The translations under genes were made by a program, and so were the position numbers. A model generated the notes under the pieces. The model worked only from the letters and a program-made list of their open reading frames with translations, did no database searches and had not been told where the DNA came from. Source: Gammaproteobacteria bacterium (GTDB taxonomy: Bacteria; Pseudomonadota; Gammaproteobacteria; SZUA-229). From it: a stretch of DNA of 64,000 nucleotides. This document shows, piece after piece, positions 1 through 64,000 of the stretch. The stretch spans positions 1-64,000 of the forward strand of contig JALWPK010000062.1 of NCBI GenBank assembly GCA_026995045.1, given 5' to 3'. How positions within the stretch are numbered: position 1 is the first letter of the stretch; each line of letters opens with the position of its first letter.

Positions 1-23
1 GTCGATTCCGCAATAGTAGGGAT

Positions 24-965
24 GTGTGGTATTGTAAAAGTTCATTGAGCTGCCTCCTGTTGGCTTGGTCGCCTCCCAGCTTAGCGCATGCGTTGGCTGG
101 GGGAGACGGCTCGATGAGTATCAAGCGTCATCCCGAGGACATGGGTGAAGCTGAAATCACCCGTTATCTGTCTTACCTCGCCACTGACAAGCATGTATCA
201 GCCGCTACGCAGAATCAAGCCCTGTCGGCGTTGCTTTTTCTATATAAGAAAGTGCTAAACAAGGAGCTGGACTGGATAGATGATGTTGTGCGCGCCAAGG
301 TGTCGCGCCGGTTGCCGGTGGTGCTGAGCCAACGCCAGGTCAGGATGATTCTGGATTCCATGACGGGTATTAACGCACTCATCGCGAAGTTGCTCTACGG
401 CACGGGGATGCGATTGATGGAGGGGGTGCGCTTGAGGGTGAAGGATATTGATTTTGAAATGAATCAGATTATTGTGCGCGCAGGCAAGGGCAACAAGGAC
501 AGGGTAACGCCTTTGCCTCATTCGCTTGTTCCCGCACTGCGTGAGCAAATTACCAGGGTGAAGCGCTTGCATGAGGCGGATCTTGCCGAGGGTTTTGGGC
601 GCGTGTATCTGCCTTTTGCGCTGGATAAAAAATATCCGAATGCGGGTATTGAGTTTGGCTGGCAGTATGTGTTCCCGTCAAGGCAGCGGTCACGCGATCC
701 GGTTTCCGGAAAAATCAGACGCCATCATCTCGATGAAAAAAACATTGGCCGGGCTATTAAAAATGCTGCAAGGCAAAACGCCATTGACAAGCCGGTCAGC
801 AGTCATACCCTGCGTCATTGTTTTGCCACGCACTTGCTGGAACGGGGTTACGATATCCGCACCGTACAGGAGCTGCTCGGCCACAAAGATGTGAAAACCA
901 CCATGATTTACACCCATGTTCTCAACAAGGGCGGGCGCGGGGTATTAAGTCCGCTGGATGCCTGA
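24..965 (+). CDS. Integron-type tyrosine recombinase, N-terminus abnormal
   Basis: A site-specific tyrosine recombinase of the IntI group, which moves gene cassettes between attC and attI sites. Counting from the GTG used here, the catalytic set is R130 (GTGMR), H261 and R264 (HTLRH), H287 (LGHKD) and Y296 (MIYTH). The IntI-specific insert is present between residues 200 and 238 ([10 protein letters not shown] and RRHHLDE). Similarity to IntI starts only at about residue 33 (IKRHPEDMG). The preceding residues do not resemble the usual first half of the core-binding domain, so about 45-50 family residues are missing or replaced. The frame is open to the window edge, so the true start may lie outside; an ATG at 114 is another option. 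Any attI site and cassettes would lie upstream, out of view. It may be a decayed gene. Confidence 0.75.
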
Positions 966-977
966 GGTCAGCCGCAT

Positions 978-1448
978 TTACCAGCCGCCAATGGTGACGG
1001 TGTAGTAACGCGGAAAGTCATCGGTGTATTCGTCCAGTTCATCAAAGCTTTCCACGCCGTCGCCTTCCACTTCCTGCTCCTGCAGGCGTATGGATAAATT
1101 CAGTTCGCTGACCCTGGCGTCGAGTTTTTTGTAACCGTCGGTTTCCATAATATCGAGCACGCTGATGGCGTTTTTGTCGGACACGTCAAAGCGCGCATAG
1201 TCCTTGTCGACCAGGGTGTAGACAATCATGCCGCGTTTTTCGAAAGTTTGCTTGCCGGGGTGCGGGTATTCGCCTTTTTTGTCCTTTTCGATGTCGCGTT
1301 CGAGCCGGCCGGCGATTTCTGACAGTTTGCTGCTGAACCAGTTGCGAATGTCGTCATCCGAGGCAAGCCGGGGTTTGTGAAAAAATACCAGCCAGGCGAA
1401 TCCGGCGATGAGAGCAATTATGATGAGTGTGGACATGGCTTGTTTCAT
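978..1448 (-). CDS. Hypothetical protein with N-terminal membrane anchor
   Basis: No family recognised. The N-terminus has one hydrophobic segment (about residues 5-23, TLIIIALIAGFAWLVFF) followed by a charged acidic/basic soluble part. This looks like a single-pass inner-membrane protein with a periplasmic or cytoplasmic domain of about 130 residues. The tail is acidic and ends YYTVTIGGW. It converges on the recombinase gene with 12 bases between the stops and lies downstream of the two-domain thioredoxin gene on the same strand, about 120 bases away. ATGs at 1448 and 1436 are both possible; neither has a strong ribosome binding site. Confidence 0.6.
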   Translation of the reverse strand: MKQAMSTLIIIALIAGFAWLVFFHKPRLASDDDIRNWFSSKLSEIAGRLERDIEKDKKGEYPHPGKQTFEKRGMIVYTLVDKDYARFDVSDKNAISVLDIMETDGYKKLDARVSELNLSIRLQEQEVEGDGVESFDELDEYTDDFPRYYTVTIGGW

Positions 1449-1570
1449 GGTTGGGTCAAATCAAGCAGGGGTTGTTGTTGCAATGCCCGCCAACCGGGCT
1501 GGTTGCCGAGGCCGGTTTCCCAAAACAGGACAGGAAATTGCTGACGCAGTTGCTGCAACGACATCACCAT

Positions 1571-2593
1571 TTATTGTTTTATGTTGCGCCGCGACAGGCG
1601 CCAGGCCTGATAATCCGGCTGCAGAAGGTAGGCGCGCCTGTTGATGTAATCCAGCACGCCCCACAAACGGTAGTATTGCACGATGGAGTCAATGCGCATG
1701 ATTTCCTTGCCGGCCTCATCGAAAAACACAATCGAGGGGGTATGAAAAATGCCGAGCACATCCGCCCATTGTCTTGCCGTGATCTGTTTGCCCTCGGGTG
1801 TAATCACTGGCGTGTCGCTCCACATGTCGAGTTGTATCGCCTGCATTTTTTGCAACTCTTTGACAGTCTCCTCCTGATTCAGCGGATCGGTGTGCAGCAA
1901 ATCGCAGGCGTGGCAGTTGCCCTGTTCAAAAAAAACCGCCAGCGGTTTTTTGTTTTTCAGCAATGCGGGGATGTTGTACGGTGGCGGCAGGAAAAAATCG
2001 CGCTCATTCAGGCCGCCTTCCATAAAAAACATGCCCGGCTCGGCGCGCGCCAGGTAGTCGCGGAATTTTTCCTTTTTGTAAAAGCCTTCGGTAACGTATT
2101 CCAGCGCGGCGCGGAATTTGTACGGCGGATAAAAACCGCGCAGGCGAAAAACCGCATTGCCATTTTTGTCGTAAAAAACCACGGTCGGCGTAAAGTTGGC
2201 CTTGTATTTGAGCGACAATTCGCGCTCGGTGTAGGTTTTGCCATCGGTGTCGATAATGTCTTCAATGCCCCAGATATCAATCGGTATCACATCGTAGTGT
2301 TTTTGAATGTAATAGGCGATGTCGGGCTGACCGAGATCCTGTTTCATAAACTGTTCGCAATAGGCGCAGCGCGCCTGGCCGAAGTACAGTATGATGCCGT
2401 TCTTGCCATTGGCGACCGCCTCCCTGACATCATCGCGCAAATCACCCAGTGTGACTTTGAACCAGTCCGGGTGCGCCAGTGGTTCTTCAAGCATCGTGTC
2501 GTCAAAACTGAGCGGGTCATGCTTGCCGGCGGCTGCATGTGCAGCCAGCGATAAAAGCAGTAAGATGCTGAATGTGATGGTGCGCAAAACCAT
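1571..2593 (-). CDS. Secreted protein with two thioredoxin-fold domains
   Basis: Probable periplasmic thiol-disulfide protein with tandem thioredoxin folds. The chosen start gives a clean signal peptide (VLRTITFSILLLLSLAAHAAA). The first domain has a CAYC active site at C76 and C79 and a cis-proline loop at FTPTVVF. The second has CHAC at C227 and C230 and a matching HTPSIVFF strand. Two CxxC domains in one 340-residue exported chain suggest disulfide relay or reduction in the periplasm; the partner is unknown. An upstream in-frame ATG at 2635 would put 14 polar residues before the signal peptide and is less likely. It is divergent from another thioredoxin-fold gene 84 bases away. Confidence 0.75.
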   Translation of the reverse strand: MVLRTITFSILLLLSLAAHAAAGKHDPLSFDDTMLEEPLAHPDWFKVTLGDLRDDVREAVANGKNGIILYFGQARCAYCEQFMKQDLGQPDIAYYIQKHYDVIPIDIWGIEDIIDTDGKTYTERELSLKYKANFTPTVVFYDKNGNAVFRLRGFYPPYKFRAALEYVTEGFYKKEKFRDYLARAEPGMFFMEGGLNERDFFLPPPYNIPALLKNKKPLAVFFEQGNCHACDLLHTDPLNQEETVKELQKMQAIQLDMWSDTPVITPEGKQITARQWADVLGIFHTPSIVFFDEAGKEIMRIDSIVQYYRLWGVLDYINRRAYLLQPDYQAWRLSRRNIKQ

Positions 2594-2677
2594 TCCCTGT
2601 GATGTAATGCCAAGTATGGGGGCTGTCGAAGTCATGGCTTATATTAGCAGGCTAACCAAAGGTTGTTATACCCTGAA

Positions 2678-3346
2678 ATGACGCAACAACAGGAAAACAA
2701 TTCGTTACATTCCGATGCGCGCTCCGCGCTGCTGCTGGTTGGCGCGCACTGCGCCCACTGCCCTGTCGTGCTCGCCATCATGAGCGAGCTGGTGAAAAGC
2801 GGCGAGCTGGCGCGGCTGGAAGTGGTGAATCTGGAGCAAAGTCCGGAGGTGGCCACCGAGCTGGGGGTGCGCAGCGTGCCCTGGGTGCGCATTGGCGCCT
2901 TCGAGCTGGAAGGCGTGCACAGCAAGGCCGAATACCAGCAATGGGTCAGGCTCGCCCGGCAGCCGGATGGCATGCGTGAATATATGGAAGCCATGCTGGG
3001 CGATGGCCAGGTCAGCAAGGTGATAAAACTGATTGAGCAAGACCACAGCCTGATGCGCTGGATTTTCGAGCTGATGCTTGACCCCGACGCCAAAATCAAC
3101 CTGCGCCTCGGCATTGGCGTGATTATGGAAGAGTTTGCCGCCACGCCCTGGTTTCAGCCGTTTATCCCTGAGCTGGAAAAACTGTGCCGGCACGAGGACG
3201 CGCGTGTGCGCGCCGACGCCTGTCACAATCTTGCGCTGACGCAAAACCACGACGTGCTGCCGATATTGAAAAACATGCTGGACGACAGCAGCGAGGAAGT
3301 GCGCGAAGTGGCGGCGGACGGCATCGAATCCCTGCAGGCGGGATAA
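2678..3346 (+). CDS. Thioredoxin-fold and HEAT-repeat fusion protein
   Basis: Cytoplasmic protein joining an N-terminal thioredoxin-like domain (about residues 15-95) to HEAT-like helical repeats (about 115-222). The redox site is CAHC at C25 and C28, followed by the cis-proline strand RSVPWVRIG. The C-terminal repeats read ARVRADACHNLALT and EEVREVAADGIESL, typical HEAT helices. The fusion suggests a thiol redox domain delivered to a protein partner by the HEAT scaffold; that is inference. It lacks a signal peptide, unlike its divergent neighbour. The ATG at 2678 is preferred over 2663 because homology-like sequence begins after it. Confidence 0.7.
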   Translation: MTQQQENNSLHSDARSALLLVGAHCAHCPVVLAIMSELVKSGELARLEVVNLEQSPEVATELGVRSVPWVRIGAFELEGVHSKAEYQQWVRLARQPDGMREYMEAMLGDGQVSKVIKLIEQDHSLMRWIFELMLDPDAKINLRLGIGVIMEEFAATPWFQPFIPELEKLCRHEDARVRADACHNLALTQNHDVLPILKNMLDDSSEEVREVAADGIESLQAG

Positions 3347-3349
3347 GGT

Positions 3350-4552
3350 TCAGTCCTCAGCCTTGCGCAAGCAGACTGCTGCGGGCAAGGCGATGGCGAG
3401 CATCGCAGCCAGATACGCGATTCGCGTTGCATGCATCAGAACAAATCCCGGTGGCAATGCGTGATGCAGATAAAGCAACGCCGCCACCGCTGCAACAATG
3501 GCCGCCAGCGCGGAAAAGTACAACAGGTTGCTGCAACCGGGATTGCCGGGAAAGCGGCTGGCCAGAGCATAAAGCAACGCCATCGGCATGATGGCGGCAA
3601 GCGCATACGCCCCGTTCCACAGCATGATGTTGTCCAGCCGGTTGGCGCCGGCGGCGAGCAGCAAGGCGCTTGTGGCAAGCGCCAGCATCAGCAGGCGCGC
3701 AACGCCATGACTGTCTGTCCGCGCGGTCATGCGCCATGCCAGCAGCAGGCCCGCAGCGGCAAGCAAATACTGCAACAGGATTTCCGCCTGCGCATTCCAT
3801 TGAGGCGCCGCCGGCCACAGGGCGTGAAAGGCCACGCCATCGCTCGCGCTGACAGTGAGCAGGCCAAAAGCCAGCAACGCCGTCAGTTGCAGCAAAGCCG
3901 CATGTTTCAGCAACGCGCCTCGCCACGCCAGCAGCAAGATCGCCAACCCGGCTGACAAATAAAACAGCCAGCTGAACATTGCGTCGATATCCAACCACTG
4001 CGCGACAGCGTTATCCGTCCCCAGCATCACCGGCAAGTAGCTGGCACCGCGTGTTTCGTATTCCATAACAATAACTGCGGACTGCCTTGCTGGCAGCGAA
4101 AATGCGCGCGTGTTGAGCAAACGACAAGCATTGCCTCGTTTCCCGAATGGCGTCTGCGCGTCATCCTGCAACAGGCTATGGCGATTGCCATTTTCATCGA
4201 ACAGATAAACATGCAAATAGTGACTGCGCGGAATCCCGGTTAGCAGTCGCAGCGCGGCGGCCTGCCCGCGGTTATTGCGCACGCTGAAACCCAGCAGATA
4301 ACGGTTGTTGACCCGCCCTTTATCAAACGGCATTGCGGTATAGGTGTTAACCGTGTTGGCCAGCAGTTGCACGAAAAACAGTTGCGGTGTGTAGACGTGT
4401 TGCGAATCTTCAAGATAGCGCGTTTCACTGACGAGCAGACCATCGCTTCCCGGCAGCAGGCCGATCTGGTAATGATCCTGCGTTGCAGGCGCGGCCCGGG
4501 CGAATTGCAAGCAGGCAAGCAGCAGCGCCGCCGAAATTATTGTTCGCATCAT
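3350..4552 (-). CDS. 7TM-DISM-like membrane sensor without output domain
   Basis: Probable inner-membrane receptor of the 7TMR-DISM type. It has a signal peptide (MRTIISAALLLACLQFARA), a periplasmic beta-sandwich-like region of about 150 residues, then about seven hydrophobic helices from residue 190 to 395. The chain stops eight or so residues after the last helix (CLRKAED). The histidine kinase, cyclase or phosphatase domain that normally follows in this family is therefore absent, and would have to be supplied by a partner. The assignment rests on architecture and is moderate. It converges on the thioredoxin-HEAT gene and precedes a beta-barrel gene on the same strand. Two consecutive ATGs (4552, 4549) fit the signal peptide. 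Confidence 0.6.
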   Translation of the reverse strand: MMRTIISAALLLACLQFARAAPATQDHYQIGLLPGSDGLLVSETRYLEDSQHVYTPQLFFVQLLANTVNTYTAMPFDKGRVNNRYLLGFSVRNNRGQAAALRLLTGIPRSHYLHVYLFDENGNRHSLLQDDAQTPFGKRGNACRLLNTRAFSLPARQSAVIVMEYETRGASYLPVMLGTDNAVAQWLDIDAMFSWLFYLSAGLAILLLAWRGALLKHAALLQLTALLAFGLLTVSASDGVAFHALWPAAPQWNAQAEILLQYLLAAAGLLLAWRMTARTDSHGVARLLMLALATSALLLAAGANRLDNIMLWNGAYALAAIMPMALLYALASRFPGNPGCSNLLYFSALAAIVAAVAALLYLHHALPPGFVLMHATRIAYLAAMLAIALPAAVCLRKAED

Positions 4553-4599
4553 GCGCAAAAGCTTACGACACGTGGCGCGCAAAGCAAGCTGGTCAGGCG

Positions 4600-5523
4600 C
4601 TACCAGCTAAGGCCGATTCCATATGTGAGGGTGGTCAGGTTGCTGCCGGAAGCCGCCAGCAAGCCAGCATCGATGCTGAGCGAAGCGTCGAGATAATAAC
4701 GCAGTGACAGGGAAACAAAATTACTGCCGGAGCCGTCAACGGCGGAAATCGCGCGGTTGAACTCGACGCGCGCATCCACATCCCGCCAGTACCATTGATA
4801 ACCTGCCGAGTATTCATCGCGGGTCAGCGCATAGGCCTGGTCAAGCGCGATGCTTTGCAAAATTTCCTGTAGCAGCGCGCTGGTGTTGATGCGCGAAACA
4901 TCCAGATCATAACGCCGGTGCAACCACGACAACCATCCGCGGCCATTGTCGCCGCTATAGCCAACCGTGGCGCCAAGGGCGTCGCGCCCGCTGCTGATGG
5001 CGCTGCGCCTGCTGGAAAAACGGGGCGCTATATACAAGGTGACATCGCCCTGTTGATACTGCGCGCTTGCCCACCATGTGCGCCGGTGGTAGCCAAGCTC
5101 GATAATGCTGTCTTCCGTTTTGATGGCGCCGGATTTACCCCAGTTGCTGAAACCGGCATACCAGCTAAAACCATCATGGGCTGCGCTGCCAAGCCCGGCC
5201 TGCAGGCTGCGGGTGGTATAGGCGGGGTCGCTGTCATTGATGTTGCTTTCACCGGCGGCAAAATCCACCAGCCAATCATCAGCCACAATGAGCTGTACGC
5301 CGGTGTTGAGCTGGGTATTGCCGGCATTGTCGCGACCGGCAGACAGGCGCGCATGGTTTTTCGGCGGCAGCAATGAAAGCACGTCCTGTTCGATAGCATC
5401 GAGCAAATCGTCATCCAGAAACAGCTCGTCCGGTATGCCGGCCTCCGCCGCCGACACAACGCCGGGCTGCGCGACCGGCGTCAGCAGGGCGAGAAAAACG
5501 GGTGTGAAAAAGCGGCGCCTCAT
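4600..5523 (-). CDS. Putative outer-membrane beta-barrel protein
   Basis: Family not recognised, but the chain looks like an outer-membrane barrel. It has a signal peptide (RRRFFTPVFLALLTPVAQPGVVSA), an acidic periplasmic stretch with LLPP, then alternating amphipathic strands rich in Tyr, Trp and Gly (GFSWYAGFSNWG, WYWRDVDARVEF), ending in GIGLSW with an aromatic last residue as is common for Bam substrates. About 307 residues would give a barrel of 10-12 strands. It lies upstream of the 7TM-DISM-like gene on the same strand with 47 bases between, so the two may be cotranscribed. Confidence 0.6.
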   Translation of the reverse strand: MRRRFFTPVFLALLTPVAQPGVVSAAEAGIPDELFLDDDLLDAIEQDVLSLLPPKNHARLSAGRDNAGNTQLNTGVQLIVADDWLVDFAAGESNINDSDPAYTTRSLQAGLGSAAHDGFSWYAGFSNWGKSGAIKTEDSIIELGYHRRTWWASAQYQQGDVTLYIAPRFSSRRSAISSGRDALGATVGYSGDNGRGWLSWLHRRYDLDVSRINTSALLQEILQSIALDQAYALTRDEYSAGYQWYWRDVDARVEFNRAISAVDGSGSNFVSLSLRYYLDASLSIDAGLLAASGSNLTTLTYGIGLSW

Positions 5524-5687
5524 GCTTGTTGTTTATCCTTCCTCATAAAATCATTGATGGTTGTCAACCGATTGCGGCGCCCTGCGTTAAACCGGGTAAG
5601 ACAATGGTTGCCCCGGGGCTGCTCTCCCGGCTGTCTGGCCGGCCATTTGTCGATGGCTATTTTGATACTAACGATGGAGAACACATT

Positions 5688-7535
5688 ATGTTGACACGAA
5701 TTCTGCAATTTATCGGGCGCGCGCCCGCGATGGCCGGCATGCTGGCCACCGTGCTGGCGTCCAGCCTGATGCTGAGCGCCTGCGGTGGCGGCGGCAACAG
5801 CGCCTCCGGCGAGGTCGTCATCGGCCTCACCGACGCCGAAGGGGATTATGCCACTTACACGGTGGATGTGCAGTCGCTCACGCTGACCCGGCAGGATGGC
5901 AGCGTGGTGGAAACCCTGCCGGTGAACACGCGGGTGGACTTCGCCCAGTATACCGATCTCACGGAATTCCTGACCGCGGCAACGGTGCCGGAAGGCGTGT
6001 ACACCAAAGCCAGCATGGTGCTGGATTACAGCAACGCTGACATCCAGGTGGAAAATGCCGCCGGTGATGTGATTCCCGTGCCGATTGGCAATATTGTCGA
6101 TCTGGACGGCAACCCGGTAACCACGCTGGACATGTCAGTGCAGCTGGAAGACCGCGACAGGCTGCTGATTGTACCTGGCCTGCCGGCGCACATGACGCTG
6201 GACTTCGACCTGAAAGCCTCCAACAGCGTTGAATTCGGCGCCACCGATGTCACGCTCACGGTTGAACCTTTCCTGGTCGCCGATGTTGAGCTGGACAAGC
6301 CCAAACCGCACCGCGTTCGCGGCCCGCTGGAGTCTGTCGATGTCGCAGAGCAGCAGTTCAAGCTGATCTTGCGTCCGTTCCATCACCCGATTCGTGATGA
6401 CCGCCGCTTTGGCGCTTTTACCGTGAAAAGCGCGGACGACACCGTATATGAAATCGACGGCGTCAACTACACCGGCGCGGCGGGCATCGACCAGATGGCG
6501 GCGTTGCCACGGTTCACTCCGGTGATTGCGATAGGCAAGCTGCAACGCATCGATGATCATCGCGCCTTTGTCGCAGCAGAAGTTTATGCTGGCGGCAGCG
6601 TGCCCGGTGGTGACAAAGATGTCGCCAAAGGGTTGGTGATTGCGCGCAGTGGCGACACCCTGACGCTGAAAGGCGCCAGCCTGAACCGTGGCGGCGGCAA
6701 CGTGGCGTACAACGATGAAGTCACGGTTGAACTGGCGGCCACCACCAAGGTGACCAAGCAACTGGACGACGGCATGCACGACATCACTGAAATCTCAGTC
6801 GGCCAGCGCCTCACCGTGTTTGGCGATATCAGTGTCGACCCGGCGGGTGATGTCACCATCGATGCCAGCAACGGTCTGGCGCGTATGCACCTGACCACCC
6901 TTCGCGGCACGGTCGTGCAGCAGGATGCGCCGCTGGCTGTTAATCTGCAGTCCATTGGCCATCGTTCTGCAAGCATCTTCAACTTTGCCGGCACCGGCGT
7001 GAACGCCGCCAACGATGCCGATGTTGCTTTCTATGAAATCAATACCGGCGCACTGGATTTGTCAAATGTTGCCGTAGACGATCCGATCAAGGTGCGCGGC
7101 TTTGTCCGCCCGTTTGGCGCGGCGCCGGAAGACTTTGACGCACACACCCTGATGCTGATCGGCGACGCCAAGGCCCTGATGATGGTTGACTGGGTTCCGC
7201 CGTCCAACACCGCGATCAGCAATGTCAGTGACACCGGGTTGACGCTCGACCTGACTGGCGTGGGCCGTTTCCACACTGTCAGCCGCGCTGGCGTACTCAC
7301 CGATCTGACGACGCTGGGCAGCCCGGTCATGCTGCAACCCAATGCGGATGGCGCCGGGGTGTACGTGCTGATCAAGCCGAAGCGCGCGCAGGTGTTCAAA
7401 AACTACGCTGATTTTGCGCGTGAACTGGCCAGCGAGCTGGGCGTCAGTGCGGTGAAGTCGTTGCAGGTAGTCGGCAAGTTCGACGACAACACGGCAACCA
7501 TGACCATACGCGGCATGCGCATCCGGCTGCGTTAA
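5688..7535 (+). CDS. DUF4382/DUF5666-type lipoprotein
   Basis: Large exported lipoprotein of unknown function. The signal peptide ends in a lipobox LSAC with the lipidated cysteine at residue 32, followed by a GGGGNSASG linker. Residues about 40-190 match the DUF4382 pattern (VVIGLTDAEGDYATYTVDVQSLTL). The rest contains beta-rich units opening RGPLESVD, AKGLVIARSGDTLTL and LRGTVVQQD, like DUF5666 repeats. The ATG at 5688 has a GGAGA ribosome binding site eight bases upstream and begins the signal peptide; earlier in-frame ATGs would spoil it. A rho-independent terminator follows. Confidence 0.75.
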   Translation: MLTRILQFIGRAPAMAGMLATVLASSLMLSACGGGGNSASGEVVIGLTDAEGDYATYTVDVQSLTLTRQDGSVVETLPVNTRVDFAQYTDLTEFLTAATVPEGVYTKASMVLDYSNADIQVENAAGDVIPVPIGNIVDLDGNPVTTLDMSVQLEDRDRLLIVPGLPAHMTLDFDLKASNSVEFGATDVTLTVEPFLVADVELDKPKPHRVRGPLESVDVAEQQFKLILRPFHHPIRDDRRFGAFTVKSADDTVYEIDGVNYTGAAGIDQMAALPRFTPVIAIGKLQRIDDHRAFVAAEVYAGGSVPGGDKDVAKGLVIARSGDTLTLKGASLNRGGGNVAYNDEVTVELAATTKVTKQLDDGMHDITEISVGQRLTVFGDISVDPAGDVTIDASNGLARMHLTTLRGTVVQQDAPLAVNLQSIGHRSASIFNFAGTGVNAANDADVAFYEINTGALDLSNVAVDDPIKVRGFVRPFGAAPEDFDAHTLMLIGDAKALMMVDWVPPSNTAISNVSDTGLTLDLTGVGRFHTVSRAGVLTDLTTLGSPVMLQPNADGAGVYVLIKPKRAQVFKNYADFARELASELGVSAVKSLQVVGKFDDNTATMTIRGMRIRLR

Positions 7536-7561
7536 CAGCAAAGCCGGCTTTGCAAACAGAA

Positions 7562-7591
7562 AAGGGGCTGCATGTGCAGCCCCTTCTTTTT
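7562..7591 (+). terminator. Rho-independent terminator after the DUF4382 gene
   Basis: A perfect 11-bp stem (AAGGGGCTGCA with TGCAGCCCCTT) closes a two-base loop and is followed by CTTTTT. It lies 27 bases past the stop codon. Confidence 0.9.
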
Positions 7592-7613
7592 GGTTAGTAG
7601 ATGAATGGTTTTT

Positions 7614-7832
7614 GCCACAGAGCGCACAGAGAACGCAGAGAGTTTTCACCACAGAGGCACGGAGGCACAGAGTTTTTCCGCTAATACACGCCAATGAACC
7701 CCAGTGTTTTTTTCATCGCCTCACTACAATAAACCGCACCTGCAAAATCTGTGTTCAACCGTGGATAAACCTTTGTGCCTCCGTGCCTCTGTGGTGAACT
7801 TGCCGTCTGTGTTATCTGTGCGTTCTGTGGCA
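7614..7832. repeat. Long interrupted inverted repeat of CCACAGAG type
   Basis: Two arms face each other across about 100 bases. The left arm runs GCCACAGAGCGCACAGAG then CACCACAGAGGCACGGAGG. The right arm carries CCTCCGTGCCTCTGTGGTG and ends CTGTGCGTTCTGTGGC. The pairing of the inner parts is close to perfect over about 25 bases. This purine-rich motif is a known dispersed intergenic repeat type in several bacterial groups; its function is not known. No gene is visible in the 320 bases between the lipoprotein terminator and the DUF4442 stop. Confidence 0.75.
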
Positions 7833-7855
7833 TAAAACATTATTGCTGCAACAGG

Positions 7856-8341
7856 CTAACGCATTTTAAATGACCAGGTAAAGGTAAAGCGCGCTACCTC
7901 GTCACCCTGTGCATTGTGTCCAATGGTAGTGGCGGTGACTTCGGTGCTATCGCCTGAGTGATTCAGTTTTTGCACGGCATCGGCAAACTTTGCGTAGTCG
8001 TGACAGGTAAAGGTTACGGCGCTTTGCACTTTTTTGCTGAATTGAGATTGCATGCCGGTAATGATGAGCGCAATGCTGGCGTCGCGCTGTTTCAGGGCAA
8101 GCAGCGCGAATGCGCCGGTGGACAGTTCCGCGGCCATGCATTGCACGGCAAAATACATCGAGCGAAACGGGTTTTTGGTGCGCCAGTTAAACGGCGCGGA
8201 TACCTTGCACTGTTGTTCATCAAGATGTATCAGCCGCAGTCCGCAGATTAACGCCAGTGGCAGGTGGCGCGCATAGAACAGTTTTTGCTTTAGCGATGAA
8301 GCAAAGGCCTTGCAGAACTGCTGTTGCGCGTCAGTCAGCAT
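7856..8341 (-). CDS. DUF4442 hotdog-fold protein
   Basis: Small cytoplasmic protein of the DUF4442 group, related to hotdog-fold thioesterases; substrate unknown. The family signature is the segment FNWRTKNPFRSMYFAVQCMA followed by ELSTGAF, here at about residues 57-82. Later strands (KVQSAVTFTCHD, EVTATTIGHNAQGDEVARF) complete the fold. Length (161 residues) is normal. The start ATG overlaps the end of the upstream cupin gene by 11 bases, so the two are probably cotranslated. Confidence 0.7.
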   Translation of the reverse strand: MLTDAQQQFCKAFASSLKQKLFYARHLPLALICGLRLIHLDEQQCKVSAPFNWRTKNPFRSMYFAVQCMAAELSTGAFALLALKQRDASIALIITGMQSQFSKKVQSAVTFTCHDYAKFADAVQKLNHSGDSTEVTATTIGHNAQGDEVARFTFTWSFKMR

Positions 8342-8702
8342 CAAGCGCTTCGTAGTTGTGTTGCTGAAAACGCGGACTGCATATCGCCAGAAACACCAGG
8401 TCGCCCTCGCCGGTGTTGGCAATGCGTTGACGGCACAGGGGCGGGATGATGACAACATCATGCGGCCTGACGGTTTGGGCGGGCAGTTCGCCAATTTCAA
8501 CCACGCCTTCGCCTTCGAGAATGCAGTAGCGTTCGATGGTGTCTTTCAGCCGGTGCCACTGCGTGGTGACGCCTGTGGGAACTCTTGCGCGGGCAATGGA
8601 AACCTCGGGGCCATGTTCGCCATTACTGAGTTCAGTGATGTAACAGCCTTCGTCTATAAAGAACTCATCATCGGGTTTGTAGGTAATCGTGAGTGCTTTC
8701 AT
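8331..8702 (-). CDS. Cupin-domain protein
   Basis: Single-domain cupin of 123 residues. The first cupin motif is QWHRLKDTIERYCILEGEG and the second is HDVVIIPPLCRQRIANTGEG. The first motif keeps one histidine and a glutamate; the usual second-motif histidine is replaced by a Cys/Arg region, so metal binding may be altered. Such small cupins act as isomerases, oxygenases or sugar-binding proteins; nothing here fixes the substrate. The ATG at 8702 is chosen over 8723. It overlaps the DUF4442 gene downstream. Confidence 0.7.
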   Translation of the reverse strand: MKALTITYKPDDEFFIDEGCYITELSNGEHGPEVSIARARVPTGVTTQWHRLKDTIERYCILEGEGVVEIGELPAQTVRPHDVVIIPPLCRQRIANTGEGDLVFLAICSPRFQQHNYEALDAD

Positions 8703-8740
8703 ATGAGTTCGATGTGAACGCATCCTGTATTGGTCTAATC

Positions 8741-8827
8741 GTCATTGCGAGCGCAGCGAAGCAATCCCGTGTTGCAGTCTTCGCGTTACCGGATTGCCAC
8801 GTCGCAAAAAACGCTCCTCGCAATGAC
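8741..8827. repeat. Dispersed palindromic repeat (GTCATTGCGAG type)
   Basis: The segment opens GTCATTGCGAGCG and closes CTCGCAATGAC, with internal GCAATCC and GGATTGCC also complementary. It therefore folds into a long hairpin. It sits between the flavin reductase stop and the cupin start. Elements of this sequence type are widely scattered in bacterial intergenic DNA. Confidence 0.75.
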
Positions 8828-8830
8828 AGC

Positions 8831-9445
8831 TCAGTAATAGCGTTTCAGGCTGACGACCTTGCCAGGCTCCATGTATTCACTGGCACCGAGGCGGGATACC
8901 GGTTGCAGTTTGTCTACCTGCACCTTGATGCGCCCCTTGTCGTCTTCGGTGGCGATGCTGTCATCAATATAAATGGATTTGATTTCGCCATATATCACCG
9001 CCTGTTCGACCTCGCCGATAATGTGCATCTCGTGCAGTTCGCAGGCGTAGGCGATTTTGCAGTCTGCAAGGCGTGGCAGGGTGAAGCCGTCGAAGTCTGT
9101 GGTGGCAAGATCGAAGGCGTCGAGTTCGGATTCATTTTCATCCAGCGGGCTGGCGCTTTTGTTGAGCGCTTCAAGTGAAGCCAGGCTGGCGATGTGCACG
9201 GTGAAATGCTTGCGCTCACGAATGTTGCGGCGCGTGTCCTTTTCGCTGCCGTCAGGTTTTTTGCCGACAGAAATCATGATCAGCGGTGGCGCGCTGCAAA
9301 TTGCGTTGAAATAGGAAAACGGCGCAAGATTGAAGTTGCCGCTGGCGTTTTCCGACAGCACCCAGGCGACAGGCCGTGGCACCAGGGTTTGTGACATCAG
9401 ATAGTAGCGTTGCGCCGCCTTGAATTGATCGAGTTGTAAAATCAT
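8831..9445 (-). CDS. Flavin reductase-like domain protein
   Basis: FMN-binding split-barrel protein of the flavin reductase-like (DIM6/NTAB) group, expected to bind FMN and reduce it or an unknown substrate with NAD(P)H. The family pattern is clear: TLVPRPVAWVLSENASG, then NLAPFSYFNAICSAPPLIM, and KDTRRNIRERKHFTVHIAS. At 204 residues it is of normal length. Its ATG overlaps the stop of the small upstream gene (ATGA), so translation is coupled, and UPF0114 precedes that gene in the same operon. Confidence 0.85.
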   Translation of the reverse strand: MILQLDQFKAAQRYYLMSQTLVPRPVAWVLSENASGNFNLAPFSYFNAICSAPPLIMISVGKKPDGSEKDTRRNIRERKHFTVHIASLASLEALNKSASPLDENESELDAFDLATTDFDGFTLPRLADCKIAYACELHEMHIIGEVEQAVIYGEIKSIYIDDSIATEDDKGRIKVQVDKLQPVSRLGASEYMEPGKVVSLKRYY

Positions 9446-9696
9446 CAGCTATAGTCGTCCAGCCATTCGAGTAAATAATAAATGTATTGCCCTTCGGAGG
9501 ATTTCGACGGGCCACTGACACGCGCGGCATAACGGTTGTTGTCCGGGTCGGCGGCGTCGACGGCATCGGCGGCGCATGCCATGATTTCAACACAACCCGC
9601 CGGAAACCGGTTGCGGCTGCGGCGCGGCACATACACCACCGCAAATTCAATGCCGGAAGCGCCACCTTCGGGGTCGGGGGGAACCAGTCCGCGCAT
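9445..9696 (-). CDS. Small conserved-looking hypothetical protein
   Basis: An 83-residue protein without a recognised family. Its reality is supported by tight packing: it starts three bases after the UPF0114 stop and its stop overlaps the flavin reductase start as ATGA. The sequence is soluble, with two cysteines (GCVEIMACAAD) and an acidic, aromatic tail (YYLLEWLDDYS). Confidence 0.55.
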   Translation of the reverse strand: MRGLVPPDPEGGASGIEFAVVYVPRRSRNRFPAGCVEIMACAADAVDAADPDNNRYAARVSGPSKSSEGQYIYYLLEWLDDYS

Positions 9697-9699
9697 GAT

Positions 9700-10191
9700 T
9701 CAGTGCTTGTTCATCCTGTCGACATAGGCCATGCCGATTGCTGACAGCACAAAGGTAATGTGAATGATGACATACCATTGAAGCTTGTCATTGGCGATGT
9801 GCTCGGCATTCATGAAAGCCTTGAGCAAATGAATGGATGAAATCGCCACGATGGAAGCGGCGACTTTTTGTTTGAGCGAACCGGCATCCAGTTTGCCCAG
9901 CCAGGACAATTTTTCGTTGCCTTCCTTGATGTCAATCGCAGAGACAAAATTTTCATAACCGCTCAGCATAACCATTACCAGCAGGCCGCCGACCAGCGCC
10001 ATATCCACCAGGCTGAGAATCACCAGCACCATGTCGGATTCGCTGGTGTTGAAAATCAGCGGGAAGAAATGAAACACTTCCTGAAAGAATTTCATGCCCA
10101 GCAACAACAGCGCCAGACTGAGGCCGATATAAATCGGCGCCAGCAGCCAGCGGCTGGCGTAGAGGGCATTTTCAAGCGCGCGTTCAATCAT
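9700..10191 (-). CDS. yqhA: UPF0114 family membrane protein (YqhA-like)
   Basis: Small inner-membrane protein of the UPF0114/YqhA family, function unknown. The start [20 protein letters not shown] is the family hallmark. Hydrophobic helices occur at about residues 15-35, 55-80, 110-128 and 138-158. The loop [11 protein letters not shown] is also typical. It is the first gene of a three-gene set with the 83-residue protein and the flavin reductase. Confidence 0.9.
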
Positions 10192-10235
10192 GTTCTGGTT
10201 TGTCCGGTTGTTGCTATGTAACTATTCTACACGAA

Positions 10236-10925
10236 TTACTGGTCGCCTTTGGCGTTGAGCAGATTCTGGATGATGGGCTCCAGGTGATTGTTCCAGCCAA
10301 ATGACACATCGCGCAATATGCCTTCGCGGTCGATAAGAATGGCCGAAGGCGTGCCCTGCAAGTTATAAAGTGTAAAGGTTTGCGGAATGTGCTCGCGTCC
10401 CGCCAGATATTGCCGCGCATTCTGGATGATAATGGCTTTTTCATCATCGTCCATCTGATCGAAATTGGGCAGTTGCTGCAGGATAAACTCGCGCACCGCT
10501 TTCGCCGAGCTGTCGGTTTGCGCCGCCACCAGCTTGTCCATCGCCACCGGAAAATCGATGTGGTAGTCAATCTTGTTGACATTCAGCAGCCTGGCTGCGC
10601 CCAGTTGTTGCAGCGGGTCGCCAATCAGCTCGCCATGCTCCAGCAGCAGCCGCAGGTTGGCCTCGGTGTTTTTGTCAAAATCTTCAAACGCGGTGGCGAG
10701 GCCAATCACTTCCAGCCCGTCGCGGTGATAGAGCTGATGCAGGCGCACCGCTTCCGGCAGCGCGTGCACAAAACAGCCGGGGCAGTTGACCTGAAACACT
10801 TCAATCAGCACAACCTTGCCGCGCAGTTGCGCTAAACTGCGGGGCTCGCCCTGCATCCATTTTTCGATGACCGGCTCGGGCGCGGGTTTGCCGATTTCGG
10901 CCTGGCTAAGACTTGGCTGGCTCAT
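10236..10925 (-). CDS. Redoxin/TlpA-like thiol protein
   Basis: Thioredoxin-fold protein of the redoxin/AhpC-TSA type, with the active site FQVNCPGCFVHALPE (CPGC) at about residues 50-53 and a late cis-proline strand GTPSAILID. No signal peptide, so probably cytoplasmic. A helical insert of about 90 residues (including LPNFDQMDDDEKAIIIQNAR) separates the early and late thioredoxin strands and is unusual. The start at 10925 (MSQPSLSQAEIG) is preferred to an ORF extension to 10982, which would overlap the divergent kinase. The two genes share a 37-base intergenic region. Confidence 0.75.
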   Translation of the reverse strand: MSQPSLSQAEIGKPAPEPVIEKWMQGEPRSLAQLRGKVVLIEVFQVNCPGCFVHALPEAVRLHQLYHRDGLEVIGLATAFEDFDKNTEANLRLLLEHGELIGDPLQQLGAARLLNVNKIDYHIDFPVAMDKLVAAQTDSSAKAVREFILQQLPNFDQMDDDEKAIIIQNARQYLAGREHIPQTFTLYNLQGTPSAILIDREGILRDVSFGWNNHLEPIIQNLLNAKGDQ

Positions 10926-10962
10926 GCGAGTGATGGCTCCAACATGTTGGTATAAAGAAACA

Positions 10963-11991
10963 GTGCATCCACAAAACGACAATCAGGCGCAATCTGCGGA
11001 CACGCCTCACGACTACAACGCGCTCACACCCGATGTGGTGTTGCAGGCCGTCGAGCAACTGGGGCTGGAACCCAGCGGCCGCATGCTGGCGCTGAACAGC
11101 TACGAAAACCGTGTCTACCGCATCGAGCTGGAACAGGGCGCGCCGCTGGTGGCCAAGTTCTATCGCCCGCGCCGCTGGACTGACGAGGCGATTCGTGAAG
11201 AACACGCCTTCAGCCATGAACTGGCCGCCCGCGACATACCCGTTGTGCCGCCTGCGGTATTCAATGGTGACACATTGCACCATATCAATACAGATAACCG
11301 TGATTTTCGCTATGCGCTGTTTGCGCTGCACGGTGGCCGCTGGCCGGATCTGGAGCAGCGCGATGACCTGGTCTGGATGGGGCGCTTTATCGGCCGCATC
11401 CATGCGGTTGGGAGCGGGCAGCGGTTTGCGCATCGCCACAGCATCGACATCGAACGCATGGGCTCGGCGTCGAGCGCGTATTTGCTGGCGCAAAATTTTA
11501 TTCCTTCGCATTTGATTGACGCCTACCAGAGCTTGAGCGCCGACCTGCTGGACAACATCGCCGCCTGTTTCGAACGCGCCGGGGAGTATGCGCCGATTCG
11601 GCTGCATGGCGACTGCCATCGCGGCAATGTGCTGTGGACCGACGACGGCCCGCATTTTGTCGATTTTGATGATTGCTGCAACGGCCCGGCGATTCAGGAC
11701 TTGTGGATGCTGCTGTCCGGCGAGCGTGAGGAAATGACTGGTCAACTGTGCGACCTGCTGGAAGGCTATAACGATTTCGCCGAGCTGAATTTGTCGCAGC
11801 TTCATCTCATCGAAGCCTTGCGCAGCCTGCGCATGATGCACTACGCCGCCTGGCTGGCGCGGCGCTGGACTGACCCCGCGTTTCCGCAGGCTTTTCCCTG
11901 GTTCAATACAGTCAATTACTGGGAGCAGCACATACTGGAGCTGCGTGAGCAACTTGCGCGCATGCAGGAGCCGCCTTTGCGGGTGGACTGA
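10963..11991 (+). CDS. srkA: Stress response kinase A (YihE/SrkA)
   Basis: Aminoglycoside-phosphotransferase-fold Ser/Thr kinase; in E. coli SrkA counters programmed death under stress. Family landmarks in order are NSYENRVYRIELE, VAKFYRPRRWT (Lys for ATP), RLHGDCHRGNVLW (catalytic loop), FVDFDDCCNGPAIQDLWM (metal site) and RRWTDPAFPQAFPW. A GTG at 10963 gives 342 residues, close to the 328 of E. coli; ATGs at 10924 and 10933 would overlap the divergent redoxin gene. In E. coli the gene pairs with dsbA; here a CPGC redoxin is its divergent neighbour. Confidence 0.9.
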   Translation: MHPQNDNQAQSADTPHDYNALTPDVVLQAVEQLGLEPSGRMLALNSYENRVYRIELEQGAPLVAKFYRPRRWTDEAIREEHAFSHELAARDIPVVPPAVFNGDTLHHINTDNRDFRYALFALHGGRWPDLEQRDDLVWMGRFIGRIHAVGSGQRFAHRHSIDIERMGSASSAYLLAQNFIPSHLIDAYQSLSADLLDNIAACFERAGEYAPIRLHGDCHRGNVLWTDDGPHFVDFDDCCNGPAIQDLWMLLSGEREEMTGQLCDLLEGYNDFAELNLSQLHLIEALRSLRMMHYAAWLARRWTDPAFPQAFPWFNTVNYWEQHILELREQLARMQEPPLRVD

Positions 11992-12074
11992 TGACCAACT
12001 TAACCCTGTGCGCGGCGGGCTGAATACAAACCGCGCATGCGCTATCATCCCGGTAAACCCTCAAGGAATCTGCA

Positions 12075-12686
12075 ATGAAAATCAGCATTATCAGCGGCAG
12101 TCACCGCAACCCGTCACAAAGTGAAAAAGTGGCGCGTCATATTGAATCACGCCTGAAAGACCATCTTGAGCTTGATACCTGGCTGTTTACGCTGGCGGAC
12201 AATCCCTTGCCGCTGTGGGATCAGACTGTGTGGGAAGATGCCCCGGAATGGAACACGCGCATGGCGCCGATCAGGCAACAACTAATCAGCAGCGACGGTT
12301 TTGTGATTGTCTCGCCGGAGTGGCACGGCCAGGTTCCCGCCGGTCTGAAAAACCTGTTTTTGCTGGCCAACCGGTTTGAAGTCGGGCACAAGCCAGCCCT
12401 GATTGTCACCGTATCCAGCGGCGATGGCGGCTCCTATCCTGTAGCCGAGTTACGCATGAGCAGCTACAAAAACAATCGCATCTGCTATATCCCGGAGCAG
12501 GTGATTGTGCGCAATGTCGAGTCGGTGCTGAATGAAAATGCGGATGAGAATAATTCCGAGGCCGATGCCTATTTCCGTGAACGCATCGACTGGGCGCTGG
12601 GCATTCTGGCGGGTTACGCCGACGCGCTCAAGACCATGCGCGACAACACGCAGATTCATCACGACAAGTTTGGCAACGGCATGTAG
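12075..12686 (+). CDS. NADPH-dependent FMN reductase family protein
   Basis: Flavodoxin-fold oxidoreductase of the NADPH-dependent FMN reductase group. The FMN phosphate loop is GSHRNPSQSEKVA at residues 8-20; the flavin-contact segment SPEWHGQVPAGLKNLF replaces the more usual PEYN motif, with EWH in its place. Cytoplasmic, 203 residues. It has an AAGGAAT ribosome binding site. It follows srkA by 83 bases and is the last gene before the FNR-type promoter. Confidence 0.8.
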   Translation: MKISIISGSHRNPSQSEKVARHIESRLKDHLELDTWLFTLADNPLPLWDQTVWEDAPEWNTRMAPIRQQLISSDGFVIVSPEWHGQVPAGLKNLFLLANRFEVGHKPALIVTVSSGDGGSYPVAELRMSSYKNNRICYIPEQVIVRNVESVLNENADENNSEADAYFRERIDWALGILAGYADALKTMRDNTQIHHDKFGNGM

Positions 12687-12725
12687 CCGGACAGGATCCA
12701 GATACCACCAAATCCGTGTGGAAAT

Positions 12726-12773
12726 TTGATTTAAATCAAGGACAGATTGCCTGCCGGGAGTATGCTAGTACCC
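12726..12773 (+). promoter_or_regulatory. FNR/Anr box with class II promoter
   Basis: TTGATTTAAATCAA (12726-12739) is a perfect match to the FNR/Anr consensus TTGAT-N4-ATCAA. A -10 hexamer TATGCT lies at 12761-12766, predicting a start near 12773. The box is then centred near -41, the textbook position for FNR-activated class II promoters. It drives the 35-residue membrane protein that starts 26 bases further on. Confidence 0.8.
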
Positions 12774-12798
12774 GGACTTGACTCTACAGGAGAAAAAG

Positions 12799-12906
12799 AT
12801 GCTGCAAGGCGACGACCACATCATCTGGAGCAACCTGACCAAAGTGCTCCTGGTATTGATAGCGGTAATGTTTTCCTTGATAGTGTTGGCTAACCTGATT
12901 GGTTAG
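12799..12906 (+). CDS. 35-residue membrane protein under FNR control
   Basis: Short gene with a strong ribosome binding site (AGGAG, eight bases before the ATG). The product starts MLQGDDHIIWSN and continues as one hydrophobic helix (VLLVLIAVMFSLIVLANLIG) to the C-terminus, so it is a single-pass inner-membrane peptide. It sits behind a perfect FNR/Anr box and before a strong terminator and is thus a monocistronic low-oxygen gene. The architecture resembles small accessory subunits of respiratory oxidases, but no family was recognised and that role is only a guess. Confidence 0.7.
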   Translation: MLQGDDHIIWSNLTKVLLVLIAVMFSLIVLANLIG

Positions 12907-12955
12907 TCTCTCCGACTCCCCCAGGAGAAACCAGGGATTTAAAGTGTTGTTGCTC

Positions 12956-12988
12956 GCCCCCGCCGGCTTACCGGTCGGGGGCTTTTTA
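12956..12988 (+). terminator. Rho-independent terminator after the FNR-linked small gene
   Basis: GCCCCCGCCGG pairs with CCGGTCGGGGGC across CTTA, with one bulged base, and TTTTTATT follows. Confidence 0.9.
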
Positions 12989-13039
12989 TTGGAATATCAA
13001 CCAGTTGGCCTAAATGTCCGGATGCGCTAGGATGGGCGC

Positions 13040-13144
13040 ATGGACAAAACCGCCCTCCTCATCACCCTCGCCATTGCCGTTGCCGCCGCGTCGCTGGCCT
13101 TTATGCGGCTGTATTTCAGCGGCCAGAGCTGGCTTACCCAGTGA
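13040..13144 (+). CDS. 34-residue putative membrane protein
   Basis: A second tiny gene after the terminator of the first. The product MDKTALLITLAIAVAAASLA has one hydrophobic helix followed by FMRLYFSGQSWLTQ. A weak AGGATGG lies just upstream of the ATG. Support is the helix, the start context and its position; there is no family match. It is followed by slyD after 93 bases. Confidence 0.45.
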   Translation: MDKTALLITLAIAVAAASLAFMRLYFSGQSWLTQ

Positions 13145-13237
13145 ATCCGGCCTGTCAGGCCGATTTCCTCCCGGTTGCGCAATCTGTTAAGGTGCGGCGC
13201 GAAACATCACAGAAAAACCCTTATACAGAGAAATTCA

Positions 13238-13717
13238 ATGCAAATAGAAAACGAAAAAGTTGTCACGCTTCACTACAAACTCACCGATAATAAAGGTGCG
13301 GTTATCGACCAGTCAGACGATGGCAGCTTTGCCTACCTGCATGGCGCGAATAACATCATCCCCGGTCTGGAAGATGCGCTGACCGGCAAAAACGCAGGCG
13401 ATAAATTTGATGTCACCATTGCTCCCGAGCAGGGCTACGGCGAACGTAACGAAGCCATGCTGCAGGAAGTGCCCAGGGAAATGTTTGAGAGCGGCGCTGA
13501 TATTCAGGTGGGCTCCCAGTTTCACGCCCAGGGCCCCAATGGCGAAACCCTGGTGGTTGCCGTGGTGGAAGTCAAGGATGACAAGGTAGTTGTCGACGGC
13601 AATCACCCGCTGGCGGGCGTGCCGCTGAACTTCGATGTCGAAGTGGTGGATGTGCGCGACGCCACAGCGGAAGAAATCGAGCACGGCCACGTGCACGGCG
13701 CCGGTGGTCATCACTGA
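13238..13717 (+). CDS. slyD: FKBP-type peptidyl-prolyl isomerase SlyD
   Basis: Cytoplasmic SlyD-type prolyl isomerase and chaperone. The FKBP core has IENEKVVTLHYKLTDNKG at the start, YLHGANNIIPGLEDAL and EQGYGERNEAMLQEVPREMF, then the insert-in-flap chaperone domain and ANHPLAG-type return strand (GNHPLAGVPLNFDVEV). The His-rich tail (HGHVHGAGGHH) is a short version of the nickel-binding tail of E. coli SlyD, which also feeds hydrogenase maturation. At 159 residues it is shorter than E. coli (196), mainly in the tail. ATG at 13238 is the start that matches the family. Confidence 0.93.
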   Translation: MQIENEKVVTLHYKLTDNKGAVIDQSDDGSFAYLHGANNIIPGLEDALTGKNAGDKFDVTIAPEQGYGERNEAMLQEVPREMFESGADIQVGSQFHAQGPNGETLVVAVVEVKDDKVVVDGNHPLAGVPLNFDVEVVDVRDATAEEIEHGHVHGAGGHH

Positions 13718-13733
13718 TAACAGGCGACTTCTC

Positions 13734-13776
13734 AAAAAAAGCCCCGCTGCTGAACCAGCATGCGGGGCTTTTTTAT
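13734..13776. terminator. Terminator after slyD, possibly bidirectional
   Basis: AAAAAAGCCCCGC and GCGGGGCTTTTTT form a long stem around TGCTGAACCAGCAT, with a T run on one side and an A run on the other. It can serve slyD and the convergent hydrolase gene. Confidence 0.85.
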
Positions 13777-13809
13777 GCCCACTGGCAATGCAAACATAAC
13801 CCGCTGCTG

Positions 13810-14667
13810 TCAATCCCGCTCGACAAGATAACGCACGGCGGCGGCCACCACCTCGTCATCGCGAACAATACGATGATGCTTGAGCGTATCCGTTAGCATC
13901 AGCTCGGATTGTTTCCACGCATGGTGAATCTTTTCACTGTCCCGCCAGGGGATTTCAGGATCATCGCGGTCGTGTATCAGCAATGCCGGAAAATCAATAT
14001 CGGCGGCATTATGCTCGACTGTAATAAACCGTTCAATCAGACTGCCATGGGTTGCGTAAAGCAGTTTCAGCATTTCACGCTTTACGGCGGGCGGTATATT
14101 CAGTATGCGGCAAAAATTATGCAGGATAGCGTCAAAGGCGTTCGGCGGACAAATGCAGACAGCCCGTTGTGGCGCAAAACCAAAACGCGCAGCCAGCGCC
14201 AACGCCATGCCGCCAACCGAATGGGTGATGCAACCATGAAACGGCCCCAACTGTTGTTGCAGCGCGAGCAAGGTATCGACAAACTGCAATACGCTGGTCT
14301 GCCGGCCTTCTGTCCTGCCATGTGCGGGCGCGTCGAAACTCAACAGGCTGAAGCCTGCGCGCACAACTGGCTCGACAAAGGCGCACGCCTGGGTTCCGCG
14401 CCCCGACCAGCCGTGTACAAACAGTATGGTGGGCAAGTTGCTGTCACCCCAACGATAAGTGGCGACATCAATATCATCAACGCATAGCGAGTCAATGGCG
14501 GCGCCATCAAGCGCCATACGTTCACGCTCAGGCATGCGGAAGCGCGTGGGGCTGAACCAGGTATAGTACGCCATTCGACCAAAGCGCGCCGGCATCAGTG
14601 GGCCCAGATGTTTATACATTAACCGAAGCAGGGTCAACGACAGCGGATATTTGTCAGGCTTTGCCAT
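13810..14667 (-). CDS. Alpha/beta hydrolase
   Basis: Alpha/beta-hydrolase fold enzyme, 285 residues, no signal peptide. Oxyanion region LFVHGWSGRGTQ; nucleophile elbow CITHSVGGMAL, where Thr replaces the first Gly of the usual GxSxG; acid in HDRDDPEIPW; histidine in LKHHRIV. Substrate unknown. It converges with slyD and is divergent from the SET-domain gene (67 bases between starts). Confidence 0.8.
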   Translation of the reverse strand: MAKPDKYPLSLTLLRLMYKHLGPLMPARFGRMAYYTWFSPTRFRMPERERMALDGAAIDSLCVDDIDVATYRWGDSNLPTILFVHGWSGRGTQACAFVEPVVRAGFSLLSFDAPAHGRTEGRQTSVLQFVDTLLALQQQLGPFHGCITHSVGGMALALAARFGFAPQRAVCICPPNAFDAILHNFCRILNIPPAVKREMLKLLYATHGSLIERFITVEHNAADIDFPALLIHDRDDPEIPWRDSEKIHHAWKQSELMLTDTLKHHRIVRDDEVVAAAVRYLVERD

Positions 14668-14734
14668 TTATGAAACGCGGGTGTCCGTGCTATGCTAACC
14701 GGGTTGTTTATAACATGATTATAGTGTGATTGAT

Positions 14735-15094
14735 ATGAGTGATACCGATAATACTGAACTGGATATGGTTGATAACGAAGACTTGCAGGAGTTTTATTAT
14801 GTGAAGGAATCAAAACTTCACGGCAAAGGCCTGTTCGCAAAAGTCGACATTGCCAAGGGTGAGTACATGGGCACCTATGATGGCCCCGAAGTCACCGAGA
14901 ACGGTATGCATGTATTATGGGTGGAAGAGGAAGATGGCACAGCCATTGGTCGCGATGGCCAGAACATGCTGCGCTATCTCAATCACAGCCCCAAGCCACA
15001 CGCCGAGTTTGAAGGCTTTGATTTATATGCCAAGCGGTATATCCCCAAGGATACCGAAATCACCATTGATTACGGTGAAGACCCTGCCGACTAA
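14735..15094 (+). CDS. SET-domain protein
   Basis: Compact SET-domain protein of the bacterial type, expected to methylate lysine with S-adenosylmethionine. SET motifs in order: LHGKGLFAKVDIAKGEYMG, then MLRYLNHSPKPHAEFEGF (the NHS pseudoknot motif) and PKDTEITIDYGED. At 119 residues it is almost only the core; no pre-SET or post-SET zinc clusters. The substrate cannot be inferred. ATG at 14735 is chosen over an in-frame GTG nine bases earlier. It converges on the next gene with 14 bases between stops. Confidence 0.85.
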   Translation: MSDTDNTELDMVDNEDLQEFYYVKESKLHGKGLFAKVDIAKGEYMGTYDGPEVTENGMHVLWVEEEDGTAIGRDGQNMLRYLNHSPKPHAEFEGFDLYAKRYIPKDTEITIDYGEDPAD

Positions 15095-15108
15095 AACGGC
15101 TACACAGG

Positions 15109-15492
15109 TCAGTTCAACTTGCTGAAACTCACCGCCACCTGGGGAGAATATTCCTCATCGTAAACCAGCTCGATGGCGACATTGCCGTCATTCCCTCTGT
15201 CGTCGTATTTCAGTTGTTTCAGATCCGGATGACGTGTCGCCAGCCAGGTGCACAATGCGCTGGTCATGCCCTCGTCGCCTGATTGCAGGCTGTGCAACAG
15301 ATTGGCGGCGACGAACCGGGTTTTCTGGTTAAAATCGGGCTGCACAATGGTTTCACCGCCGATTTCGATGCCATTATCCATTTTCTCATCCATCGACTCC
15401 AGATAACGGGTCTGATATTCGGTCAGCGGCTTGTTACGATCATACTCCAGCTGCGCCACATCATTCAGCAATACCGCAAAAATGTCACTCAT
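15109..15492 (-). CDS. Conserved-looking hypothetical protein
   Basis: 127-residue soluble protein with no recognised family. The N-terminal half is helical (SDIFAVLLNDVAQLEYDRNK, YQTRYLESMDEKMDNG); the C-terminal half has beta strands (VAIELVYDEEYSPQVAVSF). It faces away from the ferredoxin reductase gene with a 91-base divergent region. Confidence 0.55.
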   Translation of the reverse strand: MSDIFAVLLNDVAQLEYDRNKPLTEYQTRYLESMDEKMDNGIEIGGETIVQPDFNQKTRFVAANLLHSLQSGDEGMTSALCTWLATRHPDLKQLKYDDRGNDGNVAIELVYDEEYSPQVAVSFSKLN

Positions 15493-15583
15493 GATTATAA
15501 TGTTAATGTCAATGAACCGTACGGTATGCTAACACCAGCCGGTAGCGGAAACAAAAGTGGCCGGCACGAACAGGAGGCGTCAG

Positions 15584-16339
15584 GTGAAATGGCTGGATGT
15601 ACAACTGACTGAAAAACTGCAGTGGACAGAACAGCATTTTTCGCTGCGCTTTCATGCGCCGGAGTTCCACTTCAAGGCGGGACAGTTTGTTCGCGTGGGT
15701 TTGTTGCAGGCGGATGGCGAAGTGTTGGCGCGTCCTTATTCGCTGGTCAATCCGCAGGACAGCGACTTACTGGAAATCTATTTCAACATCGTTCCCGAAG
15801 GCCCGTTAACGCCGCAACTGGCGGCGCTGCAACCAGGGGATGCGCTCAAGCTTGCGCCGCGGGCAGCCGGATTTCTCACTCTCGATGAAATTCCGTTTGA
15901 ACAGACCGGCTGCAAGCATCTGTGGATGCTGGCGACCGGCACCGGCGTTGGCCCGTTTCTGTCCATTCTGCAAAGCGGTGAAGCCTGGCGCCGGTTTGAA
16001 AAACTGGTGCTGGTATATTCCGTTCGCACACAACAGCAACTGGCCTACCACAATCTTATCGAACAGCTGACACAACAGCACCCACAACAGTTTCATTTTG
16101 TCCCCGCCGTTACCCGTGAGATTGCGCCCGGCGCGTTGACCACGCGCATCACCACCACGCTGGAAAGCGGTGAGCTGGAGCAGCGTGTCGGTCTGCAAAT
16201 CACGCCGCAGCAATCACACGTGATGATGTGCGGCAATTCGGCGATGATACGCAGCGCATTCACCCTGCTGGAACAGCGCGGCCTGAAAAAGCATTTGCGC
16301 CGCGAACCGGGGCATATCAGCACCGAGAAATACCACTGA
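15584..16339 (+). CDS. fpr: Ferredoxin/flavodoxin-NADP+ reductase
   Basis: FAD-dependent reductase that passes electrons between NADPH and ferredoxin or flavodoxin. FAD motif RPYSLVNPQD; NADP-binding GTGVGPFLSIL; CGNSAMI nucleotide-pyrophosphate region; and the bacterial C-terminus GHISTEKYH. The start is GTG at 15584, preceded by a strong AGGAGG six bases upstream; the in-frame ATG at 15557 has none. Length 251 residues, as in E. coli Fpr (248). Confidence 0.9.
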   Translation: MKWLDVQLTEKLQWTEQHFSLRFHAPEFHFKAGQFVRVGLLQADGEVLARPYSLVNPQDSDLLEIYFNIVPEGPLTPQLAALQPGDALKLAPRAAGFLTLDEIPFEQTGCKHLWMLATGTGVGPFLSILQSGEAWRRFEKLVLVYSVRTQQQLAYHNLIEQLTQQHPQQFHFVPAVTREIAPGALTTRITTTLESGELEQRVGLQITPQQSHVMMCGNSAMIRSAFTLLEQRGLKKHLRREPGHISTEKYH

Positions 16340-16445
16340 CACCGTACTTTTTCCGAAAAATGTGACCGGCTTCAACAGCACGCCACTGCAAACCACCTGT
16401 ATTGGTAGTATTATCTTGCGATACTCACGGGCAGTAAGGACAGGT

Positions 16446-19121
16446 ATGCAATTGCTGGGTCGAATGTTGATGCTCAAGCCAGGCGAAGGCGGCAAGACGG
16501 CGTATTTCATTGCGTTCTTTCTGCTGCTTGGCGTTGGCCTGGCGATTGGCAAGGGCTCGGCCGATGCGCTGTTTATCAAACGCTACGGGGCGGAGTATTT
16601 CCCGCTGGTGTATCTGTTCCTGAGTTTGCACCTTGCCCTGTTCTGCCTGTTGTACGCCGCCTATGTCGACCGCATGTCTGCGGAGCGGTTTTTCAAAATG
16701 CTGTTCGCCATTCAGGGAGCAACCCTGGTGGTGATGGCGCTGGTAATGGCGTCTGGCGGCGTCGACCTGGTTTATCCATTGTATTACATTGTTTATGCGC
16801 TCAGCTCCGAACTGCTGCTGGTGCACGGCGCGTTTTATATCGGTCAGAATTTCGACACCTTGCAGGCCAAACGCCTGACGCCGGTTATTTTTGCCGGCTA
16901 CCAGTTTGGCATGATTGCCGGCGGGCTGGTGTTGATGTTTGTCACGCCGTTGATTGGCCTGTCGAACACGCCTCTTGTCTGGCTGGGAATGACCGCGCTG
17001 GCGCTGGCGTTGCAGCAGCTGTGGCATCGGCGTCATGGCGCATCCCCCTATTATTATCACATCAGCAAGTCATCACGCTCGCAACTGGGCCGCGCAGTGG
17101 AGGAAATTCGGGAAGGTTTCGACTATACCCGCCGCTCACCGCTGCTGGTCAACGCCGCCTGGGCGTTGTTTTTCATGGTGGTGACCTATTACATGCTGAG
17201 CTATTGCGCCAACACGATTTACACCCGGGTGTTCACGGATGAAACCCGACTGGCGTCATTCTTTGGCGCGCTGGTCATCGCCACCAATGTGCTGGCGCTG
17301 GTCACGCAACTGCTGGTAACCAACCGCCTGATTGAGCGACTGGGCGTGCGCAAGGCGAACACCATCTACCCGGCGACAACCATACTCAGTTTTGTTTTGC
17401 TGCTGATTCAGCCAGGTTTTTACGCCGCCCTGTTCAGCAGTTTTAACCGCGAAACCATCATGCCGGCAATTCGCACGCCAGTGCGGCAACTGTTTTTCAA
17501 TGTATTGCCGGACAGGGTCAAAGGCCGCGCCCGCGCCATTTCGGTAGCAATCGTGATGCCGCTGGCGCTGTTTGTTTGTGGCGGCGTGATTTTATTGACG
17601 CAGCAGGGTGAGAATATCGAAAGTGTCCTGCTTGCCGGTCTGCTATGCAGCATCGCCTATCTGGTTTTTACCGTGCGGATGGGGCGGGAATATATCAACA
17701 CGCTGATTGCCAGCATGCGGGAAAAACTGTATCTGCCGGAGCAGGAGCAACTGCGCTATAACGATGACAACCAGCGCGTCATTGCCGCCTTGCGCAAGGG
17801 GTTGAACAGCGACAGCAGCGAGGTCAGCCTGAGTTATGCGCGGGCGCTGGTGAACTCGTATCCGCAGCAATCGGTGGAGATGATACTGGACAGGGTAACG
17901 ACGCTGGATGTGAAAACCGCCGACCAGATGGTGCGCCTGCTCGACAAGGTTGCCGCCAGCGAGCATGTCAGCCTGCTTGAGCAGACCCTGTCACAGGGCG
18001 ATGAACACCTGCGCGCAACGGTATTCGACATTCTGGTAAAAGTGCATGCAGGCAAGCGCCGCCGTCTGATTGAATATTATCTGAACGCGCCCAATCCACG
18101 CTTGCGCGTCAGCGCGATTTTCGCCGCCTGTTGTTATCAGGATGCGATGCAACAGCAGGCAATGGAGCAATGGCGTCGCTGTCTGCAAGACGATGCGGGC
18201 TGTCAGTACGCCAGCCTGAGGCTGATACCGTTGCTGGATGCGATTGAGGCCGCCAATGCAAACCAGTTGCGTCCGCTGTATGCCAACATGCTCGCCAACC
18301 TGCTGGCCTCGGCTGATGATGAGCGCCGCGCAGGCATTTACCGGCATTTGACTGAGTGGCGCGGCGAGTTGCCCGACAATGTGGTTAACATTATAGTGTC
18401 TGACACGGAACATGAAATGCCATCGCTGCGCGCAGCCGCTGTCGCCGCGCTGCCCTGCTTGTTGTCGGATGAGGCATTGCATGGCGCCGTCATCAAGGCG
18501 CTCAACGATGGTCATGCCGAGGTGCGCCAGGCTGCGCTGGCCATCATTGAAACCGGCGAGGAAGACTTTGTTACACGCTGCCACTGCTTGTTGCACGACA
18601 GGCGCACGCCGCCTCGCGCGCAGACGGTGTTGCTTGAGCACATGATACAGCGCGCAGTCAGTTACAATGAGCTGATGCAGTTAATCGAGGCGCGGGCGGC
18701 TTACGCCGCGAATCTGCTCTGCGCCATCCACTCCCTGCCGGAAAACAGCATGCCGCAGAAATTATTAATAACGGCGTTGCGGGAACGCCTGCGGCAAACC
18801 GGCGACCTGATTCTACTCGCCATGCAGCCATTGTACGACAAGGCGACGTTGCAAGTCATTCGCTCTGGTCTGGGCAGCCAGGATGAGCGGCTGATCGCCA
18901 ATGCAATCGAGGCGCTGTCCTGCCTGACCGACAACAGCCTGTTTGAATTGCTGGGGCATTTGTTGCGAGAAGATTGCGAAAAGGTCATCGACACCGGCTT
19001 CGGCAAACGTTTTGCCGCGGTGACGGATGTGCTGCAATGGTGCGCGCGGGAAGCCGACGACTGGTTGCGCGAGTGCAGCCAGGTCGTCGCCGCTACAGAC
19101 AGAGAGCAAGCCTGTGCCTGA
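16446..19121 (+). CDS. MFS-type transporter fused to HEAT repeats
   Basis: Large inner-membrane protein. Residues about 1-430 form some 12 transmembrane helices of the MFS/nucleotide-translocase type (starting GGKTAYFIAFFLLLGVGLAIG). Residues about 450-890 are soluble helical HEAT-like repeats (AALRKGLNSDSSEVSLSYAR, LRAAAVAALPCLL, AEVRQAALAIIETG). The ATG at 16446 has an AAGGA site; the earlier in-frame ATG is not needed for the fold. Its stop overlaps the start of a cyclic-nucleotide-binding protein, suggesting that the HEAT part and the sensor protein interact. Substrate unknown. Confidence 0.75.
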   Translation: MQLLGRMLMLKPGEGGKTAYFIAFFLLLGVGLAIGKGSADALFIKRYGAEYFPLVYLFLSLHLALFCLLYAAYVDRMSAERFFKMLFAIQGATLVVMALVMASGGVDLVYPLYYIVYALSSELLLVHGAFYIGQNFDTLQAKRLTPVIFAGYQFGMIAGGLVLMFVTPLIGLSNTPLVWLGMTALALALQQLWHRRHGASPYYYHISKSSRSQLGRAVEEIREGFDYTRRSPLLVNAAWALFFMVVTYYMLSYCANTIYTRVFTDETRLASFFGALVIATNVLALVTQLLVTNRLIERLGVRKANTIYPATTILSFVLLLIQPGFYAALFSSFNRETIMPAIRTPVRQLFFNVLPDRVKGRARAISVAIVMPLALFVCGGVILLTQQGENIESVLLAGLLCSIAYLVFTVRMGREYINTLIASMREKLYLPEQEQLRYNDDNQRVIAALRKGLNSDSSEVSLSYARALVNSYPQQSVEMILDRVTTLDVKTADQMVRLLDKVAASEHVSLLEQTLSQGDEHLRATVFDILVKVHAGKRRRLIEYYLNAPNPRLRVSAIFAACCYQDAMQQQAMEQWRRCLQDDAGCQYASLRLIPLLDAIEAANANQLRPLYANMLANLLASADDERRAGIYRHLTEWRGELPDNVVNIIVSDTEHEMPSLRAAAVAALPCLLSDEALHGAVIKALNDGHAEVRQAALAIIETGEEDFVTRCHCLLHDRRTPPRAQTVLLEHMIQRAVSYNELMQLIEARAAYAANLLCAIHSLPENSMPQKLLITALRERLRQTGDLILLAMQPLYDKATLQVIRSGLGSQDERLIANAIEALSCLTDNSLFELLGHLLREDCEKVIDTGFGKRFAAVTDVLQWCAREADDWLRECSQVVAATDREQACA

Positions 19122-19554
19122 CTTGTACGAAAAAATCATGCTGCTGAAAAATTCCGAAATTTTCCGCAAGGTGAATACCGATGATTTGCGTTTGGTGGCG
19201 GACAAGCTGGAGTCGGTATGTTTTCGGTCGGGTGAGCGCGTGTTCGACAAAAATGACTACGGCGATGAAATGTATATCATTCTCAGCGGCAAAGTCGGTA
19301 TTGCCACCGGCGACAAGGAGCAGCCGGGCCATTTCATCGCCGAGCTCGGGCCGGGCGACTGCTTCGGTGAAATGAACCTGCTGGACGATTTGCCGCGCTC
19401 CGCCAGCGCCGTGGTGATGGAGGATGTGGAGCTGCTCAAACTGGGCAAGCAGAAATTGCGCGGACTGATACTGAGTTACCCCGAGCTGTCACTGGGCATG
19501 CTCAAAGCGTTGTCACTGAAACTTCGAAAAACCAACACCCTGCTGGAGTCATAA
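19114..19554 (+). CDS. Cyclic nucleotide-binding domain protein
   Basis: Stand-alone CAP-type ligand-binding domain with no DNA-binding or catalytic domain. The phosphate-binding cassette FGEMNLLDDLPRSASAVV carries the expected Glu and Arg, so cAMP or a similar ligand is plausible. GTG at 19114 overlaps the stop of the MFS-HEAT gene by eight bases; ATG at 19138 is the alternative. The C-terminal helix (GMLKALSLKLRKTNTLLES) ends where a CRP helix-turn-helix would begin. Confidence 0.8.
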   Translation: MPDLYEKIMLLKNSEIFRKVNTDDLRLVADKLESVCFRSGERVFDKNDYGDEMYIILSGKVGIATGDKEQPGHFIAELGPGDCFGEMNLLDDLPRSASAVVMEDVELLKLGKQKLRGLILSYPELSLGMLKALSLKLRKTNTLLES

Positions 19555-19557
19555 CAC

Positions 19558-20286
19558 ATGGCGCGCATTACCGGCATGATTCGCACAATGGCATGGCTGA
19601 TTGCTGCGATGCTGGTTGCGTACGGCGCCATCGCCGGCAAACACACAGGCGACAGTCACTACACGCCAGCGGGTTTTTTTGACATACATGTTTGTAACTG
19701 GCCGGAACGCCCGCCGTTTTATCTGGCGCTGTTCAGCACCACCCGCTTTCACGAGATTGCCGCCATTGAAATTCTGAATCCCGATGGCGAACATCTGTTT
19801 AATCTGGATCTGAATCGCTACCGCACAATCAAACGCAAGGGCAAAGCGGAGAAGCGCGTCTTCATGCTGCTCGCGCCGATACCGGAACAGGCCCGGGACG
19901 GCTGGCATCAGGCGATAGTGGTGATGAAAAATGGCGAGCGCATTCCGGCGAAAGATTATGTCGAGCACATCCTGCTGGATCGCGCAACGGGACAGCAGCC
20001 GGCGCATCAGGCTGAACTGCAGGCGCCGCCCTCACAGTTATCGTGGCGGGCAATCGATGGCGCCGGTTATTACCAGGTGTTCATCCGCGACCTGTGGCAT
20101 GACGGCAAGTTGATACACAGCTCAAAACTGGTCAAAACCCATCACTATGTTTTGCCTGAGGGTTTGTTGCAGCCGGGCGGCTACTACGCATGGAAAGTGC
20201 ATGCGCGGGATGTCAATGAAGACATCCGGCTGGGCGATTTCAACCGCGGCTCGCAAGGCGAGTGGCTGGAATTCAGTATCGACTGA
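19558..20286 (+). CDS. Exported hypothetical protein
   Basis: No known family. The N-terminus is a signal peptide (MAWLIAAMLVAYGAIAG), so the 242-residue product is probably periplasmic. The second half reads like a fibronectin III-type beta sandwich: LSWRAIDGAGYYQVFIRDLW followed by LLQPGGYYAWKVHARD. It starts three bases after the cyclic-nucleotide-binding gene and closes the operon begun by the transporter, which points to a shared role at the membrane. Confidence 0.6.
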   Translation: MARITGMIRTMAWLIAAMLVAYGAIAGKHTGDSHYTPAGFFDIHVCNWPERPPFYLALFSTTRFHEIAAIEILNPDGEHLFNLDLNRYRTIKRKGKAEKRVFMLLAPIPEQARDGWHQAIVVMKNGERIPAKDYVEHILLDRATGQQPAHQAELQAPPSQLSWRAIDGAGYYQVFIRDLWHDGKLIHSSKLVKTHHYVLPEGLLQPGGYYAWKVHARDVNEDIRLGDFNRGSQGEWLEFSID

Positions 20287-20292
20287 AACCGC

Positions 20293-21558
20293 TCAGGCGC
20301 CGAACATGCCCTTGAAGGTGTAGAAGAACATCACCGCGAGGAATGCGCCGGCCGGCAGGGTAATCACCCATGACATAAAGATGTTGCCCACCACGCCGAG
20401 GTTCAGCGCGGCGATGCCACGCGCCAGTCCCACGCCCAGCACGGCGCCGACCAGCGTGTGTGTGGTGGAAATCGGCAGGCCGGTGCCGGAGGCAATCACC
20501 ACCGTGGTGGCCGCCGACAATTCACAGGCAAAGCCGCGGCTGGGCGTCAGCTCGGTAATGTTTTTGCCTACGGTGGCGATGACCTTGTGTCCCAGCATCG
20601 CCAGACCGGCGACGATGCCAACGCCACCCAGCAACAATACCCAGACCGGCAACGCGGCTTTCTGCGCCACCGAACCTTCGCTGGCGGCGCTGATGACGGC
20701 GGCCATCGGGCCGACCGCGTTGGCGACATCGTTGGAGCCATGCGCGAACGCCATCGCGCAGGCGGTGACAATCATCAGCACCGCAAACACTTTTTCCACA
20801 TTGGTGAAATGAAAGTCGCGATCATCGTCCGGGTTGACTTCAATGCGGTTGATAAAGAACTTGCCAATGAACATCACGATAATGCCGATGACAAACGCGG
20901 CCAGATAACTTTCCCCGGTGCTCAGCTCCAGACCGATATGCTTGAGCCCCTTGAACAGCGTCACCAGCGCCAGCATGAAGCCGGTAAAGAAAATATAAAT
21001 CGGCACATATCTTTTGGCATTGGCCATGGGGTCTTCAGTATTGAGTATCAGCTTTTGCACACTGCTGAACAGGGCGAATGACAGCACCCCGGCGAGCACC
21101 GGCGACACCACCCAGCTGGCGACAATAAAGCCGACCTTGTCCCAGTTCACCGCATCCAGCCCGTAGGCGGCGATGGCGAAGCCGACAATGGCACCGACGA
21201 TGGAATGGGTGGTGGAAACCGGCCAGCCGCGGCGCGAGGCGACCAGCAGCCAGATGCCCGCCGCCAGCAGCGCGGCCAGCATGCCGTAGATAAGCAAGTC
21301 GGGCGTGGCGGCGACCACATCGCTGTCGATAATGCCCTTGCGAATGGTTTTGGTCACATGGCCGCCGGCAAGAAAGGCGCCGGCGAATTCAAAAATGGCC
21401 GCGATAAACACGGCCTGTTTGATGGTAATCGCCTTGGAGCCCACCGAGGTGCCCATCGCGTTGGCGACATCGTTGGCGCCTATGCCCCAGGCCATGAACA
21501 TGCCGAACACGCCGGCGAGGATGATATAAACGGTTGACTGGTCAAGCTCGAACATCAT
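20293..21558 (-). CDS. pit: Low-affinity inorganic phosphate transporter (Pit family)
   Basis: Inner-membrane Pit-family transporter that co-transports metal phosphate with protons. The duplicated signature is clear: GIGANDVANAMGTSVGSKAIT near the N-terminus and AHGSNDVANAVGPMAAV near the middle, plus two STTHS/T loops (PVSTTHSIVGAIVG, PISTTHTLVGAVLG). About 10-11 helices in 421 residues. The PhoU-like partner gene lies 17 bases upstream in the same operon. Two adjacent ATGs are possible. Confidence 0.92.
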   Translation of the reverse strand: MMFELDQSTVYIILAGVFGMFMAWGIGANDVANAMGTSVGSKAITIKQAVFIAAIFEFAGAFLAGGHVTKTIRKGIIDSDVVAATPDLLIYGMLAALLAAGIWLLVASRRGWPVSTTHSIVGAIVGFAIAAYGLDAVNWDKVGFIVASWVVSPVLAGVLSFALFSSVQKLILNTEDPMANAKRYVPIYIFFTGFMLALVTLFKGLKHIGLELSTGESYLAAFVIGIIVMFIGKFFINRIEVNPDDDRDFHFTNVEKVFAVLMIVTACAMAFAHGSNDVANAVGPMAAVISAASEGSVAQKAALPVWVLLLGGVGIVAGLAMLGHKVIATVGKNITELTPSRGFACELSAATTVVIASGTGLPISTTHTLVGAVLGVGLARGIAALNLGVVGNIFMSWVITLPAGAFLAVMFFYTFKGMFGA

Positions 21559-21575
21559 GAGTACCTGCTGCAGGG

Positions 21576-22253
21576 TTATTTGGCTAACAGTAATTCCACG
21601 CGGCTGCCGACCTTCTGGGCCAGGTCGCCGATTTCTCCGGTCTTGTCGATGATTTTGTAAAGAAACATCACCTCAACCGGCGGCAGGTCGTTTTCCAGTT
21701 TGAACAACTGGCCGCGAATGCGCACTTCCAGCTTGTCCGTTTCCTTTTCCAGTTTGTCGAGGTCGGTAATGATGGATTTGACGAACTGGACTTCGCGGCC
21801 CTTGAATCCGGTTTCCACCAGCTCATCAAGTTCGTCTATCACTTTCTTGGCCTGCCGCGTGGTGTCGATGCAGCACAGCACATATTTCATGTAGTTTTCG
21901 TGCAGGGGCTCAGGCAGGGTGAGCTTGCGGCCGACAATCAAGCCAGCAATATCCTTGGCGGTGTTGGGCAGCGAGTCCTGCACCGCCAGCAATTCCAGCA
22001 GATCGCGCCGCGCCACCGGAATGAACAGTCCCTTGGGCAACTGCATGCGCAGTTCCTTTTTCAGTTTGTCCGCCTCACGCTCCAGTTTGGCGATAGCCTT
22101 GTAGGTGGACTTGACCCGGTCACGGTCTTCATTGACAACCGCCTCGAACAGTTCGCGCAGTTGCTCGACGCACCGGGTGGCGATGTTCATGTGCTCCTGC
22201 ATGGGAGCGAAGGGGGAAGCCGCAAAGATATTGCTGAAGTAACTTCTGGACAT
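21576..22253 (-). CDS. DUF47 PhoU-like protein partnered with Pit
   Basis: PhoU-like helical-bundle protein (TIGR00153/DUF47) that regulates or accompanies Pit transporters. The start SRSYFSNIFAASPFAPMQEH and the charged helix AIAKLEREADKLKKELRMQL are typical, as is the final bundle KIIDKTGEIGDLAQKVGSRV. It is the first gene of the pit operon. Confidence 0.88.
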   Translation of the reverse strand: MSRSYFSNIFAASPFAPMQEHMNIATRCVEQLRELFEAVVNEDRDRVKSTYKAIAKLEREADKLKKELRMQLPKGLFIPVARRDLLELLAVQDSLPNTAKDIAGLIVGRKLTLPEPLHENYMKYVLCCIDTTRQAKKVIDELDELVETGFKGREVQFVKSIITDLDKLEKETDKLEVRIRGQLFKLENDLPPVEVMFLYKIIDKTGEIGDLAQKVGSRVELLLAK

Positions 22254-22397
22254 GTTTTCGCCTCATTGGCTGGACGGTTTCGGGCGCGATATTGGCATAA
22301 CAAACACCATAAAACTAGGGTTATAAAACAAAAAAAAGACTTGAATTTCTGGCTGGTTTCCGGTTCGGCTTGACCCGCAAACAGCGCAACGCAAAAG

Positions 22398-23090
22398 CTA
22401 ATCCGGCAGGTTTTCTTCCAGAAAACGCTTGAAATTGTGCGCGTCAATAATTTGCGTGCCGTCGCAATTGAACTGCATGCGCACAATGCCCTGCACAATG
22501 CAGACGGTGAAATTACGCAGATAATACTCCTGGATTTCGCGCAGCACCTTAACGGTAGATAAAATATGCGTGATATTTTCCGGCTCCAGCGGCTTCCACT
22601 TGCCGGAGCGGCGATTGAGAATATTCCGCCAGTAGGTGGGCATTTGCAGGTACGGCGGGCTTTCACGCAGGGTGGCGTAGAGCCGTCGCATCAGATCAAT
22701 CTTGTCGCCATAGGCAATTTTGGGAAACTGGCGGTCGATATAGTCGCGCCGGCTCAGTTTTTCCGCATCGTGGATTTCCTGACGCAGCGGGTCGAAAATC
22801 GAGTTGGTGCGCACCTCGCCGCTGTTGAAGCCGACAAACAGGCGGTAGATGCCGCGATTCAGCATCAGCTCCTCCAGATTGGGCTCCAGCTCGTTGAAGC
22901 GTTCGTCCACCTTGCTGGTGTATCGTGGCCGCAACGGCGCCGACTCGCGAAGCGAGGGGTCGCCCTTGATACCGATTTGCAGCTGATCGGCGCTGAGGCC
23001 AGCGGCGCTGATGATGCTTTCCTTCAGCACCAGTTCTTCCATATTTTCGACGTCGTCAGACGGGGGCGCAGCGGTGGGGGATTCAGTCAT
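22398..23090 (-). CDS. Hypothetical protein
   Basis: 230-residue soluble protein, family not recognised. The first 40 residues are acidic and probably disordered; the rest is helical with conserved-looking segments (GIYRLFVGFNSGEVRTNSIF, YLQMPTYWRNILNRRSGKWK). There is no signal peptide or membrane segment. It is divergent from the ExeA-like ATPase gene across about 180 bases containing AT-rich promoter-like sequence. ATG at 23090 is preferred to 23108. Confidence 0.55.
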   Translation of the reverse strand: MTESPTAAPPSDDVENMEELVLKESIISAAGLSADQLQIGIKGDPSLRESAPLRPRYTSKVDERFNELEPNLEELMLNRGIYRLFVGFNSGEVRTNSIFDPLRQEIHDAEKLSRRDYIDRQFPKIAYGDKIDLMRRLYATLRESPPYLQMPTYWRNILNRRSGKWKPLEPENITHILSTVKVLREIQEYYLRNFTVCIVQGIVRMQFNCDGTQIIDAHNFKRFLEENLPD

Positions 23091-23271
23091 TTGGGCTTCT
23101 TCATGCAAAATTCAGGTGAAATCGTCAGGATTATGCCGCATTGCGGCAAAAAGCGGCACAATCCCCATCGCCAGGGGCTATTATATAAGGTCATGGTGAC
23201 AGCAATATGGTTAAATTGGTTGTTTTCTGACCAGTTTTCAGCCTGAACAATTTAGAGGGTTAAATTTTCAA

Positions 23272-25155
23272 ATGTACGAAGCATTCTACGGTTTAACGGA
23301 CAAGCCGTTTTCCATGTTGCCGGATCCCGGCTTTTTGTACCTGAGCAAGCAGCACCAGACAGCATTAAGCCTGCTGGAATACGCCCTGGTCAATCAGGCG
23401 GGCTTCTGCGTGGTCACCGGCGAACCGGGCGCGGGCAAAACCACGTTGCTGCGCAAATTACTGGAAATCGTGGAAGATAACATTGCCGTGGGCATGATCA
23501 CCAATACCCACAAATCATTCGGCGACCTGCTCGACTGGGTGCTGTCTGCTTTCAACATCCACGAGTCCGGCCTCGACAAGGTGCAGCAAAACCAGAAATT
23601 CACCGACTTTCTGCTGGATCAGTTCGCCAGGGGCAAGTCCGCCCTGCTGATTGTCGATGAAGCACAAAACATCAAGGCGGAAACGCTGGAAGAGTTGCGC
23701 ATGCTGTCGAATGTGAACTCCGAAAAAGACCAGCTGCTGCAAATCATCCTCGCCGGTCAACCCGCGCTCAAAGAAACCCTGCGCCAACCCGAGCTGATGC
23801 AGTTCGCACAGCGCATCGGCGTTGACTACCACCTCGACAAGCTCGACGCGCAGGAAACCTGCAACTACATTCAACACCGCCTGGTTACCGCTGGCGCTAC
23901 TGATGATGTTTTCACCCCGTCCGCCTGTCTGCGCATTCACGAATACAGCGGCGGCACGCCACGCCTGATTAACCTGATTTGTGACACCGCCATGGTTTAC
24001 GGTTTCGCCGACCAAATGCGGCGCATTGACGCCAGCGCCATTGATGAAATGGTGCGCCAGCGCATGCAGGACAGCGTGGTGCCATTATTCCAGGATATTT
24101 CCAGTCAACGAAACAGCAAGGCGCAGACAGCTTCAGAAGAAATGGATGGCAAACAAGAAATCGATTTCCCGTGGATCAGGCCCCAAGGCGGCGCAACCCA
24201 ATCTGAAAGCAAAGCAGATAAGACAGATGCCCCGGCGCCGGAACCCGCAGCCACAGATGAAACCACATCCCGGCAACTGGACGCCGGTACAGTCGCCGCC
24301 GCAGCGGAGCCAAAAAAATCCCCCCCGCCCGAAGCAGCGGCAGCAATAACAGATAATAACCCGGCAACTGGCGGCATGCAGGATAACGACATGGCGACGC
24401 TGGCAAGCAGCGCGCCATTAAATCCACAAGATGACGCCACAGTAACAGCAAGCAACCAAACCACCCCCCCTGCAAAAAGCAACAGTAAATGGTGGCTGTT
24501 GGCCTTTACTGTTTTATCGCTGGTGCTGGCGGCGGTCGTCATGGTCACTGTAAACAATAATCGCGAAATTGATCGCATGCAGCAAAATGCGGAACAAAAG
24601 CTGCTGCTCGAACTTGAACGCAAGGAACAGGCGGCTGCCGAGCTGGCTAAAAAACTGGAACGCGAGCAGCAGGCGAAACTGGAGCGCGAGCGTGAATTAA
24701 AACGCCAGGCGGAACTGCTGCAAAAGGAGCGTGACGCCGCCCTGCAAAAAGCCAAAAAAGAAGCCGCCGAACGCGCCCGCCAGCAACAACTGGCTGAAAA
24801 AATCCGCAAACAGAAAGAAGCAGAAAAAAAACGCTTGAAACTGGAAGCCGAAAAGCGCCAGCGTGAAATTGAATTAAAACTCAAACGCGAGCAGGAAGAA
24901 CTGGCGGAAAAACTCAAGGCCGAGCAACAACGGCTGGAGCGCATCAGGCTTGAACAACTGCGGACTGAGCAGGAAAAAGCAGAAGCAGAGCGTAAGGCAA
25001 AACAGCTGGCTGCAGAGAAAGAAGCCGCCAGACAACAGCAGCTTGAACAGCAGGAAGCCGCGGCGCGACAGGCTAAGGAAAGGAAAGCAGCGCCGGTTTT
25101 TTCAACCGACCCTTGCAGCGGGCCAACAGCAAAGTTTTTGTCCAGTTGCCGCTAG
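23272..25155 (+). CDS. ExeA/GspA-like AAA ATPase with membrane anchor and coiled coil
   Basis: AAA+ ATPase of the ExeA/MshM type (start MYEAFYGLTDKPFSMLPDPG). Walker A is GEPGAGKTT at residues 50-58, Walker B LLIVDEAQN near 125-133, and sensor/arginine motifs follow (SGGTPRLINLICD). A Pro/Ala/Thr-rich linker (about 285-400) leads to one membrane helix (407-427). A Lys/Glu/Gln-rich coiled coil of about 190 residues follows, instead of the peptidoglycan-binding domain found in ExeA. The last residues contain one cysteine pair region (STDPCSGPTAKFLSSCR). The ATPase would face the cytoplasm and the coiled coil the periplasm. GAGGG ribosome binding site upstream. Confidence 0.8.
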   Translation: MYEAFYGLTDKPFSMLPDPGFLYLSKQHQTALSLLEYALVNQAGFCVVTGEPGAGKTTLLRKLLEIVEDNIAVGMITNTHKSFGDLLDWVLSAFNIHESGLDKVQQNQKFTDFLLDQFARGKSALLIVDEAQNIKAETLEELRMLSNVNSEKDQLLQIILAGQPALKETLRQPELMQFAQRIGVDYHLDKLDAQETCNYIQHRLVTAGATDDVFTPSACLRIHEYSGGTPRLINLICDTAMVYGFADQMRRIDASAIDEMVRQRMQDSVVPLFQDISSQRNSKAQTASEEMDGKQEIDFPWIRPQGGATQSESKADKTDAPAPEPAATDETTSRQLDAGTVAAAAEPKKSPPPEAAAAITDNNPATGGMQDNDMATLASSAPLNPQDDATVTASNQTTPPAKSNSKWWLLAFTVLSLVLAAVVMVTVNNNREIDRMQQNAEQKLLLELERKEQAAAELAKKLEREQQAKLERERELKRQAELLQKERDAALQKAKKEAAERARQQQLAEKIRKQKEAEKKRLKLEAEKRQREIELKLKREQEELAEKLKAEQQRLERIRLEQLRTEQEKAEAERKAKQLAAEKEAARQQQLEQQEAAARQAKERKAAPVFSTDPCSGPTAKFLSSCR

Positions 25156-25169
25156 CACGGGAGCCTTTG

Positions 25170-25550
25170 GTGAACAAGCCGGTTTTGTTATCGCTGGTCG
25201 AGCTTGGCGGCTATCCGGACTACACCGCATTGTATGAACGCTGCGGTTACCAGGTCGTCAACACAGACAATGTGCGCAAGGCCGTCAAACTGGTTCGCAA
25301 ACATCAGCCGCGGGTGATTGTCGCCGAATTCAACTTTCAGTCCGGCTTTCGCGATCGCACCAGTTCGCTGGAAACCCTGATGTCCAGCACACAGGGCATC
25401 GCCGACTCGCAACTGATTGTGTTTTACGAGCCGGAATACGCCCACCAATACCAGCGCTTTCTGCAACAATTCAACGTACACGCTTCACTTGCCTTCCCGA
25501 TTGATGAAGCCCGACTGGAAGCCTGCTTGCAGGCTGTTAACAGGCCCTAA
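25170..25550 (+). CDS. Degenerate receiver-like protein
   Basis: 126-residue protein with a CheY-like outline: VLLSLVELGG, then VVNTDNVRKAVKLVRKHQPRVIVAEFNF, then LIVFYEP. The usual phosphoacceptor Asp is replaced (AEFNF), so phosphorylation is unlikely. A GTG at 25170 follows GGGAG by seven bases; an earlier in-frame start at 25113 would overlap the ATPase gene. The gene is immediately downstream of the ATPase and four bases upstream of the next gene, so the three form an operon. Confidence 0.6.
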   Translation: MNKPVLLSLVELGGYPDYTALYERCGYQVVNTDNVRKAVKLVRKHQPRVIVAEFNFQSGFRDRTSSLETLMSSTQGIADSQLIVFYEPEYAHQYQRFLQQFNVHASLAFPIDEARLEACLQAVNRP

Positions 25551-25553
25551 CGC

Positions 25554-26234
25554 ATGAACCTTTTTTTCAGTGACCGGCCCGGCGCCAACGAGCGTCACCT
25601 GCGCCGCAAGGTAAACAACCCGCTGTTCGGCGCGCCTGACATCAGCCAGGACGATGTGCTGCGCGCGCGCGAAATCGACGAACGTGAACACAAGACGTTC
25701 ATGGACGGATTTTACGCGCTGGCCAAAGACGCCAGCACGCTGGACGCCAGTGTCGACGCCGACGAGCTGATTGCGCTCAAACAGCGGCTGGAACAATCCT
25801 ACGAACAAAGTTGCAGCGTGATGGGCGCGATGGAGGAAATCCAGCAAGGGCTGAGCCGCCTGATTGACTCCATCATGCAGTCATTGTTATACGCCTCCAG
25901 TACGGATGAACACGCTCACCAGAAACTGGTGGAAGAACAGGCAGCGCGCAAGCTGCATTTTGAACTGCTGCGACACAGCCTGATTGCCGATTTGCTGCGC
26001 CCGGATTCGCCCATCACCTCGGATGACCTGCTGCCGACCCTGCTCAGCTCGCCGGAGCCGTCGCTGCGCGCGGCAGTGGGTTTGTTTACGGCTGAACAAC
26101 TGGCGGTGCTGTGCGCGCACGGCAACCGCATGCTGGATGGCGTCGACAGTGACCATCCAAAAATCGTCCATTCCCGAAACATGCTGGCGATTTTATGCGA
26201 GCAGAGCAAGCAGACCGGGGCGGCGGATAACTGA
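25554..26234 (+). CDS. Hypothetical helical protein
   Basis: 226-residue soluble, strongly helical protein with no recognised family. Features are an acidic middle (DADELIALKQRLEQSYEQS) and a heptad-like stretch (MEEIQQGLSRLIDSIMQSLLYA). It starts four bases after the receiver-like gene and is probably translated with it and the membrane ATPase. Confidence 0.55.
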   Translation: MNLFFSDRPGANERHLRRKVNNPLFGAPDISQDDVLRAREIDEREHKTFMDGFYALAKDASTLDASVDADELIALKQRLEQSYEQSCSVMGAMEEIQQGLSRLIDSIMQSLLYASSTDEHAHQKLVEEQAARKLHFELLRHSLIADLLRPDSPITSDDLLPTLLSSPEPSLRAAVGLFTAEQLAVLCAHGNRMLDGVDSDHPKIVHSRNMLAILCEQSKQTGAADN

Positions 26235-26394
26235 CAGCTTCTGTTTGCCATGCCGGCTTGATATCACAGACTTTCACCCCCATAGTCGGGCTTCAGGCGG
26301 CTGAAAACCACTATTTTACTGGCTTGTTTTTGCTGCCCGCATTGCCCAAAATGCACGGCCAAACAGTAACCGACGACACAGCGGACACCAGAAT

Positions 26395-27102
26395 ATGAGC
26401 GATTCCACGGCAGACCAGAAGGCTGACATCCCTATCGAGGCGACCGACCCCGAACAGTCGCGCCAGATTATCGAGGATTTTCTGCAGAAAAAGCAGGCCG
26501 AACTCGACGCCCTGCCGGAAGATGCGCCGCCGCTGCACCGCGCCGAGCTGCAACTGGAAATCGCCCAGGCGATGGTGGGCATTGGCCGCGAAGACGAAGC
26601 CTGGGAGCTGGCGCGCGCGGCCTTCGACACTTTTCTGCAAAATGAAAAATGGCAGCAGGCGGTGGAATGCTGCGATGTGCTGTACCAGACCAACCAGCCC
26701 GCTTCCCTGGCGGCGCTGGGCATGGGCGTATGGCTGGCGGTGACTTATCCGATCGAGCCGTCGCTGACAGTGAACATGCTCAGCTATATCGTCGATGAAA
26801 CCCCGCCCAAGGCCGATGGCGCCGCCGTCGCCGCGGTGACCGCGCACTACATTGCCGACATCCGCACCGAAGGCAAGGAGCACGAAAGCCTTACCTTTCT
26901 CACCAAGGAAATGGTCGCGCGCGTGGCCGAAGGCCACTCCGATGTCAAGGATCAGGACAGCCTCAACGCCTGGATGGAGCGCCTGCAACTGCGCGACCCG
27001 GACAGCTTCCTGCCCAAACTGGCGCTGGTGATTGGCGCCATCGTGCCGGCGGATCAGTGGTGGTTCGACCGCGACGAACTGCGCGACAAGTTGCCGGACT
27101 GA
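26395..27102 (+). CDS. Hypothetical protein with TPR-like helices
   Basis: 235-residue soluble protein of unknown function. The first third has TPR-like helix pairs (LQLEIAQAMVGIGREDEAWE, LARAAFDTFLQNEKWQQAVE). The C-terminus is DQWWFDRDELRDKLPD. A 160-base gap with no visible gene separates it from the preceding operon; it converges on the next gene. Confidence 0.6.
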   Translation: MSDSTADQKADIPIEATDPEQSRQIIEDFLQKKQAELDALPEDAPPLHRAELQLEIAQAMVGIGREDEAWELARAAFDTFLQNEKWQQAVECCDVLYQTNQPASLAALGMGVWLAVTYPIEPSLTVNMLSYIVDETPPKADGAAVAAVTAHYIADIRTEGKEHESLTFLTKEMVARVAEGHSDVKDQDSLNAWMERLQLRDPDSFLPKLALVIGAIVPADQWWFDRDELRDKLPD

Positions 27103-27162
27103 GACTTTCACACGCACCTCGCTCGACTGTCGCTGAAACCTGACGAGGATGACTGGCGCAGG

Positions 27163-27831
27163 CTAGTTGTTGTCGGTATCCAGTTCCAACTCGCTGGTGT
27201 CGACTTGTGGCGGCTGCGGTTTTTCGGGTGGATGCTCGAACACGTCAGCGCCGGGTTCAGCCAGGCTAAGCGCGTCCAGGTCGAGTTGCGGCGGGGGCGG
27301 CGGCTCGGGCGGGTGCTCGAACACATCGGCGCCCGGTTCGGCCATGCTCAAATTACTGATATCGCCGATGGGTTGCGGCGTCACCGGTTGCGGGTTTTCG
27401 ATGATATCGGCGCCGACTTCCGCCGCGCTCAGGTGGCTGATGTCGCCAATCGGTTGTGGCTCCACCTGTGGAGGATGTTCCAGCACATTGGCGCCGGCTT
27501 CGGCGACGCTGAGGCCACTGGTGTCAGCCGAGCTGCTGTCTGAGTCTTCTGCAGCGCCCGATTGCGTCGCTGCGTCTTCGGCCTGTGGTTCTGGCGGGAT
27601 GACTTCCTCCACCTTGATGACCAGGCCGACATTTTCCAGCGCCACCCGGTATTTCTCGGCGACCAGTTCATCGACCTTGCTCTTGATAACCTTGCGCTCA
27701 CCGGAAAAATAGCTTTTCAGCCGTTCCGGCTCGGTTTTGAACAGTTTGGCCATGTTCTGCATTACCAGCTCGCGCTCCTTGCCGGGTTGCAGAATGCCGT
27801 AAAAAACAATGTCGTAGAGAGGTTCGCTCAT
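27163..27831 (-). CDS. Protein with small N-terminal domain and acidic tandem repeats
   Basis: The first 75 residues (MSEPLYDIVFYGILQPGKER to about VGLVIKVEE) resemble a small alpha/beta domain often found at the N-terminus of bacterial GYF- and RDD-linked proteins (pattern from memory: target phrase, LFKTEPERLKSYFSGERKVIK). After an acidic linker come four tandem copies of a 25-28 residue unit built on LSxAExGAxVxEHPP with the recurring PQPIGDIS. The unit is acidic and proline-rich, so probably extended and disordered. ATG at 27831 gives 222 residues. Confidence 0.6.
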   Translation of the reverse strand: MSEPLYDIVFYGILQPGKERELVMQNMAKLFKTEPERLKSYFSGERKVIKSKVDELVAEKYRVALENVGLVIKVEEVIPPEPQAEDAATQSGAAEDSDSSSADTSGLSVAEAGANVLEHPPQVEPQPIGDISHLSAAEVGADIIENPQPVTPQPIGDISNLSMAEPGADVFEHPPEPPPPPQLDLDALSLAEPGADVFEHPPEKPQPPQVDTSELELDTDNN

Positions 27832-27874
27832 ATCCCTGAGTGTAGCCGAACTCGGATGAATGCGCTGAGCGGAC

Positions 27875-28168
27875 TCAGTCGTCCTTTTCCGGGCGGGTGA
27901 ACGGCACCACCTGTGAAGTAGCGGGCTGATCCTTGTAGCGCGGGCGCAAGCCGGCATCGGTGCCATTCTGGGTGTGAATCTCTTTCTCGCGCGCGGTTAT
28001 CAGCGCGAAACACTGCTTGATGTCCTCAATCGTGTTGTTGCGCAGCGGGTGCTGCATGCCGGGCGGCGGCGTGGTGTCGCGCACGATGGATGACAGCACC
28101 TTGCGCATCACTTCGAGGATTTTCAGTTCGCGCAGGTTGTCTTCTTCAGTGGGGAAATGACTGCTCAT
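27875..28168 (-). CDS. Small conserved-looking hypothetical protein
   Basis: 97-residue soluble protein, family unknown. The first 60 residues are helical (LRELKILEVMRKVLSSIVRD, NTIEDIKQCFALITAREKEI), with PPPGMQHPLRNN between; the tail is polar. It lies 43 bases upstream of the repeat protein on the same strand. Confidence 0.6.
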   Translation of the reverse strand: MSSHFPTEEDNLRELKILEVMRKVLSSIVRDTTPPPGMQHPLRNNTIEDIKQCFALITAREKEIHTQNGTDAGLRPRYKDQPATSQVVPFTRPEKDD

Positions 28169-28201
28169 AATGGGGTATTTTCGATAATCTGTGGTGTTCG
28201 G

Positions 28202-28207
28202 TATAAT
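28202..28207 (+). promoter_or_regulatory. Candidate -10 box for the 28.3 kb gene pair
   Basis: A perfect TATAAT lies 78 bases upstream of the first ATG on this strand. The -35 region is poor, so an activator may be needed. Confidence 0.4.
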
Positions 28208-28284
28208 AGTTTACCAAATTACTAGGTTATTGTGGCCGGCATTGGCCGGGGAAGCCCGCAACTCCTGACAACCGGAAATCCGTT

Positions 28285-28527
28285 ATGCCTTATTATATTT
28301 ATGAAGTGACCACGCCAGAAGGCATGGAGCTGGTAAAAAACCTGACATTAATCAACGAGTTTGACAACTTCAAGCAGGCCAAACAGTTTGCCCGCGAAAA
28401 GCGCGCCGAGCTGCCGCAAGACAGCCGCGTCACCATCAAAATCATGTTCGCCGACAACCAGCTGCTGGCCGAGGAGCAGCTGATGGAGCACCGCGAAAAA
28501 CCGGTGATGATGGAGCACGAGAAATAA
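28285..28527 (+). CDS. Small hypothetical protein
   Basis: 80-residue protein without a recognised family. It begins MPYYIYEVTTPEGMELVKNL, has a helix FKQAKQFAREKRAELPQD and a long charged C-terminal helix (LLAEEQLMEHREKPVMMEHE). It reads as a small alpha/beta protein. It pairs with the next gene (15 bases apart). Confidence 0.6.
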   Translation: MPYYIYEVTTPEGMELVKNLTLINEFDNFKQAKQFAREKRAELPQDSRVTIKIMFADNQLLAEEQLMEHREKPVMMEHEK

Positions 28528-28542
28528 CGCGCCAGCGTTGCG

Positions 28543-29004
28543 ATGGAAGAAAACGAATACAAGGCCACCTATGACGAAATCACGCAAATCAACTGCGTGT
28601 TCGAAAAAGCGCTCACCAACAACCTGTGCAAATGCGCTTTCGCCAAACATTTCTGGCTGGCCGACCGCGAAGGCTACGCCTGCAAGTCGGCTGACGCCTC
28701 ACAGGAATGCGCCGAACTGCTGAGGCAGTTACGTGAAAACTCCCGCTTCTCACTCAAACTGCCCAGCATCGGCCAGCAACTGCCACACAATATGGATATC
28801 CGGGTGCAGGCCGGCGGCCTCGCCGGTTTGCAAAAGCTGTATGGCGATGACGCCGCCGAACACTACATCACCAGCAATGTGCGCCAACTGGTCGAATGCG
28901 CTGTCGCCAAAGCAGGTGGAATAGCCGCCTTGCCATACAGCGAAATCGTCAAGTCAATAGCGGAATACAAAGTGCGCAGCCGGCGCAGGAAACGTGGCGA
29001 CTAG
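28543..29004 (+). CDS. Cysteine-containing hypothetical protein
   Basis: 153-residue soluble protein, no family recognised. Cysteines at residues 18, 29, 31, 47 and 56 (NCVFEK, LCKCAF, YACKS, ECAELL) could hold a metal or Fe-S centre; this is a guess from spacing. The C-terminal half is helical and ends in a basic cluster (RSRRRKRGD). Cotranscribed with the 80-residue gene. Confidence 0.55.
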   Translation: MEENEYKATYDEITQINCVFEKALTNNLCKCAFAKHFWLADREGYACKSADASQECAELLRQLRENSRFSLKLPSIGQQLPHNMDIRVQAGGLAGLQKLYGDDAAEHYITSNVRQLVECAVAKAGGIAALPYSEIVKSIAEYKVRSRRRKRGD

Positions 29005-29158
29005 GTGTGGTTGTGTAACGCGCTATATCTTATCTCCAATAATTATATCGAGTTTCGAGATTGCTGATTGATGCAACATCACAAATGACAGGGCGTTAAA
29101 AGAGTTACGCTTCTTTGTGTAACATATTCAACGATCCATATTGAGTTGCCTTGTTATG

Positions 29159-29767
29159 TTATTGTTTGATATCAATGCGAGCGCTTAGCAATAAAGTATC
29201 AATGTCATCACCTGTACTGTAACCAATACCGATAGAGAATTTTTCATTGGCATATAATATTACGCCAATTCCAAATGTGTTTGCAGTGTCATCAAAAACA
29301 TCAGCCCTGGAAAATCCTAGATTTATCTCAGTACTATCCGTTGCCATGTAACGTATACCCACGCTGATAGAATTTCCTGTATCATCGTCACTTATAGTGG
29401 TAAAACCATCGCTTACTTCCACTTCTGCGTTAATTACAGAGAAGTTGCCAAATACATCCGTATGTGGTGCTATTGAGGCATGGGCAGTTATTCCAAAATC
29501 TAATTCCGAGGCATCAACGTCAATTCCGAGAACTCTGTCAAAACTTATTACCCCATATGAAGCTGAAATTGCTATATTTGGCGAAATGCTGAAAGATCCT
29601 GCTGCAGCGAAACCATTTCCATCCACATCAATACCAAGGCTTGATTCTGTTATTGAGCTATATGTTCCTTGGACATAATCATAGCTAATTTCTTTTGAGG
29701 AAGCGTTTGAAGAAAAAACTAATATTGAAGCAGCTACTGTATATACTTTCATAGATATTTTAAACAT
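29159..29767 (-). CDS. Small outer-membrane beta-barrel protein, AT-rich
   Basis: 202 residues with a signal peptide (VYTVAASILVFSSNASS) and eight or so alternating strands rich in Gly, Ser and Ile, ending in LLLSARIDIK. Looks like an eight-stranded OmpA/OmpW-size barrel; no family name is justified. The start at 29767 has GGAG at a good distance. The gene and its flanks are clearly AT-richer than the neighbours, which suggests recent acquisition. Confidence 0.6.
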   Translation of the reverse strand: MFKISMKVYTVAASILVFSSNASSKEISYDYVQGTYSSITESSLGIDVDGNGFAAAGSFSISPNIAISASYGVISFDRVLGIDVDASELDFGITAHASIAPHTDVFGNFSVINAEVEVSDGFTTISDDDTGNSISVGIRYMATDSTEINLGFSRADVFDDTANTFGIGVILYANEKFSIGIGYSTGDDIDTLLLSARIDIKQ

Positions 29768-30269
29768 TATTTAAACTCCATTAACGTAATGCAAATGATT
29801 AGATATAACAGCGTATTAGATGAAACGCAGGAATTTTAGATAGACAGATACCTACAGATTCCTCTCCTGCTTTCTGTCTTAATTGGTCTGTGATCCCCTT
29901 TCTACGACAGTTCGATTGTCATTTGCAAGGCATACCAATATGGTGCAGCATTCAAGGCAGTAGGTGATCTTCCCTCGGAAGCTTGCCGAAAATTTCTAGC
30001 GCCCATGCTCAGTATACCAGGAGGACATTTTGAGTCCAGTTCAATAAACCACCAATTAAATAGCAGGTTCGACTCCTCGTTAAATATCCTGGAAGTCGTA
30101 TGTTGTTTGTGCGGGCAAGCAACAAAAGGGCGGCGTTCTTTTGGTGATTTGCCGTTAGCGTTACATCCGCCACGCCAATGAGAATGGCCACACACTTAGG
30201 CCATTAGATAATTCTTTTTCCTTGTCATTCTGTTATTCTAGGTAGATTGGCTGTACTGCGATAGCTCCT
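29768..30269. other. AT-rich stretch without a convincing gene
   Basis: The first 100 bases are the promoter region of the AT-rich barrel gene. The remainder contains only an unsupported reading frame and a short inverted repeat (AATGGCC and GGCCATT near 30.19 kb). I see no RNA gene or mobile element here. Confidence 0.5.
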
Positions 30270-30914
30270 ATGTCCTCCCACAAACACAAAAAAACTGAAT
30301 TACCGACGCCCGGGCATACCCTTCCCGGGCGCGAGCAAGCGATGTCTGTGCCGGACAGGCATTTTGTACTCGGCGCGCCGCTTTTGCCTCCTTTTCCGGA
30401 GACCATGCAGCAGGCCCTGTTCGGGCTGGGTTGTTTTTGGGGCGCTGAACGCAAATTCTGGCAACTTGATGGCGTGTACACCACGGCTGTCGGCTACGCT
30501 GCCGGAATAACGCCCAACCCGACCTATCAGGAAGTGTGCACCGGCATGACCGGACATAATGAAGTTGTGCTGGTGGTGTTTGACCCGGAGCAGATTCGCT
30601 ATCAACAATTGCTGGCGGTTTTCTGGGAGGCGCACGACCCCACCCAGGGCATGCGCCAGGGCAATGATGTCGGCACGCAATACCGTTCCGGCATTTATAC
30701 TTTCAGCGATGAACAGCAACAACTGGCTGAAGCCAGCCGCGACGCCTATCAGCAAGCGCTGAGCCAGAACGGCTTTCGCAAAATTACGACGGAAATTTTA
30801 CCTGCGCCGGCATTCTATTATGCAGAGGACTATCACCAGCAGTATCTGGCCAAAAACCCCAACGGCTATTGCGGGCTGGGCGGCGCCGGTGTGAGCTACC
30901 CCGGCTCAAGCTAG
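30270..30914 (+). CDS. msrA: Peptide methionine sulfoxide reductase MsrA
   Basis: Reduces methionine-S-sulfoxide in proteins and free Met. The active site is [14 protein letters not shown]; other landmarks are [38 protein letters not shown] and the C-terminal GYCGLGGAG. The N-terminal extension (LPGRE, then HFVLG) matches the long E. coli form. The resolving Cys in GYCG is kept. The second one, in E. coli GVCLPPEA, is serine here (GVSYPGSS), so recycling may be one-step. The TAG stop lies inside the left end of a palindromic element. Confidence 0.95.
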
Positions 30915-31121
30915 CAGGTTGTTGAAAAAGTCTCAGGCGAGTGCAAGGCAAAATCCGGTGACCCGTTTGCCGGGAGCAAACGGGAACAGCGTAGCTGGCC
31001 CGTAGGGCGGAGGGCAGGATGCCCGCAGTAAAAAGCGCAGTTTACACACAGTAAATGAGCATTTTGAGCCGGATTTTAACGCCGCATCGCGCCGCATGAG
31101 GATTTTTCAACAACCTGCTAG
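30911..31121. repeat. MITE-like element with 19-bp perfect terminal inverted repeats
   Basis: The ends are CTAGCAGGTTGTTGAAAAA and its exact complement, 211 bases apart. Inside, AAAATCCGG and CCGGATTTT are also complementary, as are CCCGTTTGC and GCAAACGGG, so the whole element can fold. It fills the gap between convergent msrA and the UDG gene and holds both stop codons within its ends. Related sequence recurs near 46.2 and 51.1 kb. Confidence 0.85.
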
Positions 31122-31723
31122 ACGATTTTTTTCCACGCAGGATGCTGCGCAATCAACTGCAACGCATCCTGCAGCAGGGTTTTGCCCGGCTCCATGCGAT
31201 GCCATGTGGATGCGCCGGAGGGATGCGGCAGGGGAATCACATCCATCTTTCTGCCTGCAATTTCAAGCCGGTGCTGTTTGCCAATCACCTCAACCAGTTT
31301 GTCACACGACATGTATTGCACAATCGCCAGCTTGCCGACCGGAATCAGCAACTGCGGCTTGAGCAATTCGATTTCGCCATTGACCCATTTTGAACAGCGC
31401 TTGATTTCTTCCTCGCTGGGCACACGGTCGCCGCCCTTGGGGTTTTTGCCGGGAAAGCAGCGGCACACTGCCGACATGTAAACCTTCTGACGGAAAGCAT
31501 CTTCTTCCAGTCCAATAGAAGCGAACCAATTGAACAGGGTTTTGCCCGCTGTCCAGGCGAACGGACGTTTGAGTTCGGGCTCTTTCACGCCCGGCGCCTG
31601 CCCCACCAGCAAGATTTTTGACACCACCGGCCCGCACACCACGGATGGCGGAATCATGTCCGGGCAGGCGGTGCAGCCGGCCAGCGCCTGCTGGTGCTGC
31701 AGAATTTTCTGTTTCAGACTCAT
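31118..31723 (-). CDS. Uracil-DNA glycosylase family protein (family 4-like)
   Basis: Uracil-DNA glycosylase of the iron-sulfur type, removing uracil from DNA. The N-terminal cluster pair is GCTACPDM (C17, C20); other candidate ligands lie in SAVCRCFPG and KRCSKW. Catalytic motif 1 is VGQAPGVKEPE and motif 3 is LPHPSGAST. ATG at 31723 is preferred; 31777 adds an unrelated leader. The stop TAG is in the right end of the palindromic element. The gene is divergent from mscS. Confidence 0.8.
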   Translation of the reverse strand: MSLKQKILQHQQALAGCTACPDMIPPSVVCGPVVSKILLVGQAPGVKEPELKRPFAWTAGKTLFNWFASIGLEEDAFRQKVYMSAVCRCFPGKNPKGGDRVPSEEEIKRCSKWVNGEIELLKPQLLIPVGKLAIVQYMSCDKLVEVIGKQHRLEIAGRKMDVIPLPHPSGASTWHRMEPGKTLLQDALQLIAQHPAWKKIV

Positions 31724-31788
31724 AACGGGGAATACTTGGGTTTTGCGCGAAAAGCCGTGATAATACCGTATCTTCACGCGGACGGCTT

Positions 31789-33075
31789 ATGGAAATATTC
31801 AATACCCTGCTGGAATTGTTTCAGTCGTGGTTTAACCAGTTCACCACCATCAAGGGCAGCCTGCAACTGGGCACGGTGGTGGGCTGTGGCGTACTCGCCT
31901 ACTTCACCCACAGCTCCTGGCAAAACCTGATGACCCGTCTGCTCAGCGACTGGCAATCACACGCCTTTGTGCAGTTTTTGATGCGTGGCAGCGAGCGCAT
32001 CGCGTTCCCGATGAGCATGTTGCTGTACCTGATTGTGGCGCGCTTTGTGCTGGCGCAGGTCGGGCTCAACGTGCTGGTGCTGGATATTTTCACCCCGCTG
32101 CTGCTGTCACTGGCGGCGGTGCAGTTTATTGTGTATACGTTGCGCAAAAGCTTTGCGCCCAGCCCGGCGCTGCATGCCTGGGAAGGCGTAATCAGCCTGA
32201 CAATCTGGGGCGTGGTTGCGCTGCACCTGATTGGCTGGTTGCCGGATGTGCTGAAAACACTGGATGACCTTGCTTTTGATTTAGGCGACACCCATTTTTC
32301 CGTGCTCACCTTTATCAAACTGGTGCTGTCGATTGTCATTTTCTTTATTGCCGCCACCTGGCTGATCCGGCTTATCGAATCACGCGCCGCACGGTCTCCC
32401 TATATCAGCGCCAGCATGCGCGTTGGCATGACCAAGGTCAGCAAGTTTGCGCTGTATTTTCTTGCAATTATTTTTGCGCTCAACACGGTTGGCATCGACC
32501 TGACTTCGCTGGCGGTATTCAGTGGCGCGGTCGGTGTCGGCATCGGCTTTGGCCTGCAGAAAATTTTCAGTAATTTCATCAGCGGTTTTATTTTGTTGTT
32601 TGACCGCTCCATCCGGCCGGGAGATGTGATCAGCATCGGCTCCCGCTTCGGCTGGGTGCAGGCGTTGCAGGCGCGCTATGTTGTGGTGCGCGATCGCGAT
32701 GGCGTGGAAGTGCTGATTCCGAATGAAAACCTGATTACTTCGGAAGTGACCAACTGGAGTTATTCCGACCGCAGCGTGCGCATCAAACTGCCGGTGCAAA
32801 TAAGTTATCGGGACGACCCGGAACAGGCAATGGCGTTGATGCTGGAATGCGGCCAGCAGCATCCGCGCGTATTGAAAGACCCGCCGGTGGTGTGCCGCCT
32901 GCTCAATTTTGCTGACAGCGGCATCGAGCTGGAATTGCGCGTGTGGATTCGCGACCCGGAAAGCGGTATCGGCAATGTGCGCTCGGATATCAACCTGGCG
33001 ATATGGAAGCAGTTCAAGGCGAACAACATCACCATTCCCTACCCGCAACGCGATGTCCGCCTGTTACAGGAATAA
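31789..33075 (+). CDS. MscS-family mechanosensitive channel
   Basis: Small-conductance mechanosensitive channel relative. About five N-terminal membrane helices precede the pore-lining helix and beta domain (FSGAVGVGIGFGLQKIFSNF, SGFILLFDRSIRPGDVI, LIPNENLITSEVTNWSYSD), ending in the alpha/beta C-terminal domain. At 428 residues it is longer than E. coli MscS (286), with extra N-terminal helices. It opens a run of four or five same-strand genes. Confidence 0.9.
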   Translation: MEIFNTLLELFQSWFNQFTTIKGSLQLGTVVGCGVLAYFTHSSWQNLMTRLLSDWQSHAFVQFLMRGSERIAFPMSMLLYLIVARFVLAQVGLNVLVLDIFTPLLLSLAAVQFIVYTLRKSFAPSPALHAWEGVISLTIWGVVALHLIGWLPDVLKTLDDLAFDLGDTHFSVLTFIKLVLSIVIFFIAATWLIRLIESRAARSPYISASMRVGMTKVSKFALYFLAIIFALNTVGIDLTSLAVFSGAVGVGIGFGLQKIFSNFISGFILLFDRSIRPGDVISIGSRFGWVQALQARYVVVRDRDGVEVLIPNENLITSEVTNWSYSDRSVRIKLPVQISYRDDPEQAMALMLECGQQHPRVLKDPPVVCRLLNFADSGIELELRVWIRDPESGIGNVRSDINLAIWKQFKANNITIPYPQRDVRLLQE

Positions 33076-33102
33076 ACCGCCGGTTTTGTTGTCACAGGGA
33101 AT

Positions 33103-33897
33103 ATGATACGCACAATTGTTTTATTCCTCACCACCAGTTTGCTGCTGGCCGGTTGCGCCACCAGTCCGGAAGGACGCCACCAGCTTACATTCCTGCCAGC
33201 AAAACAGATGCGCGCGCTCGGCGCGCAAAGTTTTGAACAGATCAAGGCGTCGACACCCGTATCAAAAGACCCCGCCACGGTGCAGTACATCAACTGCATT
33301 GCGCGGCGCATCATCCCGCAACTGGAGAAAAACAATAACCCGGATGACTGGGAAGTGGTGGTGTTTGATGACCCGCAGGCGAATGCTTTCGCCCTGCCCG
33401 GCAACAAGATTGGCGTTTACACCGGCCTGCTGAAATATGCCCGCAATCAGCATCAGGTCGCCGCGGTGATTGGCCACGAAACCGGGCATGTGATTGCACA
33501 CCATAGTAATGAACGGCTTTCCAGCCAGCTCGCGGTGTCCGCCGGTCTCACGCTGGCGGCGGCGGTGCTGGGCGCGGATAAAAAGAATGACTCGCTGTTA
33601 ATGGCCGGTCTGGGCCTGGGGGCGCAATATGGCGTGCTGCTGCCATTCAGCCGCAAGCATGAGTCTGAAGCGGATTTGATTGGCCTGAACCTGATGGCGA
33701 AGGCGGGTTTTGATCCGTCAGAAAGCATCCCGCTGTGGCAAAACATGGCGCAGGCCGGGGCGTCACCCCCCGAATTCATGTCGACCCACCCTTCCAGCGG
33801 CAGCCGCATCAGGAATTTGCGCGGCAGGTTGCCAAAAGCTTTAAAACTGAGGCAACAGGCGCTATTACATAATAATCCGCCAAATTGTACGCGCTAA
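33103..33897 (+). CDS. M48-family metallopeptidase lipoprotein
   Basis: Zinc protease of the M48 (BepA/LoiP/Oma1-like) group, likely anchored to the outer membrane facing the periplasm. Lipobox LLAGC with the lipidated Cys at residue 18; zinc motif HETGH at 125-129 and the third ligand in SRKHESEADLIG. Family members degrade misassembled outer-membrane proteins. The start lies 28 bases after mscS. Confidence 0.9.
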   Translation: MIRTIVLFLTTSLLLAGCATSPEGRHQLTFLPAKQMRALGAQSFEQIKASTPVSKDPATVQYINCIARRIIPQLEKNNNPDDWEVVVFDDPQANAFALPGNKIGVYTGLLKYARNQHQVAAVIGHETGHVIAHHSNERLSSQLAVSAGLTLAAAVLGADKKNDSLLMAGLGLGAQYGVLLPFSRKHESEADLIGLNLMAKAGFDPSESIPLWQNMAQAGASPPEFMSTHPSSGSRIRNLRGRLPKALKLRQQALLHNNPPNCTR

Positions 33898-33977
33898 TCA
33901 CCGGCGGTATCTGGTAATCTGCTGATTGTGCCGCGTCTATCAATGGCGTTACACTGGGTCATGGCAAGGGAGCGGTT

Positions 33978-34769
33978 ATGCAGGCAATATTGTTCGATCT
34001 TGATGGCGTGTTATACGAAGGCAGCAAGGCGATAGAGGGTGCTGTCGAAACGGTTCACTGGTTTCAGCAAAAAGCCATTCCCCATCTGTTTCTCACCAAC
34101 ACCAGTTCGCGGCCGCGCAGCGCGCTGGTGGAAAAACTTGCCGGTTTCGGCATTGATGCGCGCGAGCAGGATTTTCTCACGCCACCGGCGGCAGCGATTG
34201 AATGGCTCAAGCATCATGTTGAGCATTCCATTGCACTGTTTGTTGCTGACGCCACCCGCGCCGAGTTCAGCCAGTTCACTATCAGCGACGACCCGGATGA
34301 CACTATCGATGCAGTCGTCATTGGCGACCTGGGTGAAAGCTGGAACTTTGCCCGGCTCAACCGTGCGTTCCGTATTCTGATGAACAACCCGCAGGCGCAT
34401 TTGATCGCGCTGGGCATGACGCGCTACTGGAAATCCGAATCCGGCCTGCAACTCGACGCCGGGCCGTTTGTGGCGGCGCTGGAATATGCTACCGGCAGGC
34501 AACCGGTGGTGATGGGCAAGCCAGCGGAAAAATTCTACCAGGCCGCGCTGGTGCAGCTCGCTACCCCGGCGGACCAAACCCTGATGATAGGCGATGACAT
34601 TGTTGGCGACATCAAGGCGGCAAACAAACTGGGCTTTCATACCGTGCTGGTGCGCACCGGCAAATTCAGCGACAGCGATTTAACACTGGGCATCCGGCCC
34701 GATGCTGTTATAGACTCTATCGCGAAGTTGCCGGAATACTGGCAATCCATTTCACTTGTTCACGGGTAA
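33978..34769 (+). CDS. HAD hydrolase, LHPP/TIGR01458-like
   Basis: HAD-superfamily phosphatase with a class II cap. Motif I DLDGVLYEG, motif II FLTNTSSRPRS, motif III lysine in VVMGKPAEKFY, motif IV MIGDDIVGDIKAA. The order and length (263) match the phospholysine/phosphohistidine phosphatase-like TIGR01458 group; the substrate is uncertain. First gene of a tight operon with an LsrG-like protein and an iron alcohol dehydrogenase. Confidence 0.85.
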   Translation: MQAILFDLDGVLYEGSKAIEGAVETVHWFQQKAIPHLFLTNTSSRPRSALVEKLAGFGIDAREQDFLTPPAAAIEWLKHHVEHSIALFVADATRAEFSQFTISDDPDDTIDAVVIGDLGESWNFARLNRAFRILMNNPQAHLIALGMTRYWKSESGLQLDAGPFVAALEYATGRQPVVMGKPAEKFYQAALVQLATPADQTLMIGDDIVGDIKAANKLGFHTVLVRTGKFSDSDLTLGIRPDAVIDSIAKLPEYWQSISLVHG

Positions 34770-34773
34770 GCCT

Positions 34774-35067
34774 ATGCATGTCACCATCGTACACGTCCAC
34801 GTCAAAACAGATCATATCGAGGATTTTATCGAAGCCACGCGGCTGAACCATGAAGCCTCAATCAGGGAGAACGGCAACCGCCGTTTTGATGTGTTGCAGT
34901 CCAGCGAAAAACCCGAATGGTTTGTGCTGTATGAAGCCTACGACAGCGCAGACGATGCCGCCGCGCACAAGCAAACCGCGCATTACGCCACATGGCGCGA
35001 CACCGTTGCCGACTGGATGGAAATGCCGCGCAAGGGGCTGCCCTTCACCGGTCTGTTTCCCGCCTGA
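34774..35067 (+). CDS. LsrG-like antibiotic biosynthesis monooxygenase domain protein
   Basis: 97-residue ABM-fold protein closely patterned on LsrG, the enzyme that isomerises phospho-AI-2: start MHVTIVHVHVKTDHIEDFIE, RFDVLQSSEKPEWFVLYEAY, and the tail PRKGLPFTGLFP. ATG at 34774 matches the LsrG start exactly. No other lsr gene is near, so an AI-2 role is uncertain; a general aldehyde/keto detoxification role next to the dehydrogenase is possible. Five bases separate it from each neighbour. Confidence 0.8.
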   Translation: MHVTIVHVHVKTDHIEDFIEATRLNHEASIRENGNRRFDVLQSSEKPEWFVLYEAYDSADDAAAHKQTAHYATWRDTVADWMEMPRKGLPFTGLFPA

Positions 35068-35072
35068 ATAAT

Positions 35073-36272
35073 ATGGCCATCACATCGTTTCATCCGTTCA
35101 GCATTGCGCGGTTGCCGCGTATTGAGTTTGGCAGCGGCAAGTTCAACCTGGTCGGGCGCATCGCCTCGCAATATGGCAAGCGCGCGCTGCTGGTCACCGG
35201 CGCGGTTTCGTTTTTCAAAACCGAATACTGGGAACTGCTGCAGGCGCAGTTCAAGCGCCATGACATGACATTCGACACCGTCAACATCAACGGCGAACCT
35301 TCGCCCAAAATGGTGGACGATGCGGTAACACAATACGCCGGCAAACAAATCGATGTAGTCATCGGCGTTGGCGGCGGCAGCGCGCTGGACGCCGCCAAGG
35401 CGATTGCCGGTTTGTTAAAAGTGAAGCGCTCAGTGATGGATTATCTGGAAGGCGTTGGGCCGGAACTCCCTTACAAAGGCCCGTCAACGCCTTTCATTGC
35501 CGTGCCCACCACAGCCGGCACCGGCAGCGAGGCAACCAAAAATGCAGTGCTCAGCAAACACGGGCTGGACGGCTTTAAAAAATCGTTTCGTGATGACAGG
35601 CTGGTGGCTGAATACGCCATTGTCGACCCTGACCTGCTCGGCTCCTGCCCGCGGCAGGTGATTGCCGCCAATGGCATGGACGCGCTGACGCAACTGATCG
35701 AATCGTATGTATCGCTGAAAGCCAACGCGCTCAACGACGCGCTTGGCGTCAGTGGCTTGCGCGCGGCGCGCGATGGCCTGCTACCGCTGTATCGCAGCGA
35801 AGGCCAGGATGCACAAGCGCGCGAGCGCATGGCCTACGCCTCGATGATTTCCGGCATCAACCTGGCGCAAACCGGGCTCGGCTCGGTGCATGGTCTGGCG
35901 TCCCCGCTGGGCGCGTTTTATCCGATTCCCCACGGCGTGGTTTGCGGCGCCCTGGTCGGCGCCGCCACCGAAATGAACATCAACGCCATGTGCCAGCGTG
36001 AACCCGGCAACCCCGCGCTGGCGCGCTATGCCCGCATCAGTGATGTGCTGTGTGAAAAACGCCATAAAACACAGGAAGACGCATGGCAGGATTTAATCCG
36101 CCTGTTGCATCAGTGGACCGATGAACTCAATCTGCAAAGGCTGGGCAGCTATGGACTCGACGCCGCCGGCCTTGATCATGTGGTGGCGCATTCAAGCGGC
36201 AGCAGCATGCAAACCAATCCGATTATATTGACGGACGAAGAAATAAAAGCGGTTCTGGTGGAAAGGCTTTAA
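35073..36272 (+). CDS. Iron-containing alcohol dehydrogenase
   Basis: Group III alcohol dehydrogenase, 399 residues. Cofactor loop GVGGGSALDAAKA, family signature PTTAGTGSEATKNAVLS, and metal-binding NGMDALTQLIESYVS, VHGLASPLGAFYPIPHG. Oxidises alcohols or reduces aldehydes with NAD(P). Last gene of the HAD/LsrG-like operon, starting five bases after it. Confidence 0.88.
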   Translation: MAITSFHPFSIARLPRIEFGSGKFNLVGRIASQYGKRALLVTGAVSFFKTEYWELLQAQFKRHDMTFDTVNINGEPSPKMVDDAVTQYAGKQIDVVIGVGGGSALDAAKAIAGLLKVKRSVMDYLEGVGPELPYKGPSTPFIAVPTTAGTGSEATKNAVLSKHGLDGFKKSFRDDRLVAEYAIVDPDLLGSCPRQVIAANGMDALTQLIESYVSLKANALNDALGVSGLRAARDGLLPLYRSEGQDAQARERMAYASMISGINLAQTGLGSVHGLASPLGAFYPIPHGVVCGALVGAATEMNINAMCQREPGNPALARYARISDVLCEKRHKTQEDAWQDLIRLLHQWTDELNLQRLGSYGLDAAGLDHVVAHSSGSSMQTNPIILTDEEIKAVLVERL

Positions 36273-36289
36273 CGAGTCACACCGATGCG

Positions 36290-36580
36290 TTACTCAGTGC
36301 GATAAGGTTGCACATGCAGCGCCGCCGTGTTTTTTCTTGTTTGCCAAAGGTCAAAAGCATTTTGCAATCTTAACCAGTGATCAGCAGACGGTTTGTCAAA
36401 CACCAGCTCAAGCCTCAACGCCATTTCAGGGGTAATCGCGCCACGCCCATTCAATACTTTCGACAAAGTTTTACGGCTCACATTCAAATACCCGGAAGCA
36501 TCCGTAATAGTGAGGCCCAATGGTTCCAGCACCAGCTCTTTGAGTATCTCACCAGGGTGCGCAGGGTTATACATAACCAT
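36290..36580 (-). CDS. higA: HigA antitoxin
   Basis: XRE-type antitoxin and autorepressor of a HigBA module. The helix-turn-helix is [20 protein letters not shown], preceded by the usual start [20 protein letters not shown]. Its start overlaps the higB stop by one base (TAATG). Two starts are possible, at 36580 and 36574; the second (MYNPAHPGE) looks more like the family. Confidence 0.9.
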
Positions 36581-36858
36581 TAGTGATAATCCTCATAGTT
36601 CACGATTTCAACATCTTTACCCCTGAAACGAAATGTGATTCTCCAGTTACCGCTGACTGACACTGTCCATACATTCTTTCTGCGACCTTTCAGCTCATGT
36701 AATCGCAGTCCAGGTAAATCCATATCGGCAGGGCTTTCCGCCTGATCCAGATTGGTCAATATCAGCCTGATGCGTTTGGCGTGTTTTGCCTGAATACCAC
36801 CGGTTTTACCCGTGCAGTAAAACCTCTCCAATCCCTTGTGTGAAAAACTAAGAATCAT
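36580..36858 (-). CDS. higB: HigB toxin
   Basis: RelE-fold mRNA interferase that cuts mRNA on the ribosome and is neutralised by HigA. Typical segments are [34 protein letters not shown] and [23 protein letters not shown] at 36858 is chosen because an earlier in-frame start would lie inside the operator palindrome. Toxin-first order is normal for higBA. Confidence 0.9.
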
Positions 36859-36867
36859 ACTCCCTAC

Positions 36868-36890
36868 ATTGTAACCCATTTGGTTACAAT
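36868..36890. promoter_or_regulatory. Palindromic operator of higBA
   Basis: ATTGTAACC and GGTTACAAT form a perfect inverted repeat with five bases between, ten bases upstream of higB. It is the likely HigA binding site for autorepression. Confidence 0.75.
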
Positions 36891-36902
36891 ATCAACAGCC
36901 TG

Positions 36903-37592
36903 TTACCGCGGCGGCGCAAACAATTGAACATGCCGGTATTTGAAAAACGAGATCAACGCCATACCGGCGATGAAACCACCGATGTGTGCGCCAAAGGCAA
37001 CGCCACCCTGCTGACCGGCGCTGGCGGATGAACTGATCAGCTGCATCAAAAACCAAAAGCCCAGCACCCAGCCCGCCGGAATGCGTTCGCTGAACATAAA
37101 AAAGCCCAGCGGAATAAACACCAGCACGCGCGCGTGCGGATACAGCAACAGATAAGCGCCGAGCACGCCAGAGATGGCGCCGCTGGCGCCCACCATCGGC
37201 ACGGTGGACTGCGGATCGGGAACCGCCTGCGCCAGTGCAGCAGCAACACCGCATAACAGATAGAACACAATAAAACGCGCATGCCCCATCGAGGCTTCCA
37301 CATTGTCGCCGAATATCCACAGATACAGCATATTGCCGAGCAAATGCATCCAGCTGCCGTGCATGAACATGGAGGTAAAAATACTCATCCACGGCGGAAT
37401 CACATCCAGCCCGGCGGGCAGGCTGGCGTAATTAAACAGCACCGCAGGTATCACACCCAGCGCGTACACCGCCTGCTCGGCCGCCGGCCCCAGCGACTGC
37501 TGCCACAAAAACACGAACACACAAATGGCAATCAGGCTATAGGTAACATAAGGCGTAATATGAGTCGGGTTGTCATCGTGCAGTGGAATCAT
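36903..37592 (-). CDS. Rhomboid-family intramembrane serine protease
   Basis: Six-helix rhomboid. Catalytic serine in VGASGAISGVLGAY, catalytic histidine in GAHIGGFIAGMAL, and the HGSWMHLLGNMLYLWIFGDN loop typical of the family. It cleaves membrane-spanning substrates. It is divergent from the deacetylase gene with only 13 bases between starts, and ends near the higBA operator. Confidence 0.92.
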   Translation of the reverse strand: MIPLHDDNPTHITPYVTYSLIAICVFVFLWQQSLGPAAEQAVYALGVIPAVLFNYASLPAGLDVIPPWMSIFTSMFMHGSWMHLLGNMLYLWIFGDNVEASMGHARFIVFYLLCGVAAALAQAVPDPQSTVPMVGASGAISGVLGAYLLLYPHARVLVFIPLGFFMFSERIPAGWVLGFWFLMQLISSSASAGQQGGVAFGAHIGGFIAGMALISFFKYRHVQLFAPPR

Positions 37593-37605
37593 TACGCTAG
37601 ACTCT

Positions 37606-38559
37606 ATGTTGAATGAATCCGTCCATGAATGCTGTGTCTATCTGGGTGACGAACTGGCGCGCTACGGTTTTGGCGATGAGCACCCGTTTGGCCCGGCCCG
37701 TCACGATGTTTTCAAGACTGCATTCTACCAGCATCAGCTCGACAGGCTGACAGAAATCGCGCCACCGACAATCGCCGATCAGCAAACACTGGAGCTGTTT
37801 CACAGCCACGAGTATGTAGAAAAAGTACGTCAGCAGTCCAAACTGGGAACCGGCTATCTCGACCAGGGCGACACCCCGGCGTTCATCGGCATGTACGAAG
37901 CGGCGGCAACTGTCGCCGGCAGTGTGTGCGATGCGATTGATCGCATCATGCGAAAGCAGAACTGCCGCGCCTTTATTCCGATTGCCGGTTTGCATCATGC
38001 GCGGCGCGACACCGCCGCCGGTTTCTGTGTGTTCAATGACTGCGGCGTGGGCATCGAATACCTGCGCGCGCAGCATGGCGTCAAACGCATTGCCTATGTC
38101 GATATCGACGCGCATCACGGCGACGGCGTGTTCTACAGTTTTGAAGATGACCCGGATCTTATTTTTGCTGACCTGCACGAAGACGGCCGTTATCTTTACC
38201 CTGGCACTGGCGGTATTGAAGAAACCGGCAAGGGCAAAGCCAGAGGCGCAAAACTGAATATTCCGATGCCGCCTGGAGCCGGTGACGAACAGTTCATGCA
38301 AGTCTGGCCAAAGGTGGAGGCCTTTGTGCAACGTCACGGCGCGGAATTTATCCTGCTGCAATGCGGCGCCGACAGTATCGCCGGTGATCCGATAACACAT
38401 TTGCGCTACAGCGAGGCGTCGCATGCCCATGCCGCGCGCCGATTGCGCCTGCTGGCCGATGAACTGTGCGATGGCCGTCTGCTGGCTATGGGTGGCGGCG
38501 GCTACCATCACAGCAATATCGCCAGAACCTGGACGGCTGTCGTGCAGGCGCTGGCGTGA
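37606..38559 (+). CDS. Histone deacetylase family amidohydrolase
   Basis: Zinc-dependent deacetylase of the AcuC/acetylpolyamine amidohydrolase superfamily. Motifs: PIAGLHHARRDTAAGFCVFN (HH pair), YVDIDAHHGDGVFYSF (zinc Asp and His), QCGADSIAGDP (second zinc Asp) and GGGGYHHSNIART (catalytic Tyr region). Substrate unknown: acetylated lysine, acetoin-system protein or acetylpolyamine are options. The next gene, a LysE-type exporter, overlaps its stop. Confidence 0.88.
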   Translation: MLNESVHECCVYLGDELARYGFGDEHPFGPARHDVFKTAFYQHQLDRLTEIAPPTIADQQTLELFHSHEYVEKVRQQSKLGTGYLDQGDTPAFIGMYEAAATVAGSVCDAIDRIMRKQNCRAFIPIAGLHHARRDTAAGFCVFNDCGVGIEYLRAQHGVKRIAYVDIDAHHGDGVFYSFEDDPDLIFADLHEDGRYLYPGTGGIEETGKGKARGAKLNIPMPPGAGDEQFMQVWPKVEAFVQRHGAEFILLQCGADSIAGDPITHLRYSEASHAHAARRLRLLADELCDGRLLAMGGGGYHHSNIARTWTAVVQALA

Positions 38560-39206
38560 GCGCGCTGCACCTCAGCCTGGAACAGGCGGCAAGCCTGTTC
38601 GGCATCATGCTGGTCGCCGCGCTGATTCCCGGCGTCAGCGTGATGACGGTAGCGGCGCGCACGCTGCAGGGCGGCCTCAAACACGGCGTGGCCGCCACAC
38701 TGGGGATTGTCGCCGGTGACGCGCTGTATATCCTGCTGGCGGTTTATGGGCTGGCGATACTGGCCAGCGCGCTGGGAGAGCAATTCGCCATTGTCAAACT
38801 GCTGGTCGGCATCTGGCTGTTGTGGCTGGGCGCCGGTTTGCTGAAAGCCGCGCCCGCCAGTCTTGCTCGCGACAGGGCAAACGATTTGTCACTGCGCGGC
38901 AGTTTCATGCTGGGCTTGCTGATTACGCTGGGCGACCAGAAAGCAGTGTTGTTCTATATGGGTTTGCTGCCTGCGCTGGTCGACGCCAGCCAGCTTTCCG
39001 CGCTGGACGCTATCGCCATACTCCTGCTGGCGGTTATCGCTTTGAGCAGCAAACTGGTATACGCCGTGGTGTTGGCGCGCTCGGACATACTGCTGTCACA
39101 GCCCGGTTCACTGCGCCTCATCAATATCGCAGCTGGCTGCATCCTGCTGGCGACCGGTGTATATTTGCTGTACGCATCACTGCGTTATTTTCTGTCACCA
39201 CACTGA
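38556..39206 (+). CDS. LysE/RhtB-family exporter
   Basis: Amino-acid efflux permease of the LysE family, six hydrophobic helices in 216 residues. Typical start region LVAALIPGVSVMTVAARTLQ with GGLKHGVAATLGIVAGD. The start is a GTG that overlaps the deacetylase stop (GTGA), so translation is coupled and the deacetylated product may be the exported molecule (inference). Confidence 0.82.
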   Translation: MSALHLSLEQAASLFGIMLVAALIPGVSVMTVAARTLQGGLKHGVAATLGIVAGDALYILLAVYGLAILASALGEQFAIVKLLVGIWLLWLGAGLLKAAPASLARDRANDLSLRGSFMLGLLITLGDQKAVLFYMGLLPALVDASQLSALDAIAILLLAVIALSSKLVYAVVLARSDILLSQPGSLRLINIAAGCILLATGVYLLYASLRYFLSPH

Positions 39207-39215
39207 GGCAAACAC

Positions 39216-39641
39216 ATGCTGGCGGTTTTTCTGCTCAACTCACTGGTGGTTATGCTGGCGGTGATTGTGCACTACGAGTTTTTATACCGCGTTACGGTTG
39301 TCATGCCGAAAATCAAAGTACGTTATCGCTTTCGTATTGTGATTGGCGTATTCAGCGCGCTGGTTGCGCATGCGTTTGAAATCTGGCTGTTCGGGCTGGC
39401 GTATTTTTACATGCATCACACCGAGGGCTGGGGCGAGCTGAAAGGCAATTTTGACGGCGCCTTGCTGGATGCGGTTTATTTTTCCTTCACCACCTTTACC
39501 ACGCTCGGTTTTGGCGACATCGAACCGCATGGCGACATCCGATATCTTTCCGGCATTGAGGCCCTGACCGGGCTGGTGCTGATTACCTGGACGGCTTCGT
39601 TTCTGTATTATGAAATGCAGCGTTACTGGGGAACCAAATAA
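39216..39641 (+). CDS. Two-helix potassium channel-like protein
   Basis: Ion_trans_2 type channel protein of 141 residues. The selectivity filter is TTFTTLGFGDIEPHGD, close to the TVGYGD of K+ channels. Outer helices are at about 5-25, 45-65 and 105-130. No regulatory RCK domain. Ten bases after the LysE gene. Confidence 0.8.
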   Translation: MLAVFLLNSLVVMLAVIVHYEFLYRVTVVMPKIKVRYRFRIVIGVFSALVAHAFEIWLFGLAYFYMHHTEGWGELKGNFDGALLDAVYFSFTTFTTLGFGDIEPHGDIRYLSGIEALTGLVLITWTASFLYYEMQRYWGTK

Positions 39642-39667
39642 CCCCGAACCACCGGCTTACCCAACCG

Positions 39668-40330
39668 TCACAGACCAATCCAGCGGCTGACCGCCTGTTT
39701 CGCCGCCAGGTTGACCGGCCGCGCCAGCAGCCCGCTCTGGCTGAGTTGAATCTCGTATTCCGCGTCATCACTCATCGGCAGATAGACTGCTGAACCGTAG
39801 GCGGCATCAACCAGCCAGTTCAACCATTCGCCGTATTGCGCTGCAAGCCGCCACACATCAAGCGGCGGCGGTTCGCCGATGTCATAAACGCTCGGCGGCG
39901 CCGCGCGCGCCTGTTCAAGCTGCTGGTAACGGCCGGACAAACGATGCAGGCGGTATTGCGCATCCAGCCCCAGCACGTTGGCGACGCCATGCCATTTCAG
40001 TATGCGCGCATCGAGTTGCCACTCATCGCCACGCAAATCAAATTGCCGGGTTTGGCCGTCATGTTGCTTGAGCGTGACAAGGAATCGTTGCGGCGACTGT
40101 TGCGCAAAGTGAATATGGGCGACCGGCGTCTCATAACTCAGGCGCTGGTACACCAGGGTGTTGCTGGCCAGCAGCAGCATGACAGCCGACGCGGCAAACA
40201 ATATGATGCCGGCGGCTTCGAATGATAGCGCGCCGGTGAGATTGCGACGGCGCAGCCGCCGGAAACCCAGCCAGCCCAGCGCCACGGCTAGGGTGGCAAG
40301 CAACGCGCCGATTATCAGACTGGCCGGCAT
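39668..40330 (-). CDS. Membrane-anchored hypothetical protein
   Basis: 220 residues; two hydrophobic helices near the N-terminus (SLIIGALLATLAVALGWLGF and AAGIILFAASAVMLLLAS) and a soluble domain beyond residue 65 (LVTLKQHDGQTRQFDLRGDE, WQLDARILKWHGVANVLGLD). Homologues are often labelled cation/multidrug efflux pump, but nothing in the sequence looks like a pump. It sits between the channel gene (convergent) and the TPR gene. Confidence 0.6.
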   Translation of the reverse strand: MPASLIIGALLATLAVALGWLGFRRLRRRNLTGALSFEAAGIILFAASAVMLLLASNTLVYQRLSYETPVAHIHFAQQSPQRFLVTLKQHDGQTRQFDLRGDEWQLDARILKWHGVANVLGLDAQYRLHRLSGRYQQLEQARAAPPSVYDIGEPPPLDVWRLAAQYGEWLNWLVDAAYGSAVYLPMSDDAEYEIQLSQSGLLARPVNLAAKQAVSRWIGL

Positions 40331-40354
40331 CCGCGTTGCCGTAACCCAAACGGA

Positions 40355-41383
40355 CTATTTTTTGATGCGCGCACGGGTTTGCTGCGCGGCCTCCTCGTCG
40401 CCCATCTGTTCCTGCAGCTTGGCGATTTCTTCGAGGATGCGCGGGTGATCATTGTCCTGCTCCAGCGCCTGCTCGCACAGCGCGAGGGCTTTGTCCAGAT
40501 TGCCCTGTTTCTGCTGCACCCGCGCCAGGCCGAGCACGGCATACAGGTCATGGCCGTTTTTCAGACTGGCGTTGTAATGCTCGGCGGCGGCGTCAAGCTT
40601 GCCCAGACTGGCCAGCGCATCACCGGCGCGTGTCCACAGCGCCTGGTTTTCGGGTTCTTTCGCCAGAATCTTGTCCCACCAGTACACCGCCTGCTCCATG
40701 TCAAGTTTGCCGCGGTAACAGTCGCCCATGCCAAACAGGGCGAAACTGTTTTCAGGGTCGTGTTGCAGCGCCATCTGGTAGTGCTCCATCGCGCGGTCAA
40801 ATTCCTTGCGGCGGCGATAAATGTTGCCCGCCATGGTCATTACCACCACGTTAATGTGGTTCTGTTTGATCACGCGCTCGAAACAGTCCAGCGCGCGGTT
40901 TTCATCGTGCCGCGCATAATAGATGTTGCCCATGCCGAGCAGGGCAAACGGATCATCAGGCCTGATGTCCAGCGCCTGCTCGTAAAATGACAGCGAGTCT
41001 TCTTCCATGCCCAGCTTGTGATAGGCATCGGCAATGCGCACCATGACATGACTGTCCTTGGGATTGATTTCGAGATAACGCAACCAGAACGGAATCGCCT
41101 GCTCCGGGTTTTGCATGCCGCGGCGCGCATCACCTGCGCCGCGCAAGGCGAACACATTTTTCGGATCGATGCGCAGCATGGCGTCGTAATATTTTGCGGA
41201 TTCTTCAAACCGGCCCATCTTGCGATAAACATCGCCGAGACCGGAAAGCACATAGGGATTGGTTTCGTCCAGCGCCAACGCCTCGCGATACACCCGCTCG
41301 GCTTCGACATATTCCCCGGCGCGGAACAGGCGGCTACCTTTTTTGGAGAGTTCGATGATTTCTTTTTTGGCTATCTCAGGCAT
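40355..41383 (-). CDS. Tetratricopeptide repeat protein
   Basis: Soluble scaffold with about nine TPR units covering residues 10-335 (AGEYVEAERVYREALALDE, GRFEESAKYYDAMLRIDP, GMEEDSLSFYEQALDIRP). No enzymatic domain or signal peptide, so it is probably a cytoplasmic adaptor with unknown partners. ATG at 41383 is preferred over 41410. It follows the PhoX-like gene by 11 bases. Confidence 0.82.
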   Translation of the reverse strand: MPEIAKKEIIELSKKGSRLFRAGEYVEAERVYREALALDETNPYVLSGLGDVYRKMGRFEESAKYYDAMLRIDPKNVFALRGAGDARRGMQNPEQAIPFWLRYLEINPKDSHVMVRIADAYHKLGMEEDSLSFYEQALDIRPDDPFALLGMGNIYYARHDENRALDCFERVIKQNHINVVVMTMAGNIYRRRKEFDRAMEHYQMALQHDPENSFALFGMGDCYRGKLDMEQAVYWWDKILAKEPENQALWTRAGDALASLGKLDAAAEHYNASLKNGHDLYAVLGLARVQQKQGNLDKALALCEQALEQDNDHPRILEEIAKLQEQMGDEEAAQQTRARIKK

Positions 41384-41394
41384 ATTTGTATCAT

Positions 41395-42585
41395 TTAACA
41401 TTTGTAACACTTATTCCCTTGCGACACCGGGAACGCGCCGCTGATTTCGTATGTGACCCCATTTTCTGACTGGCCGGTTTCACCACGCTGTGAACTGAAG
41501 TATAGGCGAGTTCCGTCAGGACTGAACGCCACGCCGGTAATTTCTGACTGCTGATGGCCGATTACCTGCGCAATCACCCTGATCTCTCCCAGCGCCGTCA
41601 CCATCACCACCTGCATGTCGCCGCCGTCCTCCGCGACAAACAGGTTGTTGCCGCGGTCTATGGTGATGTTATCGACCCCGGTCAGCACGGGTTTAGCATA
41701 ATCCTCCGCCGAGTATATTTTGCGCAACAGGCCGGCGGCTATGTCATATTGCCAGATTCGATTGTCGCCCTTGGTGGTGAACCAGGTTTTGCCCTGCTGA
41801 TACACAATCCCCTCGCCCCCGTTGAACGGCATGATGGCGGATTGCTGGTAGCGCGTCGGTCGTCGGCTGGCGGATGGGTCGCCCACCGGCAGCCAGGTCA
41901 GCCGTATGCCGGCTTCGGTTTGCGCAGGCAGACCAGCGACTTCCAGCTGACCGCTGCCCAGGCCGGGATAATTATCCGGCGTGAAGCGGTAGAGGCCGCC
42001 ATCGGGCCGGTCTTCAGTGAGATACAACTGGCGATTCACCGGATCGACCGCCACCGCTTCGTGGTTAAACACGCCCAGCGCCGGTCGCGCCACGGCGGCG
42101 CGTTTGCCGAGCGGGTCGCATTCCCACACGCGGCCGGTTTCGATTTCCTCGCAGCTCAGCCAGCTTCCCCACGGCGTCATGCCGCCGGCGCAGTTGCGGT
42201 GGCTGCCGCTGAGAATGGAATAGGCGTCGACCAGCTCGCCGCTTGCGCTGAAACGCAGCGCGCCCACCCCACCCTCGCCGTTTGGCATTTCACTGTTGCT
42301 GACGTATACCCAGCCGCCGTCATCCAGCGCCAGGCAGGCGCCGCCATCGGGCGCGGCATGCCAGCGATATGGCTTGCCCGCCAGCGGTGGCTGACCGGAG
42401 CGCGCCACAATGCGCGAGCGAAAACCCTTGGGCAGGCGCACCCCGTTTTCATCGGCGGCCTGCAAACCCTGCGAACCGTCGTCGGGGGTGCAAGCCGATA
42501 ATGTCGCCGTCAGTGAAAACGCGCCGGCCGGCGCGCACACCGCCAGCAAGCCGCTTTTGAGCAGCATTCTGCGAGTGGGGTTCAT
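41395..42585 (-). CDS. PhoX-like (DUF839) exported protein
   Basis: Exported beta-propeller of the PhoX/DUF839 group, typically calcium-dependent phosphatases. The N-terminus has twin arginines (MNPTRRMLLKSGLLAVCAPA) with a possible lipobox LSAC, so Tat export and lipidation are both possible. Landmarks include NSEMPNGEGGVGALRFSASG, CAGGMTPWGSWLSCEE, FNHEAVAVDPVNRQLYLTED and LFVAEDGGDMQVVMV. At 396 residues it is shorter than classic PhoX (about 600), so activity is uncertain. Confidence 0.78.
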   Translation of the reverse strand: MNPTRRMLLKSGLLAVCAPAGAFSLTATLSACTPDDGSQGLQAADENGVRLPKGFRSRIVARSGQPPLAGKPYRWHAAPDGGACLALDDGGWVYVSNSEMPNGEGGVGALRFSASGELVDAYSILSGSHRNCAGGMTPWGSWLSCEEIETGRVWECDPLGKRAAVARPALGVFNHEAVAVDPVNRQLYLTEDRPDGGLYRFTPDNYPGLGSGQLEVAGLPAQTEAGIRLTWLPVGDPSASRRPTRYQQSAIMPFNGGEGIVYQQGKTWFTTKGDNRIWQYDIAAGLLRKIYSAEDYAKPVLTGVDNITIDRGNNLFVAEDGGDMQVVMVTALGEIRVIAQVIGHQQSEITGVAFSPDGTRLYFSSQRGETGQSENGVTYEISGAFPVSQGNKCYKC

Positions 42586-42640
42586 TCTGCTTATTCCGAA
42601 TAAATCATTGCCTGCATCAGTTTGTCGAGTAAAATGCCAC

Positions 42641-43567
42641 ATGACCGCCGATAACGAAAACAATATGGCAGCCAAGAGCAAAAAACGCGCCTATTTGATT
42701 GATTCCAGCATTTACATTTTTCGCGGCTGGCACGCCTATTCCGATGAAATCACCGATATCGACGGCAACCCTTCCAACGCGGTATACGGTTTCACCGAGT
42801 TTTTACACCAATTAATCGAATTTGAAAAACCCGAATACATCGCCTGCGCGTTCGACGCCAAGCAGACAAACTCTTACCGGCGCGAACTGTACCCCGATTA
42901 CAAGGGCAACCGCCCGCCCGCGCCGCCGGAGCTGAAACAGCAGTTCAAGCACTGCCGCGACTTTTGCCGCGCCGCCGGCATCGCCGATTTTTCCAGCAAC
43001 CGCTTTGAAGCGGATGACATCATCGGCACCCTTGCGACAAGATTGCGCGACGAGGGTTTCAGCATCACCATATTAAGCGCCGACAAGGATCTGGCGCAGC
43101 TTATCAAACCCGGCGACATGTGGTGGGATTTTGCGCGCGATAAAATCATGCATTACCGCGATGTGGAAAAAGTGTTTGGCGTCAAACCCGAACTCATCGC
43201 CGACCTGCTGGCGCTAACCGGCGATGCGGTCGACAACATTCCCGGCATCCCTGGCGTGGGTTACAAGATGGCGTCCAACCTGCTGAAAAAATACCCTGGC
43301 GTTGAACTGGTGCTGGAGAATATCGACAACATTTCCAAAATGAAATTTCGCGGCAGCGGACGCATTCAGAAACTGGTGGAAGAACACCAGCACATTCTGC
43401 CGCTTAACAAGCAACTCACCACCATTGTCACCGACGCCGAGTTCAAGGGCCCGAAAGACGACATACGCTGGCAGGGCGTGTATCAGGACGCGCTCAATTC
43501 GATTCTGGATTATCTCAACGCCGGCGCCGGCCGGCGCGCGCGCTGGCTGAATTTGCAGGCGGCGTGA
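42641..43567 (+). CDS. 5'-3' exonuclease / flap endonuclease (Xni-like)
   Basis: Structure-specific nuclease like the 5'-3' exonuclease domain of Pol I or E. coli ExoIX. Acidic metal ligands are in YLIDSSIYIFR, IACAFDAKQTNSYR, NRFEADDIIGTLA, LSADKDLAQL and TGDAVDNIPGIPGVG, with the last forming the helix-hairpin-helix. 308 residues from the ATG at 42641; the divergent PhoX-like gene starts 55 bases away. Confidence 0.88.
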   Translation: MTADNENNMAAKSKKRAYLIDSSIYIFRGWHAYSDEITDIDGNPSNAVYGFTEFLHQLIEFEKPEYIACAFDAKQTNSYRRELYPDYKGNRPPAPPELKQQFKHCRDFCRAAGIADFSSNRFEADDIIGTLATRLRDEGFSITILSADKDLAQLIKPGDMWWDFARDKIMHYRDVEKVFGVKPELIADLLALTGDAVDNIPGIPGVGYKMASNLLKKYPGVELVLENIDNISKMKFRGSGRIQKLVEEHQHILPLNKQLTTIVTDAEFKGPKDDIRWQGVYQDALNSILDYLNAGAGRRARWLNLQAA

Positions 43568-43595
43568 CAGGGTTTTGAAATATGCCTAACCTTCC

Positions 43596-44132
43596 GTGAT
43601 TGTTCTGTTCAACAAACCCTATGGCGTGCTGTGTCAGTTCACCGATCACGAATCGCGCCCCACGCTGGCGGATTATATCGACATCAAGCACATCTACGCC
43701 GCCGGCAGGCTGGATCGCGACAGCGAGGGCTTGCTGGTGTTGACGGATGACGGCAAGTTGCAAAACAGAATCGCCTCGCCGAAATACAAAATGGAAAAAA
43801 CCTACTGGGTGCAGGTGGAAAACCGCATCAGTGACGAAGCCTTGCAGCAACTGCGTAACGGCGTTGCGTTAAAAGACGGCATGACCTTGCCAGCCAAAGC
43901 CAAACGCATTGATGAACCGCCCGGGCTGTGGCCGCGCGACCCGCCAATTCGGCAGCGCAAGCATATCCCCACCAGCTGGATAGCGCTAAGTCTGCGCGAA
44001 GGCCGCAACCGCCAGGTGCGGCGCATGACGGCGGCGACCGGCTTTCCAACGCTGCGTCTGATACGCGCCAGCATTGGCGAATGGAGCGTGCGCGGTCTGG
44101 ACAGCGGTGAATATCGTATCGTGCAAGACTGA
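43596..44132 (+). CDS. rluE: 23S rRNA pseudouridine synthase, RluE type
   Basis: RsuA-family pseudouridine synthase without the S4 domain, the layout of RluE (modifies 23S rRNA U2457 in E. coli). Catalytic Asp in [20 protein letters not shown]; other motifs [27 protein letters not shown]. The start is GTG at 43596; the nearest ATG (43582) is in another frame. 29 bases after the exonuclease gene. Confidence 0.88.
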
Positions 44133-44140
44133 GGCAAGCC

Positions 44141-45190
44141 TTACAGCACCGCATCCGTTTGTGGTTTTGCCGAAAGCGAATGAATTTCCGCGCGCAGACT
44201 ATCGGCGGTCAGTTTTTCTATCGCCAGCTCGTCGGCTTCGGAGAACACGCCGCAGGCCTCAATCCAGCCCGCCCCGGCAACGCGTGAATACACTTCCGGG
44301 CTGCCCTGCATTTTGCGGCTGAGCACATAGCAGCAACCGGGCCGGTACAACAGATTGTAGGGCTGGTTCAGCAAATGCAGCAGGCGGATTGCCTGCCAGG
44401 CGCTGTCAATATCGTCAAACACCGCGCATTGCATCGGGTACTGGACTTCACCGCCGTTGTGGCGCCACTGCTTCAGTTCGACCGGCAAGGCGGATGAATA
44501 AATGAAACCCTGAAAATGCAAATGGTTGACCGAGGCGCATGCGCCGATGCTGTTATAGCCAAAACCCAGCCCCGGCAGGGCGCCAGCGTGCTGCTCGCAC
44601 AGACTCCACACCAGCTCGTGAAATTCCTGATGCAGGTATTGCTGAAAACAGTCGGCGGCGTTGGGCGCGAGAATAAAGTGATAGGGTAAAAACGGAAACT
44701 TGTTGTACAGCACCGTACATTCAAAAATAAATCCGTCATCGCTCTGCAACTCCCCTTGCCAAAGCCGCTCGGCGCGCAGGAAAGGCTTGTTGAAATTGAA
44801 CGCCTTGTCGTCGAACGGCTTGCGAATGTTGTCAATCACTTCCGCCGAGGCGCGCGCCGGGCGCAAGGCGCGCAGCGGATTAAAAAACTGCAACCAGGGA
44901 TGCTTGCGGCTGACGCGCCAGACGCCGTAGTCATCAATGCCGGTTTTGAGCAACTGCTCGAACACCTGGATATCATCCGGCGCGGCCTGCAACTCGCCAG
45001 CCTGATAGGCGTCGCGGTGTTGCTCAAACACCTGTTTGAGTCTGGCTTCCAGCTGCGCGCGCGTGGAGGCGTCCTGCATGCTGTTGGCCAGCACCAGTAT
45101 GAATGCGCCCAGCTCGCCGCTGTCGAGCATGTCGCGCAAACGCTGCACAAACAGGGCGCGGAACTGGTCGATGTCTTCAGCGATAAACAT
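44141..45190 (-). CDS. HIT-superfamily phosphorylase-like protein
   Basis: 349-residue cytoplasmic protein. The signature SVNHLHFQGFIYSSALPVE carries the HxHxQ motif of nucleotide phosphorylases such as plant GDP-L-galactose phosphorylase and Ap4A phosphorylase, and the preceding KFPFLPYHFILAPNAADCF fits the same fold. The N-terminal 120 residues are helical. Function is inferred only at superfamily level; substrate unknown. Confidence 0.6.
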   Translation of the reverse strand: MFIAEDIDQFRALFVQRLRDMLDSGELGAFILVLANSMQDASTRAQLEARLKQVFEQHRDAYQAGELQAAPDDIQVFEQLLKTGIDDYGVWRVSRKHPWLQFFNPLRALRPARASAEVIDNIRKPFDDKAFNFNKPFLRAERLWQGELQSDDGFIFECTVLYNKFPFLPYHFILAPNAADCFQQYLHQEFHELVWSLCEQHAGALPGLGFGYNSIGACASVNHLHFQGFIYSSALPVELKQWRHNGGEVQYPMQCAVFDDIDSAWQAIRLLHLLNQPYNLLYRPGCCYVLSRKMQGSPEVYSRVAGAGWIEACGVFSEADELAIEKLTADSLRAEIHSLSAKPQTDAVL

Positions 45191-45254
45191 GATGAAAAAG
45201 ATACATGAAAAAAACCGAAGCCATGAGGTTTGTCCTTGACTTTGTCTTCGCTCA

Positions 45255-45302
45255 TTTGTCGTTGGTCGTCAGCGAGACACAAGACCAACAACCAACGACA
45301 AA
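45255..45302. repeat. Inverted repeat downstream of the orphan parA
   Basis: TTTGTCGTTGGT and ACCAACGACAAA form a perfect 12-bp stem around a 24-base loop. There is no T run on the correct side for either strand, so it is not a classical terminator. Confidence 0.6.
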
Positions 45303-45318
45303 AACCTCTGACAGGTTG

Positions 45319-45957
45319 TTATGGACGGCTGCGCTTACTGTTCAACCACTTCACCAATGGCTCCCAGTCTTCAACATCCTGCCACACTTGTGACGGGGCC
45401 ATTTCGTAAATGCCGATACCGCGCTGCTCGGCGCGGATGTAGTTCTGGGTGTCGCGCAAGGTGGCGACATAGGGCAGTTTGAGCTTGCCCAGAAACTCGA
45501 ACAGTTCCTGGAAGATGATGGTGTTTTCGCGCACGCGATTGGCGACCACGCCGATTTTGACCTGCCTGTTTGCCACCCGTGAGTTGGCTTTCAGCTCCTG
45601 CATGTAATCGGTGGCGGCGCGCATGTCGATGGGAGACGGCAACACCGGAAACAGGATGGTTTCGACCCTGCGAATCAGCTGGGTCAGCTCCTTGCCGTGC
45701 ACCCGCGCGGGGGCGTCCATGATGACCACATCGGTGTCTTTGGGGATTTTGACCGGGTCTTTCCATGCGGCAATACCCTTGATCTCCGGCCATTCCTCGC
45801 CTCGCGCAGCCAACCAGGCCATGCTGGAGCCTTGCGGATCGTAGTCAGCCAGCACCACATTCTGCTCTTTTTCCCACGCGTAATAACTGGCCAGATTGGT
45901 GGCGATGGTGCTTTTGCCGCAGCCGCCTTTGGCGTTCAAAACCATGATGGTGCGCAT
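45319..45957 (-). CDS. Orphan ParA-family ATPase
   Basis: Deviant Walker-type ATPase of the ParA/MinD group, 212 residues. Walker A is NAKGGCGKSTIATNLA; other motifs are VLADYDPQGSSMAWL and DTDVVIMDAPARVHG. No DNA-binding domain and no parB or parS-like gene nearby, so it probably positions some other cargo, as stand-alone ParA-like proteins do. Confidence 0.82.
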   Translation of the reverse strand: MRTIMVLNAKGGCGKSTIATNLASYYAWEKEQNVVLADYDPQGSSMAWLAARGEEWPEIKGIAAWKDPVKIPKDTDVVIMDAPARVHGKELTQLIRRVETILFPVLPSPIDMRAATDYMQELKANSRVANRQVKIGVVANRVRENTIIFQELFEFLGKLKLPYVATLRDTQNYIRAEQRGIGIYEMAPSQVWQDVEDWEPLVKWLNSKRSRP

Positions 45958-46298
45958 GTTTTCTCCCTGTGGTCAGATGATTGTTGTATTGGCGATTGCA
46001 AGCGAGGCGACCGCCATATTCCCGGGTTCATTCGGGCGCAGCAGGATGTTGAATTCAACGATATTCTGCACTATTTTTATTCTTCGCGCACCGTCATGGC
46101 GCACGATGGACACGAATCGCGGCAAGGATGCGGATGTATTCCATGTAACTTGTTGTATTTTATGCAAACGACAGCGGCTGTACCGGCTGGTACGGATTTT
46201 GCTGCATGAATCAGTGTATATCACGCCGCATGAGGTTTTTTCAACAACCTGCCAGACGTGAGGCTTACGCTGACAACAAACACAGCAGGAGCGCAAAC
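45958..46298. other. Intergenic region with a truncated copy of the palindromic element
   Basis: Upstream of parA. The segment 46222-46254 (GCCGCATGAGG, then TTTTTTCAACAACCTGCC) matches the right end of the 30.9 kb element; the left end is absent. No gene is supported in the rest. Confidence 0.6.
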
Positions 46299-46445
46299 AT
46301 GACCGATTTCGAAAAACGCATCTTTATCGCACTCGGCATTGCCGCTGTGGTGATGCTGCTGAATATTATCGCCGTCACCCATGGCTTGGCCGACGGCTTT
46401 TACGCACACATCAACGAGTGGCTGTTCAGCCTGAAAAAAGGCTGA
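46299..46445 (+). CDS. 48-residue membrane protein
   Basis: Small single-helix protein: MTDFEKRIFIALGIAAVVML followed by LNIIAVTHGLADGF and a short amphipathic tail. A CAGGAG ribosome binding site precedes the ATG. It converges on pntB. No family recognised. Confidence 0.6.
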   Translation: MTDFEKRIFIALGIAAVVMLLNIIAVTHGLADGFYAHINEWLFSLKKG

Positions 46446-46465
46446 CGCCACCCGCCGCCAACATA

Positions 46466-47875
46466 TTACTGCAGCGCTTTCACGCCCGCAATCAGCTCGG
46501 AAACCGCTTTTTGCGCATCGCCGTACAACATACGGGTGTTGTCGGCATAGAACAGGTGGTTTTCGATACCGGAGAAACCGGCGCCGCGGCCACGCTTGAT
46601 CACAATGGTGTTTTGCGCCTTGTCCGCATCCAGAATCGGCATGCCGTAAATCGGGCTGTCCGGATTGGTGCGCGCTACCGGGTTGACCACGTCGTTGGCG
46701 CCGATCACCAGCGCCACATCGGCGGTGGGGAATTCCGGGTTGATTTCATCGAGATCAAAAATCCTGTCATACTCAACACCAGCTTCGGCCAGCAGCACAT
46801 TCATGTGCCCCGGCATGCGGCCCGCCACCGGATGGATCGCATATTTGACTTCCACACCGCGCGCTTCCAGCAGGTCTTCCAGCTCTTTCAGTTTGTGCTG
46901 CGCCTGCGCCACCGCCATGCCGTAACCCGGCACGATAACCACCTTGCTGGCGTAAGCCATCATGATGGCGGCGTCGTTGGCCTGGATTTCTTTCATGCTG
47001 CCTTCGATTTCTTCGTCGGCGGCGCTGCCGTCATCGCTGCCGAAGCTGCTGAACAGCACGTTGGAAAGCGGTCGGTTCATGGCTTTCGCCATCAGCTGCG
47101 TAAGCAGGGTGCCGGATGATCCCACCACGGTGCCGGCGATAATCATCGCCTCGTTTTCCAGCACAAAGCCTTCAAATGCGACCGCCAAGCCGGTGAGCGC
47201 ATTGAACAGCGAAATCACCACCGGCATGTCGGCGCCGCCAATCGGGGTGGTCACGAACACACCCAGCGCCAGCGCCAGCGCGAAGAAGATAATCACATGA
47301 TCAAAGCTCACCGGATTACCGGTGGCGACCAGATAGCCAAAACCGATCACCGCTATGAACAGACCGATGTTGAGTATCTGGTGCATGGGCAAACGCCAAG
47401 TCTTGCGCATAATACCCTGCAGCTTGGCGAAGGCGATGGCTGAACCGGAGAATGACACCGCGCCAATCAGCGCGCCCAGCACTGCCAGCACCTGGATGGT
47501 GAGGTCATGCGAAACCGAAGCTGTCTCACTGGTCGACAATTTGACCAGCTCCACCGCCGCGATGGCCGCCGCCGCGCCGCCGCCCATGCCGTTGTACATG
47601 GCGATCATCTGCGGCATGTCGGTCATCGCGACTTTTTTGGCGGACACATATGCGATAGCCGAGCCCAGCGCGATGCCGGCCACCATCAATATAAAGTTGA
47701 TGTTGCCGCCGATGTGAATTTGCGGCGCGCCAAAGGTAACCAACGACGCCACCACCATGCCGATGCCGGCCCAGACAATGCCGCGATGTGCGGTGACCGG
47801 CGATGACATCTGTTTGAGGCCGATAATGAATATCGCAGCAGTCAGGAAATAAACGATATCAATCAACAGGTTCAT
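46466..47875 (-). CDS. pntB: NAD(P) transhydrogenase beta subunit
   Basis: Membrane subunit of the proton-translocating transhydrogenase that makes NADPH from NADH using the proton gradient. About nine helices in the first 270 residues, then the NADP(H)-binding domain III (VIVPGYGMAVAQAQHKLKEL, HPVAGRMPGHMNVLLAEAGV, VALVIGANDVVNPVAR). Third gene of the operon; its ATG overlaps the pntA2 stop (ATGA). Confidence 0.95.
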   Translation of the reverse strand: MNLLIDIVYFLTAAIFIIGLKQMSSPVTAHRGIVWAGIGMVVASLVTFGAPQIHIGGNINFILMVAGIALGSAIAYVSAKKVAMTDMPQMIAMYNGMGGGAAAAIAAVELVKLSTSETASVSHDLTIQVLAVLGALIGAVSFSGSAIAFAKLQGIMRKTWRLPMHQILNIGLFIAVIGFGYLVATGNPVSFDHVIIFFALALALGVFVTTPIGGADMPVVISLFNALTGLAVAFEGFVLENEAMIIAGTVVGSSGTLLTQLMAKAMNRPLSNVLFSSFGSDDGSAADEEIEGSMKEIQANDAAIMMAYASKVVIVPGYGMAVAQAQHKLKELEDLLEARGVEVKYAIHPVAGRMPGHMNVLLAEAGVEYDRIFDLDEINPEFPTADVALVIGANDVVNPVARTNPDSPIYGMPILDADKAQNTIVIKRGRGAGFSGIENHLFYADNTRMLYGDAQKAVSELIAGVKALQ

Positions 47876-48177
47876 GAGGCGGCTCCTGCGTCAGCGTCTT
47901 TTTTCGGCTGGAACATTTCCAGCATACGCACGGTGGCGACATAGCCGCCTACCGCGTTGCCCGCCGCCAGCGTCACCGCGAAGAAGCCAATCACCAGCTC
48001 CAGCGTACCTTCGGCGTGGCCCAGCGCAATCATCGCGCCCACCAGCACAATGCCGTGCACGAAGTTGGAGCCGGACATCAGGGGCGTGTGCAGAATCACC
48101 GGCACCCGGCTAATAACCTCATAACCGGTGAATGCCGACAGCATGAATATATAGAGTGCGGTAAAACCTTCAATCAT
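47872..48177 (-). CDS. pntAB: NAD(P) transhydrogenase alpha-2 membrane subunit
   Basis: Short membrane part of the alpha subunit (domain IIa), 101 residues with three or four helices (EGFTALYIFMLSAFTGYEVI, PLMSGSNFVHGIVLVGAMIA). In E. coli this is fused to PntA; here it is a separate gene, the arrangement of Rhodospirillum and many pseudomonads. ATGA overlaps on both sides. Confidence 0.93.
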   Translation of the reverse strand: MIEGFTALYIFMLSAFTGYEVISRVPVILHTPLMSGSNFVHGIVLVGAMIALGHAEGTLELVIGFFAVTLAAGNAVGGYVATVRMLEMFQPKKDADAGAAS

Positions 48178-49307
48178 TTGCTTATCTCCTCGCGGCGGTA
48201 GCGCTCGCTTTTGACTTCGCCGTCATGGGTCAGCACGGTGTTGGCCAGCACCTCGTCTTCCCAGTCCAGCGCCAGTTCGGCATCCTCGGTAATGAAGGGA
48301 GAAATCAGGTTGAACAGATTTCGGGCGTACATTTCGCTGGCGTGCACCGGCGTCTGGCTGGGCACGTTGAGCGGGCCATGAATGGTGACGCGGCTTTGAT
48401 AATCGACAGTTTCGCCCGGCGCGGTGAGTTCGCAGTTGCCGCCGCCTTCCGAGGCCAGGTCGACGATTACCGCGCCGATTTTCATGCCGTCGACCATATC
48501 GGCGGTGATGATTTTGGGCGAGGGCCTGCCCGGAATCGCCGCCGTGGTGATGACCACATCGCTTTGCTGCACATGCTTGGTCAGCACTTCGAGCTGCTGC
48601 GCTTTTTCTTCCTCGGTCAGTTCACGCGCATAGCCGCCTTCACCATCTGCATGCACGCCGGTGTCGATAAACTTCGCGCCCAGCGATTCGCACTGCTCCT
48701 TGGTGGCGGAGCGCACATCGTAGGCTTCGACGATGGCGCCCAGACGCTTGGCGGTGGCGATGGCCTGCAAGCCGGCGACGCCCGCGCCAATAATCAATAC
48801 CCGCGCCGGGCGGATGGTGCCGGCGGCGGTGGTCAGCATGGGAAAGAACACGCTGGCCAGGTCGGCGCCCATCAATACGCCCTTGTAACCGGCAATCGAC
48901 GCCTGCGAGGACAACGCGTCCATCGACTGCGCGCGGGTGATGCGCGGCACCAGCTCCATCGCCAGCGAGGTGATGTTTTTCTCGCACATTTTGCGGGTGA
49001 TGTCTTCGTTTTTGTGCGGCTGCATGAAACCGACTATCACCACGCCGTCATCAATCATCTCCAGCTCTTCCAGCGACGGCGGCTGCACCTTGAAAATCAG
49101 GCTGGCGCCCTTGTACAGCTCGGCCGGGGTATCGATGATTTCCACGCCTTCAAAGGCTTCATCCGGAAAATGCGAGGACAGCGCCGCGCCCTTTTCCATG
49201 CAAACCTTCACGCCCATGTCGAGCAGGCGCTTTGCGATGCCGGGTTCGAGCGCAATGCGGCGCTCGCCAGGCATGATTTCGTTGGGAACAGCCAGACGAA
49301 TTGGCAT
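48174..49307 (-). CDS. pntAA: NAD(P) transhydrogenase alpha-1 soluble subunit
   Basis: NAD(H)-binding domain I of transhydrogenase, 377 residues. Start RLAVPNEIMPGERRIALEPG; NAD fold VLIIGAGVAGLQAIATAKRL; RQD-loop-like region DALSSQASIAGYKGVLMGA. First gene of the pnt operon with a GGAG ribosome binding site; the promoter should lie in the 200 bases before hemH. Confidence 0.95.
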   Translation of the reverse strand: MPIRLAVPNEIMPGERRIALEPGIAKRLLDMGVKVCMEKGAALSSHFPDEAFEGVEIIDTPAELYKGASLIFKVQPPSLEELEMIDDGVVIVGFMQPHKNEDITRKMCEKNITSLAMELVPRITRAQSMDALSSQASIAGYKGVLMGADLASVFFPMLTTAAGTIRPARVLIIGAGVAGLQAIATAKRLGAIVEAYDVRSATKEQCESLGAKFIDTGVHADGEGGYARELTEEEKAQQLEVLTKHVQQSDVVITTAAIPGRPSPKIITADMVDGMKIGAVIVDLASEGGGNCELTAPGETVDYQSRVTIHGPLNVPSQTPVHASEMYARNLFNLISPFITEDAELALDWEDEVLANTVLTHDGEVKSERYRREEISK

Positions 49308-49505
49308 GTTGAACTCCAGTGATTATTTCAGGTTATTTTTTATTTGATTTGAGAGGCCGACAGTGGGGACGCCCACCGTATCGAATCAAGTTGGCTCATG
49401 TTACAGGAATAACGTAGCAGAATGAATATAGGTTCCCATTTGATATTTTGCAAATCATTCCCAAAGATGAATCACGCCGCCGTATCTGCTTAAATAGCGC
49501 CAGTC

Positions 49506-50531
49506 TTGAACCACCGGCCTGATTTCTTGCTCTCATCCAGCCACAATCACGCACGCACCGGCATTCTGCTGGTTAACCTGGGCTCGCCCGATGCGCCGAC
49601 AACGCCCGCGCTGCGGCGCTATCTGGCGGAGTTTCTTGGCGACCCGCGCGTGGTGGAAGCGCCGCGCTGGCTGTGGTGGTTCGCCATGCATGGCGTGATT
49701 CTGCGCATTCGCCCGCCGCGCTCCGCCAAATCCTACTCCCGCATCTGGATGGATGACGGCGCGCCGATGGGCTCGCCGCTGATCTCCATCAGCTATCGCC
49801 AGATCAAGGCGCTGCGAGCCAGATTCGCTGCTGACGACAATGTGGTGGTGGAGCTGGCGATGCGTTACGGCAATCCCTCGATTGCCAGCGCCCTGGCAAA
49901 ACTGCAACAGGCGGGCATCGAGCAGCTGATCGTGCTGCCGCTGTATCCGCAGTATTCCGCCACCACCACCGCCACGGTGTTCGATGAAGTCAGCCGCCTA
50001 CTGCAACAACTGCGCGTCATTCCGGGGCTGTGCTTCATTCGCGATTATTACCGCCACGAGGCATATATCAATGCAGTGGCGAACAGCATTGAACAACACT
50101 GGCGCGAGCATGGCCGCGCGCAAAAACTGCTGTTTTCCTTCCACGGCATCCCGCAACGCTACGTCGATGCCGGCGACCCCTATGCCGAACAGTGCCAGCA
50201 TACAGCCGAGCGCATCGCGGCGCGCCTGCAACTGCAACGTGAAGAATGGATGCTGGTGTTCCAGTCGCGCTTTGGCCGCGAACCCTGGCTGCAACCCTAT
50301 TGCGACAAAACGCTGGAGGCGCTGCCGCAGCAAGGCGTGAAATCGGTTGACGTGGTCAGCCCTGGCTTCGCCGCCGACTGCCTGGAAACACTGGAAGAAA
50401 TCGATATGGAAAACCGCGAGGTATTTCTGCGGGCCGGTGGTGAGCAGTTTCACTACATCCCTGCGCTCAATAATCGCAGCGAACATATCGATGCGCTGTT
50501 CGACATCCTGCAACCACACCTGCCGGGTTAG
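49506..50531 (+). CDS. hemH: Ferrochelatase
   Basis: Inserts Fe2+ into protoporphyrin IX, last step of heme synthesis. Landmarks: GILLVNLGSPDAPTTPALRR, YPQYSATTTATVFDEV, the catalytic histidine in LLFSFHGIPQRYVDAGDPY and Glu in VVSPGFAADCLETLEEI. The start appears to be TTG at 49506: the frame is closed by TAA at 49491, and no ATG or GTG precedes the conserved N-terminus. Weak translation start is therefore likely. Confidence 0.93.
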   Translation: MNHRPDFLLSSSHNHARTGILLVNLGSPDAPTTPALRRYLAEFLGDPRVVEAPRWLWWFAMHGVILRIRPPRSAKSYSRIWMDDGAPMGSPLISISYRQIKALRARFAADDNVVVELAMRYGNPSIASALAKLQQAGIEQLIVLPLYPQYSATTTATVFDEVSRLLQQLRVIPGLCFIRDYYRHEAYINAVANSIEQHWREHGRAQKLLFSFHGIPQRYVDAGDPYAEQCQHTAERIAARLQLQREEWMLVFQSRFGREPWLQPYCDKTLEALPQQGVKSVDVVSPGFAADCLETLEEIDMENREVFLRAGGEQFHYIPALNNRSEHIDALFDILQPHLPG

Positions 50532-50540
50532 GGTTCGTAT

Positions 50541-51056
50541 ATGTCAAAACCAGTCAAGCCCATGGTCGGCGTCAGCCGCTGCCTGCTGGGCGGCGCCGTG
50601 CGTTACGATGGCGCATCCAGACCCTGCGTCATCGTCATCGAGCAATTCAGCAAACTGTTTGACCTGATCCCGGTGTGCCCGGAAGTCGAAGCTGGACTGA
50701 CCACGCCACGCCCACCGGTACAGCTCACCGGCAATCCGCAACAACCACGCATGACCGGTCGCGACAATCCGGAACTGGATGTCACCGGCGCCATGCTCGC
50801 ATATTGTGATAAACGCATACCGCAACTGAACCGGCTCTCCGGCTTCATCTTCAAAAACCGGTCGCCCAGTTGCGGACTGGGCAGCGCGCCCTTGTTTGTT
50901 GATGGGGAATGTGCATCTGAAACAATGGACGGCTTATTCGCCGCAGCGCTGCGCAGGCGCTATCCGCAGTTGCCGGTGATTGATGAGCTGGGGTTACTCA
51001 ACAGCACCCGCCGAAAAAACTTCATCAGTAAGGTTACGGCGGCCGGCAGGCTGTAA
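50541..51056 (+). CDS. DUF523 protein (YbbK-like)
   Basis: 171-residue DUF523 protein. Conserved cysteines lie in GVSRCLLGGAVRYDG, LIPVCPEVEAGLTTPRPP and KNRSPSCGLGSAPLF. This pattern recurs in the family and suggests a metal or thiol site; function unknown. Nine bases after hemH. Its TAA stop falls in the left end of a degenerate palindromic element. Confidence 0.88.
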   Translation: MSKPVKPMVGVSRCLLGGAVRYDGASRPCVIVIEQFSKLFDLIPVCPEVEAGLTTPRPPVQLTGNPQQPRMTGRDNPELDVTGAMLAYCDKRIPQLNRLSGFIFKNRSPSCGLGSAPLFVDGECASETMDGLFAAALRRRYPQLPVIDELGLLNSTRRKNFISKVTAAGRL

Positions 51057-51184
51057 AAAGTCTCCGGCGAGTCGAGACAATGCAAAATCCGGCGAAAAGG
51101 CGCGGTTTACAACCAATAAAGAGCATGTTGAGCCGAATTTTAACGCCGTATCGCGCCGCATGTGGCACTTTCGACAGCCTGTGG
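51045..51184. repeat. Degenerate copy of the 30.9 kb palindromic element
   Basis: Left end GGCAGGCTGTAAAAAGTCT, right end GCACTTTCGACAGCCTG, with internal GCAAAATCCGG, GAGCATGTTGAGCCG and TTAACGCCGTATCGCGCCGC shared with the complete copy. It is shorter (about 140 versus 211 bases) and its arms are mutated. It separates DUF523 from the cas promoter region. Confidence 0.75.
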
Positions 51185-51236
51185 CTCCCCCCCCCTGCCA
51201 ATAGCCATTTATTTCACAGCCGCATAATGCAAAACT

Positions 51237-51264
51237 ACTGGTTCGGGAACCGGCTTTTGAACCA
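51237..51264. promoter_or_regulatory. Inverted repeat upstream of cas1
   Basis: CTGGTTC and GAACCAG are perfect complements 14 bases apart, 36 bases before the cas1 ATG, and GGTTCGGGAACC inside adds a nested palindrome. Candidate operator or mRNA hairpin for the cas operon; a role is inferred. Confidence 0.4.
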
Positions 51265-51299
51265 GACTAAAGCGCAAGACTTTCTGGGTAACAAGAACC

Positions 51300-52262
51300 A
51301 TGGAACAGCTAAGCAACCTGAAAGCAATACTGCATTCGAAGCGCGCCAACATTTTCTATCTAGAGAAATGCCGCTTGATGCAAAAAGACGGGCGCGTACT
51401 TTACCTGACAGATGAGCAGGATAAAAAGCAATACTGGAATATTCCCATTGCCAACACCACCGTCATCCTGCTCGGAACCGGCACATCAATTACACAGGCG
51501 GCTGCAAGAATGCTGGCTTCCGCCGGGGTGCTGATCGGTTTCTGTGGGGGCTGCGGCACGCCGTTGCTAATGGGCAATGAAATCGAATGGCTCACTCCTC
51601 AAAGTGAATACCGCCCCACTGAATATGTACAGGGCTGGCTGACATTCTGGTTTGACGAAACCAAACGGCTTCTGGCAGCCAAACGCTTTCAAACCCAGCG
51701 CATCGACTATATCAGGCGTGTCTGGAATAAAGACAAGGACTTGCAACAGGCGGGCTTTGACGCCAACGAAAAATCCGTCGCCGCCGCTCTGGATCACTTT
51801 TCCGCCAGAATCGAACAGGCGCACAACACCACACAGCTGCTGCTGACCGAAGCCGAACTCACTAAAAAACTTTACAAGACAGCTATCAACCACACTCGTA
51901 TGGGCGATTTTGTCCGGGACTACAACGGTGAAGACAAGGCAAACGCGTTCCTCAATCATGGAAACTATCTGGCCTACGGGCTGGGCGCAACAACGCTATG
52001 GGTGCTAGGCATTCCACATGGCTTTGCCGTCATGCACGGAAAAACACGCCGTGGCGCACTGGTATTCGATGTGGCAGACCTGATCAAGGACGCCATCATA
52101 CTGCCGTGGGCATTTGTTTGCGCCAGGGAAGACATGTCCGAACAGGATTTTCGCCAACAGGTATTACAAAAGTTTACCCAACACAAGGCGCTTGACTTCA
52201 TGTTTGAATGCGTCAAACAGGCGGCCCTGCAAACCAGGAGCAGCCATCAGGACGGCGAATAA
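51300..52262 (+). CDS. cas1: Cas1, type I-F integrase
   Basis: Spacer-acquisition integrase, which works with the Cas2 domain of Cas2-3. The sequence fits the I-F subfamily in length (320) and content. Active-site metal residues are a Glu in LTEAELTKKLY (E184 or E186), H246 in VMHGKTRRG and D260 in FDVADLIKD; the H-D spacing of 14 equals that of the Pseudomonas protein. The ribosome binding site is weak. Unlike standard I-F loci, its 3' end overlaps an antisense vapC by 16 bases instead of joining cas2-3. Confidence 0.95.
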   Translation: MEQLSNLKAILHSKRANIFYLEKCRLMQKDGRVLYLTDEQDKKQYWNIPIANTTVILLGTGTSITQAAARMLASAGVLIGFCGGCGTPLLMGNEIEWLTPQSEYRPTEYVQGWLTFWFDETKRLLAAKRFQTQRIDYIRRVWNKDKDLQQAGFDANEKSVAAALDHFSARIEQAHNTTQLLLTEAELTKKLYKTAINHTRMGDFVRDYNGEDKANAFLNHGNYLAYGLGATTLWVLGIPHGFAVMHGKTRRGALVFDVADLIKDAIILPWAFVCAREDMSEQDFRQQVLQKFTQHKALDFMFECVKQAALQTRSSHQDGE

Positions 52263-52615
52263 GCCATGTTCATTTCTTTTGCAACAGCCTGTAAACGCCG
52301 GTCTTTTGTCCACAACAATACATCGCCCGCCAATGCTGTTGATGCGAGCAGATACAAATCAACCAGGCCGATGCCTTTTCCAAACAGACGGTTCTTCTCC
52401 AAAAAATACATAGCCTCATCATGGTCGGCTTCATCCAGTCCCGGCAACGAGCCCCACAAGCTCAGGAGCTGCTTACGCTCCTTCAAATGGCCACATGCAA
52501 GTTCACCCAGCACCATGGAGTGCATACACACAACAGCCTCTTCAAGCAGCCTGGCCAGTCGCGTGTCGCCGGAACGCAAGAAATCAATCCAGACCGATGC
52601 ATCCACCAGAACCAT
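52247..52615 (-). CDS. vapC: VapC PIN-domain toxin
   Basis: PIN-domain ribonuclease toxin, 122 residues. Acidic catalytic residues are in LVDASVWIDFLR, LGELACGHL, GIGLVDLYLLAS and LWTKDRRLQ. It lies on the opposite strand between cas1 and cas2-3, and its last 16 bases overlap cas1. Its start shares one base with the vapB stop (TGATG). Confidence 0.93.
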   Translation of the reverse strand: MVLVDASVWIDFLRSGDTRLARLLEEAVVCMHSMVLGELACGHLKERKQLLSLWGSLPGLDEADHDEAMYFLEKNRLFGKGIGLVDLYLLASTALAGDVLLWTKDRRLQAVAKEMNMAYSPS

Positions 52616-52809
52616 CAGCTTTCAGAACGCCGGCGCGGAACCTTCTTCAAGCCAGGCTCGCTGCCCCCCAATTTCGCCAGCCGCCTGGCGCTTTCCCTTT
52701 CAATCAAGGCCTTCAATGCCTGACGAATCAAAGCCGTTTTCTCACCCGTTTGCGTCAGGCGCGCCGCCTGCTGGTACAAGTCATCATCAATATTTATCGT
52801 GGTGCGCAT
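52615..52809 (-). CDS. vapB: VapB antitoxin
   Basis: Ribbon-helix-helix antitoxin (RTTINIDDDLYQQAARLTQ, then EKTALIRQALKALIERESA) with a basic tail that should wrap VapC. ATG at 52809 matches the usual MRTTINID start; an earlier ATG at 52848 lies within the operator. It is the first gene of the module and represses its own promoter in known systems. Confidence 0.92.
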   Translation of the reverse strand: MRTTINIDDDLYQQAARLTQTGEKTALIRQALKALIERESARRLAKLGGSEPGLKKVPRRRSES

Positions 52810-52826
52810 ATCTTTTACCAACACAT

Positions 52827-52845
52827 CATAATAAGCATCATTATG
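52827..52845. promoter_or_regulatory. Candidate VapB operator, shared with the cas2-3 promoter region
   Basis: CATAAT and ATTATG form an inverted repeat around AAGCATC, 18 bases upstream of vapB; GCATCA and TGATGC overlap it as a second pair. The site is also 46 bases upstream of the cas2-3 start on the other strand, so VapB binding could affect both. Confidence 0.45.
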
Positions 52846-52890
52846 CATACGTTTTGATGCGTTTTCAACGATAGCAGAGGCCGCCCCACC

Positions 52891-55800
52891 GTGATCGTCA
52901 CCTTCGTTTCAGAATGTGAAAAAAAAGCATTAAACCGCACCCGCCGCGTACTGGACGCCTTCGCCAACCGCATCGGCAGCCGCACCTGGCAAACCGTCAT
53001 CACCGAAGAAGGCTTGCGGGCAGTGAAAAAACTGCTGCGTAAAACCGCCACCAAAAACACCGCCGTTTCCTGCCACTTGATTCGGAGCCGCAGTCGCAGT
53101 GAATTGTTGTGGGTGGTGGGGAATAAGAGCAAATTTAATGAGCAAGGGATTGTGCCTGCGAATATTACGGAAACCGAAATAGAGCAGTTTATGGATAAAT
53201 ATCAATGGAAAACCTTTGATGTTATTAAATATGCATCAGCAATCGCCGGACTGTTTCACGATTTTGGCAAGGCAACGGTTTTATTTCAAAGGAAAATAAA
53301 TCCCGATGAAAAAACACCAAACTACGAACCCTACCGGCATGAATGGATTTCATTTCGTTTATTTCAGGCATTTGTTGGAAAGCAGACGGATGAAGCATGG
53401 CTTAAAGCACTCAGTGATGTCAGCAATGAGCATTTTACTCACTGTTTCAAAGATGGATTAGATAAGGGTGACAAACCGAAAATATCGAATTTGCCCAAGT
53501 TTGCAAAACTTGTGGCGTGGTTGATTGTGACCCATCACAAACTCCCTGTTTACCCGGAATGGAAAGAAAACAACAAGCCTGATTTGAAATATGTCGACCA
53601 ATGGATGGACGAAAATTTTAATGCTTTGTGGAATTCACATAACTGTCACGATACCGATCAGCAAGACAGAATCACTGAAAACTGGCAATTTTGCGATTTA
53701 CCAACACAAAGCATGCAGTGGCGATCCAAAGCCTGTACATTGGCTTCTGAGGCAATGGCCAACATGAAGCCCTGGCTGAACAATGAAACAGATTGGTTGC
53801 ATGAGCAATTGTTTACCACTCATTTATCTCGCCTCAGTTTGATTCTGGCAGATCATTATTATTCTTCGCTTAAATTTGACCAGTTGCGAGCAATAAAGGC
53901 CGGACAATGGCGCAATCCGAATTACCTGGTTTATGCCAATACAGATTGGCTTGATGGAAAAAAACAATACAAACAGCAACTGGATGAACACTTGATTGCA
54001 GTATCACATTTTACTGAAAAAATTGTTACGGATTTAAAAAAACTAAATCACAGCTTGGAGCCATTGGAGTCCAATGAGGCATTAACAGAAAAAGCAGGAT
54101 TCAATGAACCTGATAAAGAGAAGAAGAAAAAAATAATAGAAGAATTTGGCTGGCAGGATAATGCCACTAAATTAGTAGCCAAAGTTGGCAAGGAAGCTAT
54201 AAATAAAGGTTTTTTTGGCATCAACCTGGCTTCAACTGGCAAGGGCAAAACACGCGCGAATGCCAGAATTATGACAGCGCTTGGAGAGCAAACCGGACGT
54301 ATCCGTTTTAGTGTTGCGATGGGGCTGCGAGTATTAACCTTGCAAACAGGTAAAGAATTTCAGGATGAGCTGAATTTAACGGAAAAAGACTTAGCAATAG
54401 CGGTAGGCGGTATTGCTACGAAATTACTTTTTGAACAGAAACAAGATATTCAAAAAGCTGAATCAGATACCCCCCAATCAGCAGAAGAGTCTGGCAGTGA
54501 ATCACAAGAAGAATTAGTCGATGCCGATATGAAAGTACATTACTCAGGAGTGGAAAGTGAACATAGCCTGAGTCCGTGGACAAAAAATCAAAAAGGTTTG
54601 GATGCGCTGATTTCGGCGCCGGTTTTGGTCAGCACTATCGATCATTTGGTGCCGGCAACAGAAGGCACCAAAGGCGGTAAACATATTCCCGCTATGTTGC
54701 GTCTTTTGACTTCTGATCTGGTACTGGATGAACCGGATGATTTTGGTTTGAAGGATTTACCGGCCTTATGCCGCCTTGTGCATTGGGCAGGGATGTTGGG
54801 CAGTCGTGTGTTACTTTCCAGCGCCACACTACCCCCTGCAATGGTTTATGCACTTTTTCAGGCGTATCAAGCGGGTTGGACAGAGTATGCCAAAGCCAAT
54901 CTTGAAAGTAACACAGGCGAAATATTATGCGCTTGGTTTGATGAAAAAACTATCTGTGACGAAGATCGCGTTAAGGCGCTCAATAATTTCCAGGCAAAAC
55001 ATGAAAAACTGATAAATAAGCGCAAGAAATATTTACAGTCACTCCCGCCAAAACGCATTGCAGACATCATTGATGTTCCCGAATCCAACGATAAAAGCAT
55101 TATCGATAATATGGCGGATAGTATTTATGACAGCGCTCTTCGCCTGCACCAGGCGCATTGCCTGACCAATAACGATAAAACGCTTTCCATTGGTTTGGTG
55201 CGCATGGCAAATATCAATCCTTTGGTTGCCGTTGCCAAAGCCTTAATCAACAAAGAGGCGCCCGAAGATACTTGCATCCATTATTGTGTTTATCACAGTC
55301 GTTATCCATTAGCGATTCGCTCTGCCATTGAGAACAAGCTGGACAGATTACTCTATCGGAAGAATGAAGCATCTATCTGGCAACAATCTGAAATTCAACA
55401 CGCTATTGAACAGCAACCAAATGCAAAACATCATATTTTTATTGTGTTGGCATCTCCAGTAGCCGAGGTGGGACGCAATCATGACTATGACTGGGCGATT
55501 GTCGAACCTAGTTCGATGCGTTCCATCATTCAATTGGCTGGCAGGGTTTTAAGACACAGAGACAAAACACCCGATCAAACCAATATACTGTTACTCAATA
55601 AAAACTACAAAGCACTGGCTCACAAAGAAATCTGTTTTGAACGTCCTGGCTTCGAATCCAGTGATTTAATCGTGGAAAACCATGATCTGAATGAGATTTT
55701 GACCAAAGAACAATACCAGCAAATCACAGCTATCCATCGTATCTATCTGCCTGAAAACTATAGAGAGAACAACAAGCATCTTAAAAATCTGGCGCTTTTT

Positions 55801-56253
55801 GAACAACGCGCTTTGGCCAAACAATTGTTTGATGGTGAATACCCCGCTAAAGTGTGGTGGAAGAACCAGCCGCACTGGTGTGGTGAAGTACAACGCCAGC
55901 AACGCTTTCGGGATTCAAAAAAGGATGAAGCCTATTATTTGTGGTTTGATAATAACTCTACATCGCCCAAATGGCGTTGGAAAAATATGCAGGCATCTCC
56001 ACCGGAGTTTGGTGATTTGGCAATCATTGAAATGGCAGAACTTGAATTTAAAGGAAAAGGACAGGCTTTCTGGTTTGAACAGGATGCATTAACGGTTTAT
56101 CAACAACTGGCGGTTGATTTTGGCTGGCCGTTGACAAAAATCAGTGAGCGTTTTGGTCAAGTGAGGCTGATTGAATATGAAACAGGTGGCACAGCAACCT
56201 ACAACTTTCATCCGTATTTGGGTGTTTATCAAGAAATTGGGAGTTACTTATGA
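52891..56253 (+). CDS. cas3: Cas2-3 fusion, type I-F helicase-nuclease
   Basis: I-F specific fusion. Residues 1 to about 95 are the Cas2 domain; HD nuclease LFHDFGKATVLF (H123, D124) with RHEWISF; SF2 helicase with Walker A STGKGKT (448-454), DEPDD box from 613, and motif VI QLAGRVLRH from 881. It degrades target DNA and supports adaptation with Cas1. 1120 residues versus about 1076 in P. aeruginosa. The start is GTG with weak AGAGG. Codons up to about residue 80 are GC-rich (near 58%), then drop to about 37% or less. The stop overlaps csy1 (ATGA). Confidence 0.95.
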   Translation: MIVTFVSECEKKALNRTRRVLDAFANRIGSRTWQTVITEEGLRAVKKLLRKTATKNTAVSCHLIRSRSRSELLWVVGNKSKFNEQGIVPANITETEIEQFMDKYQWKTFDVIKYASAIAGLFHDFGKATVLFQRKINPDEKTPNYEPYRHEWISFRLFQAFVGKQTDEAWLKALSDVSNEHFTHCFKDGLDKGDKPKISNLPKFAKLVAWLIVTHHKLPVYPEWKENNKPDLKYVDQWMDENFNALWNSHNCHDTDQQDRITENWQFCDLPTQSMQWRSKACTLASEAMANMKPWLNNETDWLHEQLFTTHLSRLSLILADHYYSSLKFDQLRAIKAGQWRNPNYLVYANTDWLDGKKQYKQQLDEHLIAVSHFTEKIVTDLKKLNHSLEPLESNEALTEKAGFNEPDKEKKKKIIEEFGWQDNATKLVAKVGKEAINKGFFGINLASTGKGKTRANARIMTALGEQTGRIRFSVAMGLRVLTLQTGKEFQDELNLTEKDLAIAVGGIATKLLFEQKQDIQKAESDTPQSAEESGSESQEELVDADMKVHYSGVESEHSLSPWTKNQKGLDALISAPVLVSTIDHLVPATEGTKGGKHIPAMLRLLTSDLVLDEPDDFGLKDLPALCRLVHWAGMLGSRVLLSSATLPPAMVYALFQAYQAGWTEYAKANLESNTGEILCAWFDEKTICDEDRVKALNNFQAKHEKLINKRKKYLQSLPPKRIADIIDVPESNDKSIIDNMADSIYDSALRLHQAHCLTNNDKTLSIGLVRMANINPLVAVAKALINKEAPEDTCIHYCVYHSRYPLAIRSAIENKLDRLLYRKNEASIWQQSEIQHAIEQQPNAKHHIFIVLASPVAEVGRNHDYDWAIVEPSSMRSIIQLAGRVLRHRDKTPDQTNILLLNKNYKALAHKEICFERPGFESSDLIVENHDLNEILTKEQYQQITAIHRIYLPENYRENNKHLKNLALFEQRALAKQLFDGEYPAKVWWKNQPHWCGEVQRQQRFRDSKKDEAYYLWFDNNSTSPKWRWKNMQASPPEFGDLAIIEMAELEFKGKGQAFWFEQDALTVYQQLAVDFGWPLTKISERFGQVRLIEYETGGTATYNFHPYLGVYQEIGSYL

Positions 56254-57752
56254 GTGAGAGACAAATTGATGCAGAAGTAATAGCGATGAAAATCAAGGAA
56301 TATATTGTGGATCGAATGCAGTCAAAAGAGCTTCACTTGTTAAAAGACAAGCCTAAAGATGGTAAGGGTGGAATTATTCATAAACTGATAGCTAGAGTTG
56401 AATCTTTGGATTTATCAAATAATGAAAAAATTGAATATATAAAAAAGCAAAAAAAACCAAAGGAGCAATTAGATATGGATTTTCAAAAAGAAAAATATGA
56501 GAAGTTAATAGCATTATTTAGTGTCCCTCCTCATGAAATTATTGATGAGTATCATAATGCTATGAAAAAGATATCAAACGAACACGATATTTTTCTCTGG
56601 CTAGATCAAGCAGCAAAAAGAGCGGGTGGTAGAAAATATGCAACACATATTGCAAAATTAACACATTCTAATATCTCTACTAGCGCAAGCAGCTTCTATG
56701 ATAAAGATTTCAATATAGCCCCTAAATACCTGACAACATCTTCTATAGCCAAAAAAGATATTGATATTACAGGAAATGCGGGTGTTTCTCATTACGTTTC
56801 ATTATTAGATATAGAGCACAATGGTAACTCTTTGAGAGATTATGTATTAGCGGATGATACTAGTCCGTTTGATTATATTTCAAATAATATGGAAATTTCT
56901 AAAAAATGGATTATGGGTTTCAAACAAGTTTTTTCACCAAACAAACCATGCACACATTCATTGGCAAAACAGGTCTTTTTCCCTATTTGTGCTAAATCAT
57001 ATCACTATAATTTATTAGTTCCACTGGTATCTTCATCACTAGCTCATAATTTTCATAGGCTAAAAAAGAAAATAAGAGAAATAGCAATAACGGATAAATA
57101 TACTAATAACATAGTCGCCAGACTGCCAAACAATGCAGTTATAAAAGTCACAGCAAGCAGGGATGCACATAGAAATGTTTCTAAATTGCATGTAGATAGG
57201 AATGGAGAGCTCAATTTATTTTCAACACGACCTCCCATTTGGCAATCCAAGATAAAACCACCTATCTACAAAAAATCACTATTTAGCGACATACATAATT
57301 CAACCATAGCTACCGAAATTGATTATTTACGGGATTTTTTAATTCGCTTTAAAAAGCTGGATATCAGCATCAAAAAACCCAAGCGCAAACAACACATTGA
57401 CCGCTGGGTCAATAATATTATTGACGAATGTTTGTTCTATGTGGGAACCATCCAGAATTTACCTTCCGGCTGGTCGAAAAATGACCAGATCAAACTAAAA
57501 AAATCACACCAATACTTATTAGATCCTTATCGACTGGATGAGGATTTTCAATCAGAACGCCATAATAGAGACTGGCAAAGTTCGATTTGTATCGATTTTG
57601 CACAGTGGTTGAATTACCGGCTCAGAGATAAAGAATTTACGCCACAAGCGGAACATACCCGTTTATGGAAAAGAATGCTGGAACAACCGCTTCGGGAATA
57701 TATGGAGCCAGTTGAAGAAAAGATAAAACAAATGATGAAGGAAGCCGTATGA
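56250..57752 (+). CDS. csy1: Csy1 (Cas8f), Cascade large subunit
   Basis: Large subunit of the I-F Cascade, which recognises the PAM together with Csy2. Identified by position and by Csy1-like segments such as ISTSASSFYDKDFN, SSLAHNFHRLKKKIREIA and LPSGWSKNDQIKLKKSHQY. At 500 residues it is longer than the 434 of P. aeruginosa Csy1; the extra seems to be a charged N-terminal stretch. The first 1100 bases are the most AT-rich coding DNA in the window (some lines about 25% GC). ATGA overlaps on both sides. Confidence 0.88.
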   Translation: MSERQIDAEVIAMKIKEYIVDRMQSKELHLLKDKPKDGKGGIIHKLIARVESLDLSNNEKIEYIKKQKKPKEQLDMDFQKEKYEKLIALFSVPPHEIIDEYHNAMKKISNEHDIFLWLDQAAKRAGGRKYATHIAKLTHSNISTSASSFYDKDFNIAPKYLTTSSIAKKDIDITGNAGVSHYVSLLDIEHNGNSLRDYVLADDTSPFDYISNNMEISKKWIMGFKQVFSPNKPCTHSLAKQVFFPICAKSYHYNLLVPLVSSSLAHNFHRLKKKIREIAITDKYTNNIVARLPNNAVIKVTASRDAHRNVSKLHVDRNGELNLFSTRPPIWQSKIKPPIYKKSLFSDIHNSTIATEIDYLRDFLIRFKKLDISIKKPKRKQHIDRWVNNIIDECLFYVGTIQNLPSGWSKNDQIKLKKSHQYLLDPYRLDEDFQSERHNRDWQSSICIDFAQWLNYRLRDKEFTPQAEHTRLWKRMLEQPLREYMEPVEEKIKQMMKEAV

Positions 57753-58942
57753 GCCAATACCTATTGATAAACCATATTCAGGTACAGGGCGCCAATGCTG
57801 TATCCGGGTTTACCTGGGGATTCCCCGCGATTACCCACTTTCTAGGTTTTGTACACAATCTGAATAGAAAAATTGCTAACAAGGAGAAGTTCAAAGGTAT
57901 TCGATTGAATGGATGCGCTGTTATTGCGCATTCACATCAGGTGCATACCTACGCATTTAACCAGTTTGTGCAAAACAGAACGACTGCATTTCAATACAAA
58001 GAGCAATCGAAATATAAAGTGGGAACGCCGCCAGTTATTGAAGAAGGTAAGATGGATATGGATATTTCCTTACTCATCGCTTGTGAAGGCAATATTGGCG
58101 GCGATAGAAAAGAGGCGTTTATTCAGTGGCTTGAAACCATTTGTCAACGACAACGTCTGGCTGGCGGAACCATTTTAAACATTGCCGCTATCAATCTTTT
58201 TAGTGTTGAAGGTGAAAACAGCCGAAATAATTTACGCGCCATGATACGTCAATTATTGCCCGGTTTTGTACTGCTCGATAGATCTGCTTATCTGGAAAAG
58301 CATTTTGACTCGTTACAAGAAAAAAATCCTGAAGCAGAAGTGTTCCATACCTGGATGGATTTTATCACCTTAAAACAAAAAGCACGACCTGTTTATGACT
58401 TGATCAATCGACACCTGACTCAAATGTCTGAAAAGCAGACTGACAGTGATGAAGCACAAAAATTGTTAGAACAATGGCAACAGCATTTAGACGAGCCTTA
58501 TGAATCAGAAAAAATACCGGATGAATTGAAAAACTATTTCGCCGGGATTGAGGAAACAAAAAATAACAAAAAACTTTTAGCCCAATGGGCGTCTTATTGT
58601 GAACCAAATGAAAAAACCGATGCTGTTTGGGAATACATCAAAAAGCCAGAGCCGGGCTTTCTGGTGCCGATTATGACCGGTTACAAAGCCATTTCACCTG
58701 TTTATAAAAATCACAAAGTGGCTAATACGCGAGACAGCGAAACCGATGTCTGTTTTGTTGAAGCGGTACACACTATTGGTGAATGGCAAGGTGTCCATCG
58801 GATAAAAGATGAAACCTTGTTAAAACAAACCCTTTGGGATTACCACTACGAAAACAACTGGTATTTATGCCGTCAAAAAACCGTAGATGAATTGACGCAT
58901 AGCAACCAAAATGAAGAACCCTTGAATGACGATTATTCTTAA
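57749..58942 (+). CDS. csy2: Csy2 (Cas5f), Cascade subunit
   Basis: Cas5-type subunit that caps the 5' handle of crRNA. The start MSQYLLINHIQVQGANAVSG FTWGFP is highly typical of Csy2, as are LNGCAVIAHSHQVHTYAFNQ and the C-terminal SETDVCFVEAVHTIGEW. At 397 residues it exceeds the usual 320-340. The extra length is an acidic helical insert around residues 215-290 (QKLLEQWQQHLDEPYESEKI). Confidence 0.9.
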   Translation: MSQYLLINHIQVQGANAVSGFTWGFPAITHFLGFVHNLNRKIANKEKFKGIRLNGCAVIAHSHQVHTYAFNQFVQNRTTAFQYKEQSKYKVGTPPVIEEGKMDMDISLLIACEGNIGGDRKEAFIQWLETICQRQRLAGGTILNIAAINLFSVEGENSRNNLRAMIRQLLPGFVLLDRSAYLEKHFDSLQEKNPEAEVFHTWMDFITLKQKARPVYDLINRHLTQMSEKQTDSDEAQKLLEQWQQHLDEPYESEKIPDELKNYFAGIEETKNNKKLLAQWASYCEPNEKTDAVWEYIKKPEPGFLVPIMTGYKAISPVYKNHKVANTRDSETDVCFVEAVHTIGEWQGVHRIKDETLLKQTLWDYHYENNWYLCRQKTVDELTHSNQNEEPLNDDYS

Positions 58943-58962
58943 ACCTGTAATGGAGATGAAAA

Positions 58963-60030
58963 ATGAGCGATAAAACAATACCCACACCCAGCATGTTATC
59001 TTTCGAACGCAAACTGGAATGTTCCGATGGCTTGATGTTTTCCGGAAATTGGAAGGATTTAGACAAAAATTCAAAAGAAGCATGGCATCCAATTATAATT
59101 GGAAATCCACGCACTAACAGAGGGACACAGGCTATGTTCATGAAAGAAGGTGAACGTGCCGATATTATCAAGCCAAATATTCTCGAAGGTGATTATGCAT
59201 ATCTGCCAATGGATCAAGATGCTTTAAAACTCAGCTTTACTCTAAGAGTTGTTGGCAATTTAGGCAAACCCTTTGCCTGCAACAAACCTGACTTTGCAGA
59301 GGCAATAGAGAAAAAGGTCAGCGAGTTTAATAAATCAGAAAATATAAAAGACTTGGCCTTCCGTTATGCCTATAACATTGCAAATGGTCGTTTTTTATGG
59401 CGCAACCGTGTAGGCGCAGAACAAATTGAAATTAGAGTTAAGCACCAATCCGGTGAAGAACCTTTTAAATTCAATGCCTATGATTTTTCATTAAATGATT
59501 TTGATAAAAATAGTGATCATTCAGACTTGCTAAAACTGGCTGATCTAATCAAAAACGGTTTACTGGGAGATGATGAAACATTTGTACTGCTCGATGTGGC
59601 CGCCTATGTCAAATTAGGCAAAGGGCAACATGTTTACCCATCACAGGAAATGAATATGAGAGAAAAAAAGAAAAGGTTATTCAAGTTAAATGATTGTGCA
59701 GCTATGCACAATGTCAAAATAGGCAACGCCATTCGCACCATAGATTCCTGGTATGGCGATACCATGCTCATTAAAGTGGGAGGAAAAGATAAGAAAGATA
59801 AAAATAAAACAGAGACTATTGCTATTGATTCAGAATCCAAGCATCCCATTGCGATTGAACCCTATGGTTCTGTTACTCAACATGGCCGGGCTTACAGACC
59901 GACGAAAATCGATCTTTATACCTTGATGATGGACTGGGTGAATAATAAACAAATAGAAGAAAACCAACAGAAGTTTGTTGTTGCCAACCTGATTCGTGGC
60001 GGTGTCTTTGGTGGAGATGCAGAAGGATGA
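58963..60030 (+). CDS. csy3: Csy3 (Cas7f), Cascade backbone subunit
   Basis: Backbone protein, six copies of which line the crRNA spacer. Csy3-like segments: MLSFERKLECSDGLMFSGNW, ASVARYN-type region replaced by LAFRYAYNIANGRFLWRNRV, and IRTIDSWYGD. 355 residues, near the family size (342). GGAG ribosome binding site; 20 bases after csy2, the only real gap in the interference operon, which may allow separate high-level translation. Confidence 0.92.
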   Translation: MSDKTIPTPSMLSFERKLECSDGLMFSGNWKDLDKNSKEAWHPIIIGNPRTNRGTQAMFMKEGERADIIKPNILEGDYAYLPMDQDALKLSFTLRVVGNLGKPFACNKPDFAEAIEKKVSEFNKSENIKDLAFRYAYNIANGRFLWRNRVGAEQIEIRVKHQSGEEPFKFNAYDFSLNDFDKNSDHSDLLKLADLIKNGLLGDDETFVLLDVAAYVKLGKGQHVYPSQEMNMREKKKRLFKLNDCAAMHNVKIGNAIRTIDSWYGDTMLIKVGGKDKKDKNKTETIAIDSESKHPIAIEPYGSVTQHGRAYRPTKIDLYTLMMDWVNNKQIEENQQKFVVANLIRGGVFGGDAEG

Positions 60031-60623
60031 AATACTATCAGGACATAACCCTGCTGCCCGATGCCGAGATCACCCTCGGCTTCATCTGGCAAAAAGTCTA
60101 TCAACAAGTTCATATCGCCTTGGCAGAAAATAAAATAGGCGAAAATCAGTCTGCCATTGCCGTTGCTTTTCCCAAATATGGCAGCAAGGGGTTTCCGTTA
60201 GGCAATAAATTACGTTTACTTGCTGATAACGAATCTCAACTGGAGAACCTGGCTGCGGAGAAATGGCTGAGCAAACTAAATGACTATTGTCATATTAAAT
60301 CTATCAAGGCCACACCCACAGATATCAACATATATGCCTGCTATAAGCGGAAGCAGTTTAAAAGCAATTTGCTAAAGGAAGCACAGAGGCGCGCACAATA
60401 CAAAAACGAGCCGCTAGAAGACGCCTTGGCGCATTTTCAGCACTATGAGACTGCGTGCGATTTACCCTATATCAATATGACCAGTTTATCGATGCCGGAA
60501 ACCCAAAACGCCAGCAACCATTTCAGGCTATTTATCGAACAGGAACTGTACGACAAGCAGCGGGAAGGTCAATTTAATTGCTATGGTTTGAGTAAAACAG
60601 CTACCGTACCGCATTTTGACTAA
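60027..60623 (+). CDS. csy4: Csy4 (Cas6f), crRNA-processing endonuclease
   Basis: Cuts pre-crRNA at the 3' base of the repeat hairpin and stays bound to it. The catalytic His29 is in the same position as in P. aeruginosa Csy4 (WQKVYQQVH). The arginine-rich helix is KRKQFKSNLLKEAQRRAQYK (about 107-126); the conserved serine is probably S153 or S155 in INMTSLSMPE; then NHFRLFIEQ. 198 residues. ATGA overlap with csy3. Confidence 0.93.
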   Translation: MKYYQDITLLPDAEITLGFIWQKVYQQVHIALAENKIGENQSAIAVAFPKYGSKGFPLGNKLRLLADNESQLENLAAEKWLSKLNDYCHIKSIKATPTDINIYACYKRKQFKSNLLKEAQRRAQYKNEPLEDALAHFQHYETACDLPYINMTSLSMPETQNASNHFRLFIEQELYDKQREGQFNCYGLSKTATVPHFD

Positions 60624-60653
60624 AAAATTCCCAAGCTCTTTTACAATCCGGAA

Positions 60654-60666
60654 AATCAATAAGTTA
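60654..60666 (+). promoter_or_regulatory. IHF consensus site in the leader
   Basis: AATCAATAAGTTA fits WATCAA-N4-TTR with no mismatch. IHF bending of the leader is required for spacer integration in I-E and I-F systems studied so far. Confidence 0.65.
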
Positions 60667-60717
60667 CAACAGCCCACAAAAATTGGGTTAAATCATACAT
60701 ATCCTGTTAAGTTGCTG

Positions 60718-60745
60718 TTGTAACTTGTTTTTTTGCATTTATAAT
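60718..60745 (+). promoter_or_regulatory. Candidate array promoter
   Basis: TTGTAA and TATAAT with 16 bases between. The predicted start (about 60752) falls on the first bases of repeat 1, leaving its hairpin and 5' handle intact. Placement is inferred from consensus only. Confidence 0.5.
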
Positions 60746-60748
60746 ACT

Positions 60749-63417
60749 CTTCACTGCCGCACAGGCAGCTTAGAAAGCCTTCGGCTTCGGCCGCGCGTGA
60801 GACTTCGTCTTCACTGCCGCACAGGCAGCTTAGAAATTGTTTTTGAATGCTTATGCAGCCCTTTCCCCCTTCACTGCCGCACAGGCAGCTTAGAAACGGT
60901 ATCGGGATGCAGTGGGATGGAAGCCGAACTTCACTGCCGCACAGGCAGCTTAGAAAGTTACAGGGCGTTGGTTGAGATGCGCTGGCAACTTCACTGCCGC
61001 ACAGGCAGCTTAGAAAGCCGCCACCACTGCCAAGCTGTTTTATGTGATCTTCACTGCCGCACAGGCAGCTTAGAAAGAACGCAGCGATGTGTATGACGCC
61101 GACGAGGTCTTCACTGCCGCACAGGCAGCTTAGAAAATGCTCGGCAATCATTTCGTCGGTTGGGTTCGCTTCACTGCCGCACAGGCAGCTTAGAAATCCA
61201 GACATCGTTCAGTGTTTAGTCACCCGATCTTCACTGCCGCACAGGCAGCTTAGAAAACATAGCGGGCCGGGCCGCGGCGGATGATGTTCTTCACTGCCGC
61301 ACAGGCAGCTTAGAAAAGGAAAAACGATACTGGAGGCCATAGCATGACCTTCACTGCCGCACAGGCAGCTTAGAAACAAACCGGCCGCAAACACAGCTTG
61401 CGCAACTTGCTTCACTGCCGCACAGGCAGCTTAGAAATCGCTCAGCGCATCCGACGGCGTGTTGTCCACCTTCACTGCCGCACAGGCAGCTTAGAAAACC
61501 GACTAAACCCTGGTAACCGACTCGGTTTGCTTCACTGCCGCACAGGCAGCTTAGAAAGCCTTCAGCATCCGCTGCGGGTTCCAGTACGACTTCACTGCCG
61601 CACAGGCAGCTTAGAAAAATGCCGGTCAGGCTCGCCGGCGCAACCATATCTTCACTGCCGCACAGGCAGCTTAGAAAGCCAAACGCTTCCACGTCTATGG
61701 CGCGCAGGTCTTCACTGCCGCACAGGCAGCTTAGAAAACGCAAAAACGCGAAACCAAACAGGTCAACATCTTCACTGCCGCACAGGCAGCTTAGAAAATA
61801 GACGTGGAAGCGTTTGGCGGCCGAACCATCTTCACTGCCGCACAGGCAGCTTAGAAAAGTTATCAATGCACCACGAAATTGGCGGGTACCTTCACTGCCG
61901 CACAGGCAGCTTAGAAAGTCAACGCAGGTGTGGGTTAATATCTGGAATACTTCACTGCCGCACAGGCAGCTTAGAAACCAAACACGAGGTGTTCGACGCC
62001 ACCGTTTATCTTCACTGCCGCACAGGCAGCTTAGAAAAAACAGCGCGGCGAGGTCAAGCGCCTGTTTCACTTCACTGCCGCACAGGCAGCTTAGAAAAGA
62101 ACAGCGCGCGCAGGTCGCGGGGCAGTTTCCTTCACTGCCGCACAGGCAGCTTAGAAAAGAAGCCGAGCAGCGCCTTGAGGTGGCCGCCCCTTCACTGCCG
62201 CACAGGCAGCTTAGAAAGAACAGGATGCGCTGAACTACGAGGCCAAACTCTTCACTGCCGCACAGGCAGCTTAGAAAATGACAAAATCGGTTGGTGAGAT
62301 TTTGCATTCCTTCACTGCCGCACAGGCAGCTTAGAAATGCATAAACTCATCTGTCATAGTCATGGCCATCTTCACTGCCGCACAGGCAGCTTAGAAACAA
62401 TGAAAAATCGGACTCGTTAGAAAACAATGACTTCACTGCCGCACAGGCAGCTTAGAAATTGCGAATGTACTCCGGCTCGACAAACACATTCTTCACTGCC
62501 GCACAGGCAGCTTAGAAACCATAGCTCTTTCTGGAAGTCGATGTTTTTCTCTTCACTGCCGCACAGGCAGCTTAGAAATTCCGGCAACGTCTTGCGCGTC
62601 GGGTCGAACACTTCACTGCCGCACAGGCAGCTTAGAAAACCAACAAACAACTGCAACGCGCCCAGCAGCACTTCACTGCCGCACAGGCAGCTTAGAAAAG
62701 CCGGATGTGGAGCCGCCGACGTTGTGGATTCTTCACTGCCGCACAGGCAGCTTAGAAATCGACAAATGATTCTTCAGGAAACACGCATATCTTCACTGCC
62801 GCACAGGCAGCTTAGAAAACCAGCCCGCCGTCCACGTCGGCCAACCCGCCCTTCACTGCCGCACAGGCAGCTTAGAAATGACGGATGCCGCGACCTTCGC
62901 GCTGAATGATCTTCACTGCCGCACAGGCAGCTTAGAAAACACGAATGGCGAATCATGCCAGTAGAGTTTGCTTCACTGCCGCACAGGCAGCTTAGAAATT
63001 GTGGCGTCGCTCCTGAGCGAGCAGGTGGTCCTTCACTGCCGCACAGGCAGCTTAGAAATGTCGAGCAAGTACGACATCACCGCCGACGTTCTTCACTGCC
63101 GCACAGGCAGCTTAGAAACATGAAAGCCGTGCTTAATTACACCAGCAAACCTTCACTGCCGCACAGGCAGCTTAGAAATGGTTGCTGCGGCGGCAACAGC
63201 CGCAACGTTTCTTCACTGCCGCACAGGCAGCTTAGAAAGCGAAGTCTTGCCCGACTGGTTTCAGGCCGCCTTCACTGCCGCACAGACAGCTTAGAAAACT
63301 TGAAATAGGCTTTTATTGGTCTGTTAGTTCTTCACTGCCGCACAGGCAGCTTAGAAATCCACGTCCCATTCCGCTTGCTTCTGGATACCCTTCACTGCCG
63401 CACAGGCAGCTAAGGAA
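60749..63417 (+). CRISPR. Type I-F CRISPR array, 45 repeats and 44 spacers
   Basis: Repeats of 28 bases: first half CTTCACTGCCGCAC, second half AGGCAGCTTAGAAA. The hairpin is CTGCC-GCACA-GGCAG, and Csy4 cutting after it would leave the eight-base handle CTTAGAAA. Repeats are identical except the 43rd (63270, G to A in the stem) and the last (63390, ending GCTAAGGAA). Spacers are 32 bases, except two of 33 (before 61410 and 62431) and one of 31 (before 63270). Transcription is from the csy4 side. Spacers 16 and 18 overlap on opposite strands. No match of a spacer to the rest of the window was noticed, but this was not searched exhaustively. Confidence 0.98.
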
Positions 63418-63436
63418 TGGACAAGGCAGGATACCC

Positions 63437-63466
63437 CTTCACTACCAACAACGCTGCGGTTAGAGA
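63437..63466 (+). repeat. Decayed extra CRISPR repeat beyond the array
   Basis: CTTCACTACC, a changed middle AACAACGCTGCGG, then TTAGAGA. It agrees with the repeat in nine of the first ten and six of the last seven bases. It is 47 bases after the start of the last recognisable repeat, so its spacer has been shortened by deletion. Confidence 0.5.
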
Positions 63467-63563
63467 TGGTTTTTTGCAGGGCAATTCACTGAAAGAAGCC
63501 TGCAACATCTGGCGGGTTGAGATTTGCCTGGTTGCCGCCATATCTACTCATACAGGGGCGGCA

Positions 63564-63890
63564 TCATGATTTTGACCAGAACACCCGGTGATCAGCTATG
63601 ATGTTCTGTTTTAAATCTGCATTGCTTAAACTGTCCCAATGAACAACATCAGTTTTGAAGGCTATCGGTAATGCCTCGATTGCATCGAACAATTGCGCAA
63701 AATGCGTTGATGTCATTTTTGGCGCAATAACCACCAAATCTATATCCGAACCAGGTGTGTAATCGCCCCTTGCGCGCGATCCATACAGCCACACTTGCTC
63801 AACTTCATCGAACCGCCTGAAAGTTTTGTCTAAATCTGACAGGATTCTATCGCTCAAACCCGTAGCAGCCTGCGTCAGTTGCACACCCAT
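63564..63890 (-). CDS. MNT-type nucleotidyltransferase antitoxin (MntA-like)
   Basis: Minimal nucleotidyltransferase of a HEPN/MNT toxin-antitoxin pair. The catalytic motif is LYGSRARGDYTPGSDIDLVV (GSx10DxD). Known MntA antitoxins inactivate the HEPN RNase by adding AMP. ATG at 63890 gives 108 residues and overlaps the end of the HEPN gene by 16 bases. Located about 150 bases beyond the trailer end of the array, convergent with it. Confidence 0.85.
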   Translation of the reverse strand: MGVQLTQAATGLSDRILSDLDKTFRRFDEVEQVWLYGSRARGDYTPGSDIDLVVIAPKMTSTHFAQLFDAIEALPIAFKTDVVHWDSLSNADLKQNIIADHRVFWSKS

Positions 63891-64000
63891 GCCTTCGCCT
63901 TGCTTGAAAGTTGTTGCAACGCTGTCAGTCCATGATCGCATACAAAATGATAAACTTCCTTTGCCAGCGATTCGTCATAGGTGTGGCTGGTTTGGTTACG
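63875..64000 (-). CDS. HEPN-domain toxin, HI0074/HepT-like (partial)
   Basis: Only the last 41 codons are in the window; the gene continues past the right edge. The visible part starts RNQTSHTYDESLAKEVYHFV, containing the HEPN RNase motif Rx4H (RNQTSH), and ends KAWVCN. The TSHTYDE pattern is typical of the HI0074 family. It precedes and overlaps the MNT gene, the usual order of the pair. Confidence 0.82.
   Translation of the reverse strand, partial: RNQTSHTYDESLAKEVYHFVCDHGLTALQQLSSKAKAWVCN

Follow-up and report, generated by a model that had tools for sequence, protein, structure and literature searches.

Among the described toxin–antitoxin (TA) units that are tied to CRISPR-Cas systems, CreTA and CrePA come closest to the locus presented here. 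CreTA was reported from a type I-F system of Acinetobacter, where it lies inside the cas operon, between cas3 and csy1, and is proposed to act as a guard; its toxin is an RNA, its antitoxin is crRNA-like and needs the Csy complex, and 19 more modules were found (PMC10097628). In CrePA, a KilA-N protein toxin is repressed by the crRNA-like CreA together with Cascade (reviewed in PMC12737573). Deletion of a creTA-bearing region in Haloarcula lowered the transcription of downstream cas genes (PMC9458426), and coupled immunity and suicide has been put forward as a general idea (PMC3506569).

Here, we describe a VapBC pair inside the type I-F operon of a gammaproteobacterium (GTDB lineage SZUA-229). 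The window, i.e., the whole stretch of DNA that was analyzed, comprises 64,000 nucleotides of contig JALWPK010000062.1 (assembly GCA_026995045.1). Like CreTA, the pair is a TA unit within an I-F cas operon, but both of its partners are proteins, no CreA repeat accompanies it, and its site is the cas1–cas2-3 junction. It shares with CrePA a protein toxin tied to CRISPR-Cas, which here is a PIN protein countered by a protein antitoxin. Plasmid-borne VapBC (VapB of PF09957 and PIN-domain VapC) comprises the same two families in the same order, the best among the matches listed being 50% identical. In contrast to ordinary VapBC, the lineage occupying this slot forms a separate clade that, among the sampled genomes, was confined to I-F cas loci. 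The slot VapBC is a variation on the known theme of CRISPR-linked TA units, of which CreTA and CrePA are the forms to compare. No description of type II TA modules between cas1 and cas2-3 was found in the literature searched, chiefly titles and abstract openings with few subscription papers.

Results

The Window Carries vapBC inside an Otherwise Intact I-F Operon

The type I-F assignment is based on cas1f, cas2-3f, and csy1–csy4, all of which exceed the NCBIfam curated cut-offs, and on an array of 28-bp repeats (Table 1). As in the canonical I-F operon, all six cas genes and the array are present. Canonically, cas1 and cas2-3 overlap by 4 bp, which applies exactly to 114 of the 177 junctions analyzed below, whereas in the window they are separated by 628 bp by ORFs (625 bp by profile matches) and enclose a complete vapBC in antisense orientation. 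Around this insert, the operon is otherwise intact. An earlier note on this DNA had described the opposite-strand module, the size of the gap, and the overlap of vapC with the end of cas1, all of which were confirmed.

The PIN match of VapC to PF01850 scored 40.2 bits (cut-off 23.6) and the match of VapB to PF09957 54.5 bits; the NCBIfam VapC equivalog NF047959 matched weakly and below its cut-off (35 of 80 bits). Sequence searches of the PDB gave no match for VapC at E 0.001 and a marginal one for VapB, to VapB15 (E 0.85). One other VapC was found in the window's own genome, with 33% identity. vapB is located directly upstream of vapC and overlaps it by one base (TGATG). The antisense vapB of the earlier note is present, with an extent that we would revise: its ORF opens at 52848, and since the predicted −10 box (52845–52840) comes after this ATG, the conserved MRTT at 52809 is the likelier start. 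The spacer between vapB and cas2-3 would then measure 81 bp rather than the 42 bp obtained with the upstream start. By reading of the sequence, AGAGG precedes the GTG start of cas2-3 at 52891 by 10 nt.

Table 1. Features of the type I-F locus in the window (IR, inverted repeat).
Feature	Position	Strand	Evidence and remarks
cas1f	51300-52262	+	TIGR03637, 475 bits
vapC, toxin, PIN domain	52247-52615	-	PF01850, E 6.1e-10; 16-bp overlap of its 3' end with cas1
vapB, antitoxin	52615-52809	-	PF09957, E 1e-14; likely MRTT start 52809 (inferred), ORF open to 52848
Operator-like IR, core GCATCA...TGATGC	52830-52865	.	arms 52830-52840 / 52855-52865
Predicted vapB promoter, TTGAAA-17-CATAAT	52840-52868	-	single match; shuffles average 1.8, weak alone
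AGAGG, putative cas2-3 ribosome-binding site	52876-52880	+	inferred from sequence reading
cas2-3f, GTG start	52891-56253	+	TIGR02562, 1040 bits; Cas2 domain PF21384
csy1, csy2, csy3, csy4	56250-60623	+	TIGR02564/02565/02566/02563
CRISPR array	60749-62698	+	28-bp repeats, period mostly 60 bp; 41 copies, listed 30 reach 62698

Among 36 genomes from the window's genus and family, several of them incomplete, none contained Cas1f above the cut-off. The distribution of the I-F locus in this group, with the same incomplete genomes counted, is patchy, and the locus was probably acquired horizontally.

Sampling of Cas1f Loci

Loci were collected in three overlapping samples, and the combined set is enriched for relatives. 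The first sample contains the best 80 of 480 Cas1 matches in genome contigs and is biased to relatives of the window's Cas1. An even draw across the class (369 genomes, 43 positive including the window's own) formed the second, from which 41 loci were used (L089–L129); G102 was omitted, as it is cut at a contig edge. For the third sample, 301–302 genomes were taken from the order of G284, of which 110 were positive. This added 107 stretches; L093 and L115 were already present from an earlier sample, and three places in which the end of cas1 falls on a contig edge were discarded. Partial or edge matches in the third sample (G439, G498, G434, G441, G405, two in G689, G622:C192, G683, G597, and G639:C103) were left out. 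The Cas1 of L115, which comes from G284, is identical to that of L020, i.e., Methylotuvimicrobium buryatense 5G. In total, 229 loci with cas1 were obtained, 193 of them non-redundant by Cas1 sequence; among the latter, the cas1–cas2-3 junction could be read in 177. Junctions were set by profile matches, so that individual starts carry a possible error of a few bases.

The cas1–cas2-3 Junction Is a Recurrent Slot for Type II TA Modules

Gaps at the 177 junctions were shorter than 60 bp in 131 cases, 60–149 bp in 4, 150–499 bp in 8, and at least 500 bp in 34, so that 135 fell below 150 bp. By our own labels and in this relative-enriched set, a type II TA module or antitoxin was present at 29 of the 177 junctions. 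The overlapping samples contributed 17 of 76 (best Cas1 matches), 3 of 34 (class draw), and 21 of 102 (order draw). Long gaps were mostly of this kind, as 29 of the 42 gaps of at least 150 bp hold a TA module or antitoxin. At the control junctions, gaps of this length were found in 0 of 76 (csy1–csy2), 1 of 61 (csy2–csy3), and 0 of 40 cases (csy3–csy4), i.e., 1 of 177 in total, the sole gap inside csy1–csy4 being one of 164 bp between csy2 and csy3 in L161. A second slot was found between cas2-3 and csy1, where 33 of 73 gaps were 150 bp or longer, including 13 of 500 bp or longer.

In type I-F systems, the cas1–cas2-3 junction repeatedly serves as a cargo slot for type II TA modules. An insertion unique to the window genome was rejected, and the window vapBC goes beyond chance, because the order cas1–vapBC–cas2-3 recurs in other genomes. 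The earlier note had named a chance insertion as the alternative if no related genome kept this order and cas2-3 transcription was independent of VapB; the first of these conditions fails, as other genomes do keep the order, TA modules recur at the site, and the VapBC lineage has so far been seen only there. The module is dispensable, since 131 of the 177 junctions have gaps below 60 bp; the closest readable Cas1 relatives, L009 and L010 (80–81%), are also without it. On the Cas1 tree, the presence of TA modules requires at least 21 changes and that of the VapB type 11.

Unrelated TA Families Share the Slot

The window's VapB type was the commonest occupant in the samples, accounting for 16 of the 29 TA-bearing junctions. 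The remaining types comprise AbrB-PIN, BrnTA, Phd-PIN, ParDE, and TacA/GNAT. Types were assigned by Pfam on representatives (VapB/PIN, MazE-AbrB/PIN, BrnT/BrnA, Phd/PIN, ParD/ParE, and TacA/GNAT) and by similarity for the other loci. In L172, ParE was clear and its partner gave matches below the cut-off only. Small orphan ORFs in L060, L251, and L176 were excluded from the count. Lineages of BrnTA, TacA/GNAT, and PIN types are common to both slots, with 64–84% identity between cas1–cas2-3 and cas2-3–csy1. brnT is the leading gene of the BrnTA loci, and an additional small ORF intervenes in L042. Within one related clade, L230 and L231 carry VapBC, whereas L017, L020, and L246 carry AbrB-PIN, the pair found in M. 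buryatense 5G; L030 holds both. Taken together, this pattern suggests that modules have replaced one another in the slot.

Read by eye, 27 of the 29 loci have TA modules exclusively on the strand opposite to the cas genes; the module of L172 is sense, and L252 is mixed. Counted by TA lineage, the bias is about 7 to 2 in our count, which alone is not significant. Because the modules lie on the opposite strand, the promoter end of the TA module points towards cas2-3.

Genes other than TA modules were also found between cas1 and cas2-3, i.e., Bro-N in L068 (L069 is alike by eye), KilA-N in L111, RhuM in L047, RhuM-Fic in L072, and HTH-WYL in L112. The KilA-N, Bro-N, and RhuM genes of L111, L068, L069, L047, and L072 lie on the sense strand, and KilA-N is a CreP-type domain. 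No repeat pair was found beside the slot genes of these five loci.

The Slot VapBC Forms One Lineage That Probably Moves between Loci

VapC was searched in the class and order draws and then a second time with a profile built from 13 slot VapCs, which slot members match by construction. In the order draw (301–302 genomes), 11 of 61 VapC places adjoin cas1 in the cas1–cas2-3 junction (in G652, cas2-3 lies beyond the contig end), and in the class draw 3 of 32 places are in the junction (G000, G113, and G179). A tree of concatenated VapB and VapC, which omits L236 (no VapB match), L034 (no vapC), and the plasmid copies, placed 15 slot loci in one clade against 58 others (support 92/70, not starred). 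The slot label changes once on this tree, compared to a minimum of 9 changes in 200 shuffles, and likewise once on a tree of VapC only. Non-cas status was judged by coordinates, and broken contigs could hide a cas neighbor. Among the sampled genomes, the window's VapBC lineage has so far been seen only at I-F cas loci.

Distances of Cas1 and VapBC correlated weakly (Mantel r 0.374, with 5 of 5000 permutations as high). In six pairs with estimates, silent-site divergence was lower in vapBC than in cas1 (e.g., 0.15 and 0.22 vs. 0.70), values above about 1 being near saturation; in L074/L221, the divergence of vapC was nearly equal to that of cas1. On these values, strict co-inheritance of vapBC with cas1 is not upheld; the lower silent-site divergence points to a probable transfer of vapBC between loci instead. 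The data suggest that the lineage passes mainly from I-F locus to I-F locus, probably through exchange of a flanked segment.

All 13 aligned slot VapCs share the acidic residues D, E, and D, which we take to be the catalytic PIN residues, and 12 of the 13 have a fourth D. dN/dS of vapC ranged from 0.06 to 0.17 in six pairs, a seventh being saturated, and that of vapB from 0.07 to 0.16, except for 0.44 in the closest pair, in which changes are few. Judged by these ratios, slot vapC is under purifying selection. Decay was observed in L013, in which vapC is frameshifted, and in L034, which has vapB without vapC and a cas2-3 that is cut after about codon 34. In this part of L034 (7231–7936), the frame break is followed, up to the contig end, by a piece resembling the N-terminus of a type II-B Cas9 (TIGR03031, E 4e-25, 88 bits, which as a fragment is below the whole-protein cut-off). 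Either cas9 adjoins an I-F cas1 in L034, or the assembly is chimeric.

Operator Words Are General to the VapB Subfamily

Inside the 81-bp spacer, the inverted repeat overlaps the predicted vapB promoter. VapB regulation of cas2-3 is possible, because this operator-like repeat lies within the spacer shared with cas2-3. Across 15 VapB loci (L030 left out), the spacer measures 80–132 bp. Of the 15 slot vapBs, 12 are preceded by at least one of the words GCATCA, TGATGC, and CATCATTRT, as are 19 of the 31 distinct non-cas vapBs; both hexamers occur in 4 of 15 slot spacers, including the window's, vs. 3 of 31 non-cas upstream regions. By this comparison, the operator words are general to the window's VapB subfamily, and an operator evolved specially for cas2-3 was rejected as the simplest reading. 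The sigma-70 scan of 51000–53200 detected no plus-strand promoter-like sequence; with one promoter vs. 1.8 in shuffles, the scan was uninformative. Terminator prediction gave 2 vs. 4.3 in shuffles. The earlier proposal that VapB controls cas2-3 is weakened by these results, and for the tuning of cas1 by antisense vapC transcription, the sole observation is the 16-bp overlap.

Mini-CRISPRs at the Same Junctions

Mini-CRISPRs, i.e., two degenerate repeats with a spacer of 14–32 nt, were observed between cas1 and cas2-3 in L024, L076, and L174, and between cas2-3 and csy1 in L033, L053, L071, L080, L127, L161, L165, L166, L171, L191, L218, and L233. Each has a CC-flanked target with a perfect 7/7 seed in or at most 300 bp from the same junction, and at most 2 of 200 shuffled spacers equalled these targets. 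By eye, the targets of L071 and L165 directly adjoin a promoter-like sequence ahead of csy1, in the fashion of a CreR-type autorepressor. A TacA/GNAT lineage with 64–91% identity is found in L029, L071, L165, and L240 (cas2-3–csy1) and in L174 (cas1–cas2-3). Four of these loci (L029, L071, L165, and L174) have a mini-CRISPR or repeat pair next to the TacA/GNAT genes, a protein TA module and a crRNA-like regulator thus occupying one slot.

In the window, no CreTA- or CrePA-type repeat was detected in 49000–60740 at up to 12 mismatches with at least 4 of 5 stem pairs, nor a CreA-like repeat in the slot at up to 10 mismatches. A CreTA-like module in the window was rejected, as no repeat-like sequence was found within these limits.

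Discussion

We give about an even chance to the reading that I-F operons hold a TA cargo slot and that the window VapBC, of a lineage so far found only there, works as an addiction module. Addiction, which would stabilize the cas locus, is the mechanism we infer from recurrence and clade structure. vapBC would be transcribed leftwards from its own promoter and autorepressed at the GCATCA/TGATGC operator. Upon loss of the cas segment, by deletion or by replacement with a module-free locus, the labile VapB would be gone first, the VapC RNase would then poison the cells, and the I-F locus would be retained. Because the insertion splits the cas1/cas2-3 overlap, cas2-3 would need its own ribosome-binding site, and its transcription would arise by read-through or from a separate start within the divergent 81 bp. 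VapBC senses only the loss of its own DNA and not the loss of Cas function; since VapB is encoded beside VapC, failure of a Cas protein alone would not release the toxin. The earlier idea that losing the operon would free VapC is therefore kept for deletions that include vapBC and given up for mutation or inhibition of Cas, for which a CreA-like repeat is missing.

It is doubtful, though worth weighing, that VapBC, when bound to its operator, doubles as a repressor of a cas2-3 promoter within the shared 81 bp. Degradation of VapB under stress or infection would then raise Cas2-3, and perhaps Csy, along with VapC. The promoter end faces cas2-3 at 27 of the 29 TA-bearing junctions, the range of spacer lengths and the share of slot spacers with both hexamers fit, and parallels exist in the crRNA-like mini-CRISPRs of L174 and L076, with PAM-flanked targets in the same junction, and in the Haloarcula creTA-region deletion (PMC9458426). 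However, the operator words are also widespread upstream of non-cas vapBs, the window has no plus-strand sigma-70-like promoter within the range scanned, and the orientation bias shrinks to about 7 to 2 by lineage. Similarly unlikely in our estimation is a boundary between adaptation and interference that merely tolerates insertions, at which mobile TA genes accumulate without benefit to the cas locus. The many junctions with gaps below 60 bp, the Bro-N, KilA-N, RhuM, and WYL genes in the same slot, and the decay in L034 and L013 would all be expected from such passengers, but a single VapBC clade in 15 loci, purifying selection, and the predominance of TA modules or antitoxins among gaps of at least 150 bp argue against them. 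Quite improbable is a role as a partner in abortive infection, in which phage attack, through host shut-off or anti-CRISPR, frees VapC, slows the cell, and backs up CRISPR immunity; it agrees with the general idea of coupled immunity and suicide (PMC3506569), but the window has no crRNA-like antitoxin that could sense Cas inhibition.

Addiction remains our preferred mechanism. With little confidence, we consider in addition a dedicated I-F TA socket, in which a CRISPR-specialized VapBC and cas2-3 have one divergent operator in common; the antitoxin would then both guard the locus against loss and adjust interference expression to cell stress. Such a guard-plus-regulator would unite the roles of CreTA and CreR in protein form.

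Among the 177 I-F operons sampled, with relatives over-represented, 29 carry type II TA modules of several unrelated families at the same site (3 of 34 in the class draw), and one lineage has so far been confined to it. The guard idea is testable in a cultured methanotroph, M. buryatense 5G (L020). If it is true, protein TA modules and the RNA-based CreTA would be convergent answers to the problem of keeping a costly and easily lost immunity.

What the first reader, a model, noticed from the sequence alone, without database searches (positions are those of the whole stretch)
61678..61829. Two spacers from opposite strands of one target reveal the PAM
The first 21 bases of spacer 16 (61678-61698) are the exact reverse complement of the first 21 bases of spacer 18 (61798-61818). 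Merging them reconstructs 43 bases of the invader. In that reconstruction the two bases just upstream of each protospacer are CC on its own strand, once from each spacer. CC is the known I-F PAM (GG on the other strand). The array itself therefore indicates functional PAM choice and repeated sampling of the same site, as in primed adaptation.
Basis: partly seen in the sequence, partly recalled or inferred. Interest (0 to 1): 0.75.

Follow-up and report, generated by a model that had tools for sequence, protein, structure and literature searches.

The report
Overlapping opposite-strand CRISPR spacer pair (I-F)
A bacterial type I-F CRISPR array stores two memory pieces cut from opposite strands of one short stretch of an unknown invader, and their overlap shows the expected CC recognition signal (PAM); this is a tidy but ordinary record of CRISPR acquisition, not proof of primed adaptation.

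Summary
In a 45-repeat, 44-spacer type I-F array (60749-63417), the first 21 nt of spacer 16 and spacer 18 are perfect reverse complements. It is the only overlapping pair; 200 shuffles never exceeded 13 nt. The merged 43 nt place CC immediately 5' of each protospacer.

I found independent support for the PAM. Spacer 24 matches the primase gene of P2-like (Peduoviridae) phages, 31/32 nt in the best case, and CC precedes it in all 79 homologous sites tallied (one independent observation). The cas operon (cas1, cas2-3, csy1-4) is complete and canonical.

One overlap is about what random CC-sampling of 44 spacers from a single 37-kb phage gives (mean 1.0) and is unlikely only if the pool is large (about 10% for ten such phages, under 1% for 100). 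The pair is two positions apart (P = 0.09), and its geometry is not diagnostic. The target was found in none of the IMG/VR, GTDB, phage, plasmid, own-genome or relatives searches, so one source element is inferred from the merge.

Verdict: real, correctly read as to PAM, over-read as to priming; an ordinary instance of a known system.

The parts
61678..61709 (+). Spacer 16 (32 nt); nt 1-21 (61678-61698) pair with spacer 18
61798..61829 (+). Spacer 18 (32 nt); nt 1-21 (61798-61818) are the exact reverse complement of spacer 16 nt 1-21
61738..61769 (+). Spacer 17, between the pair; no shared sequence with them; first 22 nt absent from IMG/VR
62158..62189 (+). Spacer 24: matches primase gene of P2-like Peduoviridae phages (KS5, KL3, AP3, Carl1 and IMG/VR relatives; best 31/32 nt), preceded by CC
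60749..63417 (+). CRISPR array, 45 repeats of 28 nt (CTTCACTGCCGCACAGGCAGCTTAGAAA), 44 spacers (41 of 32 nt, two of 33, one of 31)
63390..63417 (+). Degenerate last repeat (CTAAGGAA end), marking the leader-distal, oldest end
60624..60748 (+). Leader region between csy4 and first repeat, with an imperfect inverted repeat (60653-60673 / 60714-60734) followed by a T run
51300..52262 (+). cas1 (type I-F)
   Evidence: (TIGR03637 474.8 bits)
52891..56253 (+). cas2-3 fusion (type I-F)
   Evidence: (TIGR02562 1039.6 bits)
56250..57752 (+). csy1 / cas8f
57749..58942 (+). csy2 / cas5f
58963..60030 (+). csy3 / cas7f
60027..60623 (+). csy4 / cas6f

Best explanation
[quoted passage not shown] The site reads 5'-CC-N21-GG-3', i.e. 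two PAMs facing each other 21 bp apart. Cas1:Cas2-3 measured about 32 bp inward from one CC on each strand, which gave two spacers that share their 21 PAM-proximal bases in opposite orientation. Because the leader lies at the csy4 side, spacer 18 was integrated first, then 17, then 16. Shown: the overlap, the CC at both ends, the intact operon, and an external CC-flanked target for another spacer. Inferred: that one element supplied both, and the order. Not determined: whether the second capture was naive, interference-driven or primed. Likely consequence (inference): the 8-nt seeds of the two guides cover opposite ends of the shared 21 bp, so a PAM or seed escape mutation against one guide falls outside the seed of the other.
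For: Exact 21-nt overlap and consistent merge; CC on both sides, chance about 0.004; spacer 24 protospacer preceded by CC in all 79 P2-like loci tallied, counted as one independent observation; six intact I-F cas genes; 41 of 44 spacers of 32 nt and a 5' A/T excess (29/44, P = 0.006) as published for I-F acquisition; published I-F PAM is GG 3' of the target-strand protospacer, i.e. CC 5' of the spacer-identical strand.
Against: The merged site was found in no collection, so continuity of the 43 nt in one molecule is not demonstrated.
Confidence: 0.9

Rival explanations
1. Primed (or interference-driven) adaptation: targeting by spacer 18 recruited Cas1:Cas2-3 to the same invader and caused capture of spacer 16 beside it.
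For: [quoted passage not shown]). Spacer 16 is newer and opposite in orientation. A single overlap becomes unlikely if the target pool is large (about 10% for ten 37-kb phages).
Against: One overlap is expected (mean 1.0, P of at least one 0.65) from random CC-sampling of a single 37-kb phage. The two spacers are not adjacent (P of being 2 or fewer apart = 0.09). The PAM of spacer 16 lies at positions 22-23 inside the spacer 18 protospacer, not 5' of its PAM as the translocation model favours.
Confidence: 0.4
2. Independent naive captures from a favoured (hot-spot) or frequently met element, without influence of one spacer on the other.
For: The overlap count is explained by chance in a small target pool. 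Hot spots are described for naive I-F capture.
Against: Naive capture is rare compared with interference-driven capture in wild-type I-F cells.
Confidence: 0.35
3. The two spacers come from two different elements that share a conserved 21-bp core.
For: The target is unknown, so it cannot be excluded; homologous sites in related phages are common (spacer 24 site).
Against: The conserved core would have to end exactly where a CC PAM is needed on both sides. The merged sequence has coding-like statistics in two frames through all 43 nt, though weakly.
Confidence: 0.1
4. Array artefact: inversion, flipped integration of one prespacer, or misassembly.
For: None found.
Against: A flipped copy would share all 32 nt and both ends; here the ends differ by 11 nt and each starts next to a CC. 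Repeats and flanking spacers are undisturbed. The genome holds only these two exact copies of the core.
Confidence: 0.02

Closest known systems
Type I-F (I-F1) CRISPR-Cas of Pectobacterium atrosepticum / Pseudomonas aeruginosa
   Same: Same six genes, Cas2-3 fusion, 28-nt repeat with CTGCC/GGCAG stem, 32-nt spacers, CC/GG PAM, captures from both strands.
   Different: Repeat starts with C in all 45 copies, where the matching arrays of four family relatives start with G; Csy1 is about 65 residues longer than solved P. aeruginosa Csy1 at its N terminus.
Overlapping protospacers on pMGB1 in Sulfolobus solfataricus
   Same: Overlapping protospacers had been used to reason about capture rules (PMC4390879).
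   Different: A different subtype with many mapped captures; here one pair and an unmapped target.

Membership tests
Type I-F CRISPR-Cas | csy1-csy2-csy3-csy4 effector genes | tested here: met
   NCBIfam Csy1 226.9, Csy2 262.8, Csy3 295.1, Csy4 152.5 bits, all above curated cut-offs
Type I-F CRISPR-Cas | cas2-cas3 fusion and I-F cas1 | tested here: met
   TIGR02562 over residues 1-1113; TIGR03637 474.8 bits; conserved over whole solved homologues
Type I-F CRISPR-Cas | 28-nt repeat with short G+C stem; 32-nt spacers | tested here: met
   45 repeats; 41 of 44 spacers are 32 nt
Type I-F CRISPR-Cas | CC PAM 5' of the spacer-identical strand | tested here: met
   3 of 3 independent sites: spacers 16 and 18 by merge, spacer 24 by external phage match
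Primed adaptation | Pre-existing (often mismatched) spacer matching the same element before the new capture | tested here: inconclusive
   Array order puts 18 before 16, but the element is unknown and no older mismatched spacer against it was found
Primed adaptation | New protospacers cluster around the primed site with a strand pattern beyond chance | tested here: inconclusive
   One overlapping pair among 946; matches random sampling of a single 37-kb pool
Primed adaptation | Dependence on the effector complex and Cas2-3 | not testable with these tools
   Needs experiment

The most novel reading that the evidence does not exclude
Natural arrays retain opposite-strand overlapping spacers because the pair resists escape (the two seeds cover different ends of the same 21 bp), despite the 21-bp crRNA:crRNA complementarity (predicted duplex -40.9 kcal/mol, the strongest of 946 pairs). 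That complementarity could itself regulate the two guides. Nothing here shows selection for this.
Probability: 0.04. Interest if true: 0.5.

Novelty: new member of a known kind. Interest (0 to 1): 0.2.

Why it matters
It shows that a PAM can be read from an array alone when two opposite-strand spacers overlap, without any target genome, and that the answer agrees with an external target. Scanned over many arrays, such pairs could give PAMs for systems whose invaders are unsequenced and an estimate of how large the sampled target pool is. For this array the result only confirms a known PAM.

Tried and rejected
Exact 21-mer core: absent from IMG/VR and GTDB genomes. Merged 43-mer by blastn: only chance-level hits in phages and plasmids. 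Own genome: only the array plus a 3-mismatch match in contig C2 without a CC flank and not extending, i.e. chance. Codon-degenerate patterns for the two coding-like frames (GSAAKRFHVYGAQ; LRAIDVEAFGGRT): none in IMG/VR (26, 27); none in the order for the second frame or in 369 genomes of the class for the first; four genome contigs matches judged chance because they lie in unrelated phyla and mostly dubious ORFs. tblastn of both peptides against phages: none, but a 13-aa query has little power. The merged peptide is not in KS5/KL3/AP3 or the P2-like loci, so the pair was not shown to come from the P2-like phage that spacer 24 matches. Concatenated spacers against 54 genomes of the family: weak hits for spacers 7, 32 and 36 fall in pyrG-, dnaG-, nadB- and hrpB-like housekeeping genes and were rejected. 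Arrays of four relatives with the same repeat core (73 spacers) gave no overlap with the pair above the 11-nt noise level. First 22 nt of spacers 15, 17 and 19: absent from IMG/VR (68-70). Flipped integration, inversion and misassembly rejected on the end positions.

Full report
OBSERVATION. The array runs from 60749 to 63417 with 45 repeats and 44 spacers. Spacer 16 (61678-61709) and spacer 18 (61798-61829) share their first 21 nt as exact reverse complements. It is the only such pair: the next longest match between any two spacers on either strand is 11 nt, and 200 shuffles gave at most 13 nt. The two sequences merge without conflict into ATGGTTCGGCCGCCAAACGCTTCCACGTCTATGGCGCGCAGGT. In it, spacer 16 starts just after CC, and spacer 18, on the other strand, also starts just after CC. 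Given the overlap, finding GG at positions 22-23 of both spacers by chance has a probability near 0.004 at the array's own GG frequency.

SYSTEM. The array follows a complete type I-F operon: cas1, cas2-3, csy1, csy2, csy3, csy4, all above curated NCBIfam cut-offs and aligned over nearly their whole length to solved homologues for cas1, cas2-3 and csy4, and over most of csy1. The csy4-proximal end is the leader end; the last repeat (63390-63417) and the repeat at 63270 are altered, as expected at the old end. Spacer lengths (41 of 44 are 32 nt) and the excess of A/T at the first spacer base (29 of 44, P = 0.006) match what is published for I-F acquisition (PMC4117759, PMC5059440).

EXTERNAL CHECK OF THE PAM. 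All 44 spacers were searched together in phage and plasmid records. One real target family appeared: spacer 24 matches the primase gene of P2-like phages of Burkholderia (KS5, KL3, AP3, Carl1 and others). In 79 homologous sites with 1-8 mismatches tallied among P2-like loci, the two bases before the protospacer are always CC. The mismatches lie mainly at every third position (5, 8, 11, 14, 17, 20, 23, 26, 29, 32), plus 10, 13, 22 and 2, as expected largely from synonymous change in the primase gene. Because these sites are homologous, they count as one independent observation. With spacers 16 and 18 this makes three of three CC. CC before the spacer-identical strand is the same as the published 5'-protospacer-GG-3' PAM of I-F systems.

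TARGET OF THE PAIR. It was not found. Exact core in IMG/VR and GTDB genomes, blastn in phages and plasmids, own genome, relatives, codon-degenerate patterns and tblastn all gave nothing beyond chance. The pair is not in KS5, KL3, AP3 or the sampled P2-like loci and contigs. No self-target was found in the roughly 83% complete genome at the sensitivity used. That both spacers come from one molecule is therefore inferred from the merge and its two CC ends, not demonstrated.

PRIMED ADAPTATION? In a simulation that draws 44 CC-adjacent 32-mers at random from a 37-kb phage, overlaps of 12 nt or more occur 1.0 times per array on average, and at least once in 65% of arrays; with ten such phages in 10%, with a hundred in under 1%. 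The single overlap therefore suggests that the array has sampled a small target pool, about one to several phage genomes, or a hot spot. It does not say how. The two spacers are separated by one other spacer; being within two positions has P = 0.09. In the published I-F model, capture stimulated by a target proceeds 3'-5' along the non-target strand from that target. The GG that would serve spacer 16 lies 22-23 nt inside the spacer 18 protospacer, so the geometry neither fits clearly nor excludes it. General knowledge that stimulated capture is far commoner than naive capture makes it a fair guess, no more.

CONSEQUENCES (inference). The seed of guide 18 covers positions 1-8 of the shared 21 bp, and the seed of guide 16 covers positions 14-21, so one substitution in the shared core cannot hit both seeds. 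The two crRNAs could also pair with each other over 21 bp (-40.9 kcal/mol, strongest of 946 pairs), and the precursor fold keeps the repeat hairpins; whether this matters is unknown.

VERDICT. The PAM reading is confirmed and extended with an external target. Same-site sampling is likely. Priming is not shown. An ordinary, well-explained feature of a known system.

Noticed in passing
62158-62189: Spacer 24 matches P2-like (Peduoviridae) phage primase genes known from Burkholderia hosts, although no close relative of that primase lies in the own genome; one family relative (G042:C93, L095) carries a P2-like primase at 54% identity.
   Followed up: yes
60749-63417: All 45 repeats begin with C, where matching arrays of four family relatives begin with G; the repeat is otherwise identical.
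   Followed up: partly
52247-52615 (-): A VapC-like PIN-domain ORF (NCBIfam 35 bits, below cut-off) lies between cas1 and cas2-3 on the opposite strand.
   Followed up: no
63564-63941 (-): MntA-like nucleotidyltransferase antitoxin ORF (43 bits, below cut-off) just beyond the old end of the array; a partner HEPN toxin may lie beyond the window end.
   Followed up: no
51300-52262: Cas1 scores higher with PADLOC's Cas1fv model (587 bits) than with Cas1f (475), while Cas2-3 scores with the standard I-F model (1040 bits against 196 for Cas3fv).
   Followed up: no
60653-60734: Imperfect inverted repeat (21 nt arms, 86%) followed by a T run between csy4 and the first repeat; terminator or leader element.
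   Followed up: no
L130 spacer 4 and L131 spacer 6: Two family relatives (G002, G013) hold spacers sharing 14 nt in the same orientation, possibly from related invaders.
   Followed up: no
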